From: a virus
IMG/VR virus record: IMGVR_UViG_3300018931_000003
Coordinates: 1 to 46,204 of that record
Direction: 5' to 3' (one strand)
DNA: 46,204 bases
A program made the position numbers and the translations under genes. This document shows positions 1 through 46,204 of the stretch, in pieces (positions within the stretch are counted from its first letter, which is position 1; each line of letters begins with the position of its first letter). The notes beneath the pieces are model-generated. The model was given only the letters and a program-made list of their open reading frames with translations. It was not told the origin of the DNA and did no database searches.

Positions 1-99
1 GATCTTGCTGTTCTCAGCCATGTCGCCCCGCCCTCTCCCTGATCGTCGCCGTCACCCGATCTCCCGCCCGCTTGACCGCCCTTGCGTTCTCATGCGTCG
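1..99. repeat. Terminal direct repeat, left copy (circular join)
   Basis: These 99 bases are identical to 46106-46204. The repeat cuts through the DUF5131 gene (first 21 bases here are its start) and the following small gene, and reading across the join keeps both genes intact. The simplest reading is an assembly overlap of a circular or circularly permuted genome, so the unique length is 46105 bp. A true 99-bp packaged terminal repeat is possible but less likely, because the terminase and the lysogenic life style fit headful packaging of permuted ends equally well. Confidence 0.97.
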
Positions 100-160
100 G
101 GTCGGCCCGGTACCGCTCCATCGCCGCCTCGTACAGGACGCGGAGGGCGTCCCGGGTCAT
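14..160 (-). CDS. Small basic protein, unknown function
   Basis: A 48-residue protein, too short for usual gene callers. Its ATG (158-160) overlaps the stop of the upstream sigma-like gene in an ATGA arrangement, and its own stop overlaps the first codons of the DUF5131 gene that starts at 21 (46126 on the right copy), so it is translationally coupled on both sides. The sequence is helical and rich in Arg and Ala (MTRDALRVLYEAAMERYRAD at the N-terminus), without Cys or membrane segments. No family is recognised. The tight overlaps are the main evidence that it is real. Confidence 0.6.
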   Translation of the reverse strand: MTRDALRVLYEAAMERYRADPTHENARAVKRAGDRVTATIRERAGRHG

Positions 161-744
161 CGGGGCGCCGCCCCGAGTTCCTCCTCGAGCCGCCGCCACG
201 CCTTCGGGTAGTGCCACCGCACCCATGCCACGGTCCGCCCCATCTTCCGCGCCGTCGCTTCCTCGGTCAGGCCGTCCAGCTCGACGTGCCGCAAGAGCGC
301 CGCGTAGGTCCGCCCGCACGCGGCGATCGCCCGCCGGACGAACGCCCGCTCGTCGTTCGCCGCCGCCTCGTCCGCCGGGCCGGGCGTGCGGTCCGGCTTC
401 GCCGAGAAGATCCGCTTGCCGTCGCCGCCCGGGTCCTCGCCGCTCCGCACCGCCCCGACGCGCCGGCCGCGGACCTCGATCTCCTGCCGGACGTACCAGC
501 GGTGGAGGGTGCGGGCGCACGCGGCCGCCCACGGCTTGAACGGCCTCGACGGGTCTTGGAGGTGGCCCTTCCGCAACAGGTGCAGGCAGTAGTCGTGCGC
601 GACGTCGTCCGGGTCGACGAGGACGTGCCGGCGGATGCGGTTCCGCTTCGTCGCGTGGATGCGCGCCAGCTTGTGCATGAGCGCGTAGGCGTCCAGCACC
701 ATCGCCTGGACGGCCGGGTCGGCGGGGGCGGTCACGCCAGCCAT
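157..744 (-). CDS. Sigma-70-like factor, divergent (second of two)
   Basis: A 195-residue protein with the layout of an ECF-type sigma factor: a region-2-like part at about residues 40-90 (DPDDVAHDYCLHLL, like the core-binding helix) and a region-4-like helix-turn-helix at about 155-190 (GLTEEATARKMGRTVAWVRW). It would direct RNA polymerase to phage promoters, or act as a DNA-binding derivative of a sigma factor. The start (ATG 742-744) lies inside the end of the upstream sigma gene, a 13-bp overlap. A longer open frame extends upstream but there it is only the out-of-frame shadow of that gene. The two sigma genes share the DPDD-x-A motif and probably arose by duplication; this one is the more diverged, so a regulatory rather than a full sigma role is possible. 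Confidence 0.8.
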   Translation of the reverse strand: MAGVTAPADPAVQAMVLDAYALMHKLARIHATKRNRIRRHVLVDPDDVAHDYCLHLLRKGHLQDPSRPFKPWAAACARTLHRWYVRQEIEVRGRRVGAVRSGEDPGGDGKRIFSAKPDRTPGPADEAAANDERAFVRRAIAACGRTYAALLRHVELDGLTEEATARKMGRTVAWVRWHYPKAWRRLEEELGAAPR

Positions 745-1370
745 ACGGCCACCTCCGCGAGCGCCTTGTCGACCCGCAGCCGGACGGCCTCCCGCGTGAC
801 GCGGCGGTCCATCTCCCCGTACACCTTCCCCTCCCAGAACCGCTGCCGGACGGCCTCCTGCTGGTCGGGGTCGAGCATCGCCACGGCCCGCCGCACCCGC
901 CGCCGCTCCTCGGCCTTGGCGGCCGCCTCCGCCGGGTCTTCGCCGGCCGCGATCTTTTGGAACGGGGTGGCGCCGTCCCGGTCGGGGACGTGGCCGGACT
1001 TCTCCCGGCTGACGCGGCGGATCTCGTACCCCTCCTCGGTCCGGACGTGGTTCAGGTGCAGGTGGTGGACGAGCCGGTAGGCGTAGGTCGTCAGCCGCCC
1101 CTTCGCCGGGTCGAACTTGTGGATCTTGCGGTGGAGGTGCAGCGCGTACTCGTTGGCGAGGTCGTCCGGGTCGACCCGGGAGAGCCGAGTCATCAAGTTC
1201 CGCGAGGCGGCGTTCTTGTGCGCGAGCTTGACGAGGGCCGGGTAGACCCGCATGACGAGCGCCCACCGGGCCGCGTCGTCGCCCCGCCTCACCTGCCGGG
1301 CGAGGCGGCGTTCCTCGGCCTTCGCGGCGGCGGCCGACTTGGTCGCACGACGTTCCTTGGTCGTCGTCAT
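732..1370 (-). CDS. Sigma-70 family (ECF-like) RNA polymerase sigma factor
   Basis: A 212-residue protein. Residues 67-110 match sigma region 2 (DPDDLANEYALHLHRKI followed by the FDPAKG..TTYAYRL stretch typical of promoter melting and -10 recognition), and residues 165-208 match region 4 (LDPDQQEAVRQRF, then the recognition helix TREAVRLRVDKAL). No region 1 is present, as in ECF factors. The start overlaps the csrA stop by 4 bp (ATGA), so it is coupled to csrA. A phage sigma factor of this kind would be expected to redirect host RNA polymerase to a subset of phage genes; which promoters it uses cannot be read from the sequence. Confidence 0.88.
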   Translation of the reverse strand: MTTTKERRATKSAAAAKAEERRLARQVRRGDDAARWALVMRVYPALVKLAHKNAASRNLMTRLSRVDPDDLANEYALHLHRKIHKFDPAKGRLTTYAYRLVHHLHLNHVRTEEGYEIRRVSREKSGHVPDRDGATPFQKIAAGEDPAEAAAKAEERRRVRRAVAMLDPDQQEAVRQRFWEGKVYGEMDRRVTREAVRLRVDKALAEVAVWLA

Positions 1371-1585
1371 CGCGGCGCCTCCCCGGCGACCTTGGCAAGG
1401 TCCGCCCCGTGGATGCCGGGGAAGCCGTCGGCGTCCAGGTCCGCGACCTCGTGCCGCTTGACCCGCACCGACTGCGGCGCGTCGATGCCGACCTTCACCT
1501 TGTCGCCGTGGACCTCCAAGATCGTCACGACGATGCCGTCGCCGACGAGCAGCGACTGACTGGGCAGGCGAGAAAGGACTAACAT
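1367..1585 (-). CDS. csrA: CsrA/RsmA carbon storage regulator homologue
   Basis: A 72-residue protein that matches CsrA over its first ~47 residues: MLVLSRLPSQSLLVGDGIVV, then TILEVHGDKVKVGIDAP, then the RVKRHEV stretch. CsrA dimers bind GGA motifs in mRNA leaders and block or alter translation and stability. The usual Arg-rich C-terminal strand is retained (RVKRHEV), followed by an extra ~25-residue tail. It sits between a winged-helix gene (7-bp overlap) and a sigma factor gene (4-bp overlap) in the control end of the minus-strand operon. Its ribosome binding site, AAGGAGG 7 bases before the ATG, is itself within a CAAGGA sequence of the kind CsrA binds, so autoregulation is plausible. The start is fixed by the family and the RBS; the longer open frame upstream is spurious. 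Confidence 0.95.
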   Translation of the reverse strand: MLVLSRLPSQSLLVGDGIVVTILEVHGDKVKVGIDAPQSVRVKRHEVADLDADGFPGIHGADLAKVAGEAPR

Positions 1586-1899
1586 GGGGAACCTCCTTGC
1601 TGGGACTCGACCAACTGCATCTGCACGCCCCGCTGGCCGCCCGAGCGGCGGATCAGCCCCGCGGCCTCGATCACGCCGCAGACGTTGCACGCCCACTGGC
1701 GCGAGCCGCCGAACGCCGCGCCGACCTCCCGGAGCAGCGGCCCTCGGCCGTGCTCGGCGTGGTAGGCGGCGATCCAGTCGAACACGAGCCACTTGCTCGG
1801 GATCAGCGCCACGGGGCGGCCGCTCACGGTCCGCGTCACCGGCTTCCGGCCGCGCGGGAGGTCGAGCGTCCGCCGCCTCCGCTCCATCACTGCCGACAT
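1579..1899 (-). CDS. LexA-type winged-helix DNA-binding protein
   Basis: A 106-residue protein. After a basic N-terminal ~30 residues, residues 37-95 resemble the N-terminal DNA-binding domain of LexA (WLVFDWIAAYHAEHGRGPLL, REVGAAFG, then a helix ending in EAAGLIRR, and a GQRGVQ wing). There is no self-cleavage peptidase domain, so it cannot be a SOS-cleaved LexA. It probably is a transcriptional regulator of phage genes. The ATG (1897-1899) has an excellent AAGGAGG seven bases upstream, and this RBS is almost the same as that of csrA. The gene overlaps csrA by 7 bp. Confidence 0.75.
   Translation of the reverse strand: MSAVMERRRRTLDLPRGRKPVTRTVSGRPVALIPSKWLVFDWIAAYHAEHGRGPLLREVGAAFGGSRQWACNVCGVIEAAGLIRRSGGQRGVQMQLVESQQGGSPC
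1592..1599 (-). promoter_or_regulatory. csrA ribosome binding site with CsrA-type CAAGGA core
   Basis: On the minus strand the sequence before csrA reads CAAGGAGGTTCCCCATG. The strong Shine-Dalgarno lies in a CAAGGA core, the central part of known CsrA targets, and GGA-GGT-TCC can form a small hairpin. The same element precedes the upstream gene (1905-1912). A dual role as RBS and CsrA target is inference. Confidence 0.5.
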
Positions 1900-1904
1900 G
1901 GGAA

Positions 1905-1912
1905 CCTCCTTG
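1905..1912 (-). promoter_or_regulatory. Twin ribosome binding site of the winged-helix gene
   Basis: On the minus strand this reads CAAGGAGGTTCCCATG, differing from the csrA element only by one C before the ATG. This decides the start of the winged-helix gene at 1899. The near identity over 15 bases of two noncoding elements 313 bp apart suggests selection or recent duplication, and a common regulator such as CsrA. Confidence 0.5.
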
Positions 1913-1928
1913 GTGGGGAAACGGTGAG

Positions 1929-2348
1929 TCAGGCTGGCTGTGGGGTTGGCGCCTTGAGCTCGACGCCGAGCGCCTCGCAGAGGCGGCGGAAGTCGCCTCG
2001 GGTCCGTTGCATCGGCAGGCCGACGCCGTGCTCCCAGCCGCCGCGCCAGGTGTTGCGCAGCTCGGCCGGGCAGTTGCCTTCGATCAGTCGAAGCAGGTAG
2101 CCGGGTTGCTCGGCGGTCTCCGGCTGGACCACGAACACGAAGCCGTTGACGCGCGGCGACGGGTTGTCCTCGAAGACGCCGCCGGCCGCCGCGAGCCACT
2201 CGTCGGTGATCGGCTCGTCGTCGTCGGCCTGGTGCTCGGCGAGGTAGGCGTCGATGACGTCCAGGGCGTTTACCGTGAACCGCGGCGTGTACTGCGATCC
2301 GGCAGCGTAAAGACGCTTGCTCTCGGTCGCCTTCTCTCGCGTCGTCAT
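1929..2348 (-). CDS. Hypothetical acidic protein
   Basis: A 139-residue soluble protein between two winged-helix genes. It has no recognised domain, no Cys pair and no membrane segment. The centre (about residues 25-80) is acidic, followed by a short beta-rich stretch (NGFVFVVQPETAEQPGYLLR) and a C-terminal helical part with TRGDFRRLCEALGVEL. Its place in the regulatory end of the operon suggests an accessory control function, but nothing in the sequence shows it. The 85 bases upstream (2349-2433) contain a small hairpin at 2393-2406 (GGGAC/GTCCC) and no other feature. Confidence 0.75.
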   Translation of the reverse strand: MTTREKATESKRLYAAGSQYTPRFTVNALDVIDAYLAEHQADDDEPITDEWLAAAGGVFEDNPSPRVNGFVFVVQPETAEQPGYLLRLIEGNCPAELRNTWRGGWEHGVGLPMQRTRGDFRRLCEALGVELKAPTPQPA

Positions 2349-2433
2349 CCCTCGTCACTCCTCTCCGCGCAGTGCGCGCACCGCCTCCGTTGGGGACTCG
2401 CGTCCCTTGGAAAATCACGTTGTCACGGGGTCA

Positions 2434-2802
2434 TCAGGACGTGTCGCCGAACCGCTCGGCGACGACGTCCCGCAGGTCCTCGGTGGTCAGGGTGGACAGC
2501 TTGGCGAGGAGGGACTTGCGCTCGCGCTGCTCCTCGGTCAGGATGACGGTGATCGCGCGCGAGCGGTTGGGGTCGCGGGTGATCCGCCCCTTCTTCTGCA
2601 GCGCGGTCAAATGGCAAATGACGCCGTTCGGCGACGTGGTCCCGAACCGCTCATTGATTTCGCGGATCGTGGGACCGTACCCGCGATCCTCGATCTTCTC
2701 CTCGATGAACGACAGGACCTCCCGCTGCGCGTCGGTGAGGCCGTCCGGGCCCGGGGCGGTCGGCTTGCGGCGATTAACGAGCGGTGTGAGCGACGAGCTC
2801 AT
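2434..2802 (-). CDS. LexA-like winged-helix repressor without peptidase
   Basis: A 122-residue protein. Residues 22-85 match the LexA N-terminal domain closely: LTDAQREVLSFIEEKIEDRG, YGPTIREINERFG, TTSPNGVICHLTALQKKG and RITRDPNRSRAI, i.e. three helices and the wing. The catalytic Ser/Lys peptidase domain of LexA and cI-type repressors is absent; instead there is a helical tail. It is the first gene of the leftward operon and lies divergent from the Xre-like gene at 2985, with operator-like palindromes between them, which is the classic position of a phage repressor or early-gene regulator. Induction would need something other than self-cleavage. Confidence 0.85.
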   Translation of the reverse strand: MSSSLTPLVNRRKPTAPGPDGLTDAQREVLSFIEEKIEDRGYGPTIREINERFGTTSPNGVICHLTALQKKGRITRDPNRSRAITVILTEEQRERKSLLAKLSTLTTEDLRDVVAERFGDTS

Positions 2803-2827
2803 GCGGCGACCCTTTCAGCTGACGAAA

Positions 2828-2847
2828 CCCGCGCCAGCTGGCGCGGG
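2828..2847. promoter_or_regulatory. Perfect 20-bp palindrome (operator candidate)
   Basis: Ten-base arms CCCGCGCCAG and CTGGCGCGGG meet without spacer, 26 bases before the ATG of the LexA-like gene, i.e. within its mRNA leader. The symmetry suits binding of a dimeric regulator; LexA-like proteins bind such dyads. It could also fold as RNA. I did not see a second copy in the window. Confidence 0.55.
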
Positions 2848-2910
2848 CCGATAGAATCACCCTCGAAACGGGGCCCGCCGTGACCTGATCTGACAAACGG
2901 CGGGACATCA

Positions 2911-2960
2911 ATAGTATCAGCCTTTGTGAACATTAGTCCACTGAACGGGATAACCCGTTC
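2911..2960. promoter_or_regulatory. Divergent promoter region with dyad operator
   Basis: Leftward promoter candidate: -35 TGGACT (2935-2940, minus strand), 18-base spacer, -10 TACTAT (2911-2916). Rightward candidate: TTGTGA (2924-2929), 19-base spacer, GATAAC (2949-2954). The two overlap. A dyad GAACGGG-ATAA-CCCGTTC (2943-2960) covers the rightward -10, so a bound dimer would block transcription of the Xre-like gene. This stretch is clearly richer in A and T than the genome. Promoter calls rest on consensus matching by eye; the dyad is seen directly. Confidence 0.5.
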
Positions 2961-2984
2961 CGGTACACAGTGGGGAGTCTGGGG

Positions 2985-3491
2985 ATGAGCCGCGATCTTC
3001 GCAGGGAAGAAGTCGCCAATTACTTCCGGCGGCTGGCGAAATCCGAAACGCTGTACGGTGAAGGGGCCTCGCTCATGGCCAAGGGATCGACGGCGGACGC
3101 TTCGAAGGAAGCAGCCGCCCACGGTCCCGAGATCGAGGCGGCCGAGGGCACGTTTACCTACGTCGTCAACCTTGCGTTCCGCAAGAACTGGAACCCCAAG
3201 CCAAAGACCGACCTCGCGCGTGCCGCAAACGTCAGCACAAAGATGATCGACCGGCTGCTCGACGGCAGCGCGACCAAGCTGACCAAGGAGGCGTCTCGGG
3301 TCTGCGAAGCGCTCGGCATCAATCCGGACGCCGCCGCAAAGGGCGAGTACGTCCAGATGGGAGCGGCCAGCGACCGAGAGCTTCACGAACAACTGGACGC
3401 CCTCCTCAAGTCCGAACACGGTTCCGCCGTGCGAATCCAGATCGAGTCCCTGTACCTGTCAATTGCTCGCAACAACGCGGGGAAGCGGTAG
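2985..3491 (+). CDS. Xre/Cro-type helix-turn-helix regulator
   Basis: A 168-residue protein whose centre (about residues 70-115) is a Cro/cI-type HTH: KTDLARAANVSTKMIDRLLD, then TKEASRVCEALGINPDAA. The N-terminal part is helical and acidic and the C-terminus forms an amphipathic helix that may be a dimer interface. ATG 2985 is chosen because GGGGAG lies 8 bases upstream; a GTG at 2970 would add five residues. The gene stands alone on the plus strand, divergent from the LexA-like repressor gene, and runs 33 bp into the convergent small HTH gene at 3459. Together the three look like a lysis-lysogeny control set. Confidence 0.82.
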   Translation: MSRDLRREEVANYFRRLAKSETLYGEGASLMAKGSTADASKEAAAHGPEIEAAEGTFTYVVNLAFRKNWNPKPKTDLARAANVSTKMIDRLLDGSATKLTKEASRVCEALGINPDAAAKGEYVQMGAASDRELHEQLDALLKSEHGSAVRIQIESLYLSIARNNAGKR

Positions 3492-3680
3492 GTTCTTCTG
3501 AACCAACTTCTTAATTCGCTCCGCCTCGTCTTGGGGCACGCGAGACCGGTAAGCGGTCCCAACTAGAAACCGCTCGACGCGCACCTTCCCTCGCTCGATC
3601 CACTTCGAGAACGTCGCAGACTCTACCCCGACGATCTTCGCAGCTTCCTTCGGCGTCAGCATCTGCACTTGCGTCTGCAT
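3459..3680 (-). CDS. Small MerR/excisionase-type HTH protein
   Basis: A 73-residue protein with a winged HTH of the HTH_17/excisionase kind: LTPKEAAKIVGVESATFSKW is the first helix pair, followed by IERGKVRVERF and a RSRVPQDEAERI strand-helix ending. Such proteins act as excisionases or as small repressors. ATG 3678-3680 has GGAGG six bases upstream; an ATG at 3716 would give 12 more residues but has no good RBS. It is convergent with the Xre-like gene and overlaps its last 33 bp, so transcripts of the two are antisense to each other at their ends. It is divergent from the early operon that starts at 3833. Confidence 0.8.
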   Translation of the reverse strand: MQTQVQMLTPKEAAKIVGVESATFSKWIERGKVRVERFLVGTAYRSRVPQDEAERIKKLVQKNLPLPRVVASN

Positions 3681-3731
3681 CCCGAACCTCCATCCCCGCT
3701 CGGGGCATGTGGACATTTTCCATTTTCAGTC

Positions 3732-3760
3732 TTGACAGTCAACCCCAAAAACGGAAGATG
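3732..3760. promoter_or_regulatory. Divergent promoter with TTGAC-A-GTCAA dyad
   Basis: TTGACAGTCAA (3732-3742) is a perfect dyad and gives a -35 box in both directions. Rightwards TTGACA is a perfect -35, but the -10 about 16-17 bases on is weak (GAAGAT). Leftwards TTGACT is followed after 16 bases by GAAAAT (4 of 6). The rightward promoter would drive the early operon starting at 3833 and the leftward one the HTH gene at 3680. A weak -10 could mean activation or use of an alternative sigma factor. Confidence 0.45.
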
Positions 3761-3832
3761 TCCAGACAGACGAGACAGGTCCGACCAACTCCCACCCTCG
3801 GGGAGCGGCGGGCCGGGACGGAGGGCGGTCGG

Positions 3833-4246
3833 ATGGTGGATCAGGTGCGTGGCGGCTTTGGTCAGCAGGTCGCGTCGGGCGAGTGGCGCGAGTACCGACT
3901 GCCGGACTGGACGGTCGTCGTGACGACGGAGCGTCGCGAGCGCGGCCGCGAAGTCGTCTGCCCCTACTGCCAGTCGCACATCTGCGAAACGTCGGATCTC
4001 GCGGAAGCGACGGCGAAGACGAAAGAGCACGTCCTGTCGTGCGACAAGCACCCGGCGTTCAAACTCAAGCAGCAACGCGACGGGCTGCTCGCCGCCGTCG
4101 AACTCCTCAAGGCGACGCTCCTTAATGTCCTCCAGCACGCCCCGAGCTACGACTGGAACGCGGACCCGCTCTCGCTGACGCTCGTCACCGGCACGGCGTG
4201 CGAGGTCGCCGACCGCGCCGTCGCCAACGCGAAAGGCGGTGCGTGA
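3833..4246 (+). CDS. Putative zinc-binding protein, first gene of early operon
   Basis: A 137-residue protein. After an N-terminal beta-rich part (EYRLPDWTVVVTTERRER) comes a possible zinc site at about residues 52-80: CPYC, then HICE, then HVLSCDKH. The C-terminal half is helical (KQQRDGLLAAVELLKATLLN) and acidic. ATG 3833 is preceded by GGAGG seven bases upstream; the open frame extends to 3707 but those starts lack an RBS and overlap the promoter. It overlaps the next gene by one base (TGATG). The function is unknown; early position suggests a host-takeover or regulatory role. Confidence 0.75.
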   Translation: MVDQVRGGFGQQVASGEWREYRLPDWTVVVTTERRERGREVVCPYCQSHICETSDLAEATAKTKEHVLSCDKHPAFKLKQQRDGLLAAVELLKATLLNVLQHAPSYDWNADPLSLTLVTGTACEVADRAVANAKGGA

Positions 4247-4698
4247 TGAGCACCGAAACCAAACGTTTTTCCCTCCGCACGGTGCTGACCTCGACGACGG
4301 GCCGCCTGCTGACGGAGACCGACGAGCAGCACCCGGGCAACGGCATCGGGTGGCTGCACGAGCTGCTCGGCTGGATGACCGGCGACGAGCCGTTCACCCA
4401 CTCGCTGCCGCGGTTCAACGACGAGTGCAAGCCGTGGCTCTTGCGGTGGTTCCCCGAGCTCGGGCGAGCCGACGTGGACCTGCTTGACGACCTCATGGAG
4501 GCCGGCGGGCCGGTCGAGGCCGCAATCGAAACCTTTATCGCGGCGTGCATCGCGGCCGGCATGAAGGCCGAGTACGACGTGCCCCGCATCCCCGCCGAAG
4601 ACCATGAGCGGAAGGACCCCATCGCCGAACTGGTCGAAATGGTCGGCCCGGAGAAGGTCGTCGTCGCCGTGGTGCCGTCTTCGAAGGGAGGCGAGTAG
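4246..4698 (+). CDS. Conserved phage hypothetical (DUF7736-like)
   Basis: A 150-residue protein with a pattern widespread in phages: FSLRTVLTSTTGRLL at the N-terminus, then LHELLGWMTGDEPFTHSLPR and ECKPWLLRWFPEL. From memory this corresponds to the DUF7736 family; I could not check it. No enzymatic motif is known for it. A second half with AIETFIAACIAAGMKAEYDV is predicted helical. It is coupled to the previous gene by TGATG and followed two bases later by the next ATG. Confidence 0.75.
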   Translation: MSTETKRFSLRTVLTSTTGRLLTETDEQHPGNGIGWLHELLGWMTGDEPFTHSLPRFNDECKPWLLRWFPELGRADVDLLDDLMEAGGPVEAAIETFIAACIAAGMKAEYDVPRIPAEDHERKDPIAELVEMVGPEKVVVAVVPSSKGGE

Positions 4699-4700
4699 CC

Positions 4701-5003
4701 ATGCCCCGCGTCCGCGACTGGATGGACTTCGCCCACTCGCTCTACAAGGAGCGCGAGGCGATCCAGGATCAACTGCCGCCCGGCGTGCGCTGCACGCTGT
4801 CGCTCGCGGCCTACGGCTACAGCGCCGGCGAGTTCTCGGTCTCCCTCCACCACGACGAGCGCAAGATCGGCGGCTTCGGCTCGGGCGCGACGCCATCGAA
4901 GGCGCTCGAAAAAGCCAAACTCGACCTCGCCGCCAAGGCTCAAGAGCAGGCGGGACGGCCGCAACTGTCGGTCAAGGTGTTGCCATCCCAGGAGGCTGGT
5001 TAG
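4701..5003 (+). CDS. Hypothetical protein
   Basis: A 100-residue soluble protein, unrecognised. It has a possible dsRNA/dsDNA-binding-like alternation: beta strands CTLSLAAYGYSAGEFSVSLH and a helix (SKALEKAKLDLAAKAQEQAG) near the C-terminus. The helix is Lys/Ala rich. The gene begins two bases after the previous stop with GGAGGCGAG upstream of the ATG, and ends two bases before the next start. Confidence 0.7.
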   Translation: MPRVRDWMDFAHSLYKEREAIQDQLPPGVRCTLSLAAYGYSAGEFSVSLHHDERKIGGFGSGATPSKALEKAKLDLAAKAQEQAGRPQLSVKVLPSQEAG

Positions 5004-5005
5004 CC

Positions 5006-5362
5006 ATGCCGGAAGGCCGCAACTTCCCCGCGTCGCTCCCCGACCCGACGCTGCCGCCGCCGCCGGAGCGTTTCGCCAACCTCGACGGCGCCCTCCGTGT
5101 CGCGCACCCGACACTGCCCGCCGTCCCCTTCGACGTGCTGCTGCCGGCCGACCCGCTGGCGGTCACTCCGGTCCTGAGCAAGTGCCGCTTCTGCGGCGTC
5201 GGCGAGCCGATCGCCGAGGGCTTCTGCTCGACCTGGTGCAAGCAGGCGTTCCTGCGGCCCTTCGCCGACGCCGAGTTCAAGCCGCGAGAGGCCGGCCCGA
5301 TCGTCTCCGACTGCGGCGGCTCCTGTGGGATTGGCTGCCATCAACTGGAGCGCGAGCCATGA
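5006..5362 (+). CDS. Zinc-ribbon-like protein
   Basis: A 118-residue protein with a Pro-rich N-terminal half (PDPTLPPPPERF) and a Cys motif at residues 60-78 (CRFCGVGEP then CSTWC), i.e. CxxC-x10-CxxxC, a likely zinc site, plus three further Cys at the end (CGGSCGIGC). Several small proteins of this phage carry such Cys pairs. RBS AGGAGG nine bases before the ATG decides the start. ATGA overlap with the next gene. The role is unknown; DNA- or protein-binding adaptors are typical of such early genes. Confidence 0.72.
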   Translation: MPEGRNFPASLPDPTLPPPPERFANLDGALRVAHPTLPAVPFDVLLPADPLAVTPVLSKCRFCGVGEPIAEGFCSTWCKQAFLRPFADAEFKPREAGPIVSDCGGSCGIGCHQLEREP

Positions 5363-5613
5363 GCAAGCACGACGAGCGGTGCATCGACCAGACGACGTGC
5401 CAGGGGATGATCGACGCCCGCGACCAGGCCATCCACCGGCAGGCGGGCGAGATCGCCGAGTTGCAGCGGATCAATGCGGAACTCCGGGCCGCCGCCGAGC
5501 GATGGCTCCGCTACTTCGACGCGCCCCTCGCCCCGATGAGCGGCGGCGAGGAAGAGGCGATCCTCGCCGACATGCGGGCGGCCGTCGCCAAGGCGAAAGG
5601 CGCCACGCCATGA
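5359..5613 (+). CDS. Small coiled-coil protein
   Basis: An 84-residue protein. A two-Cys N-terminus (ERCIDQTTC) leads into a long amphipathic helix (about residues 18-50, IHRQAGEIAELQRINAELRA) with heptad spacing, so it is likely a dimeric coiled coil. Similar small proteins are common in phage early operons and often lie beside genes of unknown function. ATGA overlaps with both neighbours indicate coupled translation. Confidence 0.72.
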   Translation: MSKHDERCIDQTTCQGMIDARDQAIHRQAGEIAELQRINAELRAAAERWLRYFDAPLAPMSGGEEEAILADMRAAVAKAKGATP

Positions 5614-5846
5614 CCCGCCGACAGCGCATCGACGACAAGCGGAGCCCGGAGGCCGGCGCCGCCCCCAAGCTCGACGGCGCGCCGCCGTGGAAGGCCGAGC
5701 GCGAGCGGCGACGACGACTGGCGGCCGGCAACGACGTGGACGCCGGCTTTAGGAACCCGTCCGCGAGCGACCGGCACCTCGGCGAGCTGGTCCGGCGGTA
5801 CGAGCGGGCGACGCCGAACCTGACCAAGAGCGAGGTGTGGTCATGA
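5610..5846 (+). CDS. Small charged protein, unknown
   Basis: A 78-residue protein, very rich in Arg, Asp and Glu, without hydrophobic core in the first 50 residues, so probably partly disordered. The last 25 residues (RHLGELVRRYERATPNLTKS) may form a helix. No family is recognised. It shares 4-bp ATGA overlaps with the genes on both sides, the main sign that it is expressed. Confidence 0.62.
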   Translation: MTRRQRIDDKRSPEAGAAPKLDGAPPWKAERERRRRLAAGNDVDAGFRNPSASDRHLGELVRRYERATPNLTKSEVWS

Positions 5847-6070
5847 CCCTCCTCGCGACCCACGCCGCCGCGGCGTTCCTCGGCGCGTGCCTGCTCTACC
5901 TGCTGCTCGGCGACCGGTACGCGAGGGCGATGGCCGGCGTCGAGCGCCAGGCCCAGGTCAACGACCGCAACGCGCGGCTCAACGCCCAGGTGTGCCGCGA
6001 CGTCCAGCGGCGAGCGGAGCGGCTCGGGCCGTCGCCCTACGAGCGGGCGGCGCGGCTGGCGGCGAACTGA
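5843..6070 (+). CDS. Small single-span membrane protein
   Basis: A 75-residue protein. Residues 3-23 (LLATHAAAAFLGACLLYLLL) are a transmembrane segment or uncleaved signal anchor, followed by a charged helical tail of about 50 residues that should face the cytoplasm or the periplasm according to topology; the positive charges after the segment favour N-out, C-in. It is ATGA-coupled to the preceding gene and shares an A with the next (TGATG). Early phage membrane proteins often act in superinfection exclusion or in inhibition of host functions, but no specific match is seen. Confidence 0.7.
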   Translation: MTLLATHAAAAFLGACLLYLLLGDRYARAMAGVERQAQVNDRNARLNAQVCRDVQRRAERLGPSPYERAARLAAN

Positions 6071-6366
6071 TGTTGGACTCTCTGGCGACGGGACAAGCGA
6101 TGAGCGCGACGATCGAGCGGCCGGCCGACGTGAAGCCGTTCCGCGAGGCCATCGAGGCGGAGGTCGGCCACCTGGGGTACGCGGACCAGATCGTCCGCCT
6201 CAAGGACCTGCTCGCCGACGCGCGGTGCAAGCTCGCGCTCAAGGACTGGCAGGCGGACTACGCGGAGCGGCAACTGCGCGACCGCCGCAACCGGTGGGAC
6301 GAGACCGAGGGGAAGATGCACCGGCGCGAGTTCAGCCGCGTGCAAGAGGAGCACGCACACGAATGA
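6070..6366 (+). CDS. Hypothetical coiled-coil protein
   Basis: A 98-residue, largely alpha-helical and highly charged protein. Residues 40-95 (IVRLKDLLADARCKLALKDW through QLRDRRNRWDETEGK) form a continuous amphipathic helix. No enzymatic motif. Overlap with both neighbours (TGATG at the start, ATGA at the end). Function unknown. Confidence 0.7.
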   Translation: MLDSLATGQAMSATIERPADVKPFREAIEAEVGHLGYADQIVRLKDLLADARCKLALKDWQADYAERQLRDRRNRWDETEGKMHRREFSRVQEEHAHE

Positions 6367-6827
6367 GGACTGCCTACCAGCCGGGCGTGCTCGTCGATCC
6401 TTTGGTCGACGACGACGACGCTGACCTGCGTGCGTTTCGATGGAGGACCAACCGCGGCGGGTATGCCTGTCGGCTGATTCACGTCGACGGACGGAGGAAG
6501 CGAGTCCCGCTCCACCGGATCATTCTCTCTCGCATGCTCGGGCGGCCGGTTGGAAGGGCCGACATCTGCGACCACGCCAACGGAGACCGTCTCGACAACC
6601 GGCGAGCGAATCTGCGGCTGACTGATCGCACCGGGAACAACCAGAACAAGCGACCGCGAAACGCTGTCGGCATTCGCGGCGTCGTGTTCATCGAGAAGAT
6701 GTCCAAGTGGCGGGCGGCCGTCCACCAGAAGCACCGGATGCACTACTGCGGCTTCTTTGACACGGCTGAAGAGGCTGGGGCGGCGGCGGCGGCCAAGCGA
6801 CGTGAACTCGGAATGTTAGGGAGCTAA
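6363..6827 (+). CDS. HNH endonuclease with AP2-like DNA-binding domain
   Basis: A 154-residue protein. Residues 45-95 hold an HNH motif of the HNH_3 kind: LHRIIL, then ICDHANGDRLDNRRANLRL, with the His of DHANG and the Asn of DNR/NL as catalytic and structural residues. The C-terminal part (about 100-150; IRGVVFIEKMSKWRAAVHQK, then YCGFFDTAEEA) is an AP2-like three-strand DNA-binding domain. This domain pair is typical of phage homing-type endonucleases, which spread by cutting gene copies that lack them. Its codon use is less GC-biased than that of its neighbours, in line with a mobile gene. It overlaps the upstream gene by 4 bp, so it has been adopted by the operon. Confidence 0.88.
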   Translation: MRTAYQPGVLVDPLVDDDDADLRAFRWRTNRGGYACRLIHVDGRRKRVPLHRIILSRMLGRPVGRADICDHANGDRLDNRRANLRLTDRTGNNQNKRPRNAVGIRGVVFIEKMSKWRAAVHQKHRMHYCGFFDTAEEAGAAAAAKRRELGMLGS

Positions 6828-6832
6828 TTAAC

Positions 6833-7837
6833 ATGAATAGGTTCAGGAAGGCGACCCGCGAGCAGCTCAAGCTCCGCATGGCGCTCGTCGGCCCCACGGG
6901 GTCCGGCAAGACGTACACCGGCCTCGCGGTCGCCGCGGGCCTCGGCGGCCGGACGGCCGTCATCGACTCCGAGAACCGGTCCGCGTCGCGGTACGCCGAC
7001 CGGTTCGACTTCGACGTGGTCGAGCTCGGGGACTTCGAGCCGCAGAACTACATCGACCTCATCCGCGAGGCCGAGCGCGAGTACGACAACCTCCTCATCG
7101 ACAGCCTCTCGCACGCCTGGATGGGCAAGGGCGGCGTCCTCGAAATGGTCGACAAGGCCGGCGCCCGGGCGCAGGGCAACAACTTCGCCGGCTGGCGGAC
7201 CGTCACCCCCAAGCACAACGAGCTCGTCGACGCCCTCATCCGGTGCCGGTGCCACCTGATCGTGACGATGCGGGCGAAGACCGAGTACGTGATCGAGGAG
7301 GACGGCCGCGGCAAGAAGGTGCCGCGCAAGATCGGGATGCAGCCGGTCCAGCGCGACGGCCTCGAATACGAGTTCGACATCGTCGGCGACATGGACTGCG
7401 AGAACCGGCTCGTCGTCAGCAAGACGCGGTGGAGCGAGATCGCCGGCGCCGTGATCGACCGGCCCGGCAAGACGCTCGGCGAGCGGCTCCGCTCCTGGCT
7501 CGACGCCGGCGTGCCGGCCGGCCCCCCGCAGCCGTCCACGAACGGCGTGCGCGGGAAGATCGACAGCGAGACGCCGCCGACGACGCCGCCCCCGCCGCTC
7601 AAGTCGAAGGAGTTCGAGGCGTTCACCGGCGAGCTCGCGAAGCTCGTCCCGTCGCCGTTCAAGACGAAGGCCGAGGCGTGGGCCGAGGCGGTGCTCGCCG
7701 CCGGCCCCGGGTGGAACGCCGAGACGCTCAAGACGTGCCAGGACAAGGGCGTGCTCGACGGCATCCTCGCGAAACTGCGACCCGCCAGTCCGGCACCCGC
7801 CGCCGAGCCGCCCCAAGAGGTCGAAGTCGAGATCTGA
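6833..7837 (+). CDS. AAA-type ATPase, RecA/Sak4-like
   Basis: A 334-residue protein with Walker A GPTGSGKT (residues 20-27) and Walker B NLLIDSLSH (86-94), followed by a Gln/Asn-rich loop (GNNFAGWRTV) and a sensor-like LIVTMRAKTEYV. This is the AAA_24 phage nucleotide-binding family, whose members include Sak4-type RecA-core single-strand annealing proteins. A RecA-like role in phage recombination or replication is therefore likely. Residues ~230-330 are a Pro-rich linker and a helical domain (EFEAFTGELAKLV) that could bind partner proteins; the C-terminus is acidic (EVEVEI), as in proteins that contact SSB or a helicase. It stands just upstream of a metallopeptidase-like gene, a ParB-like gene and an SF2 helicase gene. 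Confidence 0.88.
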   Translation: MNRFRKATREQLKLRMALVGPTGSGKTYTGLAVAAGLGGRTAVIDSENRSASRYADRFDFDVVELGDFEPQNYIDLIREAEREYDNLLIDSLSHAWMGKGGVLEMVDKAGARAQGNNFAGWRTVTPKHNELVDALIRCRCHLIVTMRAKTEYVIEEDGRGKKVPRKIGMQPVQRDGLEYEFDIVGDMDCENRLVVSKTRWSEIAGAVIDRPGKTLGERLRSWLDAGVPAGPPQPSTNGVRGKIDSETPPTTPPPPLKSKEFEAFTGELAKLVPSPFKTKAEAWAEAVLAAGPGWNAETLKTCQDKGVLDGILAKLRPASPAPAAEPPQEVEVEI

Positions 7838-7867
7838 GCCACCCCTAGCCACGAAAGGTCCGCACCG

Positions 7868-8386
7868 ATGCCAGTGACGTACGACAAGGCCGCCTCCGCG
7901 CGGCCGTACCTCGAAGCGATGCTCCGCGAACACCACCCGTCGCTCGTCGACGCCAAGGTGACGTTCGACCTGCTCTTCGCAACGCCCGAGTACGACGAGA
8001 AGACCGGCCTGCCGAAGTCACCGCCGGTCAAGCACGGCGGGTACCCGGCCGCCGCGACGGTCAAGATCTGCTCGCTCAAGGACCGGGCGAAGGGCTGCGC
8101 CGACGTCGAGATCGTGATCGACGGCCCCGAGTGGCGCGGCCTGAGCGAGTCGCGGCGCCACGCGCTGATCGACCACGAGCTGACCCACCTGGAGTTCACC
8201 GGCGAGTACGACGACGCCTACCGCCCGAAGCTCAAGATGCGGCTGCACGACCACCAGTTCGGCTGGTTCGACGAGGTCGCCCGGCGCCACGGCGACGCGT
8301 CGTACGAGGTCCGGCAGTTCGAAACGTTCCGCCACTCGCAGAGCTACTTCGCGTTCGTCGGCGGGCCGGAACCGGCCGTCGCCTGA
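7868..8386 (+). CDS. Zincin-like phage metallopeptidase
   Basis: A 172-residue protein with the zinc peptidase motif HELTH at residues 103-107, inside a helix (LIDHELTHLEF), and a later conserved part (RLHDHQFGWFDEVARRHGD) that carries further His, Asp and Glu for metal binding. This matches the putative phage metallopeptidase family found among replication genes of many phages, whose substrate is unknown. There is no signal peptide, so it acts in the cytoplasm. Suggested roles are processing of phage or host proteins, or a non-peptidase function on nucleoprotein. RBS region is weak; ATG 7868 follows a 30-base spacer after the ATPase gene. Confidence 0.85.
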   Translation: MPVTYDKAASARPYLEAMLREHHPSLVDAKVTFDLLFATPEYDEKTGLPKSPPVKHGGYPAAATVKICSLKDRAKGCADVEIVIDGPEWRGLSESRRHALIDHELTHLEFTGEYDDAYRPKLKMRLHDHQFGWFDEVARRHGDASYEVRQFETFRHSQSYFAFVGGPEPAVA

Positions 8387-8421
8387 CCACGCCACGCCCA
8401 CCACCAGGAGCCGACCGCAGC

Positions 8422-9450
8422 ATGCCCAAGATCAAACTGAAAGACATCGTCCGCGACCCGCGCCTCCAGTTGCGGGCCAACGGCCTCGACGAGTCGCACG
8501 TCGTCGAGATCATGGAGGCGATGAAGGCCGGCCGCGACGTCGGCAAGGTGCACGCCTGCAAGGACCACCACGGCGTCTACCCGTACGACGGATGGCACCG
8601 CATCGAGGCGGCGTCTCGGCGCGGCGACAAGGAGATCGACGCCGAGGTCGAGCCGGGCGACCTGGACGACGCAGCCCTGAAGGCGGCGGCGGCCAACGCC
8701 GGCCACGGCCTCAAGCGGACCAACGACGACAAGCGGAACGCCGTCCGCGCGATCCTCGACCACCCCGACGCAAAGGACTGGTCCGACCGCAAGATCGCGG
8801 AATACGCTGGGGTTTCTAACAACTTCGTCGCCACCGTTCGATCCGACCAACTGTCATCGGATGACAGTTCAAGCGGCGGCGAAAAGCCAATAACCCGGGT
8901 CGGCCGGGACGGAAAGCGGCGGAAGGTCTCGCCTAGCCAGAGCAAGCCGAAGGCCCCCCAAGGGCCTTCCCAAGCGGCGGCCGGCCCGAAGGACTCCGGG
9001 CCGGCCGCCGCCACGTCGACGGCCGCCGCACACCAGCCCGCCAACGGCAAGGCGACCGACCCGCTCGCCGAGACGGTCGTCATAGAGCCGGGCAACCCGT
9101 TCCCCGCGCAGGCCGACGCGATGAAGGCCGCCGCCCGCAAGCTCTCCTGGCTCGCCGGCGAGGTCGAGGGGATGGTCAAGACCGTCCACGGCTTCGACGG
9201 CGAGGGATACGAGGGGCTCGACGCGGCCCGCGAGAACATCGAGATCGCGCTCGGCAACGTGGCGGGCAGCCTCAAGACGCACGCCGGCACGCTGACCGGA
9301 TCGGCCCCGGCCGGGATCTGCCTCGACTGCGGCGGCGCCGGCTGCCTCTTCTGCAGCCAGCGCCGGTACCAGACCGAGCGGGAGCGCAAGGAGGCCGAGT
9401 CGCGCCGCAAGGCCCGTGGCGGCGCCAAGGCGGGGGCCGCCGCCCGATGA
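8422..9450 (+). CDS. ParB-like N-terminal domain protein with HTH and zinc motif
   Basis: A 342-residue protein. Residues 1-80 resemble the ParB/Srx nucleotide-binding fold (DPRLQLRANGLDESHVVEIM, then VYPYDGWHRIEAASRRGD, the usual GxHRxxA box). Residues 117-140 are an HTH (WSDRKIAEYAGVSNNFVATVR). A long low-complexity Ala/Pro/Lys-rich linker (about 145-225) follows, then a helical region and a CLDCGGAGCLFC zinc motif near the C-terminus. There is no ParA partner, so a partition role is unlikely; phage ParB-like proteins more often are nucleases or transcription regulators. It lies between the Sak4-like and helicase genes and overlaps the helicase gene by 4 bp. Confidence 0.82.
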   Translation: MPKIKLKDIVRDPRLQLRANGLDESHVVEIMEAMKAGRDVGKVHACKDHHGVYPYDGWHRIEAASRRGDKEIDAEVEPGDLDDAALKAAAANAGHGLKRTNDDKRNAVRAILDHPDAKDWSDRKIAEYAGVSNNFVATVRSDQLSSDDSSSGGEKPITRVGRDGKRRKVSPSQSKPKAPQGPSQAAAGPKDSGPAAATSTAAAHQPANGKATDPLAETVVIEPGNPFPAQADAMKAAARKLSWLAGEVEGMVKTVHGFDGEGYEGLDAARENIEIALGNVAGSLKTHAGTLTGSAPAGICLDCGGAGCLFCSQRRYQTERERKEAESRRKARGGAKAGAAAR

Positions 9451-11177
9451 CCGCCGTGAAGGCCCCCTGCCGCCCGTACCAAACCGCCGCCGTCGGCGTC
9501 GCGATCGACCGCTTCTCCAGCGGCGTCCCGTCCGGCCTCGTCGAGCTGCCGACCGGCACCGGCAAGACGCGGCTGTCGGCCGAGGTCATCGGGTGGACGC
9601 TGGCGGCCGGCAAGCGGGCCCTCTTCATCGCCCACCGCAACACGCTCGTCAAGCAGGGGGCGCGGGAGATCGGGCGGTTCCTCGGCCGCCAGGTCGGCGT
9701 GTGGTGCGGCGAGGAGCAGGCGTCCCTCCACGCCCCCGTCCTCTCCGCGTCCAAGGACTCGCTCACCCCGAAGAACCTCTCCCGGCTGGACGCGGCCGAG
9801 TTCGGCGTACTCGTCTGCGACGAGTGCCACCACGCGACCAACTCGAACACCTCCTACCGCCGCGTCTTCGACTGGGCGGCCGAGGCGGGCGTGCCGCGGC
9901 TCGGCATCACCGCGACGCCCGACCGGTCGGACGGCGTCACGCTCGTCGGCGAGGGGAAGCCGTTCGCCGAGCTCTTCTACCGGTACCCGATGTGGGACCC
10001 GGACGGCGGCCCGTCGGCGATCAGCGACGGCTGGCTCGTGCCGGTGCGGCAGGACCACCTGCACGTCGACGGCCTCGACTTCTCCGCGATCAAGAAGAAG
10101 AAGAACTGGACCGACGAGGACATCGAGGCCGTCCTCGCCAAGGAGCAGACGCAGCTCGAGCTCGCGTCCTCGACCGTCGACCACTGCGAGGGGCGGCCGA
10201 CCGTCGTCTTCTGCCCGACCGTCGCCTTCGCGTACAAGATGAGCGAGTTGATCGACCGGTACGCCGGCAGGCCCGTCTCGGTCGTCATCCACGGCCAGCA
10301 CAAGCAGCACCCGATCACCAAGGACGACCGCCGCAACCGCGACCGCATGTTCCAGGAGGGCGAGCGGCAGTTCGCGATCAGCGTCGACGCCCTCGCCGAG
10401 GGCTGGGACGCCCCCCGGGCCTCGTGCGTCGCCGTCATGCGGCCGGTCAAGTCGCGGCTGCGGTTCGCCCAGATGGTCGGCCGCGGGACGCGGCTGTCGC
10501 TCGGACTGCCGAACGAGCAGGTCCTGGCGATGACGGCCGCCGAGCGGCGGGCGGCGATCGCGGCCTCGGCGAAGCCCGACTGCCTCGTCCTCGGCTTCTA
10601 CTCGAACCTCGCCGACCTGAAGCTGTGGGTCAACGCGGCCGACGTCATCGGCGCCGGGCTGCCGGAGGAGGTCCGCCGGCGGGCGAACAAGCTGAAGTCG
10701 GGCGACACGACCCAGCGGCTGCTCAAGGCGAAGGAGCAGGTCGAGGCCGAGCAGGCGTTCGCGTCCTGGGAGGCGGAGGAGACCCGCCGCCTCAACGCCG
10801 AGCGGCTCCAGATGTTCACCCCCAAGGCGATGGTCCGCCGCACGTCGGTCGACGTCTACGGCGAGGACCGGTCCCGGTACGAGGCCGACCACACGCAGGA
10901 GGTCGAGGCGTTCCGGTTCCGCACGTCGAAGGCGGTGAGCCGCGACCAACGGCCGAGCGTGAACCAGGCCCGCTTCGCCGTCGCGCTCGGCCTGAGCCCC
11001 GAGCACTGCATCGGGATGACCCGCAAGCAGGTCGGCGGCTTCATCAGCAAGGCGAAAGCGGCCGGCACGCAGCCCGACTGGGCCCGGCTCAAGCCGGCGC
11101 AGATGAAGTTCTCGCTCGGCTGGTACTTCACCGACCAGGGACGCGAACGTCACGACACGGAAAGGACGAGTGCATGA
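9447..11177 (+). CDS. SF2 DEAD/DEAH-box helicase
   Basis: A 576-residue superfamily 2 helicase. Motif I LPTGTGKT (34-41), motif Ia IAHRNTLVKQ (61-70), motif II DECHH (125-129), motif III ITATP (154-158), motif V AEGWDAP (317-323) and motif VI QMVGRGTR (342-349) are all present in order. The layout matches the phage/restriction-type UvsW-like DEAD helicases that remodel branched DNA during replication and recombination. Beyond residue 430 there is an additional ~140-residue C-terminal region with a charged helix and a small domain (NQARFAVALGLSPEHCIGMT) found in phage helicases that may bind DNA. It is ATGA-coupled to the ParB-like gene and to the next small gene. Confidence 0.93.
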   Translation: MTAVKAPCRPYQTAAVGVAIDRFSSGVPSGLVELPTGTGKTRLSAEVIGWTLAAGKRALFIAHRNTLVKQGAREIGRFLGRQVGVWCGEEQASLHAPVLSASKDSLTPKNLSRLDAAEFGVLVCDECHHATNSNTSYRRVFDWAAEAGVPRLGITATPDRSDGVTLVGEGKPFAELFYRYPMWDPDGGPSAISDGWLVPVRQDHLHVDGLDFSAIKKKKNWTDEDIEAVLAKEQTQLELASSTVDHCEGRPTVVFCPTVAFAYKMSELIDRYAGRPVSVVIHGQHKQHPITKDDRRNRDRMFQEGERQFAISVDALAEGWDAPRASCVAVMRPVKSRLRFAQMVGRGTRLSLGLPNEQVLAMTAAERRAAIAASAKPDCLVLGFYSNLADLKLWVNAADVIGAGLPEEVRRRANKLKSGDTTQRLLKAKEQVEAEQAFASWEAEETRRLNAERLQMFTPKAMVRRTSVDVYGEDRSRYEADHTQEVEAFRFRTSKAVSRDQRPSVNQARFAVALGLSPEHCIGMTRKQVGGFISKAKAAGTQPDWARLKPAQMKFSLGWYFTDQGRERHDTERTSA

Positions 11178-11359
11178 ACGCCACGAACCTCATTGAAATC
11201 GGCCGCGCGTTAGCGGCGGTGCCCGCCATGGAACAGGCGCTGACCAAGGCGCTGAACTACATCCACGCCCTTGGACGCGACGACTCGGCCGAGGTCGAAA
11301 CCGCAATCACCGAGGCGATGCATGACCTGCACGCCGGATGGACCGAGGGAGTCCAATGA
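11174..11359 (+). CDS. Small hypothetical protein
   Basis: A 61-residue, mostly helical, acidic protein (EIGRALAAVPAMEQALTKAL, then AEVETAITEAMHDLHAGW). No family is recognised. It shares ATGA overlaps with the helicase gene and with the gene at 11356, which supports expression. Small acidic proteins of this kind in phages are sometimes inhibitors or DNA mimics; nothing here shows it. Confidence 0.68.
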   Translation: MNATNLIEIGRALAAVPAMEQALTKALNYIHALGRDDSAEVETAITEAMHDLHAGWTEGVQ

Positions 11360-11817
11360 CCGGCGCAGAAGTGATCCGGAAGGCGGCGAATCACGGGTGT
11401 GTGTTCGTCCTCCAGGGCGACCGCATGATCCTCAAGGGCCCGCCCGACAAGGTGGCCGAGGTCGCCAAGGTCGCGAAGCCGTTCAAGGAGGAGATCGTCG
11501 AGTCACTCCGCAGTGCCGAGCGCGGGGACCGTCCTCCGGCTCCGCCACGGCCAGACGGCTCCACGGAACTCCAGTTCTTCGTCATGGCGTGCCTCAAAAA
11601 GCCGGACACGCTGATGACGATCATCGACGGGTTCCCCGTCGGAGTTCGAAGGCTTGCAATCAAACTGCTGTCGATGCCCCATGCGTGGGAGGGGCACGTC
11701 GACCACGCGAAGTGGTGCAAGTTGGCCAATCAACTGCGCGACTCCCTCGCGTTCCCCGACCCCGTTTATCCAGCGAGTGACGTGTTCCCCGAGTTGAGAA
11801 AGGAGCAGGCGTCTTGA
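11356..11817 (+). CDS. TubC_N-like docking-domain protein
   Basis: A 153-residue protein. Residues 1-52 have the pattern of TubC-type N-terminal docking domains: TGAEVIRKAANHGCVFVLQG, then DRMILKGPPDK and a helix KPFKEEIVESLR. This small alpha-beta-beta-alpha fold mediates protein contacts in polyketide synthases and also occurs in many phage genes. A Pro-rich linker follows, and a C-terminal domain of about 90 residues (ELQFFVMACLKKPDTLMTII through HAKWCKLANQL) is unrecognised. ATG 11356 overlaps the previous stop; an upstream ATG at 11338 is in frame but lacks coupling. Confidence 0.72.
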   Translation: MTGAEVIRKAANHGCVFVLQGDRMILKGPPDKVAEVAKVAKPFKEEIVESLRSAERGDRPPAPPRPDGSTELQFFVMACLKKPDTLMTIIDGFPVGVRRLAIKLLSMPHAWEGHVDHAKWCKLANQLRDSLAFPDPVYPASDVFPELRKEQAS

Positions 11818-11993
11818 GTGAAGCGCAACAGCAGCCGGCCAAGGAGGCGAAGCCCCAGGCCCGCCAGGTCCGCGACCCCGAACTGATCGCGATGCACGAA
11901 ATCGTCGAGGTCCTCGACGGCCTCGACGAGCCGGCGCGGTCGCGCGTCGTCGCGTGGGCGAGCGAGCGGTTCAAGGACGACCGACCGTTCTAG
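11814..11993 (+). CDS. Small protein, TTG start
   Basis: A 59-residue protein starting at TTG 11814, which overlaps the previous stop as TTGA. AAGGAG lies eight bases upstream and supports this start. After a polar Gln/Lys/Ala N-terminus the sequence (PELIAMHEIVEVLDGLDEPA then RSRVVAWASERF) is a two-helix unit common in small phage proteins, where the ending RVxxWxxxRF recurs. Function unknown. It is the last gene before the 322-base noncoding stretch. Confidence 0.7.
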   Translation: MSEAQQQPAKEAKPQARQVRDPELIAMHEIVEVLDGLDEPARSRVVAWASERFKDDRPF

Positions 11994-12315
11994 GCGGTCG
12001 ACCGACAACCCGACCGGCCGACGCAGCGGCCCGGCAATCTGCGGAGCGTACCGGCGCGTCAGTTTCCCGGTGTAGCGGCCTGAGCGAAGTCAGGCGGATC
12101 CTCGCTGACGCTGGCATGGGTGGGCGCCGGCGGCCGCAAGGCTAGGGCGAGGAGCGACCGAGGGCGAAGACATGCGGGGTCGCGAAAGAAGCCGCGTCGG
12201 TGTGGAGACTGCCGGGATGCCAAACGCAGACCACGCAAGCCAGTCCCGTCGAAAGACGGGGCTGGTGTGTCCCCAGCCGAACACCTCCGCAGGTTTGGAG
12301 TGAAGGGAGCAGCCG
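11994..12315 (+). ncRNA. Candidate structured RNA in a 322-base noncoding stretch
   Basis: No credible gene fits here, in an operon otherwise packed with 4-bp overlaps. Several strong stems can form on the plus strand: 12056-12062/12105-12111 (7 bp) enclosing 12078-12083/12090-12095 (6 bp); alternatively 12099-12105/12147-12153 (7 bp) enclosing 12109-12115/12126-12132 (7 bp, one G-U) and 12133-12135/12140-12142 with a GCAA tetraloop; 12154-12159/12178-12183 (6 bp) directly after it; and 12240-12250/12255-12265 (11 bp, one G-U) closed by a GAAA tetraloop. The last one competes with 12260-12265/12273-12278. GNRA loops and mutually exclusive pairings suggest a folded RNA or a switch. A dyad CGGTCGACCG (11995-12004) follows the upstream stop. 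High GC raises the chance of fortuitous stems. Confidence 0.35.
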
Positions 12316-12540
12316 ATGAGCAAGAGCGTGATCCGCGTCAAAGGGAAGACGCCGAAGCGAGCCAAGATCGGGTGGTGGAGCCTTGGAGCGAAGAAGCGGG
12401 CCAGTGAGAAGAAGGCCGCGGCCAAGCACCGGGCGAAGGTCCGACAGGCCGACCTCGAACGCCGCGACCAGGCCGCCCGCCACAAGTTGGCGTTGAAGCG
12501 TCGGGCCGAACTTGAGGCCGCCAAGGCCTCGGCCCCGTGA
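12316..12540 (+). CDS. Very basic small protein
   Basis: A 74-residue protein with about a third Lys and Arg and no acidic patch in the first 45 residues. KGKTPKRAKIGWWSLGAKKR is followed by one long Ala/Lys/Arg helix up to the end. The charge suggests binding to DNA or RNA. RBS GAAGGGAG ten bases before ATG. It overlaps the next gene by 4 bp (GTGA). No family recognised. Confidence 0.68.
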   Translation: MSKSVIRVKGKTPKRAKIGWWSLGAKKRASEKKAAAKHRAKVRQADLERRDQAARHKLALKRRAELEAAKASAP

Positions 12541-12815
12541 GCGTGCGAGAACGGGCGGTCGTCTGCGACGAGTGCGGCGGGGCCAAGCTGATCGGCCGAA
12601 CCCCCTGCCCCGAGTGCCGCGGGACCGGCCTGCTGCCGGCCGAACGCGAGGAGTGGCGGCGGCGGGGCGACGACTGCCGGACGGTGCGGGAGCAGATGCA
12701 CCAGACGCTCGGCGACGCTGCGTACGCCCTCGACCTGACCGCCGCGGCGGTGGCGCGGATGGAGGCGGGGCTCGACTGCCCCGAGCCGTTGGAACGGCAC
12801 TGGTTCAGGAGTTGA
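12537..12815 (+). CDS. DnaJ-type zinc finger and HTH-like protein
   Basis: A 92-residue protein with GTG start overlapping the previous stop (GTGA). Residues 10-31 carry a DnaJ-like zinc unit: CDECGGAKLIG then CPECRGTGLL. Residues 45-80 (TVREQMHQTLGDAAYALDLT, then AAAVARMEAG) look like a short Xre-type HTH. Zinc unit plus HTH suggests a small DNA-binding regulator. The role is unknown. Confidence 0.72.
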   Translation: MSVRERAVVCDECGGAKLIGRTPCPECRGTGLLPAEREEWRRRGDDCRTVREQMHQTLGDAAYALDLTAAAVARMEAGLDCPEPLERHWFRS

Positions 12816-12818
12816 GTG

Positions 12819-13067
12819 ATGGGAACTTCGAACAAGGCCAGGTTCAGCTTGCAATGCGGCGGATGCCTGTTCTTTCAGTCAATCGAACTTGATGGTTATG
12901 ACGGACTCTGCCGCAGGCACGCGCCGCGGCCGATGGTCATCGGACTCCGAGACGACGGAAGACCGGATGTCTACAAGGTGGTCGCAGACTGGCCGCAGGT
13001 AACTGCCGAGGACTGGTGCGGCGATCATCAACCCTCGCATCCGCTGGAAGATGAGGGCTCGTCGTAG
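12819..13067 (+). CDS. Small Cys4 zinc protein
   Basis: An 82-residue protein with a four-Cys pattern common in phage proteins: CGGCLFFQ (residues ~13-16), then GLCRRHAPRP, and WCGDHQP near the end. The spacing CxxC-x14-CxxH-x32-C resembles single zinc-ribbon proteins of unknown function. ATG 12819 is preceded by AGGAG; a GTG at 12816 is in frame but a less likely start. Its stop overlaps the GTG of the next gene. Confidence 0.75.
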   Translation: MGTSNKARFSLQCGGCLFFQSIELDGYDGLCRRHAPRPMVIGLRDDGRPDVYKVVADWPQVTAEDWCGDHQPSHPLEDEGSS

Positions 13068-13495
13068 TGGGACGCCCTCGCGTACCGGCGGCGGTGCAGG
13101 CGATCATCGACGAGCACGGCCTCGCGCCGCTCGGCGTCGACCTGTCGGCCGCCGGCGTGGACGTCGGCGACTCCGAACTGGAGGCCGAGCTCGCCGGCCA
13201 GATCGCGGCCGCCGGCCTGCCCGCCCCGACGCCGCAGTACGTCTTCCACTCGACGCGGAAGTGGCGGCTCGACTTCGCATGGCCGGCGGCGATGGTCGCA
13301 GCCGAGGTGCACGGCGGGACGTGGACTCGCGGGCGCCACGTGCGGGGCGGCGGGTTCCAGAAGGACCGCGAGAAGATGAACGAGGCGCAACTCCTCGGCT
13401 GGCTGGTGCTCGAGTTCACCGATCGCGACGTGCGGACCGGCGAGGCCGTCAGTGTGATCGAGCGGGCGTTGAAGAACAAGCGGGCGGTAGAATGA
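13067..13495 (+). CDS. VSR/resolvase-like endonuclease
   Basis: A 142-residue protein. Residues 60-120 form a PD-(D/E)XK-type core: PQYVFHSTRKWRLDFAWPAA gives the Asp strand, AAEVHGGTW the Glu strand, and GFQKDREKMNEAQLLGW the following helix with the conserved Lys-Asp. This arrangement is found in VSR-like and phage Holliday-junction-type endonucleases; in phages it occurs in replication/recombination operons and probably resolves branched DNA. GTG start overlaps the preceding stop by one base. Fits functionally with the helicase and the Sak4-like ATPase upstream. Confidence 0.82.
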   Translation: MGRPRVPAAVQAIIDEHGLAPLGVDLSAAGVDVGDSELEAELAGQIAAAGLPAPTPQYVFHSTRKWRLDFAWPAAMVAAEVHGGTWTRGRHVRGGGFQKDREKMNEAQLLGWLVLEFTDRDVRTGEAVSVIERALKNKRAVE

Positions 13496-13815
13496 CCGCG
13501 GGAGGCGGCGTGACGGAGTCAGCAAGCGGCGGCGGGGCGAGGAAGGAACGCCGCAAGCACGTCTGCCAGCACGGCGCCGAGTGCCGCCACTGCGGGGTGA
13601 TCGCAAGCGGCCGCACCGTGTTCACGCAGTCCGACGGCCGGCCCCACCCGTACCCCCATCGTCACTTCAAATGCGAGAACCCGCGGTGCCCGTTCCTGTT
13701 CACCGAGGGGAACCTGAACCGCATCAGGGCCGGCAAGGATCCGCGCCCGTGGTTCTGGAACGTCACCATCCCGAAACAGCAACTGAGGGATAAACCGGAA
13801 GGGCTTCCGACATAG
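13492..13815 (+). CDS. Zinc-binding hypothetical protein, last of early operon
   Basis: A 107-residue protein. Residues 22-40 (HVCQHGAECRHCG) and 58-75 (HRHFKCENPRCPFLF) give two Cys/His clusters that could hold one or two zinc ions. The C-terminal segment (KDPRPWFWNVTIPKQQ) is aromatic and basic. ATGA overlap with the nuclease gene. Two hairpins follow, at which the early operon probably ends or is attenuated. Confidence 0.72.
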   Translation: MTAGGGVTESASGGGARKERRKHVCQHGAECRHCGVIASGRTVFTQSDGRPHPYPHRHFKCENPRCPFLFTEGNLNRIRAGKDPRPWFWNVTIPKQQLRDKPEGLPT

Positions 13816-13917
13816 GGCTTCCGGCCGATTGCAACGCGAAGCCCGCGTCCCGAAACTGAGCACATACAAGCCGACCGCCGCCCGGGGTGACCGCGACGAG
13901 ACCCCGGGGGCGGTCGG
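13815..13917 (+). terminator. Two hairpins between early operon and lysis block
   Basis: Hairpin 1: GGGCTTC (13815-13821) with GAAGCCC (13838-13844), just after the stop. Hairpin 2: 13871-13888 with 13901-13917, about 17 paired bases with one bulged base and a 12-base loop, followed by TTCTAAAG. The second is strong enough to terminate or slow RNA polymerase but its U-tract is poor, so partial read-through into the downstream genes is likely. The rest of 13816-13971 holds no gene that I can support. Confidence 0.5.
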
Positions 13918-13971
13918 TTCTAAAGCCGAGTGCCCTCAATGCACCCGGCGTGCCAGACAAAGGGGCGGCGG

Positions 13972-14199
13972 GTGCTAAACCGGATCACACTGGCCCCGCA
14001 CCTCAACGGATCCTCCGCCGCGCCCCGGCCACCTTCGTTCACCTGCGACTCGCCGAAGCTGCTCCTCGTCCAGGCCGAACTCTGGGCGCAGGACCTCCCG
14101 GCCGACGAGCGGTCCGCCGGCCTCGGGGCCGTCGCGATGCTCCGCTCCCTCTTCGCGCGCCACCCCGACGCCACGTCCACCCGCCTGGAGGTCCGATGA
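13972..14199 (+). CDS. Small protein, paralogue of the next gene
   Basis: About 75 residues from GTG 13972, which has AGGGG upstream; in-frame ATG 13939 and GTG 13930 would lengthen it but lack an RBS. The C-terminal half (LVQAELWAQDLPADERSAGL then GAVAMLRSLFARHPD) is helical, and the ending resembles that of the next gene (AVTVLDRTFSRSPDH), so the two are tandem relatives of which this lacks the membrane segment. The function is unknown; position beside holin-like genes suggests a structural or lysis accessory. Confidence 0.55.
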   Translation: MLNRITLAPHLNGSSAAPRPPSFTCDSPKLLLVQAELWAQDLPADERSAGLGAVAMLRSLFARHPDATSTRLEVR

Positions 14200-14501
14200 G
14201 CCTCTTCAACTGGGGCCGCCGGCGGAAGGCCGAGGCGGTCAGCGAGGAACTGATGTCGGCCGCCGACGCCGAGCCGCGGCAGTTCTCGTGGGCCGAGGTC
14301 GCCAAGTGGGCGGTCCGGCTGCTCCTCTGGCTGCTCGCCCGCTACCCCGCGCTGATGACGACCGTGCTGCAGCAGCAGCGGCGCGTCGCCGAGGCGCTCC
14401 CGGGCTTCGACCGGGACGCCGCCCTGCAGGCGGTGACGGTCCTCGACCGCACGTTCAGCCGCTCCCCCGACCACGTCGCCCAGGCCCTGGAGATCCGATG
14501 A
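14196..14501 (+). CDS. Small membrane protein
   Basis: A 101-residue protein with a probable membrane segment at about residues 32-50 (WAVRLLLWLLARYPALM) preceded by an amphipathic stretch. The C-terminus (AVTVLDRTFSRSPDHVAQAL) is shared in pattern with the preceding gene. It is ATGA-coupled on both sides, in a set of three small genes that ends with the holin candidate. It could be a holin partner or antiholin; this is inference from context. Confidence 0.65.
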   Translation: MSLFNWGRRRKAEAVSEELMSAADAEPRQFSWAEVAKWAVRLLLWLLARYPALMTTVLQQQRRVAEALPGFDRDAALQAVTVLDRTFSRSPDHVAQALEIR

Positions 14502-14740
14502 CCGTCGACTACGCCAAGCACCTCCGCTCGCTGATGATCGGCGTCGTCGCCGCGATCGCCGTCGTCCTCGCCCAGTGGGCGGGCACGGTCGACCTCGGCC
14601 CCGTCGCCCAGCCGTTCTTCATGGCCGTCGTCGCGATGGTCGTGAACGCGATCCGCGGGTGGGTGGAGGCGAACGGCCCCAAGCCGCCCGTTCCGACGCC
14701 GGACGAGCCGACCCCGGACAAGGTCCGGCTCGCCGCCTGA
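14498..14740 (+). CDS. Holin candidate, two membrane segments
   Basis: An 80-residue protein with two hydrophobic helices: residues 13-30 (MIGVVAAIAVVLAQWAG) and 38-55 (PFFMAVVAMVVNAIRGWV), separated by a short turn, and a Pro-rich polar tail (KPPVPTPDEPTPDKV). Size, two spans and neighbours with signal peptides and a lipoprotein fit a class II holin, which would open the inner membrane at lysis. No sequence motif proves this. ATGA overlap with the upstream gene. Confidence 0.6.
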   Translation: MTVDYAKHLRSLMIGVVAAIAVVLAQWAGTVDLGPVAQPFFMAVVAMVVNAIRGWVEANGPKPPVPTPDEPTPDKVRLAA

Positions 14741-14774
14741 CCCCGCCCCAACCCACGACGCCACGGAGCCCACC

Positions 14775-15539
14775 TTGAAAGCCGTCCTCCCGTTCATCCT
14801 CGCCGGCGTCGCCACCGGCGCCGGCCTGTTCTTCACCGGGCCAGCGATCGAGCGGGTCACCCAGGGCGGCAAGGCCAAGGCCGTCATCGCCGCCGAGCGG
14901 TACTACGCCGCCGGCCCGGTGATGCTCAGCGGCCACGGCTCGACCGGCCACACGTTCAGCTGGGAGGTCAACGCCCCGCACGTCGTCACCGACGACGGCT
15001 GCTGCGTCGCCGTCCAGTGCTGCGCCCCTGGCGTCTACACCGCCCGCCTGACCGTGAAGAGCGGCGGCCGGCGTTACTCCGAATCAACGGCGGTCCACTC
15101 GTTCCAGGTCGGAGGCGTGCCCCCGGGCCCGACTCCGCCGCCCGGACCAGTGCCGCCCCAACCTACCCCGCCCGGGCCGACGCCGCCAGGGCCGCAGCCC
15201 GGTCCCGTGCCCGACGGGAAGTTCGGGCTGACCCGTGCGGCGTACGAGGCCGCGTCGAAGGTCAACTCGCCGAACCGCGCCGCCGAGGCCCGGATGATCG
15301 CCGGCGGCCTCAAGGGCGTTTCCGCCCAGGTCGCGGCCGGCACGCTCCGCTCCCCGGTCGAGATCGCCCAGGCGACGCTCGCCGTCTTCGACCGCCTCGG
15401 CGAGTCCCGCCAGGCGTGGGACGCCGCGATCCAGGCGGTCCGCAAGAGCATCACCAAGGCCCTCGGCCTGTCCCCGTCCACCACTGACTTCGCCGCGGCC
15501 TTGGACGCCGTGGCGGCCGGCCTGGAGTTCGTTCAGTGA
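14775..15539 (+). CDS. Membrane-anchored PKD-like protein with Pro-rich stalk
   Basis: A 254-residue protein from TTG 14775. Residues 4-25 are a signal peptide or anchor (LPFILAGVATGAGLFFTGPA). Residues ~40-115 look like an Ig-like or PKD domain (GPVMLSGHGSTGHTFSWEV, then CCAPGVYTARLTV) with paired Cys. A Pro/Gly stalk follows (GPTPPPGPVPPQPTPPGP), then a helical C-terminal domain of about 100 residues. This is the architecture of an exported surface protein. It overlaps the papain-like protease gene by 4 bp (GTGA), so the two are probably made together and may act at the envelope during lysis or adsorption control. Confidence 0.7.
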   Translation: MKAVLPFILAGVATGAGLFFTGPAIERVTQGGKAKAVIAAERYYAAGPVMLSGHGSTGHTFSWEVNAPHVVTDDGCCVAVQCCAPGVYTARLTVKSGGRRYSESTAVHSFQVGGVPPGPTPPPGPVPPQPTPPGPTPPGPQPGPVPDGKFGLTRAAYEAASKVNSPNRAAEARMIAGGLKGVSAQVAAGTLRSPVEIAQATLAVFDRLGESRQAWDAAIQAVRKSITKALGLSPSTTDFAAALDAVAAGLEFVQ

Positions 15540-16627
15540 AGCAGTTGATCCTCGGGCTCCTCGCCCTCACGTTCTTCGGCGGCGAGGCCTCGGCCCAGGT
15601 CGTCGGCATGCCGCCGCCGAGCAAGGCGGCCGCCCGCAAGTTCGGCTGGGCCGGCGCGGAGAAGGCCCGCGAGGCCCGCCTCGCCCTCGGGGCGGAGTTC
15701 CCCCGCGAGTACCAGCCGACCGTCACCGAGGAGGAGTTCTCGGGCCGCGTCGTCAAGCTCTGGGAGTTCGCCCGCGACCGCAACCTCGGCCGCCACTGGC
15801 CGACCGGCAAGCAGGAGATCGGCGACTGCGTCTCGTGGGGCTGGTCCCACGGCGTCCTCTACACCCTCGCCGTGCAGCTCGTCCTCACCGGCGGCGACGC
15901 CGCGCTCGAGCGGCCCTTCCAGCCCTACATCTACGGCGTCAGCCGGGTCCAGATCGGCGGCGGCCGGATCAACGGCGACGGCTCGCTCGGCACGTGGGCC
16001 GCGGCCGGCGTCAAGAAGCACGGCGTCATCACCGAGAAGGCGCCGGGCGTCCCCCCGTACTCCGGCCAGGTCGCCCGCCAGTGGGGCCGCTCCGGACCGC
16101 CCCGCGAGTTCCTGTCACTCGGCGAGAAGTCGCCCGCCGACGTCCGGCTGATCCGCACCTGGGAGGAGGCTTGCTCGGCGATCGCCACCGGCCACGCCGT
16201 CCCCGTCTGTAGCGACGTCGGGTACGAGCGGATCGTCGAGCGGAACAACCGCGTCGAGGGGGTCCGCCAGGGCTCCTGGCCGCACTGCATGTGCTTCATC
16301 GGCTTCGACGCCCGGCCGGGCCTCGAGGCCCTGTACTGCCTCAACTCGTGGGGCCCGGACGCCCACGCCCCGGCCGACAGCTACGGCCGCCTCGACAAGG
16401 CCCCGCCCGGCGGCTTCTGGATCCTGCGCCGAGACGTCGAGCAGATGCTCCGCGAGGAGGACTCCTTCGCCGTCAGTTTCACCGGCTTCAAGTCGGCTCC
16501 GCTGTGGAGCCGCCAGGCACCCGTTCCGATGGAGGATCTGGAAGATGCGCCGCTTCACGTGGCCCGTGATGGCGCTCGTCGCCGTCGCGGCATTGATGTT
16601 CTGCTCGGCTCTCGCCTCGGCCTCTGA
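15536..16627 (+). CDS. Secreted papain-like (C1) cysteine protease
   Basis: A 363-residue protein from GTG 15536 with a cleavable signal peptide (residues 1-20, ending ASA). The catalytic set of clan CA peptidases is seen in order: Cys98 in GDCVSWGWSHG, His250 in SWPHCMCFIGFD and Asn270 in the hallmark LNSWG. A Gly-rich segment between them matches the papain fold. It should act outside the cytoplasm, perhaps on envelope proteins. In a host with a protein-rich envelope this could be a lysis enzyme, and no muramidase or amidase gene was recognised elsewhere. The last ~28 residues (from about MEDLEDAPLHV) lie over the start of the next gene in another frame and look like run-on sequence after loss of an earlier stop. 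Confidence 0.88.
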   Translation: MKQLILGLLALTFFGGEASAQVVGMPPPSKAAARKFGWAGAEKAREARLALGAEFPREYQPTVTEEEFSGRVVKLWEFARDRNLGRHWPTGKQEIGDCVSWGWSHGVLYTLAVQLVLTGGDAALERPFQPYIYGVSRVQIGGGRINGDGSLGTWAAAGVKKHGVITEKAPGVPPYSGQVARQWGRSGPPREFLSLGEKSPADVRLIRTWEEACSAIATGHAVPVCSDVGYERIVERNNRVEGVRQGSWPHCMCFIGFDARPGLEALYCLNSWGPDAHAPADSYGRLDKAPPGGFWILRRDVEQMLREEDSFAVSFTGFKSAPLWSRQAPVPMEDLEDAPLHVARDGARRRRGIDVLLGSRLGL

Positions 16628-17300
16628 GCCCGACCTGTTCTCGGCCCCGGCCGCCAAGGCCGCGCCGCCGAAGGTCTACACGTCGAAGCAGCCGGAGCTC
16701 CTGCCGCCCGAGAAGCCCGACGCGCTCGACCTGTTCGCGCGCCGCCCGAGCCCGTCGGTCGAGGCGCTCAAGGCCCACGCCGACCAGCGGCTGCTGCCCG
16801 GCGCCGACCGGCCGCTCGCGATCGGCATGTGCTGCCAGGGCGTGATCGGCAGCTACGACGAGGCCTACCGCCTCGCGCTGAAGACCGGCAAGCCGCTCCG
16901 CGTGCTCGTCGGCCAACCGTGGAGTCACATCGTCGCGCAGGGGAAGGCCGAAGACGGCTACCTAAAGTGCCGCGTCGACGACGGGACAGACAACCGTTTC
17001 ACCGCCCCGGGCGTGTACGAGTACGTCCCGCAGGGCGGCCGGCTCGTCGCGTTCCTCGGCGGCCGCCCGTCCGGCGCCAACCCGATCCAGGCCTCGCCCC
17101 CGCCCGTCCCGCCGGCGTGCCCGTGCGGCGTTCAGGGTTGCCAGTGCGGATGTTCGACCGGCCAGCCGTGCCAGTGCCTCGGCGGCGTCAGGCTGCCAGG
17201 CAATCAACCGATCCAGCCGCCGGCGTTCTACCCACCGGTCCAGATCGTTCATCCGCTGCCCATGCCGATGCAGGTGGGCGGCCCGGTCTGCAGGGACTGA
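16545..17300 (+). CDS. Secreted Cys-rich protein
   Basis: A 251-residue protein. Residues 5-27 form a signal peptide (WPVMALVAVAALMFCSALAS, then ASE). The mature part holds a globular domain (LAIGMCCQGVIGSYDEAYRL through GVYEYVPQGGRLVAF) and a C-terminal Pro-rich, Cys-rich segment (CPCGVQGCQCGCSTGQPCQC) with nine Cys in 25 residues, probably disulphide-bonded or metal-binding. It starts inside the protease gene with an unusual 83-bp overlap; GGAGG lies 10 bases before the ATG. Role unknown; the pair suggests an envelope function, for example as substrate, inhibitor or partner of the protease. Confidence 0.75.
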   Translation: MRRFTWPVMALVAVAALMFCSALASASEPDLFSAPAAKAAPPKVYTSKQPELLPPEKPDALDLFARRPSPSVEALKAHADQRLLPGADRPLAIGMCCQGVIGSYDEAYRLALKTGKPLRVLVGQPWSHIVAQGKAEDGYLKCRVDDGTDNRFTAPGVYEYVPQGGRLVAFLGGRPSGANPIQASPPPVPPACPCGVQGCQCGCSTGQPCQCLGGVRLPGNQPIQPPAFYPPVQIVHPLPMPMQVGGPVCRD

Positions 17301-17327
17301 CCGCGATAACCGCGGCCGGTCGGCCGC

Positions 17328-17405
17328 GTGGGAGTCGTCTCGGTCGCGACCGTCGCTTACGCGATGGTCGCCGTCATCTGGTGGTGCGGGAGGGAGCAGC
17401 GATGA
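17328..17405 (+). CDS. Possible 25-residue membrane peptide
   Basis: GTG 17328 opens a short frame, VGVVSVATVAYAMVAVIWWC plus GREQR, that ends as ATGA with the start of the lipoprotein gene. It is a single hydrophobic helix with a basic tail, as in small lysis or regulatory peptides. There is no good RBS, and a dyad with 8-base arms (17311-17328) directly precedes the start. It may be only the leader of the next gene. Confidence 0.3.
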   Translation: MGVVSVATVAYAMVAVIWWCGREQR

Positions 17406-17602
17406 AGACGGCCGGCCTGATCCTTGCGTTCGCCGCCCTCGCCTGCGGCAAGCAACCGCCCCCGCCGCCGGCCGACCCGTTCACCGCGCTGGAGCGGCGG
17501 GTCGCCGACCTGGAGCATCGCCTCCACTACGTCGAGGGCAAGAGCCTCACCGACTTCCAGAGCCGACGGGCTCACGGGCCCAAGCCGAAGGTCAACCTCT
17601 GA
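17402..17602 (+). CDS. Small lipoprotein, spanin candidate
   Basis: A 66-residue protein with a lipoprotein signal: hydrophobic residues 4-14 ending in the lipobox AALAC, so Cys15 would be lipidated. The mature part begins KQPPPPPADP, then forms a coiled coil (FTALERRVADLEHRLHYVEG), ending with a polar tail. A short lipoprotein with a Pro-rich stretch and a coiled coil, placed in a block with a holin candidate, fits an outer-membrane spanin (Rz1-like), which fuses membranes at the end of lysis. No inner-membrane partner was clearly seen. GGAGGGAG precedes the ATG. Confidence 0.65.
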   Translation: MKTAGLILAFAALACGKQPPPPPADPFTALERRVADLEHRLHYVEGKSLTDFQSRRAHGPKPKVNL

Positions 17603-17889
17603 TGCCCCTGCTCCCCGTCGAGCTCGCCGAGGTCGCGATCGAGCACCACCGCCGCGTCAAGGCGGCGGAGCCGATGACGGCCACGCACCGCGTCCTCGCC
17701 CGGTTCGTCGACTCCGCCCAGACGTTCCTCCTGGCCGTCGGGTGGACGCGCGACATCGCCGAGGACTACGCCCACGCCCACCGCCGGCACCTGGAAGAGC
17801 ACGGCCCCGCCGAGACCGGCCGTCCGCGACTGGTCGCCGCCATGTGGCGCGAGGAGTGGGTGCCGGGGAAGGGCTGGGTGGAGGCGTGA
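17602..17889 (+). CDS. Hypothetical helical protein
   Basis: A 95-residue soluble protein, His- and Arg-rich, mostly helical (ELAEVAIEHHRRVKAAE, then TFLLAVGWTRDIAEDYAHAH). No family is recognised. The start shares a base with the previous stop (TGATG) and its stop overlaps the next GTG, so it is part of the same translational chain. Confidence 0.68.
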   Translation: MPLLPVELAEVAIEHHRRVKAAEPMTATHRVLARFVDSAQTFLLAVGWTRDIAEDYAHAHRRHLEEHGPAETGRPRLVAAMWREEWVPGKGWVEA

Positions 17890-18026
17890 GGCGCGCGTTC
17901 GTGTTCCTGCAGATCCTACTCGCCGCGGCCCTGGTGACCGCCGCTGCGGCGAGCGTCCACGCGCACGAAGAGCCGGCCGAGGGTGCTGGCTGGACGGTCG
18001 CGCTCCGCGGGGAGGGCCGGCGCTAA
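17886..18026 (+). CDS. Small exported protein
   Basis: A 46-residue protein from GTG 17886 (GTGA overlap). RRAFVFLQILLAAALVTAAA followed by ASVHAH is a signal peptide or single membrane anchor with an AxA-like cleavage site, leaving a 20-residue acidic/basic tail. It is the last of the run of exported or membrane proteins (14196-18026) and overlaps the fibre-like gene by one base (TAATG). Function unknown; too short to classify. Confidence 0.6.
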   Translation: MRRAFVFLQILLAAALVTAAAASVHAHEEPAEGAGWTVALRGEGRR

Positions 18027-19690
18027 TGGCCTTCGGCAGCCTCGGCACGCTCGGCTCCACGCAGAGCAAAGTCACCGCCGACTTCATCGCACTCACAACG
18101 ACGGCCGCCGCCGCCGCGGGCGACCTTGTGGTGATGATCGTCGCCAAGGACAATGCGGGGACGACGGACGCGGACCATAGCGAAGTAACCGGCGTCACGG
18201 ACAGCGCCGGGAACACTTACACGAAGGCCCGCGAGTTCACGAACGGGCAAGGGGCGGCGAACGGCGGGGCGACGGCCAGCGTTTGGTACTGCGTCCTTAC
18301 GTCGGGCCTTGGGTCTGGAGGGACCATCACGGCACAGTTCTCCGGCAGCCTGACAGCGAAGGCGGCGACCGCCTGGAAGTTCTCGGTCGGGTCCGGGTCC
18401 ACGGTCAGCGTTCAGAGTTCGACGACGGAGGCGATGGACGCGCCGGCGGGGTGGACTGACTTCACGCTCTCGGGGCTGCCGAGCGCGGAATACCTGTGGG
18501 TGTGCGCGTGGTCGGTCGAGAACGCCATCGGAGCCCTCACTGCGACCGCGGCGGGCTGGACGGGCATCCCCGGCAACTCCACGTCCGGCGGCGGCGGCCC
18601 GACCAACATGGCCTTGCGCGGCCTGTTCAAGATCAGCACGGCCACGTCCGAGACGGTCAGCGGCGTCAGCAGTTCCCAAGTCACCGGCAACGACGTGGCC
18701 CGCGTCCTCGTCGCCTTCAAGGAAACGGCGGGGGGTCCCGTCGGCACGCTCAACGTCACTCAAGCCAGCCAGACCGGCAGCGCGTCCGGCACCGCCGCGG
18801 TCGCGGGGTCGGCGAGCCTCACGCAAGCGGGCCAGGCCGCATCTACCGCGGGGGCCGTCGCCACGGTCGGCTCGGCGTCTCTCACCCAGGCCGGCCAGTC
18901 GCTCGGCTCGTCGGTCGGCGTCGCGATCGCCGGCTCACTAGCGGCCACGCAGGCCGGCGACACCCTCGCTGCATCTGGCACCGTCGCCGATGCGGGGATC
19001 GCCGGCGAGCTGAACGCCACCCAGGCCGACCAGACGCTGAGCGGGGCGGGCGCGAACGCAGTCGCCGCGGCTGCGTCCGTCACCCAGGCGGGGAACACCG
19101 CCTCGGCGGCCGGCGCCGCCGGGGTCGCCGCCGCCCTCAATGCCACGCAGGCGGGGCAGTTGGTCGCGTCCACCGGGGCCGCGTCCGTCGTCGGGACCGC
19201 GAACCTCACGCAAAGTGCGAACACCGTCGAGGCGTTCGGCGGCGGCTCGTTCGGCGTGCTCAACGTCACGCAGGCGGATCAGTCCGTCGCGGCCTCAGGC
19301 ACGGTCGCCGTTGGGGCGACGCTCAGCCAGACCCAAGCGAACCAGTCGCTCTCGGCCGCCGGGCAGGTGCAACTCGCCGCCGCGATGAGCGCGATCCAGG
19401 CGGGGGATTCCCTCGCCGGCGCTGGTGCGACCGGCGTCAACGCCGCGGCCGCCCTCACCCAACAGAGCCAATCGCTCGATGGCGTCGGGGCGACGTTGCT
19501 CGCTGGCACGCTCGCCGCCGACCAATCCGCCCAACTCCTCACCGGGGCCGGGCTCGTCTCGGTCGCCGGGATGTTGAGCCAGGCGCAGGCCGACCACTCG
19601 CTCGCCGCGTCCGGAACCGTCGCCGACCCCGGCGCGGGCAACGGCCGTCTCCTTTTACTTCGCCGCCGACACGCCTTCAGGAGTACTTGA
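18026..19690 (+). CDS. Repeat-rich tail fibre or surface protein
   Basis: A 554-residue protein in two parts. Residues 1-235 are a beta-rich domain (GDLVVMIVAKDN, VWYCVLTSG, YLWVCAWSVENAIGA, ARVLVAFKE) like those at the N-terminus of virion adhesins. Residues ~240-540 are about 14 tandem repeats of 20-23 residues with the core LxxTQAxQxLxAxGxVxxxG (for example SASLTQAGQAASTAGAVATV), rich in Ala, Thr, Gln and Gly, which suggests an extended beta-solenoid-like or fibrous shaft. The last ~18 residues (NGRLLLLRRRHAFRST) are basic and unlike the repeats. A different frame there reads TAVSFYFAADTPSGVL, so a frameshift near the end is possible. Placed before the packaging genes, it would be a fibre or decoration protein. 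Confidence 0.72.
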   Translation: MAFGSLGTLGSTQSKVTADFIALTTTAAAAAGDLVVMIVAKDNAGTTDADHSEVTGVTDSAGNTYTKAREFTNGQGAANGGATASVWYCVLTSGLGSGGTITAQFSGSLTAKAATAWKFSVGSGSTVSVQSSTTEAMDAPAGWTDFTLSGLPSAEYLWVCAWSVENAIGALTATAAGWTGIPGNSTSGGGGPTNMALRGLFKISTATSETVSGVSSSQVTGNDVARVLVAFKETAGGPVGTLNVTQASQTGSASGTAAVAGSASLTQAGQAASTAGAVATVGSASLTQAGQSLGSSVGVAIAGSLAATQAGDTLAASGTVADAGIAGELNATQADQTLSGAGANAVAAAASVTQAGNTASAAGAAGVAAALNATQAGQLVASTGAASVVGTANLTQSANTVEAFGGGSFGVLNVTQADQSVAASGTVAVGATLSQTQANQSLSAAGQVQLAAAMSAIQAGDSLAGAGATGVNAAAALTQQSQSLDGVGATLLAGTLAADQSAQLLTGAGLVSVAGMLSQAQADHSLAASGTVADPGAGNGRLLLLRRRHAFRST

Positions 19691-19693
19691 CCG

Positions 19694-20107
19694 ATGGCCT
19701 TGCAGTACGCCGAATCGATCCGCAACTCCCAACTCGACGCCGTCGAGACGGACGTGGGAACCTCCCCGATCCTCCGCCTCTACAACGGCACCGCGCCGGC
19801 CAACGTCGGGACGGCCCTGTCCGGCAACACGCTCCTCGCCGAGGGGACGCTGCCGTCCGACTGGATGGCGGCCGCGGCGTCAGCGTCGAAGGCCAAGAGC
19901 GGGACGTGGACCGCGACCGGTCAGAGCGGCGCCGGGACGGGCACCACCGCGACGTTCTTCCGCATCTTCGCCAGCAACGGCACCACGGCGAAGATCCAAG
20001 GCACCGTCGGCGTCGGATCCGGCGACCTGCAGCTCGACAACGCCAACATCGCCAACAGCCAGGTCGTGACGATCAGCCAGTTCACGCTCAACGCTGGGAA
20101 CGGCTAA
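19694..20107 (+). CDS. Virion-associated protein
   Basis: A 137-residue protein, rich in Thr, Ser, Ala and Gly, with a beta-strand pattern and no charge clusters (SPILRLYNGTAPANVGTALS, GTGTTATFFRIFASNGTTAK, NSQVVTISQFTLNAGNG). It resembles small beta-sandwich proteins common beside phage fibre genes. AGGAG lies upstream of the ATG. Likely a fibre accessory or decoration protein; unconfirmed. Confidence 0.68.
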   Translation: MALQYAESIRNSQLDAVETDVGTSPILRLYNGTAPANVGTALSGNTLLAEGTLPSDWMAAAASASKAKSGTWTATGQSGAGTGTTATFFRIFASNGTTAKIQGTVGVGSGDLQLDNANIANSQVVTISQFTLNAGNG

Positions 20108-20141
20108 CCGCGCGACGGGACCGAGGGAGGGCCGCAAGCCG

Positions 20142-20951
20142 ATGATCTATCCACCCGGGGCGACGAGCCAGTCCGTTGACGTGACGGTCTACGACGACTC
20201 GGGCCTGCCGGTGGCCGGGCTCGTCGCCGCGACCTTCCCGGCGGTCAAGTACTCGCGCGCCGGCGCCTACCCCGACGTGGCGATCACGCTCTCGGACCTC
20301 GCCCTGATCACCTCGCCGCACACGCCCGGCGGCCTCAAGGAACGCGGGGAGGGCCGCTACCGGCTCGACCTGCCCGACTTGATCTTCAACACCGCCAGCG
20401 CGGTGACGCTCCGCGGGGAGCAGGCGAACAAGCGGCTGATCGCGGCGGAGATCCAGGTCGGCGTGCAGACGGCGATTTCCGGCGTCGTCGACGCGAACGT
20501 GGTCGGCATGGAGGATACGTTCGGGTTGGCGACGCAGGAGAGCGTCGACGACCTGCCCACCGCATCCGAGATCGCCGAGGCACTGGCCGGGGTCGAGGTC
20601 ACGCTCCAGTCGGCCCTCGCCGGCGGCTCGCTCACGATCCACCACGGGGCGGAATACTCCGAGGCCAACGGCAACCGCGTCCCGTTCCGCTTCACCACCC
20701 TGCCCGACCTCACCGGCGGCGAGGCGAAGCTGATCGTCTCCGTCCCCAAGGGGGCGGTGCTGTTCGAGCACCCGCTGCCGATCGAGGACGCGGGGGAGGT
20801 GACGCAGACGATCTGGTTCGAACTCACCGGCGAGAAGTCGCTCAAGGTGAGCCCGCCCGCGGTCTACGTCGGCACCATCGCCTACAAGGCGGCAGGGGCG
20901 ACCGCCTTCGCCGTGGCCCGGGAACTCTCGGTCAACACGAGGAGGATGTGA
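20142..20951 (+). CDS. Tail/baseplate-like structural protein
   Basis: A 269-residue protein. The N-terminal ~110 residues (SVDVTVYDDSGLPVAGLVAA, then RYRLDLPDLIFNT) are a beta-sandwich of the type seen in virion proteins with carbohydrate- or fibre-binding roles. Residues ~150-260 (IHHGAEYSEANGNRVPFRFT, then LTGGEAKLIVSVPKGAVLFE, GEVTQTIWFELTGE) resemble the N-terminal domain of BppU-type baseplate upper proteins, which attach receptor-binding proteins to tails. GGAGGG upstream of the ATG. It precedes a zinc protein and the terminase genes. Confidence 0.68.
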   Translation: MIYPPGATSQSVDVTVYDDSGLPVAGLVAATFPAVKYSRAGAYPDVAITLSDLALITSPHTPGGLKERGEGRYRLDLPDLIFNTASAVTLRGEQANKRLIAAEIQVGVQTAISGVVDANVVGMEDTFGLATQESVDDLPTASEIAEALAGVEVTLQSALAGGSLTIHHGAEYSEANGNRVPFRFTTLPDLTGGEAKLIVSVPKGAVLFEHPLPIEDAGEVTQTIWFELTGEKSLKVSPPAVYVGTIAYKAAGATAFAVARELSVNTRRM

Positions 20952-21334
20952 GCCCATGCCCGCACCGCTCGATCGGGAAGGCCGGGACGCTCCGGTGCGC
21001 GCTGCTGCCGGGGGAGGTCCTGCCGGGGCCGGCGGCGTTGACCTTCGCCTGCCATGCGTGCGAGGCCTTGTGGACGCAGGGACCGCCGGCGTCGTCGTCG
21101 ACTCCGGAGGCAGCCCTGGAGCTTGGCCAATACCACCCGTCGGCGCCGGTGCTCGCGACCGTGGAGGACCGGGCTGCGGCCTGCGCGGCCTGCCCGCAGT
21201 GGGAGCGTGGTAAGTGCCGAATGCACTGCACGGCCTGCCGGACGGATCGAGCGGACCCGAGTTCGCCGTCGGGGGCGAACTGCCCGCTGGGCAGGTGGAG
21301 GCGGCCGCTGTCGGGGGACCTGGCGACGTCGTAA
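20948..21334 (+). CDS. Double zinc-ribbon protein (paralogue of 38136-38516)
   Basis: A 128-residue protein from GTG 20948 (GTGA overlap). Two Cys clusters: an N-terminal one (CPHR, C at ~17, then CHACEA) and a C-terminal one (CAACPQWERGKCRMHCTACR then CPLGRW). The C-terminal pattern CxxC..QW..C..xCxxCR..CPxGxW recurs in many phage proteins. The gene at 38136, at the other end of the structural operon, has both clusters in the same order and also ends WRR, so the two are paralogues. Function unknown; position before terminase suggests DNA or virion assembly. Confidence 0.72.
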   Translation: MSPCPHRSIGKAGTLRCALLPGEVLPGPAALTFACHACEALWTQGPPASSSTPEAALELGQYHPSAPVLATVEDRAAACAACPQWERGKCRMHCTACRTDRADPSSPSGANCPLGRWRRPLSGDLATS

Positions 21335-21387
21335 CGGACGCGCCGCCGCCCGATGAAGCACCCGGGCCCGAGGGGGTCAGGGGGTCG

Positions 21388-21813
21388 GTGCAGCCGCCGA
21401 GTCGGTCCGACCTGCGGACCTTGGGCCGGGCGATCCGGTCGCGGTGGAGGGTGCCGAAGCGGGCGTACAAGGTCGTCCCGCGGAAGATGCTCGAACTGGT
21501 CGAGCAGAGCGAGGACGAGCGGATCGTGATCGGCGCGGCCAAGGTGCTGACCGACATCGAGAAGCAGAAGGCGGCGGCCGAGGGGGTCGCCCAACCGAAG
21601 GGGGACACGACCGTCAGCGTGACGGTCCACCAGCATGCAGGCGACGGCGGGACGATCAACAACGGCAGCCAAGCAGCCCTGGACGCCGCCGCCGCGTTCG
21701 TCCGCGCCGTGGCAGGCGATGCGGGCGAGCCCGGCGGGGCTGGCCTGGTACTCGACGCAGGGGCGGTTCCAGGTGCCTCCCCACCTGGACCTCTTGAACC
21801 GGAGGCTGCTTGA
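21388..21813 (+). CDS. Terminase small subunit candidate
   Basis: About 141 residues from GTG 21388; the open frame reaches back to 21214 but overlaps the zinc protein gene. The N-terminal half is basic and helical (RSDLRTLGRAIRSRWRVPKR, then KMLELVEQSEDERIVIGAAK), as in DNA-binding small terminase subunits, followed by an oligomerisation-like helix (VLTDIEKQKAAAEG) and a beta/His stretch (TTVSVTVHQHAGDGGTINN). It stands directly before the large subunit gene and overlaps it by 95 bp. The identification rests on position and overall character. The start is uncertain. Confidence 0.6.
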   Translation: MQPPSRSDLRTLGRAIRSRWRVPKRAYKVVPRKMLELVEQSEDERIVIGAAKVLTDIEKQKAAAEGVAQPKGDTTVSVTVHQHAGDGGTINNGSQAALDAAAAFVRAVAGDAGEPGGAGLVLDAGAVPGASPPGPLEPEAA

Positions 21814-23122
21814 CGTCGCCCACGGCCACCGGACCCGGCTCATCATCACCATGCCGCCCCGGCACGGGAAGTCGATGCTCACGTCGCACCACTTCCCTGC
21901 CTGGTACCTCGGCACGTTCCCGGAGCGGCGCGTGATGCTCGCCAGCTACGAGGCCGACTTTGCCGCCTCCTGGGGCCGCAAGGCCCGGGCCGTCCTCGAC
22001 GCGCACGGGCCCGACCTCTACGGCGTCGCGATCTCCAAGGCGTCCTCCGCCGCCGACCGCTGGGACGTCGCCGGCCGCGCGGGCGGGATGCAGACGGCCG
22101 GCGTCGGCGGGCCCCTCACCGGCAAGGGCGCCGACCTGCTCCTCATCGACGACCCGATCAAGAACTCCGAGGAGGCCGCCTCCCAGACGATCCGCAACAA
22201 GCTCGACGACTGGTTCAAGTCGACCGCCTACACCCGGCTCGAGCCGGACGGCGCGTGCGTCGTCATCCAGACCCGCTGGCACGAGGACGACCTCGCCGGC
22301 CGCCTCATCGCCGAGATGAACGCCGGCGGCGAGCACTGGGACGTCCTCAACCTCCCCGCGATCGCCGAGGAGGGGGACGCCCTGGGCCGGCCGGTCGGCG
22401 AGCCCCTCTGGCCCGGCCGGTTCAACCTCGCCGCGCTCGACCGCATCAAGCGGACCGTCGGCAGCCGCGTCTGGACCTCGCTCTACCAGCAGCGGCCGGC
22501 CCCCGAGGACGGCGACGTGTTCCGCCGGTCCTGGATCAAGAACTACCGCGTCGACGGCGACCTGCTCGTCTGCGAAGACGGCCGCTCGTTCCCGCTCAAG
22601 GAATGCTGGAGGCTGGCGACCGCCGACCTCGCCGTCAGCGAGAAGACGACCGCCGACTGGACCGTCATCCAGGCGTGGGCCGTCACGCCGTGCAACCGGG
22701 CCTTCCTGCTCGACCAGCACCGCGAGCGGATGAGCGGGCCGCAGATCGTCCCGGCGATCCGGGCCGTCGCCCGGCGGTGGAAGTGCGACTGGGTCGGCAT
22801 CGAGAGCATCGCCTTCCAGATGGCGATCGTGCAGCAGGCCCGGCAGTCGGGCCTCACCGTCAAGAAGCTGATGCCGAAGGGGGACAAGCTCGCCCGGGCG
22901 CACGCCGCCGCCCCGCGGATGGAGGCGGGCATGGTCTACCTGCCCGACGCCCCGTGGCGGCACGACCTGGAGACCGAGCTCCTCTCGTTCCCGAACGGCA
23001 AGCACGACGACCAGGTCGACGCGCTCAGCTACGCCCTGATCGAGATCCACAAGATCGCCGGCGGCCTGGAGCCGGACCCGAAACCCAAGCGGCGCGACGC
23101 CGACCCGGAGGCCGCATCATGA
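21719..23122 (+). CDS. terL: Terminase large subunit
   Basis: A 467-residue protein from ATG 21719; an in-frame ATG at 21635 would add 28 residues of low-complexity sequence and is less likely. ATPase domain: Walker A MPPRHGKS (45-52), then QTAGVGGPLTGKGADLLLID with Walker B LLLIDDP (140-146), and the coupling motif region VVIQTRWHEDDLAG. Nuclease domain: first acid in LATADLAVSEKTTADW, a second in WVGIESIAFQ, and the C-terminal HDDQVDALSYAL, the RNase H-like signature of Terminase_6C. It cuts concatemeric DNA and drives it into proheads through the portal. Confidence 0.95.
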   Translation: MRASPAGLAWYSTQGRFQVPPHLDLLNRRLLDVAHGHRTRLIITMPPRHGKSMLTSHHFPAWYLGTFPERRVMLASYEADFAASWGRKARAVLDAHGPDLYGVAISKASSAADRWDVAGRAGGMQTAGVGGPLTGKGADLLLIDDPIKNSEEAASQTIRNKLDDWFKSTAYTRLEPDGACVVIQTRWHEDDLAGRLIAEMNAGGEHWDVLNLPAIAEEGDALGRPVGEPLWPGRFNLAALDRIKRTVGSRVWTSLYQQRPAPEDGDVFRRSWIKNYRVDGDLLVCEDGRSFPLKECWRLATADLAVSEKTTADWTVIQAWAVTPCNRAFLLDQHRERMSGPQIVPAIRAVARRWKCDWVGIESIAFQMAIVQQARQSGLTVKKLMPKGDKLARAHAAAPRMEAGMVYLPDAPWRHDLETELLSFPNGKHDDQVDALSYALIEIHKIAGGLEPDPKPKRRDADPEAAS

Positions 23123-24540
23123 ACCTCAACCCCCTGACCTGGCTCGCCGCGCTCAAGGGCTCGCCCACCCCGCCGGCGAACATGACCGCCTCGACCTGGC
23201 TGCCGCCGGTCGACTGGCTCACCCACAAGCCGCGCCTCACCGAGCGGGACCTGGTCAACCTGTTCCGCGACACCGCGTACTACTGCGCCAACCTGAACGC
23301 CCGCGGCGTCGCCCGCACCCCGCTCTGCCTCTACCGCAAGCGGGGGACCGGCGAGCGCCAGGGGCCGGCGACCCGCAAGGCGAGCAGGGAATCGGTCGCC
23401 CGGATGAAGGCCGCCGGCTACGGGGTCGACGACGACTCGGTCGAGGAGGTCCTCGCCCACCCGTTCCTCGACCTGCTCGACCGCCCGTTCCTCGCCGACG
23501 GCGTCCCGATCATGGGCCGGTTCCAGCTCCTGGAGATCACCCAGCTGTACCTGGAGATCGTCGGCCGCGCCTACTGGGAAATGGACCTCGGCGGGACCGA
23601 GGCCGGGCCGCCGAGCCAGCTCTTTCCGCTCGTCGCGCACGAGGTGCAGCCGTACCGGGACGCTAACTCCAGGCGGTTCGTCGACCGCTACGACTACACC
23701 GCCGAGGGACTGGTCCGCCAGATCAACCCGGTCGAGGTGGTCGCGTTCCTCTGCCCGAGCCTGAGCAACCCCTACACCGGCGGCATGAGCCCGATGCAGG
23801 CGGCGGCCGAGCGGCTCGGGGTCAGCCTCTCCTACCTCAGCCAGACCCAGGCCCTGCTCAACAACCGGGCCCGGCCCGACGTCATCATCAGCGCCAAGGG
23901 CCAGGGCGACGTCATCAGCAAGCCGACCCGCGACCGGCTGCTGAAGTGGTTCAAGCAGGCGTTCAGCCGCCGCAACATCGGCTCGCCGCTCGTGTCGATG
24001 GACCCGGTCGACGTCCACCCGCTGACCTTCAACCCGAAGGACATGGGGGAGCTGCAGGACGAGGCGCACGCGATCAAGCAGATCGGCCGGGTGTTCGACA
24101 TCCCGCAGTCGATGCTCGACAAGGACGCGACCCGGGCGAACGCCGCCGAGGGCCGCAAGCAGCACGCCCACGAGGCGCTCGAGCCCCGCTGCCGCCGGGT
24201 GGAGCACGTCGTCAACGCGTCGATCCTGCCCCGGTACGGGGACGCCGGCCGGCTCTTCTGCGTGTTCGACGAGCCCTACCACGAGCCGCTCGCGCCCGAG
24301 GCGAAGGACGTGCCGGCGCTCGTCAACGTCGTCTTCACGCCCGACGAGGCGCGGGAGCGGTTCGGCTACGGACCGATGCCGGAAGAGCACAAGGCGGAGA
24401 TGGAGCGGGTCCGCCAGGAGGAGCTCGCGGCCAAGAAGCCGCCGGAGCAGCCCGGCATGAGCCCGAAGGACGCCAAGAGCTACCTCGACGCCCGGACGGC
24501 GATCAGGAACGGGAGGCCGATCCGTGTCTGCCGCCACTGA
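23119..24540 (+). CDS. Portal protein (HK97-like)
   Basis: A 473-residue protein of the Phage_portal family. Typical parts: DLVNLFRDTAYYCANLNARG near residue 45, where the chain enters the body of the portal; PFLDLLDRPF and ITQLYLEIVGRAYWEMD in the wing; NPYTGGMSPMQAA and the LLNNRARPDVIISA strand; then the stem and clip with AHAIKQIGRVFDIPQSML. The C-terminal ~70 residues are charged and probably line the crown. Twelve copies would form the DNA channel at one capsid vertex. ATGA overlap with terL and a 17-bp overlap with the MuF gene. Confidence 0.93.
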   Translation: MNLNPLTWLAALKGSPTPPANMTASTWLPPVDWLTHKPRLTERDLVNLFRDTAYYCANLNARGVARTPLCLYRKRGTGERQGPATRKASRESVARMKAAGYGVDDDSVEEVLAHPFLDLLDRPFLADGVPIMGRFQLLEITQLYLEIVGRAYWEMDLGGTEAGPPSQLFPLVAHEVQPYRDANSRRFVDRYDYTAEGLVRQINPVEVVAFLCPSLSNPYTGGMSPMQAAAERLGVSLSYLSQTQALLNNRARPDVIISAKGQGDVISKPTRDRLLKWFKQAFSRRNIGSPLVSMDPVDVHPLTFNPKDMGELQDEAHAIKQIGRVFDIPQSMLDKDATRANAAEGRKQHAHEALEPRCRRVEHVVNASILPRYGDAGRLFCVFDEPYHEPLAPEAKDVPALVNVVFTPDEARERFGYGPMPEEHKAEMERVRQEELAAKKPPEQPGMSPKDAKSYLDARTAIRNGRPIRVCRH

Positions 24541-25423
24541 GAGTAAGCCGAAGGAAACGCCCGTCCCTGGCCGCCCCTTCCCCCGGGGGCTGATCCGGCG
24601 GCTGCGCGCGAAGCTGCGGAACCTCTTCCAGGCCCAGTACGCCGACGCGATGGAGATCCTCGACCGCGCCGCCGGCCGCAAGATGGCCGGCAAGCTCGAG
24701 CCCGACTGGCGGTCGCTCTTCACCCCCGACAAGCTCAAGCGGTGGGCCGAGGACGTTCACCCCGAGGTCGAGGCCGGCTACGCGGTCGGCGGCAAGCAGG
24801 GGATCGCCGACGTGCGGGCCGCGCTCGACGCCCAGGACCTCGAACTCCAGGTCGCCCCGTGGTCGGTCGAGGCCCCCGGCGCCCGGGACGCGATCAACCG
24901 GGCCGCGCTCGCCCTGTCCACGACGGCAAACGGCGTGACGCAGGGGCAGCTCGAGCGGCTGCTCCCCGGGCTGCGGTCGGAACTCATCCAGGGGACCGTG
25001 CAGGGCGAGGGGTACGACTGGATGGCCGGGCGGCTCCGGGCGATCTTCGGCCACGCCGACAAGTACCGCAGCCAGCGGATCGCGATCACCGAGACGCAGC
25101 GGGCCGTCCACCAGGGGCTGCTCGAGCAGTACAAGGAGTCGGGCGTCGTCGAGAGCACCCAGTGGCTGCTGTCGGGCGCCCCCTGCCCCCAGTGTGTCGC
25201 GGTCGCCGACGAGCACGAGGCGGGCGTCGCCCTGGGCGCCGAGTACGCACGCGTCGAGGGGGCGAAGGAGGCCTACGCCTCGGTCGTCGCGCCCCCGTTA
25301 CACCCAGGTTGTTTGTGTTCAATTTTCCCGATCCTGTTGCCAATCGAGCGGCTCAAGGCGATGGCCCGCGACCAGGCCCGCCTCAAGGCCGCGGCTGCCA
25401 ACCGCCCCGCCCTCGCGATTTAA
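24524..25423 (+). CDS. MuF-like head morphogenesis protein
   Basis: A 299-residue protein from GTG 24524, which lies in the end of the portal gene. Residues ~180-275 match the Phage_Mu_F (SPP1 gp7-like) domain: RSQRIAITETQRAVHQGLLE, then a W-L-x-Cys site (APCPQCVAVADEHE) and the closing PPLHPGCLCSIFP with the conserved H-P-x-C-x-C. The N-terminal part is helical and basic. Such proteins join the portal, enter the prohead and may be ejected with DNA. The spacing portal-MuF-protease-capsid is the canonical order. Confidence 0.9.
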   Translation: MSAATESKPKETPVPGRPFPRGLIRRLRAKLRNLFQAQYADAMEILDRAAGRKMAGKLEPDWRSLFTPDKLKRWAEDVHPEVEAGYAVGGKQGIADVRAALDAQDLELQVAPWSVEAPGARDAINRAALALSTTANGVTQGQLERLLPGLRSELIQGTVQGEGYDWMAGRLRAIFGHADKYRSQRIAITETQRAVHQGLLEQYKESGVVESTQWLLSGAPCPQCVAVADEHEAGVALGAEYARVEGAKEAYASVVAPPLHPGCLCSIFPILLPIERLKAMARDQARLKAAAANRPALAI

Positions 25424-25434
25424 GGAGACCGCCC

Positions 25435-26370
25435 ATGGCCTTTGACAAGACCCTTCACCCCGACTGCGACACCGAGGGCCCGTTCGGCGTGCCGATGAAG
25501 GACGCCGTCGCCAAGGCGGTCGACGACCTGCTCAAGGCCCACCCCGGCCACGGCGACGCGCTCGTCAAGCTCGCCGGCTCGGCCGACGTCGAGGTCGGCG
25601 AGGAGCGGACCGAGGTCAGCACGATCACGACCGAGTCGGTCGACCGCGACCGCGAGGTCGTCGTCGCCAAGGGGATCGACCTCCGCCCGTACAAGTCGAA
25701 CCCGGTCGTCCTGCTTAACCACTCCTGGCACAGCCTGCCGGTCGGCAAGGCCCTCTGGGTCAAGAGCGACGGCGCCGCCCTGAAGGCCCGGACGCAGTAC
25801 GCCAAGCGGCCCGCCGACCACGTCGGCGAGTGGGCCCCGGACGCCGTCTACGGGCTGGTCCGGCAAGGCATGCTGCCCGGCAAGTCGATCGGGTTCATCC
25901 CGCTCGAGTCGAAGGCCCCGGAGCCCAAGGACGTCCGCGCCCGCCCGGAGCTCGCCGACGCGCGGCGGATCATCACCAAGAGCGTCCTGCTCGAGTACTC
26001 GGTCGTCGCGATCCCCTCGAACGCCGACGCCTTGGTCGAGGCGGTCAGCAAGTCCTGCCCCGGCCTGGCGGCGCTCTTGGGGCTGCCGGAGGCCGAGACG
26101 AAGGCGGCCGAGGAGGTCACGATCGAGCGGGTCTGGAAGGAGCTCCAGGCGGCCCAGGAGACGATCAAGTCGCTGCAGGGCGTGCTCGCCTGGGCGGAGC
26201 GGCTGAAGGCGGTCGAGGACGACGGCGAGGCCCTCAAGATCGCGGTGCGCGGCATCCGGAAGGAACTGCTCGCCGGCGGCGGCCCGGCCCGGGCCTCGGC
26301 CCCGAGCCCGGAGGCGAAGATGCTCGCCGACGTCGCGGCCGAGCTCCGGCGGCAGTTCGCGGCGGCCTGA
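25435..26370 (+). CDS. HK97-family prohead maturation protease
   Basis: A 311-residue protein. After a 50-residue N-terminus the protease fold runs from about 60 to 195: STITTESVDRDREVV, then catalytic His96 in VVLLNHSWHSLPVG, and catalytic Ser151 in PGKSIGFIP, followed by EYSVVAIPSNADAL, the closing strand of the S78 peptidase family. The C-terminal ~110 residues are a long helical scaffold-like part (KELQAAQETIKSLQGVLAW), which suggests protease and scaffold in one chain; no separate scaffold gene is seen. AAGGAG eight bases before the ATG. Confidence 0.92.
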   Translation: MAFDKTLHPDCDTEGPFGVPMKDAVAKAVDDLLKAHPGHGDALVKLAGSADVEVGEERTEVSTITTESVDRDREVVVAKGIDLRPYKSNPVVLLNHSWHSLPVGKALWVKSDGAALKARTQYAKRPADHVGEWAPDAVYGLVRQGMLPGKSIGFIPLESKAPEPKDVRARPELADARRIITKSVLLEYSVVAIPSNADALVEAVSKSCPGLAALLGLPEAETKAAEEVTIERVWKELQAAQETIKSLQGVLAWAERLKAVEDDGEALKIAVRGIRKELLAGGGPARASAPSPEAKMLADVAAELRRQFAAA

Positions 26371-26390
26371 CGGGCGACTTTGGAAATCTT

Positions 26391-26432
26391 TCGGCCGGAC
26401 CCTTGATTCGGCCGATCGCGAAAACGTACCCT
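26391..26432 (+). promoter_or_regulatory. Capsid gene leader: hairpin and promoter candidate
   Basis: The capsid gene has a 193-base leader (26371-26563), long for this genome. TCGGCCG (26391-26397) pairs with CGGCCGA (26409-26415). A promoter TTGATT (26403-26408), 18 bases, TACCCT (26427-26432) is possible, with start near 26440. This would allow extra capsid mRNA. The frame is open through part of the leader, so an N-terminal extension of the capsid from 26471 cannot be excluded. Confidence 0.35.
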
Positions 26433-26563
26433 GGGAGTGACCGCAGAGCCTTCCGCGCGAATGGCTGAGCGTGGGCGTACTGAGCGACGACCCCGACGGC
26501 CTGCTCCGTGAGATGTGCAGCGAAAAGCCTGAAACGCTGCACCATCAACGGAGCCACGTCCCC

Positions 26564-27943
26564 ATGTGGGTTAAACTTCTTCTGGCCCACCCCAAGCACG
26601 GGGCGGCGGGCAAGACCCTCCAGCTGACCGAAGCCGTCGCGAAGAGCCTCGTCGAGGACGGGTTCGCGGAGGCGACCGAGGCCCCCGCCGACGACGCGAC
26701 CCAGACCGCCGTCAAGACGATCACCGACACCGTCATCAGCGCGGTCGACACCCGCCTCGACGCCCGGCTGAAGGCCTTCGAGGAGTCGCACTCCAAGAGC
26801 CTCAGCGGCGCGATCACCAAGAACTTCGGCGCCCTGATCCCGGCGACCGCCAAGGATCCCGACGCCGAGAAGTGGTTCGGCTTCAAGAGCGGCGCGGAGT
26901 TCTTCCACGCCGTCCGCAAGGCCGACACCGGGCACGGGGTCGACGACCGGCTCGCCAAGGCCCGCGAGGCCGAGACGAAGACCATCCAGGGGATGAACAC
27001 GACCGTCGGCGCCGACGGCGGCTGGCTCGCGCCCCCGGAGTTCTCGAACCAGGTCCTGGAGTACGCCTTCAAGGACGCGCCGTTCTCCGGCCGGTGCGAC
27101 GCCCGCACGATCGGCGGCGTGTCGCTGACGTTCAACGCCCTCGACGAGGACAGCCGGGCGACCGGCTCACGGCGGGGCGGCGTCCGCGGCTACTGGCTCG
27201 ACGAGGGCGAGGACTTCACCAAGAGCAAGCCGAAGTTCCGCCGGCTCACCATCAAGCCGCACAAGCTCGGCGTCTTCTACTACGCCACCGAGGAGGAGGT
27301 CGAAGACTCCTCCGGCTTCGACCTCGGCGGCAAGCTCGCCCAGTACGCCGGCGAGGAGATCCGCTGGATGGTCAACGAGGCCATCCTGACCGGCAACGGC
27401 GTCGGGAAGCCGCTCGGCGTCCTCAACAGCCCGGCGCTCGTCTCGGTCGCCAAGGAAGCCAGCCAGGCGGCCGCGACGCTCCTCTACCAGAACGTCAAGA
27501 AGATGTACTTCCGCATGCGGCCGGAGTGCATCCCCCGCGCGGTCTGGTACCTCAACCAGGACGTGTTCGCCCAGCTCCTCGACATGGCCTGGCCGAGCGC
27601 CGCCGGCACCGTGCCCGTGTTCGTCAACGGCGCGGCCTACCCGAGCGTCGCCGGCGCCCCGTACGGCACCCTGTTCGGGCGGCCGATCGAGGTGACCGAG
27701 CACAACGAGACGCTCGGCACCAAGGGCGACATCGTGTTCGCCGACTTCTCCCAGTACCTGCTGGGGACGAAGGCCGGCGTCAAGTCCGCGATGTCGATGC
27801 ACGTCGAGTTCAAGAGCGAACAGCTCTGCTGGCGGTTCAGCTACCGCGTCGACGGCCAGCCGGTCCAGAAGGCCCCGCTGACCCCGGCCAAGGGTGCGTC
27901 GAACACGCTGTCCTCGTTCGTCGCCCTCGACACCCGCAGCTAA
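26564..27943 (+). CDS. Major capsid protein (HK97 fold)
   Basis: A 459-residue Phage_capsid protein. Residues 1-150 contain a helical delta-like region (AVDTRLDARLKAFEESHSKS) that the upstream protease would remove. The HK97 core follows: NTTVGADGGWLAPPEFSNQV, EDSRATGSRRGGVRGYWLDE, KFRRLTIKPHKLGVFYYATE, then EEIRWMVNEAILTGNGVGKP, the classic G-x-G-x-x-P-x-G loop, and the P-domain with VWYLNQDVFAQL and GTLFGRPIEVTEH. ATG 26564 is chosen because the product then begins MWVKLLLAHPKHGAAGKT with ACGGAG upstream; starts at 26471 give 31 more residues without capsid character. Confidence 0.95.
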   Translation: MWVKLLLAHPKHGAAGKTLQLTEAVAKSLVEDGFAEATEAPADDATQTAVKTITDTVISAVDTRLDARLKAFEESHSKSLSGAITKNFGALIPATAKDPDAEKWFGFKSGAEFFHAVRKADTGHGVDDRLAKAREAETKTIQGMNTTVGADGGWLAPPEFSNQVLEYAFKDAPFSGRCDARTIGGVSLTFNALDEDSRATGSRRGGVRGYWLDEGEDFTKSKPKFRRLTIKPHKLGVFYYATEEEVEDSSGFDLGGKLAQYAGEEIRWMVNEAILTGNGVGKPLGVLNSPALVSVAKEASQAAATLLYQNVKKMYFRMRPECIPRAVWYLNQDVFAQLLDMAWPSAAGTVPVFVNGAAYPSVAGAPYGTLFGRPIEVTEHNETLGTKGDIVFADFSQYLLGTKAGVKSAMSMHVEFKSEQLCWRFSYRVDGQPVQKAPLTPAKGASNTLSSFVALDTRS

Positions 27944-27956
27944 CCCTCGGCGTCGC

Positions 27957-28005
27957 CAATCGGCGGCGATTGACACGGAATAACCCCGGGGCCGCTCCCC
28001 GGGGT
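27957..28005 (+). terminator. Two hairpins after the capsid gene
   Basis: CAATCG-GCGG-CGATTG (27957-27972) and a perfect 9-bp stem ACCCCGGGG/CCCCGGGGT with 5-base loop (27983-28005) fill the gap between capsid and next gene. No U-tract follows, so they are more likely a 3' mRNA stabiliser or partial attenuator that raises capsid mRNA over downstream genes than a true terminator. Confidence 0.5.
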
Positions 28006-28028
28006 CTCAAGCCAAAGGAACCCTGACC

Positions 28029-28469
28029 TTGACCACTTCTCTCTGCTCCGAACGGGCGGCGGTCCTCGGGCGAATCGACCCCGACGCCATCGCCGCCGGC
28101 ACGGTCCTCTCCGAGGCCGTCGACATGTCCCTCTGGGGCCGGCTCATGGTGATCGTCCAGTCGGGCGACCTCGGCGCCTCGGCGACGCTCAACGCCAAGC
28201 TGACCGAGTCGGACGCCTCCGGCGGGACCTACACCGACATCGCCGGCAAGGCGATCACCCAGTTGACGCAGGCCGGCAGCGGCAGCGACAAGGTCGCCAT
28301 CATCGAGCTCCGCAACGACGAGCTCGGCGAAGACAAGCGGTACGTCAAGCTGTCGATGACCGTCGGGACCGCGACGAGCGAGGCCTCGGCCGTCATCCTC
28401 GGGTTCGACCCGCGGTACGAGCCGGCCCACGCGAACGACATCGCGGCCGTCGCCCAGATCGTCAACTAA
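28029..28469 (+). CDS. Capsid-associated (decoration-like) protein
   Basis: A 146-residue protein from TTG 28029 with AAGGAA nine bases upstream. The beta-rich sequence (MSLWGRLMVIVQSGDLGASA, TLNAKLTESDASGGTY, YVKLSMTVGTATSEASAVIL) with alternating small residues is like the beta-sandwich proteins encoded directly after capsid genes in many siphoviruses, which decorate or stabilise heads. No further motif. It precedes the connector genes. Confidence 0.7.
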   Translation: MTTSLCSERAAVLGRIDPDAIAAGTVLSEAVDMSLWGRLMVIVQSGDLGASATLNAKLTESDASGGTYTDIAGKAITQLTQAGSGSDKVAIIELRNDELGEDKRYVKLSMTVGTATSEASAVILGFDPRYEPAHANDIAAVAQIVN

Positions 28470-28497
28470 GCCGGGCGACCGGCCCCAAGGAAACCCC

Positions 28498-29328
28498 ATG
28501 GCCCTGACGACCGAAGCCCAGATCCGAGCGGCGATCCCCAACGGGGACTCGCTCGCGGCTTCCGTCGTCGCGGGCCTCCTGTCGGCCGCCGACGCGGCCG
28601 CCAAGACCTACCTCCGCCGGACCCTCGAGGCCGGCGAGTACCGCGAGCGCGTCAGGGCCGCACGCCGCGGCGAGGACGTCCAGGTCGCCGAGTACCCGGT
28701 GACCAGCGTCCTCTCCGTCGGCTTCGCCTACTCGGCCGCGCTCGAGCTCTGGAACAACGGCGCCGCCAAGGCGACCGCGTCCGTCACCGACGCGGGCCTG
28801 GTGCTCCGCGAGTTCGTCTCCGGGGCGTGGTCCGTCAACACCCTCCTCTGGGCGGCCTACCCGACCCTGTCGCAACTCGCGGCGGCGGTCGCGGCGGTCA
28901 GCGGCCTCCGCTGGGACGCCGACCTCCGCTCCGAGGTGACCGGCGAGGAGCCCTCCGAGGACCTCGGCGAGCTCGAGGGGCCGATCGACGTCAGCGGCGG
29001 CAAGCCGAAGGTGCTGCTGCTCCTCGACGGCTCGATCGAGACGGTCTGGGACCACGACGCCGGCACGTTCGTCGTCGACGACTTCGGCCCGCGCGAGGGG
29101 GACACGCTGCTCGTGCGGTACGCCGCCGGCTACGCGACCGTCCCGGCCGACGTGCAGCGGGGCGTCGCGATGCTCGCGGCCGAGCTGTACGCCGCCAGCC
29201 AGGCGACCAGCGGCATGAAGAAGGAGAAGCTCGGCGACTACGAGTACGAGCGGTTCGAGTTCGGCCCGGCCGTCCTCACCCAGACCGTCAAGTTGCTCCT
29301 CGGCCCGTGGCGGAGGCTGGTCGTTTGA
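28498..29328 (+). CDS. Head-tail connector protein (gp6-like)
   Basis: A 276-residue protein. The start (ALTTEAQIRAAIPNGDSLAA) and end (VPADVQRGVAMLAAELYAAS, then KEKLGDYEYERF) have the pattern of HK97 gp6/SPP1 gp15-type connectors, in which P-x-D-V/I-K/Q precedes a long helix and a G-D-Y-E loop. A central beta domain (VLSVGFAYSAALELWNNG, then VLLLLDGSIETVWDHDAG) is an insertion that makes it longer than the usual ~100-200 residues. It would form the ring below the portal. Confidence 0.8.
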   Translation: MALTTEAQIRAAIPNGDSLAASVVAGLLSAADAAAKTYLRRTLEAGEYRERVRAARRGEDVQVAEYPVTSVLSVGFAYSAALELWNNGAAKATASVTDAGLVLREFVSGAWSVNTLLWAAYPTLSQLAAAVAAVSGLRWDADLRSEVTGEEPSEDLGELEGPIDVSGGKPKVLLLLDGSIETVWDHDAGTFVVDDFGPREGDTLLVRYAAGYATVPADVQRGVAMLAAELYAASQATSGMKKEKLGDYEYERFEFGPAVLTQTVKLLLGPWRRLVV

Positions 29329-29660
29329 GCCTCGCCACGATGCTGCCGCTCAAGATGCAGGTCCTCACCGCGGACGTGATCCGCCGCCACGGCGGGGCCG
29401 CGGAATACGCGTGGGACGACGCCGGGCCGTCCTACCCGTGCGACGCGCAGCCGGTGGAGGCGACCAAGAAGGCCTCCCTGCACATGATGGAGATCGACGC
29501 GAGCTACACCCTCTTCTGGGACCCGGCCGCGGTCGCGATCGACGCCGACGCGCGGATCAAGATCAACGGCGAGGTGTTCAAGCTCGCCTCGGCGAAGCAG
29601 ACGACCATCCAGCGCCCCGGCTGGCCGGCGAAGGCCTTCATCGTGGAGGCCCGCCTGTGA
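29325..29660 (+). CDS. Head closure-like protein
   Basis: A 111-residue protein from TTG 29325, which overlaps the previous stop (TTGA) and has GGAGG eight bases upstream. The beta-rich fold (TLFWDPAAVAIDADARIKIN, GEVFKLASAKQTTIQ, KAFIVEARL) and its place between connector and gp10-like genes fit a head completion or stopper protein (SPP1 gp16-like). Sequence similarity is not decisive. Confidence 0.7.
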   Translation: MSLATMLPLKMQVLTADVIRRHGGAAEYAWDDAGPSYPCDAQPVEATKKASLHMMEIDASYTLFWDPAAVAIDADARIKINGEVFKLASAKQTTIQRPGWPAKAFIVEARL

Positions 29661-30274
29661 CCGCCGAGCAGGAGCTCACCGCCAAGCTGAAGGCCCGGCT
29701 CTGGCGGGCCGGCATCAAGGTCCAGGCCGCGCTCAAGCTCGCGCTCAGCCGGCAGGGCCGCTTCAACTTTGCCAAGGGGGGCGGCCGCACCCGCGGGCCG
29801 CTCGGCCCGAACACCGTCCGCTCGCTCAAGGACGGCCGCCAGTCGCGGTACGACGCCAAGCTCGCCCGCACCCGCGTCTTCCGGTCGGTCGGGTTCAGCC
29901 GCGGCACGCTGGGCAAGCTCGAGGGCCGGTACAACGAGGCGGGCAAGCTGCTCGGCCTGGTCGGCCGCTCGGCCCCCGGCGAGCCGCCCCGCTTCCAGTC
30001 CGGCCGCCTCCGCAACTCGATCTCCCTCGCCTGGCTCGACGACCTCACCGTCCGGGTCGGCACCAACGTCAAGTACGCGAAGTGGCTGGAGTTCGGCACC
30101 CGGGGCGGCAAGGTCATCGTCCCCAAGAAGGGGAAGGCCCTCTACGACCCGGTCAGCAAGCGGTTCTTCGGCAAGCGGGTCGTGCAAGGCGCGATCCGCC
30201 CCCGGCCGTTCTTCCGCCCGACGATGCAGCGGATGCGGGGCGAGATCAGCCAGACGCTGGCGGGGGCCGCGTAA
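29657..30274 (+). CDS. HK97 gp10-like neck/tail-completion protein
   Basis: A 205-residue protein from GTG 29657 (GTGA overlap). Basic and helical N-terminus, then the gp10 pattern: PRFQSGRLRNSISLAW, VGTNVKYAKWLEFGTRGGKV and the ending RPRPFFRPTMQRMRGEI. The V-x-Y-A-x-x-x-E-F-G-T motif is the family's signature. It should sit between the head completion ring and the tail terminator. Confidence 0.87.
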   Translation: MTAEQELTAKLKARLWRAGIKVQAALKLALSRQGRFNFAKGGGRTRGPLGPNTVRSLKDGRQSRYDAKLARTRVFRSVGFSRGTLGKLEGRYNEAGKLLGLVGRSAPGEPPRFQSGRLRNSISLAWLDDLTVRVGTNVKYAKWLEFGTRGGKVIVPKKGKALYDPVSKRFFGKRVVQGAIRPRPFFRPTMQRMRGEISQTLAGAA

Positions 30275-30727
30275 ATGGCGTTCGCCCACGACCTGCACAA
30301 GTTCCTGTTCGAGGCGATCGAGCAGCGGTACGCCCAGGACGCGGACCTGCTCCAGCTCGCCGGCCCGCTCTACCGCGACAACGTCCCGGCGAAGGACGAG
30401 CGCGGCCGCGAGCCGCAGTACCCGCTCGTCCGCGTCGTCCAGGGCGAGGAGGGCAACTCGACCGAAGAGGGGCTCACCGGCGACGGAATGGAGCCGGTCG
30501 ACGAGTCCTTCGCGATCACGTTCGACGTCGTCGCCAGCACGCAGGCCCAGGCCTCGCAGATCGCGTGGCAAATCGTCCACGCCTTCCGAGGGTGGGAGGG
30601 GCCATACCCCGGCGTCGAGATCACCTGCACCCGCCGCCCCGCCCCGCCGTGGGTCGGGGAGACCGAGCAGGGCGAGTGCGCGGCGTCGGTCTCGATCATC
30701 GTTTCAGCGTCCCCAGTCGAGGAGTAA
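30275..30727 (+). CDS. Tail terminator-like protein
   Basis: A 150-residue protein. Helix at the start (DLHKFLFEAIEQRYAQDADL), a strand with YPLVRVVQGEEGN, a long strand ESFAITFDVVAST and a helix with QASQIAWQIVHAFRG, then a closing strand SVSIIV. This alternation matches tail terminator proteins (lambda gpU/HK97 gp11-like), which cap the tail tube. It starts one base after the previous stop. The identification rests on fold pattern and synteny. Confidence 0.7.
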   Translation: MAFAHDLHKFLFEAIEQRYAQDADLLQLAGPLYRDNVPAKDERGREPQYPLVRVVQGEEGNSTEEGLTGDGMEPVDESFAITFDVVASTQAQASQIAWQIVHAFRGWEGPYPGVEITCTRRPAPPWVGETEQGECAASVSIIVSASPVEE

Positions 30728-30733
30728 GAGAGC

Positions 30734-31222
30734 ATGTCGGCGACCGCGAAGCTCAACGTCCAGCTCAACGCGACGTTCACCAAGACGCACGACGGCGGCA
30801 ACATCGTGCAGACGATCGCCGACGGGATCAACCAGTCGATCGCCGCCGGCAGCGGCGCGGCGCAGATCGAGCAGATCTACTCCGACTCGGGGCAGGTCAC
30901 GGCGGCCGGCTCGCCGGTCGCGATCGACCTGGTCGGGTCGGCGAACAAGGACGCATTCCAAGACAACCTCGCGATCGAGCGGATCGTCGCCCTCTACGTC
31001 GAGAACCTCTCGACGAGCACGGGCAACCTGCTCGTCGGCGCCGGGACGGCGTGCGTCGTGAACTTCACGAACGCGATCGTGCTGCCGCCGAACTCGGGGA
31101 TGCTCATCTGGTGCCTGTCGGCCGACGGCATCCCGGCCGTGCCGACGACCTCGGACATCCTCCAACTCGACGCGGCGACGGGCGCGGCCGACTACGTCGT
31201 CCACGTCCTGGGATCGTCGTAA
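30734..31222 (+). CDS. Hypothetical tail protein
   Basis: A 162-residue beta-rich protein without Cys pairs. AKLNVQLNATFTKTHDGGNI is followed by a middle part (QIEQIYSDSGQVTAAGSPVA, then ERIVALYVENLSTSTG) that recalls small viral beta-sandwich proteins with N-L-S-T turns. It lies between the tail terminator and tail tube genes, so a tail-associated structural role is likely. AAGAGAG RBS six bases upstream. Confidence 0.68.
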   Translation: MSATAKLNVQLNATFTKTHDGGNIVQTIADGINQSIAAGSGAAQIEQIYSDSGQVTAAGSPVAIDLVGSANKDAFQDNLAIERIVALYVENLSTSTGNLLVGAGTACVVNFTNAIVLPPNSGMLIWCLSADGIPAVPTTSDILQLDAATGAADYVVHVLGSS

Positions 31223-31273
31223 CGCGCCGCCCACTGAACCACCACCCACCGACCCAGGAGAAGGAAGAGAGCC

Positions 31274-31687
31274 ATGGCGACCGACGCGATCAAGGCCATC
31301 GGGACGTTGAACATCAACGGGTTCGACCTCTGCGTGAAGAGCTGGAAGGCCAAGGAGTCCGGCAACAAGGTCAACACGTCGTCGTCCTGCGACGGCGAGG
31401 GCCAGTCGTCGGTCGTCATGGAGAAGATGCTCACCATCACGGCCGAGTTCTTCTACTCCAAGAGCCGCGCCCACCACAGCCCGTCCGCCCACAACATCCG
31501 CGTCGACGCGACCGTCGACGTCGAGGCGGTCATCGGGCCGACGTCCCACAACCTCGAGTACACGATGACCGACGGGAAGGTCATCGAGTGGGAGGTGACC
31601 TCGAACAAGGGCGACGTCGTCATGGGCAGCGTCTCCCTGGAGAGCCAGGGCGAGGCCTACACCGTCCCGACCGCCGTCGCGGCGTAA
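31274..31687 (+). CDS. Tail tube (major tail) protein candidate
   Basis: A 137-residue protein with a beta-barrel pattern: INGFDLCVKSWKAKESGN, then SSVVMEKMLTITAEFFYSKS, DATVDVEAVIGP and EWEVTSNKGDVVMGSVSLES. It precedes the tail assembly chaperone and tape measure genes, where the tube gene belongs. AGAAGGAAGAGAG lies before the ATG, one of the strongest RBS regions here, as expected for an abundant virion protein. The short size is at the low end for tube proteins. Confidence 0.75.
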   Translation: MATDAIKAIGTLNINGFDLCVKSWKAKESGNKVNTSSSCDGEGQSSVVMEKMLTITAEFFYSKSRAHHSPSAHNIRVDATVDVEAVIGPTSHNLEYTMTDGKVIEWEVTSNKGDVVMGSVSLESQGEAYTVPTAVAA

Positions 31688-31731
31688 CCGGCCGCCCGGC
31701 CGCCTGACGACCACTGAGGACCGCGTTCACG

Positions 31732-32193
31732 ATGTTCGAGTCCGACTTCTTCGCCGCCGCCGCCGTCCCCTGCCCGGGGCTCGGCGGCGGCGAGCTCAAG
31801 CCCCTCACCCTCGCCCAAATGGTCGAGATGCGGGCGGCGATCCACCAGGACCTGTCGGCCATGGCGCTCGCCAGCGTCGCGGCCGACGAGCGGGGGAAGA
31901 CCGCCGCCGCGGTCGCCGCGCACGTCTCCGAGCTCAGCCTCAAGGGGCAGGCGTTCCTGGTCGTCGCGTCGCCGTTCCTGCTCGCGAAGGCGGCGGCCCT
32001 GATGCTCGGGAACAAGGAGTGGGCGGCCGCCCCCATGCTCGCCGCCCAGAAGGTCGGCCGGGAGCACATCCCGGCGGTCAAGCGGGCGGTGATGCAGTCC
32101 TACGGGTTCCGCATCCCCGACCCGGACGAGCCGGCCGAGGAGGCGACGGGCCGTGAAAACCCTCCGCGGGCGGCGACGGACTCAGCGACCTGA
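31732..32193 (+). CDS. Tail assembly chaperone, short form
   Basis: A 153-residue protein, helical and Ala-rich (LKPLTLAQMVEMRAAIHQDL through SELSLKGQAFLVVASPFLLA), with acidic C-terminus. It stands between the tube and tape measure genes like lambda gpG. Near its end lies the slippery heptamer AAACCCT (32157-32163); most ribosomes read on to the stop at 32191-32193, giving this short form. The chaperone would coat the tape measure protein before tube assembly and does not enter the virion. Confidence 0.82.
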   Translation: MFESDFFAAAAVPCPGLGGGELKPLTLAQMVEMRAAIHQDLSAMALASVAADERGKTAAAVAAHVSELSLKGQAFLVVASPFLLAKAAALMLGNKEWAAAPMLAAQKVGREHIPAVKRAVMQSYGFRIPDPDEPAEEATGRENPPRAATDSAT

Positions 32194-32209
32194 TCCGCCG
32201 GCTCGCCGC
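32157..32209 (+). promoter_or_regulatory. Programmed -1 ribosomal frameshift signal
   Basis: The heptamer A-AAC-CCT, in frame with the chaperone gene, is an exact X-XXY-YYZ slippery site. Six bases after it begins a stem GCGGCGA (32170-32176) with TCGCCGC (32203-32209), 7 bp around a 26-base loop, at the distance expected for a stimulatory structure. The -1 frame has a stop just before the heptamer, so slippage can occur only here. Confidence 0.88.
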
Positions 32210-32315
32210 GCTCTACAAGTGGCCGCCCCGGGAGATCGGGGCGCTGACGCTGGCCCAGGCCTACGCCTGGATGCCGGAGGCCGACGACCTGCACTTCTTC
32301 CTGCGGGCGGCGTGA
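32157..32315 (+). CDS. Tail assembly chaperone, -1 frameshift extension (gpGT-like)
   Basis: This frame opens right after a stop at 32154-32156 and has no start of its own: 52 codons ending TGA 32313-32315. It encodes SAGGDGLSDLIRRLAALYKW, then PPREIGALTLAQAYAWMPEA and DDLHFFLRAA. The WPPREI-x-A-x-TLAQAY pattern is typical of second-frame tail chaperone domains. It must be reached by a -1 slip from the upstream gene, producing a fusion of 194 residues (144 from the first frame and 50 from this one). Confidence 0.88.
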   Translation, partial: KPSAGGDGLSDLIRRLAALYKWPPREIGALTLAQAYAWMPEADDLHFFLRAA

Positions 32316-32322
32316 GGGACTG

Positions 32323-34689
32323 ATGGGCCAGATCGACACCCTGCACGCCGACATCAGCATCCGCGGCCACGCGGACGCGATGTCCAAGATCGGCAGCATC
32401 CGGAACGCCTTCCAGGCCGCCAAGCCGATGGCCCTCGCCTACGCCGTGAGCACCGCCAAGAACGTCGGCGTCATGGCAGCCGCCTCCGGCGCGGCGGCGA
32501 TCGCCGGCAGCACGGTCAAACTGGCCGCCGACCTCGAACGGTCCCGGCTGCTGCTCAAGCGGTACGTGCAGGAGGACTTCGGCAGCCTGCAGGCCGGCAT
32601 CGACCAGATGGCCAGTCGCACGCCGATCGCCATCAGCGGCCTGTACGAGATCGCCTCCGGCGCCGCCCAGGTCGGCGTGAAGGGGACGGCCGGCATCCTC
32701 GCGTTTACCGACGCCGTGGCAAAGCTCGCATCCGTCTCGGACATGAGTTTCAACGACACCTCAAAGGAGCTCGCCAAGCTCAACAACCAGTTTCAACTCA
32801 AGCCGGGCGACGTGAAGTCGATGGCCTCGACGATCGCCGGCATGTCGGCCGCGTCGGCCGCCGACCCCGGCGAACTGATCACGCTGATGAAGTACGTCGC
32901 CGGCCCGGCGTCGACGCTCGGGATGAAGTTCGAGGACGTGGCCGCGCTGTCGGCCGCGGCGAAGGACGCCGGCGCGTCGTCGGAAGTCGCCGGCACGGCG
33001 ATGAGCCGCATGATGGGCGACATGGTCGAGAAGGGCGAGGAGTGGGCGCGGCTCCTCGGCGTCTCGGTCTCGAAGTTCAAGGAGATGCGAAACCTCGACC
33101 CGCTGGCCACGATGAAGGCCGGGCTGAAGATCATCAACGATCAGGCGACGATCGAGGACAAGTACGCCGCCGGCCGGTCGATCGGGCTGGAGAGCACCCG
33201 CGAGACGAACACCGCCCTGCTGCTGATCCGCGTCCTCGACCTGTTCGACGAGCACTCGAAGAAGGCGGCGTCGTTCTACAAGGACGGCGCCGAGCATGAG
33301 CGGCAGTTCGGGGTCCAGGCCGAGGGGACGTACGCGAAGCTCCAGATGCTCGGCAATGCGTTCGTTCGGTTCTCCGGCGCCTTGGAAGGCACGACGCTCA
33401 ACGTCATCAAGCCGATGGCCGACGCGACGAAGGGGCTGCTCGACCTCGCGAGCGGCGCGATGGAGAAGCCGAAGGACGCGGCCGGCCAGGTGGCGGCCGC
33501 GGCGGCGAACGAGGTCAACCGCGAGGCGTTCCTGGACATCTTCCGGCGCGCGGCCGGGAACCCGATGGCCATGCCCGGCGGCCGGGAGCGGCTCCAGAAA
33601 GTCTTTGAAGAGGGGTTCGCCCACCAGACGCGAGAACACTTCAAGCGGCAGGCCGAGGAACTCGCGGCCGCCCCGGAGGCCCAGCGCGAACAGGTGAGGC
33701 GACGGCACGCCGAGGAGAACGAGCGGAAGCGGCTCCGGGGGCTGTTGCCGAAGCTCCCCGTCGAGAGCGACGAGGAGAAGGCGAAGCGCCGGCAGGCCGC
33801 CGAGCAAGAGAAGGCCGCGGCCGCCAAGACGCAGGCCGAGGAAGTCATCCGCGGCGTCGAGGGCGAGATCAAACTCCGCAAGGAAAACATCGCGACCATC
33901 GAACGCGAGGCGGAGGCGATCAACAACTCCGTCGCGAAAGGGCTCGACCGCGTCCGCCGCGCCCGCGAGGTCGGCCGGGAAGACCAGGCCGCCAACCTGA
34001 TGGGCGGCATCGAGGCGGCCCAACGGTACCAGGCGTCGCTCAACCGGAAGCTCGTCACCGAGGACGACGCGATCAAGGCGGCGCTCGCGCGTAAGGCCGA
34101 GGCCGAGAAGCAGATCGCCGAGGCGAACGCGAAGCTCCCGAAGGACGAGGAGGCGGAGAAGAAGAAGGCCGAGGCCGCGAAGACGAGGCGGGCTCAACTC
34201 GAAAACGCGGCACGTAATTGGGGGCAGGAGTTCCATAAGGACCCTAGAGGAACCGAGGCGCTGCTTCACGAGTTGACGCTGGGGCGATCACGACTCGAGT
34301 TCGTGGGGTCGGAGGTAAAGGCCAAGCTGGTCGAGGAGATGAAGGCCGGCAAGAACCTCGACTGGAAGCAGGTGGTCGCAGGGGCGGGCCGCGACGACAT
34401 CCTGGCGTTCGCCAGACAGGAGGCCGCGGTCAAGCAGGCCTTCGCCGGCCAGATCGCCGCCGACAAGGCCCAACGGCTCTACGCTCGGCCGACGTTCCAG
34501 GGCGCCGAGGAGTCCTGGAAGCGAATCGCCGCCGGGGCTGCCGAGGGCGACCCGATCACCAAGGAACTCCGCCAGAACGCCAAGCTGATCGCCGAGACGA
34601 ACAAGGCGCTGGCCGCGGTCCAGGCCGCCATCGAGGCCGGCAACGCGGCGGTTAAGGACGGCATGATCATCATGACGGGGGAGCCGTGA
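32323..34689 (+). CDS. Tape measure protein
   Basis: The longest gene of the genome, 788 residues. Residues 40-240 match tape measure cores of the TP901/PhageMin family: AVSTAKNVGVMAAASGAAAI, LERSRLLLKRYVQEDFG, then ELAKLNNQFQLKPGDVKSMA and TLGMKFEDVAALSAAAKDAG. The remainder is mainly coiled coil with very Lys/Glu/Ala-rich stretches (about 470-630). By the rule of roughly 0.15 nm per residue it would set a tail of about 118 nm. No lysozyme or peptidase domain is visible in it. ATG 32323 follows the chaperone frameshift frame by seven bases. Confidence 0.92.
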   Translation: MGQIDTLHADISIRGHADAMSKIGSIRNAFQAAKPMALAYAVSTAKNVGVMAAASGAAAIAGSTVKLAADLERSRLLLKRYVQEDFGSLQAGIDQMASRTPIAISGLYEIASGAAQVGVKGTAGILAFTDAVAKLASVSDMSFNDTSKELAKLNNQFQLKPGDVKSMASTIAGMSAASAADPGELITLMKYVAGPASTLGMKFEDVAALSAAAKDAGASSEVAGTAMSRMMGDMVEKGEEWARLLGVSVSKFKEMRNLDPLATMKAGLKIINDQATIEDKYAAGRSIGLESTRETNTALLLIRVLDLFDEHSKKAASFYKDGAEHERQFGVQAEGTYAKLQMLGNAFVRFSGALEGTTLNVIKPMADATKGLLDLASGAMEKPKDAAGQVAAAAANEVNREAFLDIFRRAAGNPMAMPGGRERLQKVFEEGFAHQTREHFKRQAEELAAAPEAQREQVRRRHAEENERKRLRGLLPKLPVESDEEKAKRRQAAEQEKAAAAKTQAEEVIRGVEGEIKLRKENIATIEREAEAINNSVAKGLDRVRRAREVGREDQAANLMGGIEAAQRYQASLNRKLVTEDDAIKAALARKAEAEKQIAEANAKLPKDEEAEKKKAEAAKTRRAQLENAARNWGQEFHKDPRGTEALLHELTLGRSRLEFVGSEVKAKLVEEMKAGKNLDWKQVVAGAGRDDILAFARQEAAVKQAFAGQIAADKAQRLYARPTFQGAEESWKRIAAGAAEGDPITKELRQNAKLIAETNKALAAVQAAIEAGNAAVKDGMIIMTGEP

Positions 34690-34691
34690 TG

Positions 34692-35192
34692 CTACCCGTC
34701 GACGACCTTGTCCCAACTCGGACCTCGAAACCGCACCTTCGCCGAGAAGCCGTGCCGGGTCGTCCACTTCGACGCCCGCCAGAATTGGACCACTTCGTTA
34801 ATCCATTTCTCTTGCTCGGAGTCAGGCAACTCGCGGAACGAATCGCGGACGTTGACGACCAGAAACCCGGTGCGGTTGTCGGTGTCGCAAAAGGAGAGGT
34901 GGCGGTCGAATCCTGGGAGGGCCGCCCGCAGTGCGACCTCTGCGTTCAACGCAGCCTTCATGCTCGATTCGTGGTTCTTGGGGTCCGTGTCGGAGACGTT
35001 CGGATCGGCCGCGATCTGCCGCTCCGTTCGCACCTCGGCCGGTGCGACGACGGCCGGCGGCACGAGGGGCAGGGGTGCGTTTGCAGCCTTATGGTTTTGG
35101 ACCGCGACGTACCCCATCGCCGCGACGGCAATGGCGATAATTCCGAACACCGAGACCTTGTCGAAACCCGGTTCCTGACGCTCTCCGTCCAC
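34692..35192 (-). CDS. Single-span membrane protein, antisense in tail operon (moron candidate)
   Basis: A 166-residue protein on the strand opposite to its neighbours. GTG 35190-35192 is preceded on the minus strand by GGGAGGG seven bases upstream. Residues 14-32 are a membrane segment (VSVFGIIAIAVAAMGYVAV), then a Pro/Ala-rich linker and a soluble domain (HLSFCDTDNRTGFLVVNVRD, then KWINEVVQFWRASKW). Its base composition is less GC-rich than the tail genes. A reversed gene inside the late operon usually is a moron expressed from the prophage. Which function it adds for the lysogen is unknown. It ends two bases after the tape measure stop. Confidence 0.75.
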   Translation of the reverse strand: MDGERQEPGFDKVSVFGIIAIAVAAMGYVAVQNHKAANAPLPLVPPAVVAPAEVRTERQIAADPNVSDTDPKNHESSMKAALNAEVALRAALPGFDRHLSFCDTDNRTGFLVVNVRDSFRELPDSEQEKWINEVVQFWRASKWTTRHGFSAKVRFRGPSWDKVVDG

Positions 35193-35247
35193 CGGCCGAC
35201 CCTCCCTCTAGCAGCCCAATTCCTACAGCTGGGGGCCCGCCTGATCC

Positions 35248-36042
35248 ATGCGTGACCCCGCCGACTGGAGTTATCAAAACCCCGTCCCGTTCGACGTCAT
35301 CGTCGCCAACGGCGTCCCCGAGGTCTTCGCCTACGGCAGCCAAGACAACCAGGCGACCGTCGACTACCTCTGCCGGTGGGAGGACCGCTACACCGTCGTC
35401 CGGCACCTGCTCGGCACCGGCGTCTACGGCTCCTCGGCGACCGTCCACCCGACCCGCTCAGACCTATTCGCCCGCCGCGCCGTCATCTCGGGCATCAAGG
35501 CCGAGGGGTTCGACGGCTCCTGGGTCGAGTACGCGTACGCGAAGCTCAACGTCACGTACCAGCTCAACCCGGGCGGGCAGATCGGCAACGGCAACACGAC
35601 CGCGTACATCACCGTCGACTCGACCTCGGCCGGCGACTACATGACGCTCCCCGGGCGGTCGCTTCTGTGGGCGGCCGGCACGCCGAAGGCGGGCAAGGCC
35701 CTCTCCGAGCCGCAGCAGATCTACGTCCCGAAGAAGCACCACAAGGTCACCGTCCACCAGTGGTTCCTGCCGCCGTTCGCGGCGATGGACGTCAAGCGGG
35801 GCGGCATCAACTCCGACTCGATCAACTGGGTCGGCCGCACGATCCCGGCCGAGCGGCTCCTCTTCGAGGACTACCACGAGAGCTTCGACGTCACCTTCGA
35901 GGGCGTCCTCAGCTACAAGGTCGAGCTCTCGTTCATCGAGAAGAGCCGCAGCTGGAACTGGTTCCCCGACGACGACGGGACGTTCCACCTGGTGACCCCG
36001 ACGCCGTTCACGCAGACGACCCTGGCGGACATCTTCCCGTGA
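35248..36042 (+). CDS. Tail tip/distal tail protein
   Basis: A 264-residue protein after the tape measure gene, the place of distal tail proteins. It has many aromatic and Thr-rich beta strands (WSYQNPVPFDVIVANGVPEV, YAKLNVTYQLNPGGQ, VPKKHHKVTVHQWFLPPF) and a terminal part with SYKVELSFIEKSRSWNWFPD. This recalls proteins of tail hubs with a galectin-like fold, but no signature is conclusive. The GTG of the next gene overlaps its stop by 4 bp. Confidence 0.7.
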   Translation: MRDPADWSYQNPVPFDVIVANGVPEVFAYGSQDNQATVDYLCRWEDRYTVVRHLLGTGVYGSSATVHPTRSDLFARRAVISGIKAEGFDGSWVEYAYAKLNVTYQLNPGGQIGNGNTTAYITVDSTSAGDYMTLPGRSLLWAAGTPKAGKALSEPQQIYVPKKHHKVTVHQWFLPPFAAMDVKRGGINSDSINWVGRTIPAERLLFEDYHESFDVTFEGVLSYKVELSFIEKSRSWNWFPDDDGTFHLVTPTPFTQTTLADIFP

Positions 36043-36632
36043 GGTTCGCCGGCAAGGGCAAGGCGGCCGCCAAGTTCGCCCGGTTCCTCAACCGCGTCCT
36101 CACCGGCTCGCTGGCGAAGCTCGTCCACGCCGGCCGCGGGATCGAGGTCACGTCGAACGGGCCGCAGGGCGTCACGATCTCGACCCTCGCGCCGATCGTC
36201 CAGCGGGTCATGCTCGGCGACAAGAAGCCGTCGGGCGGCACGCCGGTCTTCATCCCCGGCAAGATCGTCGAGCCGGGCTACGGCGGCCTCTACGCCTCGA
36301 TCCCGTCCGCGGTCGCCGCGCAGGACGTCTACTTCACCTACGCCCCCGGCTGGTACCCGAAGGGCATGGTCGTCGTCTGCATGCAGGACGCCGGCCGGTG
36401 GGAGGTGATCAGCCCGCCCTACGCCGGCGACCTGGAGGGGCTGCCGGTCGCGGAGATCCTCGCCGGCGCGACGGGCGCCGTCACCGTCTCCGCGCTGCCG
36501 AACGCCGAGACGACGCAGGTCGACGCGATGAACCGCTGGGGGATCGACACGAGCTCGGGCTACGTCGGCCTCACCTGGCAGGCGCAGTACCAGCGGTTCG
36601 TGATCACCGCCATGGAATGCGAGGAGGAGTAG
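36039..36632 (+). CDS. Tail-associated structural protein
   Basis: A 197-residue protein from GTG 36039. Basic helical N-terminus (KAAAKFARFLNRVLTGSLAK), then a beta-rich body (GIEVTSNGPQGVTISTLAPI, GGLYASIPSAVAAQDVYFTY) and a C-terminus with GYVGLTWQAQYQRFVITAME. Such short-helix plus beta-domain proteins lie at phage tail tips and link fibre parts. No family assignment is possible from the sequence alone. Confidence 0.68.
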   Translation: MRFAGKGKAAAKFARFLNRVLTGSLAKLVHAGRGIEVTSNGPQGVTISTLAPIVQRVMLGDKKPSGGTPVFIPGKIVEPGYGGLYASIPSAVAAQDVYFTYAPGWYPKGMVVVCMQDAGRWEVISPPYAGDLEGLPVAEILAGATGAVTVSALPNAETTQVDAMNRWGIDTSSGYVGLTWQAQYQRFVITAMECEEE

Positions 36633-36633
36633 C

Positions 36634-38139
36634 GTGGCCTGCCGCTGGGTGTTCTGCCGGCAGTGCGGCAGCGAGTGCTCCGCCGCCATGTCCGACGGCG
36701 GGTTCGACCTCGGCGGGTTCAGCTACTTCGGCGGCCCCTCGCAGGAGTACGACCCCGAGGACGACCCGCCCGAGCACCCGTGCGCGGACTCCTGCGTCGT
36801 CGGGTTCTTCCAGGCGAAGTTCGACAACGTCGACCTCGCCGAGGCGATCGTCGGCGCCGGCAACTACGTCTCGCACCCGACCGGGTTCGGCGACCCACTC
36901 AGCGGCGTCCTGACCGAGCCGATCTCGTGGGTGCTCCTCGGCGACGGCTCCGGCACGTTCACCCGCGACCCGTCCCGCCCCTGCGCGGCCGAGGTCCAGA
37001 CCGCGACGATCGACTACGTCGGCCCGACGACGGCGGCCCGCGTCTGGTTCGTGCCGACGAGCGTGACGCTCAACGGGACGCACACCTGGACGCGGAAGGC
37101 GGCCTCCCCCGTCTGGGACCCGGTCGCCGGGAACTGGGGCGATTTCGAAGAGTGGGAGCTGACCACGCCGGCCGACCCGCCGCTCGGGGGCGAGCCGACC
37201 GAGGGCCAGCCGCGGTGCGTGGGGTTCGAGTTCTACGTCGACCGGGTCGGGCTCCTCTGGGACGAGGCGGCCGGCCCGCCCGCCGGCTTGCGGCTCCAGT
37301 TCAAGTCGGACAAGGCCGAGGAGCCGTTGCCCGACTCCCGCAACTGCTGCGACACCGCCAACTTTGAAGTCTGCATCCCCCGCGTCGGCTCCAACACGAC
37401 GATGGACGGGTGGGGGTTCGGGGCCACCTACTCCGGCGACAGCGAGGACCAGACCTGCGAGGCCCGCGACGGGAGCGAGTCGGACGTTGACTACGGCGCG
37501 ACCGTCACCGTTACGCTCGGCGGGCAGGTGGGCTTCATCGTGGACGGGAACGGCGACTGCCCGCCGCGGGGCACCATCAACCTCCAAGGCCCGGCCCCCG
37601 GCACTTACGCCTGCTGGCGGCTCCCCTGCGCGGACGAGAACGACCTCACCGAGTTGCCCTCGGTCGCCGACTGGGAGCTGTACGACTGCGGCCCGGTCGC
37701 GGGGGTGGAGCACAACACCTGCGAGGTGGAGCTAATCACCTTCGACACGGAGGACTGCGAAGACCCCGGCCCGCCCGAGGAGTGCCCCGACAGCCACTGC
37801 CGGTACGTCTGGAACGTGGCGACCCAGGAGTGGCAGCGGGCGGGCGGGATGAACTGCGACGACTGCCCCGAGACGTGGGGCGCGCCGGCCCCCGGCGAGG
37901 ACGACCCGCAGATCATGTACGTCTGCTGCGACGGGGTGGACGAGAACCCCGGCGGCGACCCCGGCCCGCCGTCAGGCTGCCTCAACTTCTGGTGCCGGTA
38001 CCTCTGGAACGGGACGACCTGGGTGCTCGACGCCAACAACTGCGACGGCCCCTGCCCGATCTACGTCGGCCCGGCCCCTGAGCCCGGCCAGTGGTGGTAT
38101 CACTACGAGTGCTGTCCCAGCGGGCCGGTGGACGGATGA
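36634..38139 (+). CDS. Cys-rich tail tip/adhesin protein with duplicated C-terminal module
   Basis: A 501-residue protein from GTG 36634 with about 35 Cys, exceptional for a virion protein. The N-terminus (CRWVFCRQCGSEC) could be a zinc site. Residues 50-330 are beta-rich and acidic. Residues ~385-495 contain two copies of a module: CRYVWNVATQEW..NCDDCPETWGAPAPGED..YVCC and CRYLWNGTTWVL..NCDGPCPIYVGPAPEPG..YECC. The repeated CRYxWN and CxxCP patterns suggest a disulphide-rich or metal-binding receptor contact domain. Being last in the tail-tip series it may be the receptor-binding protein; this is inference. Confidence 0.72.
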   Translation: MACRWVFCRQCGSECSAAMSDGGFDLGGFSYFGGPSQEYDPEDDPPEHPCADSCVVGFFQAKFDNVDLAEAIVGAGNYVSHPTGFGDPLSGVLTEPISWVLLGDGSGTFTRDPSRPCAAEVQTATIDYVGPTTAARVWFVPTSVTLNGTHTWTRKAASPVWDPVAGNWGDFEEWELTTPADPPLGGEPTEGQPRCVGFEFYVDRVGLLWDEAAGPPAGLRLQFKSDKAEEPLPDSRNCCDTANFEVCIPRVGSNTTMDGWGFGATYSGDSEDQTCEARDGSESDVDYGATVTVTLGGQVGFIVDGNGDCPPRGTINLQGPAPGTYACWRLPCADENDLTELPSVADWELYDCGPVAGVEHNTCEVELITFDTEDCEDPGPPEECPDSHCRYVWNVATQEWQRAGGMNCDDCPETWGAPAPGEDDPQIMYVCCDGVDENPGGDPGPPSGCLNFWCRYLWNGTTWVLDANNCDGPCPIYVGPAPEPGQWWYHYECCPSGPVDG

Positions 38140-38516
38140 GCGTCCCGCGCCTCCCCCCGTGTCAGCACCGCCGACCGAAAGACCGCCGCACGATGGGTTG
38201 CGCCGCCCTTCCGATCGTGCTCCGGATCGGCGACCCGAATAGCCCCTGCCTGACGTGCGAGGCTCGCGTCGAGCCGCCGCCGAAGGGCAAGGGCGGGTCT
38301 CAGGCCGTCCGGCCGGTGGAGCCGCCTAAAGCGATCCTGGAGGCCCCGGTGGTGGCTGACCCGGAGGCCCGGTTGGAGATCTGCGAGACGGAGTGCGATC
38401 AGTGGATCGGCGAACGGTGCGCCGTCCCGTGCGGCTGCAGAAATCGCCCGCGGCCGCTGGCCGAGTCGGGGCGCGACTGCCCCCGTGGACTTTGGAGGCG
38501 GTCGAGCGGGTCGTAG
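38136..38516 (+). CDS. Double zinc-ribbon protein (paralogue of 20948-21334)
   Basis: A 126-residue protein, ATGA-coupled to the Cys-rich tail gene. First cluster: CQHRRPKDRRTMGC, then CLTCEARV; second: CETECDQWIGERCAVPCGC, then CPRGLW. Order and spacing agree with the protein encoded at 20948 (CPHR...CHACEA, CPQWERGKCRMHC, CPLGRW), and both end WRR plus a short tail. It is the last plus-strand gene before the late terminator. Its final third overlaps a convergent gene candidate. Function unknown. Confidence 0.75.
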   Translation: MSVPRLPPCQHRRPKDRRTMGCAALPIVLRIGDPNSPCLTCEARVEPPPKGKGGSQAVRPVEPPKAILEAPVVADPEARLEICETECDQWIGERCAVPCGCRNRPRPLAESGRDCPRGLWRRSSGS

Positions 38517-38632
38517 TCTCCCGGGCCGACGAGCGGTGCCGGGTGCAGGTCGGCGTCGCGCGGGATCGGCGTCGTGGCGATCCCGCCCTCGCCGTCGAGC
38601 CACCGGCCGCTCTGGTCCTGTCGGTCGCTCAT
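38399..38632 (-). CDS. Possible small convergent gene
   Basis: A 77-residue frame on the minus strand with a very strong RBS (GGGAGGGGAG four bases before ATG 38630-38632) and a promoter candidate upstream. The N-terminal half (DQSGRWLDGEGGIATTPIPR, then APLVGPGDYDPLDRLQ) is polar, with no hydrophobic core; the second half overlaps 118 bp of the zinc-protein gene in antisense. The RBS argues for a real gene, the long overlap against. If expressed it could be a lysogeny-stage protein. Confidence 0.45.
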   Translation of the reverse strand: MSDRQDQSGRWLDGEGGIATTPIPRDADLHPAPLVGPGDYDPLDRLQSPRGQSRPDSASGRGRFLQPHGTAHRSPIH

Positions 38633-38647
38633 GCTCCCCTCCCAACT

Positions 38648-38711
38648 ATTACCCTAGCTTGAGCACGAGACGTGCCAAGGGGTTGGGGAGGTTCAGGCGA
38701 CCGGGTACAAT
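38648..38711. promoter_or_regulatory. Divergent promoter candidates
   Basis: Leftward: TTGGCA (minus strand, 38673-38678), 19 bases, GGTAAT (38648-38653), aimed at the 77-residue gene. Rightward: TTGGGG (38683-38688), 17 bases, TACAAT (38706-38711), which would start RNA about 35 bases before the terminator stem. A small dyad GCACG-AGA-CGTGC (38663-38675) lies between. All are consensus matches by eye. Confidence 0.4.
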
Positions 38712-38750
38712 GACCTCGTTCCTTGTGTGGGGGCCGCACGGAAGCGCAGC

Positions 38751-38788
38751 GGGGGCCGGGCGAAAGCTCGGCCCCCGTCGTTTCTTGG
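38751..38788 (+). terminator. Rho-independent terminator of the late operon
   Basis: An 11-bp stem (38751-38761 with 38766-38776, one G-U pair, arms GGGGGCCGGGC and GCTCGGCCCCC) closed by a GAAA tetraloop and followed by GTCGTTTCTT. It lies after the last plus-strand structural gene and directly abuts the stop of the convergent 38789 gene, so it isolates the late operon from the integration module. Confidence 0.85.
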
Positions 38789-39424
38789 TCAGCCATCGGA
38801 CTCCGGCAGTTCCTCGCCGCGAATCTCCCGCGCCGCCTCGCGCATGCACTCGGCAAAGGTCTGGATGTCGATTTCACGGTCCGCGCCATAGCGGTCGGCG
38901 ACGATCAACCGGAAGGCCACGCCGACCGCCAACAGGCGGCGCGCCAGGTCGTCATAGGCCAGCAACTTGTCCGCCCGCATGGGCGACGTGTACTCGACCT
39001 CGACGAACCATACCGTCAGCGCCCCGTCTTCGGCCGTCGTCGCCCAGCCGTCGGGGATGTATCGAAAGGTCGACCGAATCCTGTCCGCGAGATCCTGGGC
39101 GCCGTGAACGCCGGCAATCGCGTCGGGAAGCCCGGCGCGCGGGCGGCGATGCTCCAAGGTCAGGCCGAGGCTGCGGGCGGCGACCTTTGCGGCGGCCCGT
39201 TCTAGGACGCGGCTCGTCTCTTTGGCGATCCGATGCTTCTTGAGGGCGGACCGGCTGTACCGAGCGGCGACCAGGCCGCGGACGTCCGGCGGCGCCTCGA
39301 AGATGGTCAGCCACCGCTGGCGGGCGACGGCTTCATCCTTCCCCAGAAAGACCTGTCGGGACCCGATCTCGACGTACCACCCACGACCTTTCCTCAGCCA
39401 CGGGCCGCGGGAACTTGCAGGCAT
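38789..39424 (-). CDS. Integrase-N-terminus fused to a nuclease-like domain
   Basis: A 211-residue protein divergent from the integrase across attP. Residues 1-38 align with the integrase N-terminus with about 21 identities (MPASSRGPWLRKGRGWYVE against MPRSSKGPWLRTGRGYWVK, then QVFL and DE), i.e. the arm-type DNA-binding domain. The catalytic recombinase domain is absent. Instead residues ~125-190 read IPDGWATTAEDGALTVWFVE, VEYTSPMRADKLLAYDDL, which resembles the PD...ExE...K layout of PD-(D/E)XK-type folds. GGAGAAGG precedes the ATG. It may compete with integrase for arm sites or steer recombination. The domain reading of the C-terminus is inference. Confidence 0.75.
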   Translation of the reverse strand: MPASSRGPWLRKGRGWYVEIGSRQVFLGKDEAVARQRWLTIFEAPPDVRGLVAARYSRSALKKHRIAKETSRVLERAAAKVAARSLGLTLEHRRPRAGLPDAIAGVHGAQDLADRIRSTFRYIPDGWATTAEDGALTVWFVEVEYTSPMRADKLLAYDDLARRLLAVGVAFRLIVADRYGADREIDIQTFAECMREAAREIRGEELPESDG

Positions 39425-39446
39425 CGCCTTCTCCGGTTCAGTGCCA

Positions 39447-39464
39447 TGTCACCGAATGTCACCC
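39447..39464 (+). repeat. Direct repeat, left copy (arm-site candidate)
   Basis: TGTCACCGAATGTCACCC, itself two GTCACC boxes 10 bp apart. It lies about 23 bases upstream of the 38789-39424 gene and 73 bases left of the tRNA-like core. The right copy at 39633-39651 differs by a single base change or insertion here and there. Position on both sides of the core suits integrase arm-type sites. Confidence 0.65.
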
Positions 39465-39536
39465 TTTCGTGCTTTGATTGGGTTTCTTGGACCGAGAAAC
39501 CGCAAAAACACGGCATACGCCAGCGATTCCTCAGGA

Positions 39537-39578
39537 CTCTTAATCATTAGGTTGTCGGTTCGAGCCCGACAGGGGGCA
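39537..39578 (+). other. attP core: 3' half of a tRNA-Lys(CUU) gene
   Basis: The sequence follows tRNA numbering exactly: anticodon loop CTCTTAA (anticodon CTT, 39537-39543), 3' anticodon strand TCATT, variable loop AGGTT, T-stem GTCGG (39554-39558), T-loop TTCGAGC, CCGAC, 3' acceptor strand AGGGGGC and the discriminator A (39578), followed by CTA instead of CCA. The 5' half is absent (upstream bases do not pair), so it is no functional tRNA. Such a fragment next to an integrase gene is the phage attachment site: integration into the host tRNA-Lys gene restores its 3' end. Confidence 0.92.
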
Positions 39579-39632
39579 CTAGGGAAAAGCCTTGCGGAAA
39601 CACTGAAAACGAGGTAGGAAGCCGCCGGTAAG

Positions 39633-39651
39633 TTGCACCGAATTGTCACCC
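39633..39651 (+). repeat. Direct repeat, right copy (arm-site candidate)
   Basis: TTGCACCGAATTGTCACCC, in the same orientation as 39447-39464. It ends one base before the integrase ATG and occupies the place where a Shine-Dalgarno would be; none is visible there. A protein bound here would cover the integrase translation start in DNA, i.e. its promoter-proximal region, so autoregulation of int by integrase or by the 211-residue protein is plausible. Confidence 0.65.
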
Positions 39652-39652
39652 A

Positions 39653-40717
39653 ATGCCGCGATCCTCGAAAGGCCCATGGCTCCGCACTGGGCGAGGGTAC
39701 TGGGTCAAAAGCCACGGAAAACAGGTCTTCCTCGACTTCGACGAACAGGCCGCGAAGACGAAGTGGCACCGGCTGATGGCCGGCCTGCCGCTCGACGACG
39801 ACCCGGGCGTCACGACGTTCGCCGAGGTCGCCGAAGCCTACGTCAGCGAGGTCGAGCGGACGCGGTCGGCGAACCATTTCCTCGCCACGAAGTGGCGGCT
39901 GGACCAGCTCTGCGAGTTTTGGGGCCGCCGGGCCGCCACGTCGCTGACCGCCCGAGACGTCGAGGCGGTCATCCGCCACAAGATGAACCCGCCGCCGCCG
40001 AAGCCCCTGCCGCCCCGCAAGAAGGGCGAGCGCAAGCGGACGCCGCGCAAGCCGAAGCCGTGGGGGCCGACGACCCAGAACGGCGTGCTGACGTCGCTGC
40101 GGGCGTGCCTGCGCTGGGCCTCGCGGCCGGGCGGGCTGATCGACAAGAACCCGCTCCCCTACCTGACGCTCCCCAAGCCGGTCAGCCGGCAGCAGGCGAT
40201 GACGCCGGCGCAGGTGAAGGACCTGCTCAAGGTCGCCGGCCCGGAGCTGCGGTCGATCCTTTGGGCGCTGTCGCAGTGCGGCGCCCGGCCGGGGGAGTTG
40301 GCCCGGGCGAAGGCGGCCGACTGCGACGCCGACGGGTCTGCGATCCGCCTGCCGACCGGCAAGCAGGGGCGGCGGCTCATCCTCTTCCCGAAGGGGGCCA
40401 GGGCGAAGCTCAAGGCGATCAGGAAGGCGGCGGACGGCGGACTGCTGTTCCCCGACCCGTTCGGCAACAGGTGGGCGGAGGCGGAGCTGTCCAAGCAGGT
40501 GCGGAAGGCCAGGGCGGCGGCGAAGCTCCCCGAGTGGGTGACGGCCTACAGCCTCCGGCACACGTGGATCACGGAGCGGCTACGGCAGCGGCACCCGAGG
40601 ATCATTCCGATTGCGGTCGTGGCGAGGATGGCGGGGACGAGCGTGGCGCTCATCGACCGCGTGTATGGTCACCTTGCTGATCAGGACTTGAGGGCCGTTG
40701 CCGATGAGATGGGTTGA
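39653..40717 (+). CDS. int: Tyrosine site-specific integrase
   Basis: A 354-residue tyrosine recombinase. Residues 1-40: arm-binding N-terminus (GPWLRTGRGYWVKSHGKQVF). Residues ~53-170: core-binding domain with a Lys/Pro-rich loop (110-140). Residues 180-354: catalytic domain with Arg212 in CGARPGEL, Lys near TGKQGRRL, Arg302 in YSLRHTW (Tyr where many have His) and nucleophile Tyr338 in IDRVYGHL. It would join attP with the host tRNA-Lys gene. The start is supported by homology with the 38789-39424 protein, though no RBS is visible. Its 3' end overlaps the convergent 40650 gene by 68 bp, so leftward transcription of the early minus operon opposes int. Confidence 0.93.
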   Translation: MPRSSKGPWLRTGRGYWVKSHGKQVFLDFDEQAAKTKWHRLMAGLPLDDDPGVTTFAEVAEAYVSEVERTRSANHFLATKWRLDQLCEFWGRRAATSLTARDVEAVIRHKMNPPPPKPLPPRKKGERKRTPRKPKPWGPTTQNGVLTSLRACLRWASRPGGLIDKNPLPYLTLPKPVSRQQAMTPAQVKDLLKVAGPELRSILWALSQCGARPGELARAKAADCDADGSAIRLPTGKQGRRLILFPKGARAKLKAIRKAADGGLLFPDPFGNRWAEAELSKQVRKARAAAKLPEWVTAYSLRHTWITERLRQRHPRIIPIAVVARMAGTSVALIDRVYGHLADQDLRAVADEMG

Positions 40718-41033
40718 TCTTCTCGGCGTCGAAGTCGTACCCGGCCCATTCCGCTCCACACTGAAACGCGCACCACATCATTGCGTGAGCGATCTCGTCC
40801 ATCGGTGACTCGACATCGACGGAGCATCCATGGAACGCTGACAGTACCTCGACCGCTCTCCGGCGAAGAGACTGCACGGCTTCGTACCAATCTTCCCTGT
40901 CCCGCGCTGGGTCGGCGTCGTCCCTGGCGTCCATGACGCCGCAGGCTTCATCGAACAGATCAACGTACTCTCCGCTTGAGTCGTTCCATTTAGCGATACG
41001 CGAAAGCATTTCAGCCGCGTCGTTCTGCGCCAC
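40650..41033 (-). CDS. Hypothetical acidic protein, end of the leftward operon
   Basis: A 127-residue protein from GTG 41033, adjacent to the excisionase-like gene upstream. It is acidic and helical (AEMLSRIAKWNDSSGEYVDL, then DREDWYEAVQSLRRRAVEVL) with a Cys-containing MMWCAFQCGAEWAGYDF stretch. The last ~22 residues are polar and lie antisense over the end of int. No family is recognised. Being the last gene of a long leftward operon and convergent with int, its transcription would oppose integrase expression during lytic growth. Confidence 0.72.
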   Translation of the reverse strand: MAQNDAAEMLSRIAKWNDSSGEYVDLFDEACGVMDARDDADPARDREDWYEAVQSLRRRAVEVLSAFHGCSVDVESPMDEIAHAMMWCAFQCGAEWAGYDFDAEKINPSHRQRPSSPDQQGDHTRGR

Positions 41034-41034
41034 C

Positions 41035-41289
41035 TCAAACCCCCTTCGTCATGTGCCTGAACTTCGGCTTCGGCTTCCGGCCCCTCTTCGGCGGCGGGAC
41101 GCGCGTCTGCGCCGCCTTGAACCGCTCGGCCTCCTCGCGGTCGACCTTCCAGCCGCCGAGCCAGCAGGCCTTGAGCCGGCCGGCGTCGATCTCGGCGTAG
41201 ACCCAGTTGACCGAGCACGCCCACTTCGCGGCGAGCTGCTTCGGCGTCAGCACCTCGGCGGCTGGTTGCTGCCTTGCGTCCGCGCTCAT
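41035..41289 (-). CDS. Excisionase-like HTH protein
   Basis: An 84-residue protein with an HTH_17/MerR-like winged helix: LTPKQLAAKWACSVNWVYAE, then IDAGRLKACWLGGWKVDREE and AERF. The C-terminal tail is very basic (PPPKRGRKPKPKFRH). Small proteins of this sort near an integrase often are excisionases, which bend attachment DNA and favour excision. The HTH matches that of the 3459-3680 protein in pattern (LTPKEAAKIVG...), so either could be the excisionase; this one lies nearer attP and is in the lytic-type operon. ATG 41289 overlaps the upstream gene by 4 bp. Confidence 0.75.
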   Translation of the reverse strand: MSADARQQPAAEVLTPKQLAAKWACSVNWVYAEIDAGRLKACWLGGWKVDREEAERFKAAQTRVPPPKRGRKPKPKFRHMTKGV

Positions 41290-41495
41290 CGCCCCACCTC
41301 GACTGTATCCCTGAACACTGGCGGCAGGTCGCCAGCGCACGCCTTGAGGGCCTTGGCGTTCGCGACGAGCGCCGCCGTGAACGTGCTGAGTTCGACGCCC
41401 CGCTGGCGGTCTGTGCTGCCGTCCGGCTTCCGGACCGTCAGGGACCATTCGGCGCCCGTCGGCGTCTCGTTGATGCGGATGTGCAGTCGCTTCAC
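41286..41495 (-). CDS. Small hypothetical protein
   Basis: A 69-residue protein from GTG 41495, which overlaps the previous stop (GTGA) and has AGAGG upstream. KRLHIRINETPTGAEWSLTV is a beta hairpin-like start, followed by a helix (STFTAALVANAKALKACAGD). No family recognised. A longer in-frame start at 41573 lies within the upstream gene and is unlikely. Confidence 0.65.
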   Translation of the reverse strand: MKRLHIRINETPTGAEWSLTVRKPDGSTDRQRGVELSTFTAALVANAKALKACAGDLPPVFRDTVEVGR

Positions 41496-41809
41496 GGCTT
41501 CGCCTCTTTGGGCTTGCACTCGATGTGCGGGTGCGCGTTGACCCGGCTGTTCGCCTCCCCGCAGAGGACGCACTTCAAAGTTTTCAGGCCGAGCAGGTGG
41601 CCGCGCATCGGGAGCGTCGGCTCGCCGTACCGCTCGTCGATCTTCGTCATCCCCGCATCGGGGTGTTCCGCGAGGTACGCCTCGGCGAGCGTGATCAGGT
41701 CGGCCGTCATCGCCATGGCGAGGTATGGATCGTGGACCGGCAGGCGGAGCCGGACCATACGGGCTGATTCGTGGATCGCGTCGGCGTCCGGCGGTACGAT
41801 GCAGCTCAC
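41492..41809 (-). CDS. Hypothetical protein with CxxC motif
   Basis: A 105-residue protein. The N-terminal half is helical (YLAMAMTADLITLAEAYLAE), and the C-terminal part has a single Cys pair and a later Cys/His (LKCVLCGEANSRVNAHPHIE, then C), which might bind zinc. ATGA overlap with the upstream gene and GTGA with the downstream one. Function unknown. Confidence 0.68.
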   Translation of the reverse strand: MSCIVPPDADAIHESARMVRLRLPVHDPYLAMAMTADLITLAEAYLAEHPDAGMTKIDERYGEPTLPMRGHLLGLKTLKCVLCGEANSRVNAHPHIECKPKEAKP

Positions 41810-42057
41810 TGGTCGTTCCTTTCAGGCGTTGCGTCGTCGATGATGCCGAGGACGGCGTTGATGACCTCCGAATCGACGTTCATCCCCGCGAGCTGGTGTC
41901 GCCTGTGGAGGACGGCGTTGCGGATGACCTCGATCCTGCCGAGCAAGATGTTGATCCGCCACTCGGTGCAGTCCCGGCAATAGCCTTGGACGAACCCCGC
42001 CGCTTGGGCGGCCGTGAACTGCTCGGGGCAGCCTTGGCAGGTGGTGCTGGTGCTCAT
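41806..42057 (-). CDS. Small zinc-finger-like protein
   Basis: An 83-residue protein with two Cys pairs in the first 30 residues (CQGCPEQF and YCRDCTEW), a clear zinc-ribbon pattern CxxC-x17-CxxC, followed by helices (NILLGRIEVIRNAVLHRRHQ, then SEVINAVLGIIDD). Overlaps of 4 bp with both neighbours. Likely a small adaptor or regulator; no family is recognised. Confidence 0.7.
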   Translation of the reverse strand: MSTSTTCQGCPEQFTAAQAAGFVQGYCRDCTEWRINILLGRIEVIRNAVLHRRHQLAGMNVDSEVINAVLGIIDDATPERNDQ

Positions 42058-42299
42058 CCTTTGCTCCCTCCAGCCGGCGCGGCCATTACGAACCGCTCGC
42101 TTTTCTCATTGCAGATGAACGGCACGCACCCTTCCGGGCAGTCGTCACGCCGTTCCGCGACCGCCTTTTCCACCCACGCGCGGCCTTCGTCGGCGGTTTC
42201 GAGGAGGCCGGACTGGACGACGAACGTCGTCCGCTTCGGGTCGGCGCGGTCCTGCCAGTGGAGTTGAAGCAGGTAGGGGACTTGTCGCTCGTCACTCAT
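42054..42299 (-). CDS. Small hypothetical protein
   Basis: An 81-residue protein. Alternating strands and one helix (VPYLLQLHWQDRADPKRTTF, then TADEGRAWVEKAVAERRDDC) and a C-terminal Cys-containing strand (CVPFICNEKSERFVMA). AAGGAA lies before the ATG. The 62 bases upstream (42300-42361) hold no gene. Function unknown. Confidence 0.68.
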   Translation of the reverse strand: MSDERQVPYLLQLHWQDRADPKRTTFVVQSGLLETADEGRAWVEKAVAERRDDCPEGCVPFICNEKSERFVMAAPAGGSKG

Positions 42300-42361
42300 C
42301 GGTTAGGTTCCTTTCCATCTGCTCTACTCCTGGGTAATCCCTTGGGGGCTAGGGGATGTGG

Positions 42362-42580
42362 CTAAACGTCGTGCATCTTCGCCAGCTGTGCGACCGGCTG
42401 GAGCATGGCCTTGGCCAGCCAGTAGACTTCGGCGTGCGGGCCGTGCTGAACGCGCTGGCGGACCTCCATCGTGGTGACGGCGGCCACGACGGCCTCCATC
42501 GTTCGTTCGAGGCCGTAGCGTTCGACCATCCGCGTGATGACCTGCGCCATGCCATCGTTATCCAGGTCAGTGATGCTCAT
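42362..42580 (-). CDS. Small helical protein
   Basis: A 72-residue protein, entirely helical (GMAQVITRMVERYGLERTME, AVVAAVTTMEVRQRVQHG, VYWLAKAMLQPVAQLAK) and Met-rich. It might be a small helical-bundle regulator. The start lies four bases after the GNAT gene stop. No family recognised. Confidence 0.66.
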   Translation of the reverse strand: MSITDLDNDGMAQVITRMVERYGLERTMEAVVAAVTTMEVRQRVQHGPHAEVYWLAKAMLQPVAQLAKMHDV

Positions 42581-42583
42581 CGT

Positions 42584-43048
42584 TCAGTTGCCCTTCCTTT
42601 CAGACGGCCACTCGAAGCGGTAGGCGTCTGCCTCGTCGAGCAACGCGCCGCGCTCGACGCCGATTGCCGTCATCCCTTGAGAGCGAAGGAACAGGTGCAG
42701 CGGCAGGTTGCCGTCCCAGGCGTCAACTCGCAGGATGCGGCGTTGGATGCCGACCTTGTCCTTGGCCTTATCCATCAGCGCCGTACCCACGCCCGCCCGG
42801 CGGTGCGCCTTGTGGACGCCGAGCCGGAGCAGGTCGATTCGGCGCTTGTGCAGCGAGTAGACCATGTGACCCACCGCGCGGCCATCGACCTCGGCGACCA
42901 TGCCGACGACGTTCGGCTCGCCGAGGTGGTCGCACAAGGCTTGCTCGTCCCACGGGTGGTCGCAGTCCTTCTCCGTCGCCAGCACTTCCGGAAGGTCGCG
43001 GCGGATTACCAAGCGGACATGGACGCCGACGAGCCCCTTGGTCTTCAT
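42584..43048 (-). CDS. GNAT-family N-acetyltransferase (RimI-like)
   Basis: A 154-residue protein with the GNAT fold: strand-helix start (VHVRLVIRRDLPEVLATEKD), the strand GMVAEVDGRAVGHMVYSLHK, then the acetyl-CoA pyrophosphate loop at residues 83-90 (RRAGVGTALM, the R/Q-x-x-G-x-G/A motif), and a closing part DGNLPLHLFLRSQGMTAIGV. The ILRVDAWDGN segment is like that of RimI-type protein N-acetyltransferases. Phage GNATs may modify host proteins, RNA polymerase partners or small molecules; the substrate is not shown. ATGA overlap with the upstream coiled-coil gene. Confidence 0.88.
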   Translation of the reverse strand: MKTKGLVGVHVRLVIRRDLPEVLATEKDCDHPWDEQALCDHLGEPNVVGMVAEVDGRAVGHMVYSLHKRRIDLLRLGVHKAHRRAGVGTALMDKAKDKVGIQRRILRVDAWDGNLPLHLFLRSQGMTAIGVERGALLDEADAYRFEWPSERKGN

Positions 43049-43461
43049 CGCTTCCCGGCCTCCAGCACCGCCTTGGCTCGCTTCACCTGCTTCTGCAGGC
43101 AGTCGCACCACGCCTCCTCGGGGATGCCGTCGCACTGGAGCGATTCGAGTTCGTGGGCGTCGATGATGCGGACCAGCCCGTCCAGTTCCGCCTTCAGCCG
43201 CTCGATCCTCGCCATCAGCCAGTCCATGCGGTCGCCGATCCGGCACCCCTCCGCCCCGTGCGTACCGGGCGGGTGGTGCGGGACGCCGCGGTCGTCGAGG
43301 TACTGGTGGACCCAATCCTTGAACCGCTGGAGTTTGGCGACCTTGGTCTGTAGCTTGGCGATCTCGTCCCGCTGCCGGCGGTCGGCATCCTCGGACTTGC
43401 GCGCGAACTCGGCGAGGCTGGCGTGCGACCAGGAGGAAAAGCGGTTGGGGTCGGGGGTCAT
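43045..43461 (-). CDS. Coiled-coil protein
   Basis: A 138-residue protein with long helices: residues 15-50 (LAEFARKSEDADRRQRDEIA, KLQTKVAKLQRF) and 78-100 (MDWLMARIERLKAELDGLV), both with heptad patterns, separated by a Pro/His-rich turn. C-terminal Cys (WCDCLQKQ) may bind metal. ATGA overlaps on both sides. Role unknown. Confidence 0.7.
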   Translation of the reverse strand: MTPDPNRFSSWSHASLAEFARKSEDADRRQRDEIAKLQTKVAKLQRFKDWVHQYLDDRGVPHHPPGTHGAEGCRIGDRMDWLMARIERLKAELDGLVRIIDAHELESLQCDGIPEEAWCDCLQKQVKRAKAVLEAGKR

Positions 43462-43808
43462 TGGCGGTGCGCCTCCAGCACGTCCTCAATCCGTCCAGGC
43501 GAGTTCCAGTCGACCCGGTCGGCCAGCAGTTCCGCGGTGCTGTAAATGGTGCCGTTCCATTCGAACCAGCGCCGGTTCGTGACGTTCTTCCGCATCCAGT
43601 CGCGGAAGGCTAGTAGGGTTTGAAAGAACGGCTTGCCCGGCCCGTCGGACCTCTCGACCTCGTCGAGCGTGATGTCGTTTGCCTGAATGAAGGCCACCGA
43701 CCGCAGCTTGTCTCGACGGCGAAACAACACCATTCGTCGTTCGATCAGCGGATCGAGCTGGGCCTTGGTCGCCGCGAGTTCCGCTTCAACGGCTTCTAGT
43801 TCGTTCAT
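43458..43808 (-). CDS. Hypothetical protein with N-terminal coiled coil
   Basis: A 116-residue protein. Residues 1-36 form a coiled coil (LEAVEAELAATKAQLDPLIE), followed by a mixed domain with FFQTLLAFRDWMRKNVTNRR and the strand WFEWNGTIYSTAELLA. No family recognised. It starts seven bases after the MazG-like gene and is coupled to the next coiled-coil gene by ATGA, so the two coiled-coil proteins may form a complex. Confidence 0.7.
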   Translation of the reverse strand: MNELEAVEAELAATKAQLDPLIERRMVLFRRRDKLRSVAFIQANDITLDEVERSDGPGKPFFQTLLAFRDWMRKNVTNRRWFEWNGTIYSTAELLADRVDWNSPGRIEDVLEAHRQ

Positions 43809-43815
43809 GGTCCCC

Positions 43816-44295
43816 TCACGCCTGCGGCGCTACCCGCTCGTCCACGATCCCTGCCGCGGCCTTCCGCCCGTCCGGCCCGAACCCGTTCGCCTCGAGCAGC
43901 CAACGCTCCCGACCGTCGAGGTCCCCGCCCGCCCTTGCCTTGGCGGCGATCGCCAGGAGTGTGTCGAAGTCGACGTCGTTGACGTAGGCGGGGGCTGGCT
44001 CGGGTTCCTCCTCCGTCAGGCCGTCCATCACCAGGCCGGCCGCTGGCCCGTCGTCGACCGACTCAGGCTCGCGCTGCTCCTCGATCTCCTGGCGGAGGTA
44101 GACGCAGAGGTCGAGCGCCTCCTGGTAGGCATCGACCAGGGCGCGCCGCCCGTTGTGCGTCCGCAGCGGCGTGCCGTACTTGCGCGTCCCGGCCTCCCGC
44201 CTCGCGGCGAGGTCGGCGATCACCAGGGCGGTCACGTCGGCGCCGTCCCCGGTCGGGGCGGGCTGCGGCGTCGCGGCGAACGAATCGAGCGTCAT
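43816..44295 (-). CDS. MazG-like/phage dNTP-pyrophosphohydrolase-like protein
   Basis: A 159-residue protein. Residues 22-75 (TALVIADLAARREAGTRKYG, TPLRTHNGRRALVDAYQEAL, DLCVYLRQEIEE) follow a pattern found in phage MazG-like proteins, where the KYG and EALD residues bind nucleotide and Mg2+. These all-alpha enzymes hydrolyse (d)NTPs to monophosphates, which adjusts nucleotide pools or cleans up damaged nucleotides. The C-terminal half is acidic with a helical ending (NDVDFDTLLAIAAKARAGGD, then WLLEANGFGPDGRKAAAGIV). Only part of the usual motif set is visible, so a non-catalytic form is possible. ATG 44295 overlaps the methylase stop. Confidence 0.72.
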   Translation of the reverse strand: MTLDSFAATPQPAPTGDGADVTALVIADLAARREAGTRKYGTPLRTHNGRRALVDAYQEALDLCVYLRQEIEEQREPESVDDGPAAGLVMDGLTEEEPEPAPAYVNDVDFDTLLAIAAKARAGGDLDGRERWLLEANGFGPDGRKAAAGIVDERVAPQA

Positions 44296-45176
44296 TGAAA
44301 CAGTCCCTCCCCTGCCGGCGCGGTGTAGCTCTCGCCGTTTATGATCAAGACCTCGGGTGCCTGGACCGCCCCGCCCTTCCCCCTCTGCCCGGCCGAGACC
44401 ATGGCCTTGGTCGTTGCGCACTCGACGAAGCTCCAGCCGGCGTAAAGCCGCCGGGCGTCCGGGTGGTCGTAGTAGCTGACGACGATCCGCGCGTTCCGGA
44501 ACCTTCTCAACGCCTCGGCGAGGCGGGCGTGGTCCTCGGCCGCGAAGTCGTGCAGGTACTTCGACCCTTTGACGAAGTACGGCGGGTCGGCGTAGATCGC
44601 GGTCGTCGGCTGGTCGTCGATCCGCTCCAGGACGTTGAACGTGTCCTCGTTCAGGATGATGACGTTCCGCAGCCGCCGCCGCCACGCCGGGATCGAGTCG
44701 ACCGCCGAGGCGAGGCGCTTCGCCGGCGAGCCGCCGTTCGCCGTGTACCGCACGCAGAAGTGGTTCCCGCTGTTGCTGCCGACCGTCCCGTTGCGGCCGA
44801 TCCAACTGAAGAGGAAGAACTCGACCGCCCGGCCGACGTCGGGCGACGCCGGGGCCGGCTCTCGCTCGCGGCCGTCGCACGCCGGCTTGACGTCGAGGAA
44901 CTGCTCCTGGGAGCAGAGCAGCCGCCGGCAGCGACGGTAGAACTGGGCGCCGAGCGACGGGTGCTGGATGACGCGGGCCATGTTCACCAGGTCGCCGTGC
45001 AGGTCGCAGACGATCTCCATCGGAGCGGGCGGCTTGGCGATCAGCGTCGCCATGCTGGCGCAGAAGGCTTCGAAGTAGAGGTTGTGCGGGCCGAGCTCGG
45101 CGACGATGCGCGGCGCGAGGGTGCGCTTCGAGCCGAACCACGGCGACAACGCGGTAACTGGGGCGGCGGCCGTCAT
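44292..45176 (-). CDS. DNA adenine N6-methyltransferase (Dam/D12 class)
   Basis: A 294-residue D12-class methyltransferase. Motif X/I at residues 12-22 (PWFGSKRTLAP, the PFxGxK box that binds S-adenosylmethionine), acidic motif (VCDLHGDLVNM) at 56-66, and the catalytic DPPY at 197-200 (IYADPPYFVKG). It methylates adenine in a short site to protect phage DNA from restriction or mark it for control. No cognate restriction gene lies nearby, so it is an orphan methylase. A Ser/Asn-rich loop NGTVGSNSGNHF replaces the usual RxN segment of Dam. ATGA overlaps on both sides. Confidence 0.92.
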   Translation of the reverse strand: MTAAAPVTALSPWFGSKRTLAPRIVAELGPHNLYFEAFCASMATLIAKPPAPMEIVCDLHGDLVNMARVIQHPSLGAQFYRRCRRLLCSQEQFLDVKPACDGREREPAPASPDVGRAVEFFLFSWIGRNGTVGSNSGNHFCVRYTANGGSPAKRLASAVDSIPAWRRRLRNVIILNEDTFNVLERIDDQPTTAIYADPPYFVKGSKYLHDFAAEDHARLAEALRRFRNARIVVSYYDHPDARRLYAGWSFVECATTKAMVSAGQRGKGGAVQAPEVLIINGESYTAPAGEGLFQ

Positions 45177-46126
45177 GCCCGCACCTTCGGGAACTCATCC
45201 CAGATCTTGCCGTCGAGCGTTCGCCCTGCCTTCGCCTTGCCGACGTAGTAGCTGACGCCGGCTTCACCCCAGCCGTGGATTTCTTCCGTCGTCCTAGTCC
45301 ACCCCTCGGGGGTTTGGCGGAAAGGAATCCACTCGCCCCACTGCTTGAACAGGTACGGGACGCCTGCGGCCTCGCACTGGTCGCGGAGCTTTCTCGCCCA
45401 CCCCGGATGCATCGGCCGGGCCTGGTGGCCGCTCTCCCCGCCCGCGATGACCCACCCGAGCTTCCGGCCCGCCCGCGTGACCGGGCACCGTGGGCGATGT
45501 TCATCTCCGCGGCTGATGGAATCGATCGTGCACCCGTCGCAATAGAGGAACGGGTCGAGGTCGACCGGCCCGAGCAGCGGCTCGCAGGACAGGAACCGGA
45601 CGACGGCCGGCACGTTGAACAAGTGCGGGATGCGCTCGTCGGCCGCCTCTTGGTTCTCGACGGACGTGCCAAGCCAGACGTTCGGCGGGGACCACGATTC
45701 ACCCGTCACCGGATCGATCCACCACATGCGAGCGGCGTTCTCAGGCCGCTTCGTCAACAGCAACCAGTCGAGTTGTCGGGTGTCCTCGATGAGGCGGAAG
45801 AGCCGTTCACGGGCACGCTGCACGACCGGCCACGAGTCTGCCGGCATCGTCTCCGGCCCCTCGAACACGTCGGCTAGCGACGCGCAAAAGACGCGCCGCC
45901 GCTCCCCCGCCGCCATCGCCGCCGCGTTCCACTTGAGCGGTTCGCGCCAATAGCCCTCCGCGGCGACGACTCGGGCCCCTTGCGGACCCCACACGCCGAG
46001 CGACCGCGGGTTCCGCTTGCTCAACATTTCCGCATAGCAGTGGGCGCAGCCGGCGCTGACCTTCGTGCAGCCGCGCCACGGGTTGAACGTGTGGTGCGTC
46101 CATTCGATCTTGCTGTTCTCAGCCAT
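45173..46126 (-). CDS. DUF5131 (phage Gp37/Gp68) family protein
   Basis: A 317-residue protein of the Gp37/Gp68 family. The N-terminus has a radical-SAM-like Cys cluster, C20-x6-C27-x2-C30 (GCTKVSAGCAHCYAE), and the characteristic segments SKIEWTHHTFNPWRGC, VFCASLADVFEG, WLLLTKRPEN and WVIAGGESGHQARPM. Radical-SAM relatives use an iron-sulphur cluster, but here the spacing is CX6CX2C and the activity is unknown. The family is common in phages and mobile DNA of varied bacteria. The ATG lies within the terminal repeat, so its first 21 bases are duplicated at 1-21 of the window. Confidence 0.92.
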   Translation of the reverse strand: MAENSKIEWTHHTFNPWRGCTKVSAGCAHCYAEMLSKRNPRSLGVWGPQGARVVAAEGYWREPLKWNAAAMAAGERRRVFCASLADVFEGPETMPADSWPVVQRARERLFRLIEDTRQLDWLLLTKRPENAARMWWIDPVTGESWSPPNVWLGTSVENQEAADERIPHLFNVPAVVRFLSCEPLLGPVDLDPFLYCDGCTIDSISRGDEHRPRCPVTRAGRKLGWVIAGGESGHQARPMHPGWARKLRDQCEAAGVPYLFKQWGEWIPFRQTPEGWTRTTEEIHGWGEAGVSYYVGKAKAGRTLDGKIWDEFPKVRA

Positions 46127-46204
46127 GTCGCCCCGCCCTCTCCCTGATCGTCGCCGTCACCCGATCTCCCGCCCGCTTGACCGCCCTTGCGTTCTCATGC
46201 GTCG
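46106..46204. repeat. Terminal direct repeat, right copy (circular join)
   Basis: Identical over 99 bases to positions 1-99. It contains the start of the DUF5131 gene (46106-46126) and a cut copy of the small gene that is complete at 14-160. See the left copy for interpretation. Confidence 0.97.

Follow-up and report, generated by a model that had tools for sequence, protein, structure and literature searches.

An orphan phage protein that shares the arm-binding domain of the integrase encoded on the opposite side of attP

Analysis of the virus record IMGVR_UViG_3300018931_000003 revealed a gene for a 211-aa protein which shares the arm-binding domain of the phage integrase, a relationship that is well supported, and which continues into an unrelated C-terminal part. 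The gene and the integrase gene (int) are divergent and flank attP. We propose, regarding the case for and against as about evenly balanced, that the 211-aa protein serves the integrase as a recombinase-free partner, which would bind the same arm repeats, restrain recombination and lower the expression of both int and its own gene.

The record (46,204 bases) was analyzed over its whole length, referred to here as the window. Its 99-base direct terminal repeat (positions 1-99 and 46106-46204) and recognizable genes for terminase, major head protein, tape measure protein, helicase and methyltransferase suggest that it represents a complete temperate tailed phage genome, circular or terminally redundant in form. 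The features of the att region and of the neighboring genes are as follows:

38789-39424, minus strand: 211-aa orphan protein, integrase-type arm-binding domain (residues 1-46) and unrelated C-terminal part (residues ~50-211)
39287-39424, minus strand: codons 1-46, arm-binding domain common to the 211-aa protein and the integrase (BLASTP, AlphaFold2)
38792-39163, minus strand: residues 88-211, domain with P124-D125 ... E142-V-E144 ... K153 (low-confidence model)
39447-39463, plus strand: putative left (P) arm pair, TGTCACC-GAA-TGTCACC with a spacing of 10; distance to the 211-aa start codon, 23 bp
39481-39501: inverted repeat of 10 bp, near-perfect (GGTTTCTTGG/CCGAGAAACC), located between the left arm and the core; possibly an operator or bend site
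39535-39579, plus strand: attP core, 3' half of tRNA-Lys(CTT)
39633-39650, plus strand: putative right (P') arm pair, TTGCACC-GAAT-TGTCACC with a spacing of 11; the start codon of the integrase follows 2 bp after its end
39653-40717, plus strand: tyrosine integrase (354 aa) with arm-binding domain (phrog_1, PF00589)
41035-41448, minus strand: candidate excisionase, HTH_17 protein of 137 aa (HTH_17, phrog_66, phrog_1840)

Several further genes were recorded in the window. A stand-alone protein with a LexA-type DNA-binding domain (2434-2802, minus strand; PF01726, E 9e-24), lacking the peptidase domain, is a candidate phage repressor. Next to its gene lie those encoding a CsrA-domain protein (1367-1792) and, at 732-1370, a sigma-factor-like protein. 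Towards the other end of the record, the 3' part of an ORF at 42584-43489 (minus strand) encodes a GNAT acetyltransferase domain, and genes for a D12-class adenine methyltransferase and a DUF5131 protein lie side by side at 44292-46126 (minus strand).

The 211-aa gene and its N-terminal domain

Both divergent genes were confirmed (38789-39424, minus strand; 39653-40717, plus strand). The GC content of the 211-aa gene by codon position (0.70/0.52/0.84) is typical of a coding frame, and a plausible ribosome binding site, CCGGAGAAGG, precedes its ATG codon. Comparison of the two proteins by BLASTP showed that residues 1-46 align without a gap, with 22 identical and 30 similar residues (E 4e-12), and that no meaningful alignment is obtained beyond residue 46. 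When the 46 residues were shuffled 100,000 times, the number of identities never exceeded 12 (mean 3). The first-pass annotation, made from the sequence alone, had reported about 21 ungapped identities within the first ~38 residues and a complete difference between the remaining parts of the proteins; both observations were confirmed, the former in a slightly extended form.

The DNA of the 46 shared codons is 51% identical, compared with 48% identity of the encoded residues, and identity at third codon positions (17/46) is at the level of chance (15.4 expected from composition). Saturation of third positions together with the persisting protein similarity indicates an old duplication in which the protein is what has been kept, and shows long constraint at the protein level. 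Identity is unevenly distributed: 6/8 residues match in the N-terminal tail and 11/20 in the region of the strands, compared with 5/18 in that of the helix. The DNA contact pattern of the Tn916 and lambda arm-binding domains offers a basis for comparison; by this analogy, the highest identity in the tail and strands is as expected if DNA contact has been kept.

Structure prediction with AlphaFold2 from the single sequence placed strands at residues 9-12, 15-20 and 23-28 of the 211-aa protein and a helix at residues 31-43; this block was modeled with fair confidence (pLDDT ~62-82), and most of the remainder of the protein scored below 50. Residues 9-43 thus show the order of three strands followed by one helix that is found in the arm-binding (AB) domains of integrases (PMC8138268), and similarity to such a domain is provided by the neighboring integrase itself. 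The assignment, which the first-pass annotation had also made, rests on the N-terminal place of the shared domain in an AB-type tyrosine recombinase, on this strand/helix order and on the relative at a second locus described below. Searches of Pfam, NCBIfam and PHROGs gave no integrase match for the 211-aa protein that would point to the R-K-H-R-H-Y catalytic domain of a tyrosine recombinase.

The same data bear on the view that the gene is a relic or a neutral fusion, according to which illegitimate recombination near attP fused the beginning of int, copied in inverted orientation, to an unrelated gene, and the resulting protein now recognizes other DNA or does nothing at att. Its occurrence in a single genome, with no relatives found, would agree with this, as would the low codon adaptation of the gene (0.48, where core genes reach 0.69-0.84 and the excisionase-like gene has 0.44), a value that also fits a recently gained accessory gene. 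However, third positions are saturated while 48% of the residues persist, the 211 codons are free of stops or frame breaks, and the start is intact and preceded by the plausible ribosome binding site. An old fusion kept in use is therefore indicated rather than a fresh accident, and we regard the relic as improbable.

The attachment site and a related integrase locus

The core (39535-39579) has matches among the annotated tRNA-Lys genes of phages, and joining it to the 5' half of one of these, from a Gordonia phage, gave a hybrid that ARAGORN called as tRNA-Lys(ctt). No Rfam match was obtained for the att region, since half a tRNA is too short, and the exact 42-base core was absent from the scanned species genomes and IMG/VR. 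The repeat pairs are located 72 bp to the left and 54 bp to the right of the core, in one orientation, with the copies within a pair one helix turn apart. In the 46-kb genome TGTCACC occurs three times, always at the att region and in the same orientation. The paired pattern T[GT][GT]CACC-N3/4-TGTCACC has just two occurrences, at 39447 and 39633, and none of 200 random sequences matched for dinucleotide make-up contained it.

A looser pattern for the integrase-type N-terminus, run against IMG/VR, yielded one locus (L089; IMGVR_UViG_3300010885_029793, 14.8 kb). The window integrase, which matches phrog_1 (integrase) from residue 10 on (E 2e-40) and PF00589 above the cut-off, is homologous to the L089 integrase over its full length (26% identity, E 2e-22), and the N-terminal domain of the latter aligns with both window copies. 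In the window integrase the histidine normally present in the GH motif is missing (40597-40717; AGTS, compared to AGHSS in L089), and in both integrases Y replaces the first H of HxxR.

The att region of L089 contains four direct copies of GGGCAGGGAAT in one orientation, at positions 8506, 8518, 8759 and 8772 (spacings 12 and 13), and this 11-mer occurs nowhere else in the locus. Two copies lie on each side of a tRNA-like 3' end, which was judged by eye (~8680-8708). The right pair ends about 17-18 bp before int, compared to 2 bp in the window, and in both cases 23 bp separate the left pair from the start codon of the divergent gene (39447 and 39424 in the window; 8506 and 8483 in L089). Since the integrases are related and the layout is the same while the repeats differ, the repeats are what one would expect of arm sites that the arm-binding domain recognizes. 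The first-pass annotation had placed the core between the two divergent genes, which the tRNA-Lys matches support, and had taken the repeats at 39447 and 39633 as arm sites, which is supported by the comparison with L089. Residues G7, L10, G13, G15 and F26 (211-aa protein numbering) are common to the 211-aa protein and the window integrase and are missing in the L089 integrase, which fits the reading of the same repeats by both window proteins.

The divergent gene of L089 (7734-8483, minus strand) encodes a NUDIX-domain protein (PF00293 above the cut-off) without an arm-binding domain. Because of this, and because no relative of the 211-aa protein is present in that record, the position divergent from int is not reserved for a regulator of integration.

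The second gene past int (41035-41448), which runs on the opposite strand, encodes a protein with an HTH_17 domain above the cut-off and with similarity to phrog_66 "excisionase and transcriptional regulator" (E 1.6e-7) and phrog_1840 excisionase (E 0.005). From these matches, it is a likely directionality factor. Its presence weakens the earlier suggestion that the 211-aa protein directs excision, which it might do by binding one arm and steering the integrase. Shared arm reading through the N-terminal domain and the location of the gene beside attP would favor such a role. However, the 211-aa protein showed no excisionase-family or excisionase-type helix-turn-helix match in Pfam, PHROGs or NCBIfam, and the L089 relative does without such a protein. 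Directionality factors known to us use other domains, of the winged or other helix-turn-helix type. A phage with a likely excisionase needs no second directionality factor, although both proteins could take part. As a first choice this role was rejected in view of the separate candidate near int, and we consider it very unlikely.

The C-terminal half and the search for relatives

The C-terminal half had been described as a PD...ExE...K nuclease-like domain. The letters are present (D125, E142-x-E144, K153); set against the catalytic D...(D/E)-x-K of PD-(D/E)XK enzymes, they have Glu in place of the usual Lys. BamHI is a known case of E-x-E. The model of residues 88-211 showed the order alpha-beta-beta-alpha-beta-beta-alpha at low confidence (mean pLDDT 53.8, pTM 0.48). 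No nuclease or other match for the C-terminal part was found in Pfam, PHROGs, NCBIfam, PADLOC, PDB sequences or by Foldseek. The weak similarity to GhoS (Pfam E 0.047; PDB 2llz E 1) was below the cut-off and was rejected. Foldseek returned no match with E <0.001 for either of two models, as expected from their poor quality (mean pLDDT 47 and 54), and with such models the fold test is too weak for excluding a PD-(D/E)XK nuclease. The C-terminal half alone gave only tblastn matches at E ~5 to 6, and of the four loci obtained in a scan with the motif pattern none (0/4) had the motif in a fitting frame. Thus, the letters of the earlier description stand and its nuclease assignment is a motif-level guess, found without a family, PDB or fold match; the domain may be a nuclease, serve dimerization or have another role.

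If it is a nuclease, the 211-aa protein could be an accessory enzyme directed to DNA by its arm-binding domain, comparable in this to HNH homing endonucleases with an AP2 domain, which would attack other phages or promote its own spread. The presence and order of the motif letters and the helix-strand-strand-helix-strand order of the low-confidence model would be compatible with this. AP2 domains belong to Pfam clan CL0081. The arm-binding families are placed in the same clan (PMC8138268), so that arm-binding and AP2-like domains are grouped together, and the joining of HNH and AP2 domains in nucleases is a known phage combination (PMC10448857). The gene moreover occupies the slot in which L089 has another accessory gene, and its codon adaptation is low. 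On the other hand, profile, PDB and fold searches gave no match, and the phage itself carries the arm sites; cutting there would need protection, and none is evident. The protein is not itself an HNH-AP2 homing endonuclease, in which an N-terminal HNH precedes a C-terminal AP2: it had no HNH or AP2 match and its arm-type domain is N-terminal, unlike AP2. An accessory nuclease appears rather unlikely, somewhat less so than a relic.

No relatives of the 211-aa protein were found in IMG/VR, GTDB species genomes, phage records and plasmids, or in L089 and 41 viral records holding terminase relatives; the two collection scans require exact 8-residue words and hence reach close relatives only. A degenerate scan for the shared domain gave no confirmed match, and a DNA pattern matching both window copies of the domain had no hit in IMG/VR. 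The protein thus occurs in one genome only, according to searches reaching mainly close relatives. The first-pass annotation had counted a lack of homologues beside integrases against its own reading, and so far none has been found there within the limited reach of these searches. No protein of this make-up was described in the literature searched (open-licence papers).

A putative arm-site competitor and known integration systems

According to the preferred reading, the diverged copy of the integrase arm-binding domain would bind TGTCACC-type direct repeats, paired at one helix turn, on both sides of the tRNA-Lys core. By occupying the arms, the 211-aa protein would exclude the integrase and lower its occupancy there. 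The idea of a second protein that reads the same sites and could block the integrase had been put forward in the first-pass annotation; as reasoning from the shared domain and the arm layout it is sound, with the binding itself predicted from these features. Because each gene has an arm pair just before its start, binding would also lower expression of both: transcription or translation start of int through the right pair, and of the 211-aa gene itself through the left pair. Chiefly, this would hold recombination in check and set the amounts of the two proteins.

On circular phage DNA the two genes would point outwards from attP, with an arm pair ahead of each start. From this arrangement it follows that integration would separate them to opposite prophage ends, with int and the right pair at attL and the 211-aa gene and the left pair at attR. 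The former would thereby come to lie at the prophage junction next to the restored tRNA.

Integrase genes beside tRNAs, with a promoter overlapping att, are often negatively autoregulated by the integrase, as is KplE1 intS (PMC2951348). IntS and TorI of KplE1 provide a known case of autoregulation through arm binders, which has been predicted for most tRNA-associated integrase genes (PMC2951348). The KplE1 system resembles the one described here in its tRNA-associated integrase, in the overlap of the upstream region with att arm sites and in the capacity of arm binders to repress int; it differs in that the integrase and the excisionase TorI are the regulators, whereas in the window they would be joined by a third protein, which carries the arm domain of the integrase itself. 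Compared to the arm-binding domains of tyrosine integrases of the Tn916, lambda and BPP-1 types, the domain of the 211-aa protein is likewise N-terminal, with ~45 residues, three strands and one helix, and a further common feature is the arm sites, which are paired direct repeats next to a tRNA core (PMC8138268); unlike in these enzymes, no core-binding or catalytic recombinase domain follows. The closest module is that of L089, with a homologous integrase, paired arm repeats flanking a tRNA-like core and a divergent gene that starts 23 bp away from the left arm repeats; it is distinguished by its repeat sequence and by the NUDIX protein.

Apl of phage 186 is a separate helix-turn-helix type protein, and is not built from the arm domain of the integrase. 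Like P2 Cox, it exemplifies an att-binding protein that can also regulate transcription, with direct repeats one helix turn apart (PMC7498355). One-turn direct repeats at att are also a type of excisionase site, 186 Apl binding repeats 10-11 bp apart (PMC7498355), and by this analogy the repeats in the window could belong partly to the excisionase, which counts against the arm competitor. Arm sites appear to suit them better, because the repeats flank the core on both sides and recur as two pairs in L089. The competitor is further opposed by its occurrence in one genome with no relative found, by the low codon adaptation of its gene, and by the L089 NUDIX gene, which indicates that the slot needs no regulator.

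DNA-binding domains are known to be shuffled among phage nucleases, regulators and integrase-like proteins, as exemplified by HNH-AP2 homing endonucleases and by the repressor CapR, which is derived from the DNA-binding domain of a nuclease (PMC10448857). These differ from the 211-aa protein in nuclease class and in their reversed domain order, and show no sequence match to it. A new kind of integration control, in which an arm competitor made from the integrase arm-binding domain and a nuclease-fold or other effector controls or protects attachment sites, is a tentative and rather doubtful possibility, though slightly better placed than the accessory nuclease; the caution stems from the single example and the lack of relatives found.

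Phage integration is held to be governed by the integrase, the excisionase and host bending proteins. If the proposed role is true, a recombinase-free protein carrying the integrase's arm-reading domain and encoded on the far side of attP would add another control element to these, one that is directly testable because its predicted binding sites are short and exact. The comparison with L089 shows an integrase lineage that keeps the arm layout and changes the arm sequence, which offers a natural specificity pair for DNA reading by arm-binding domains.
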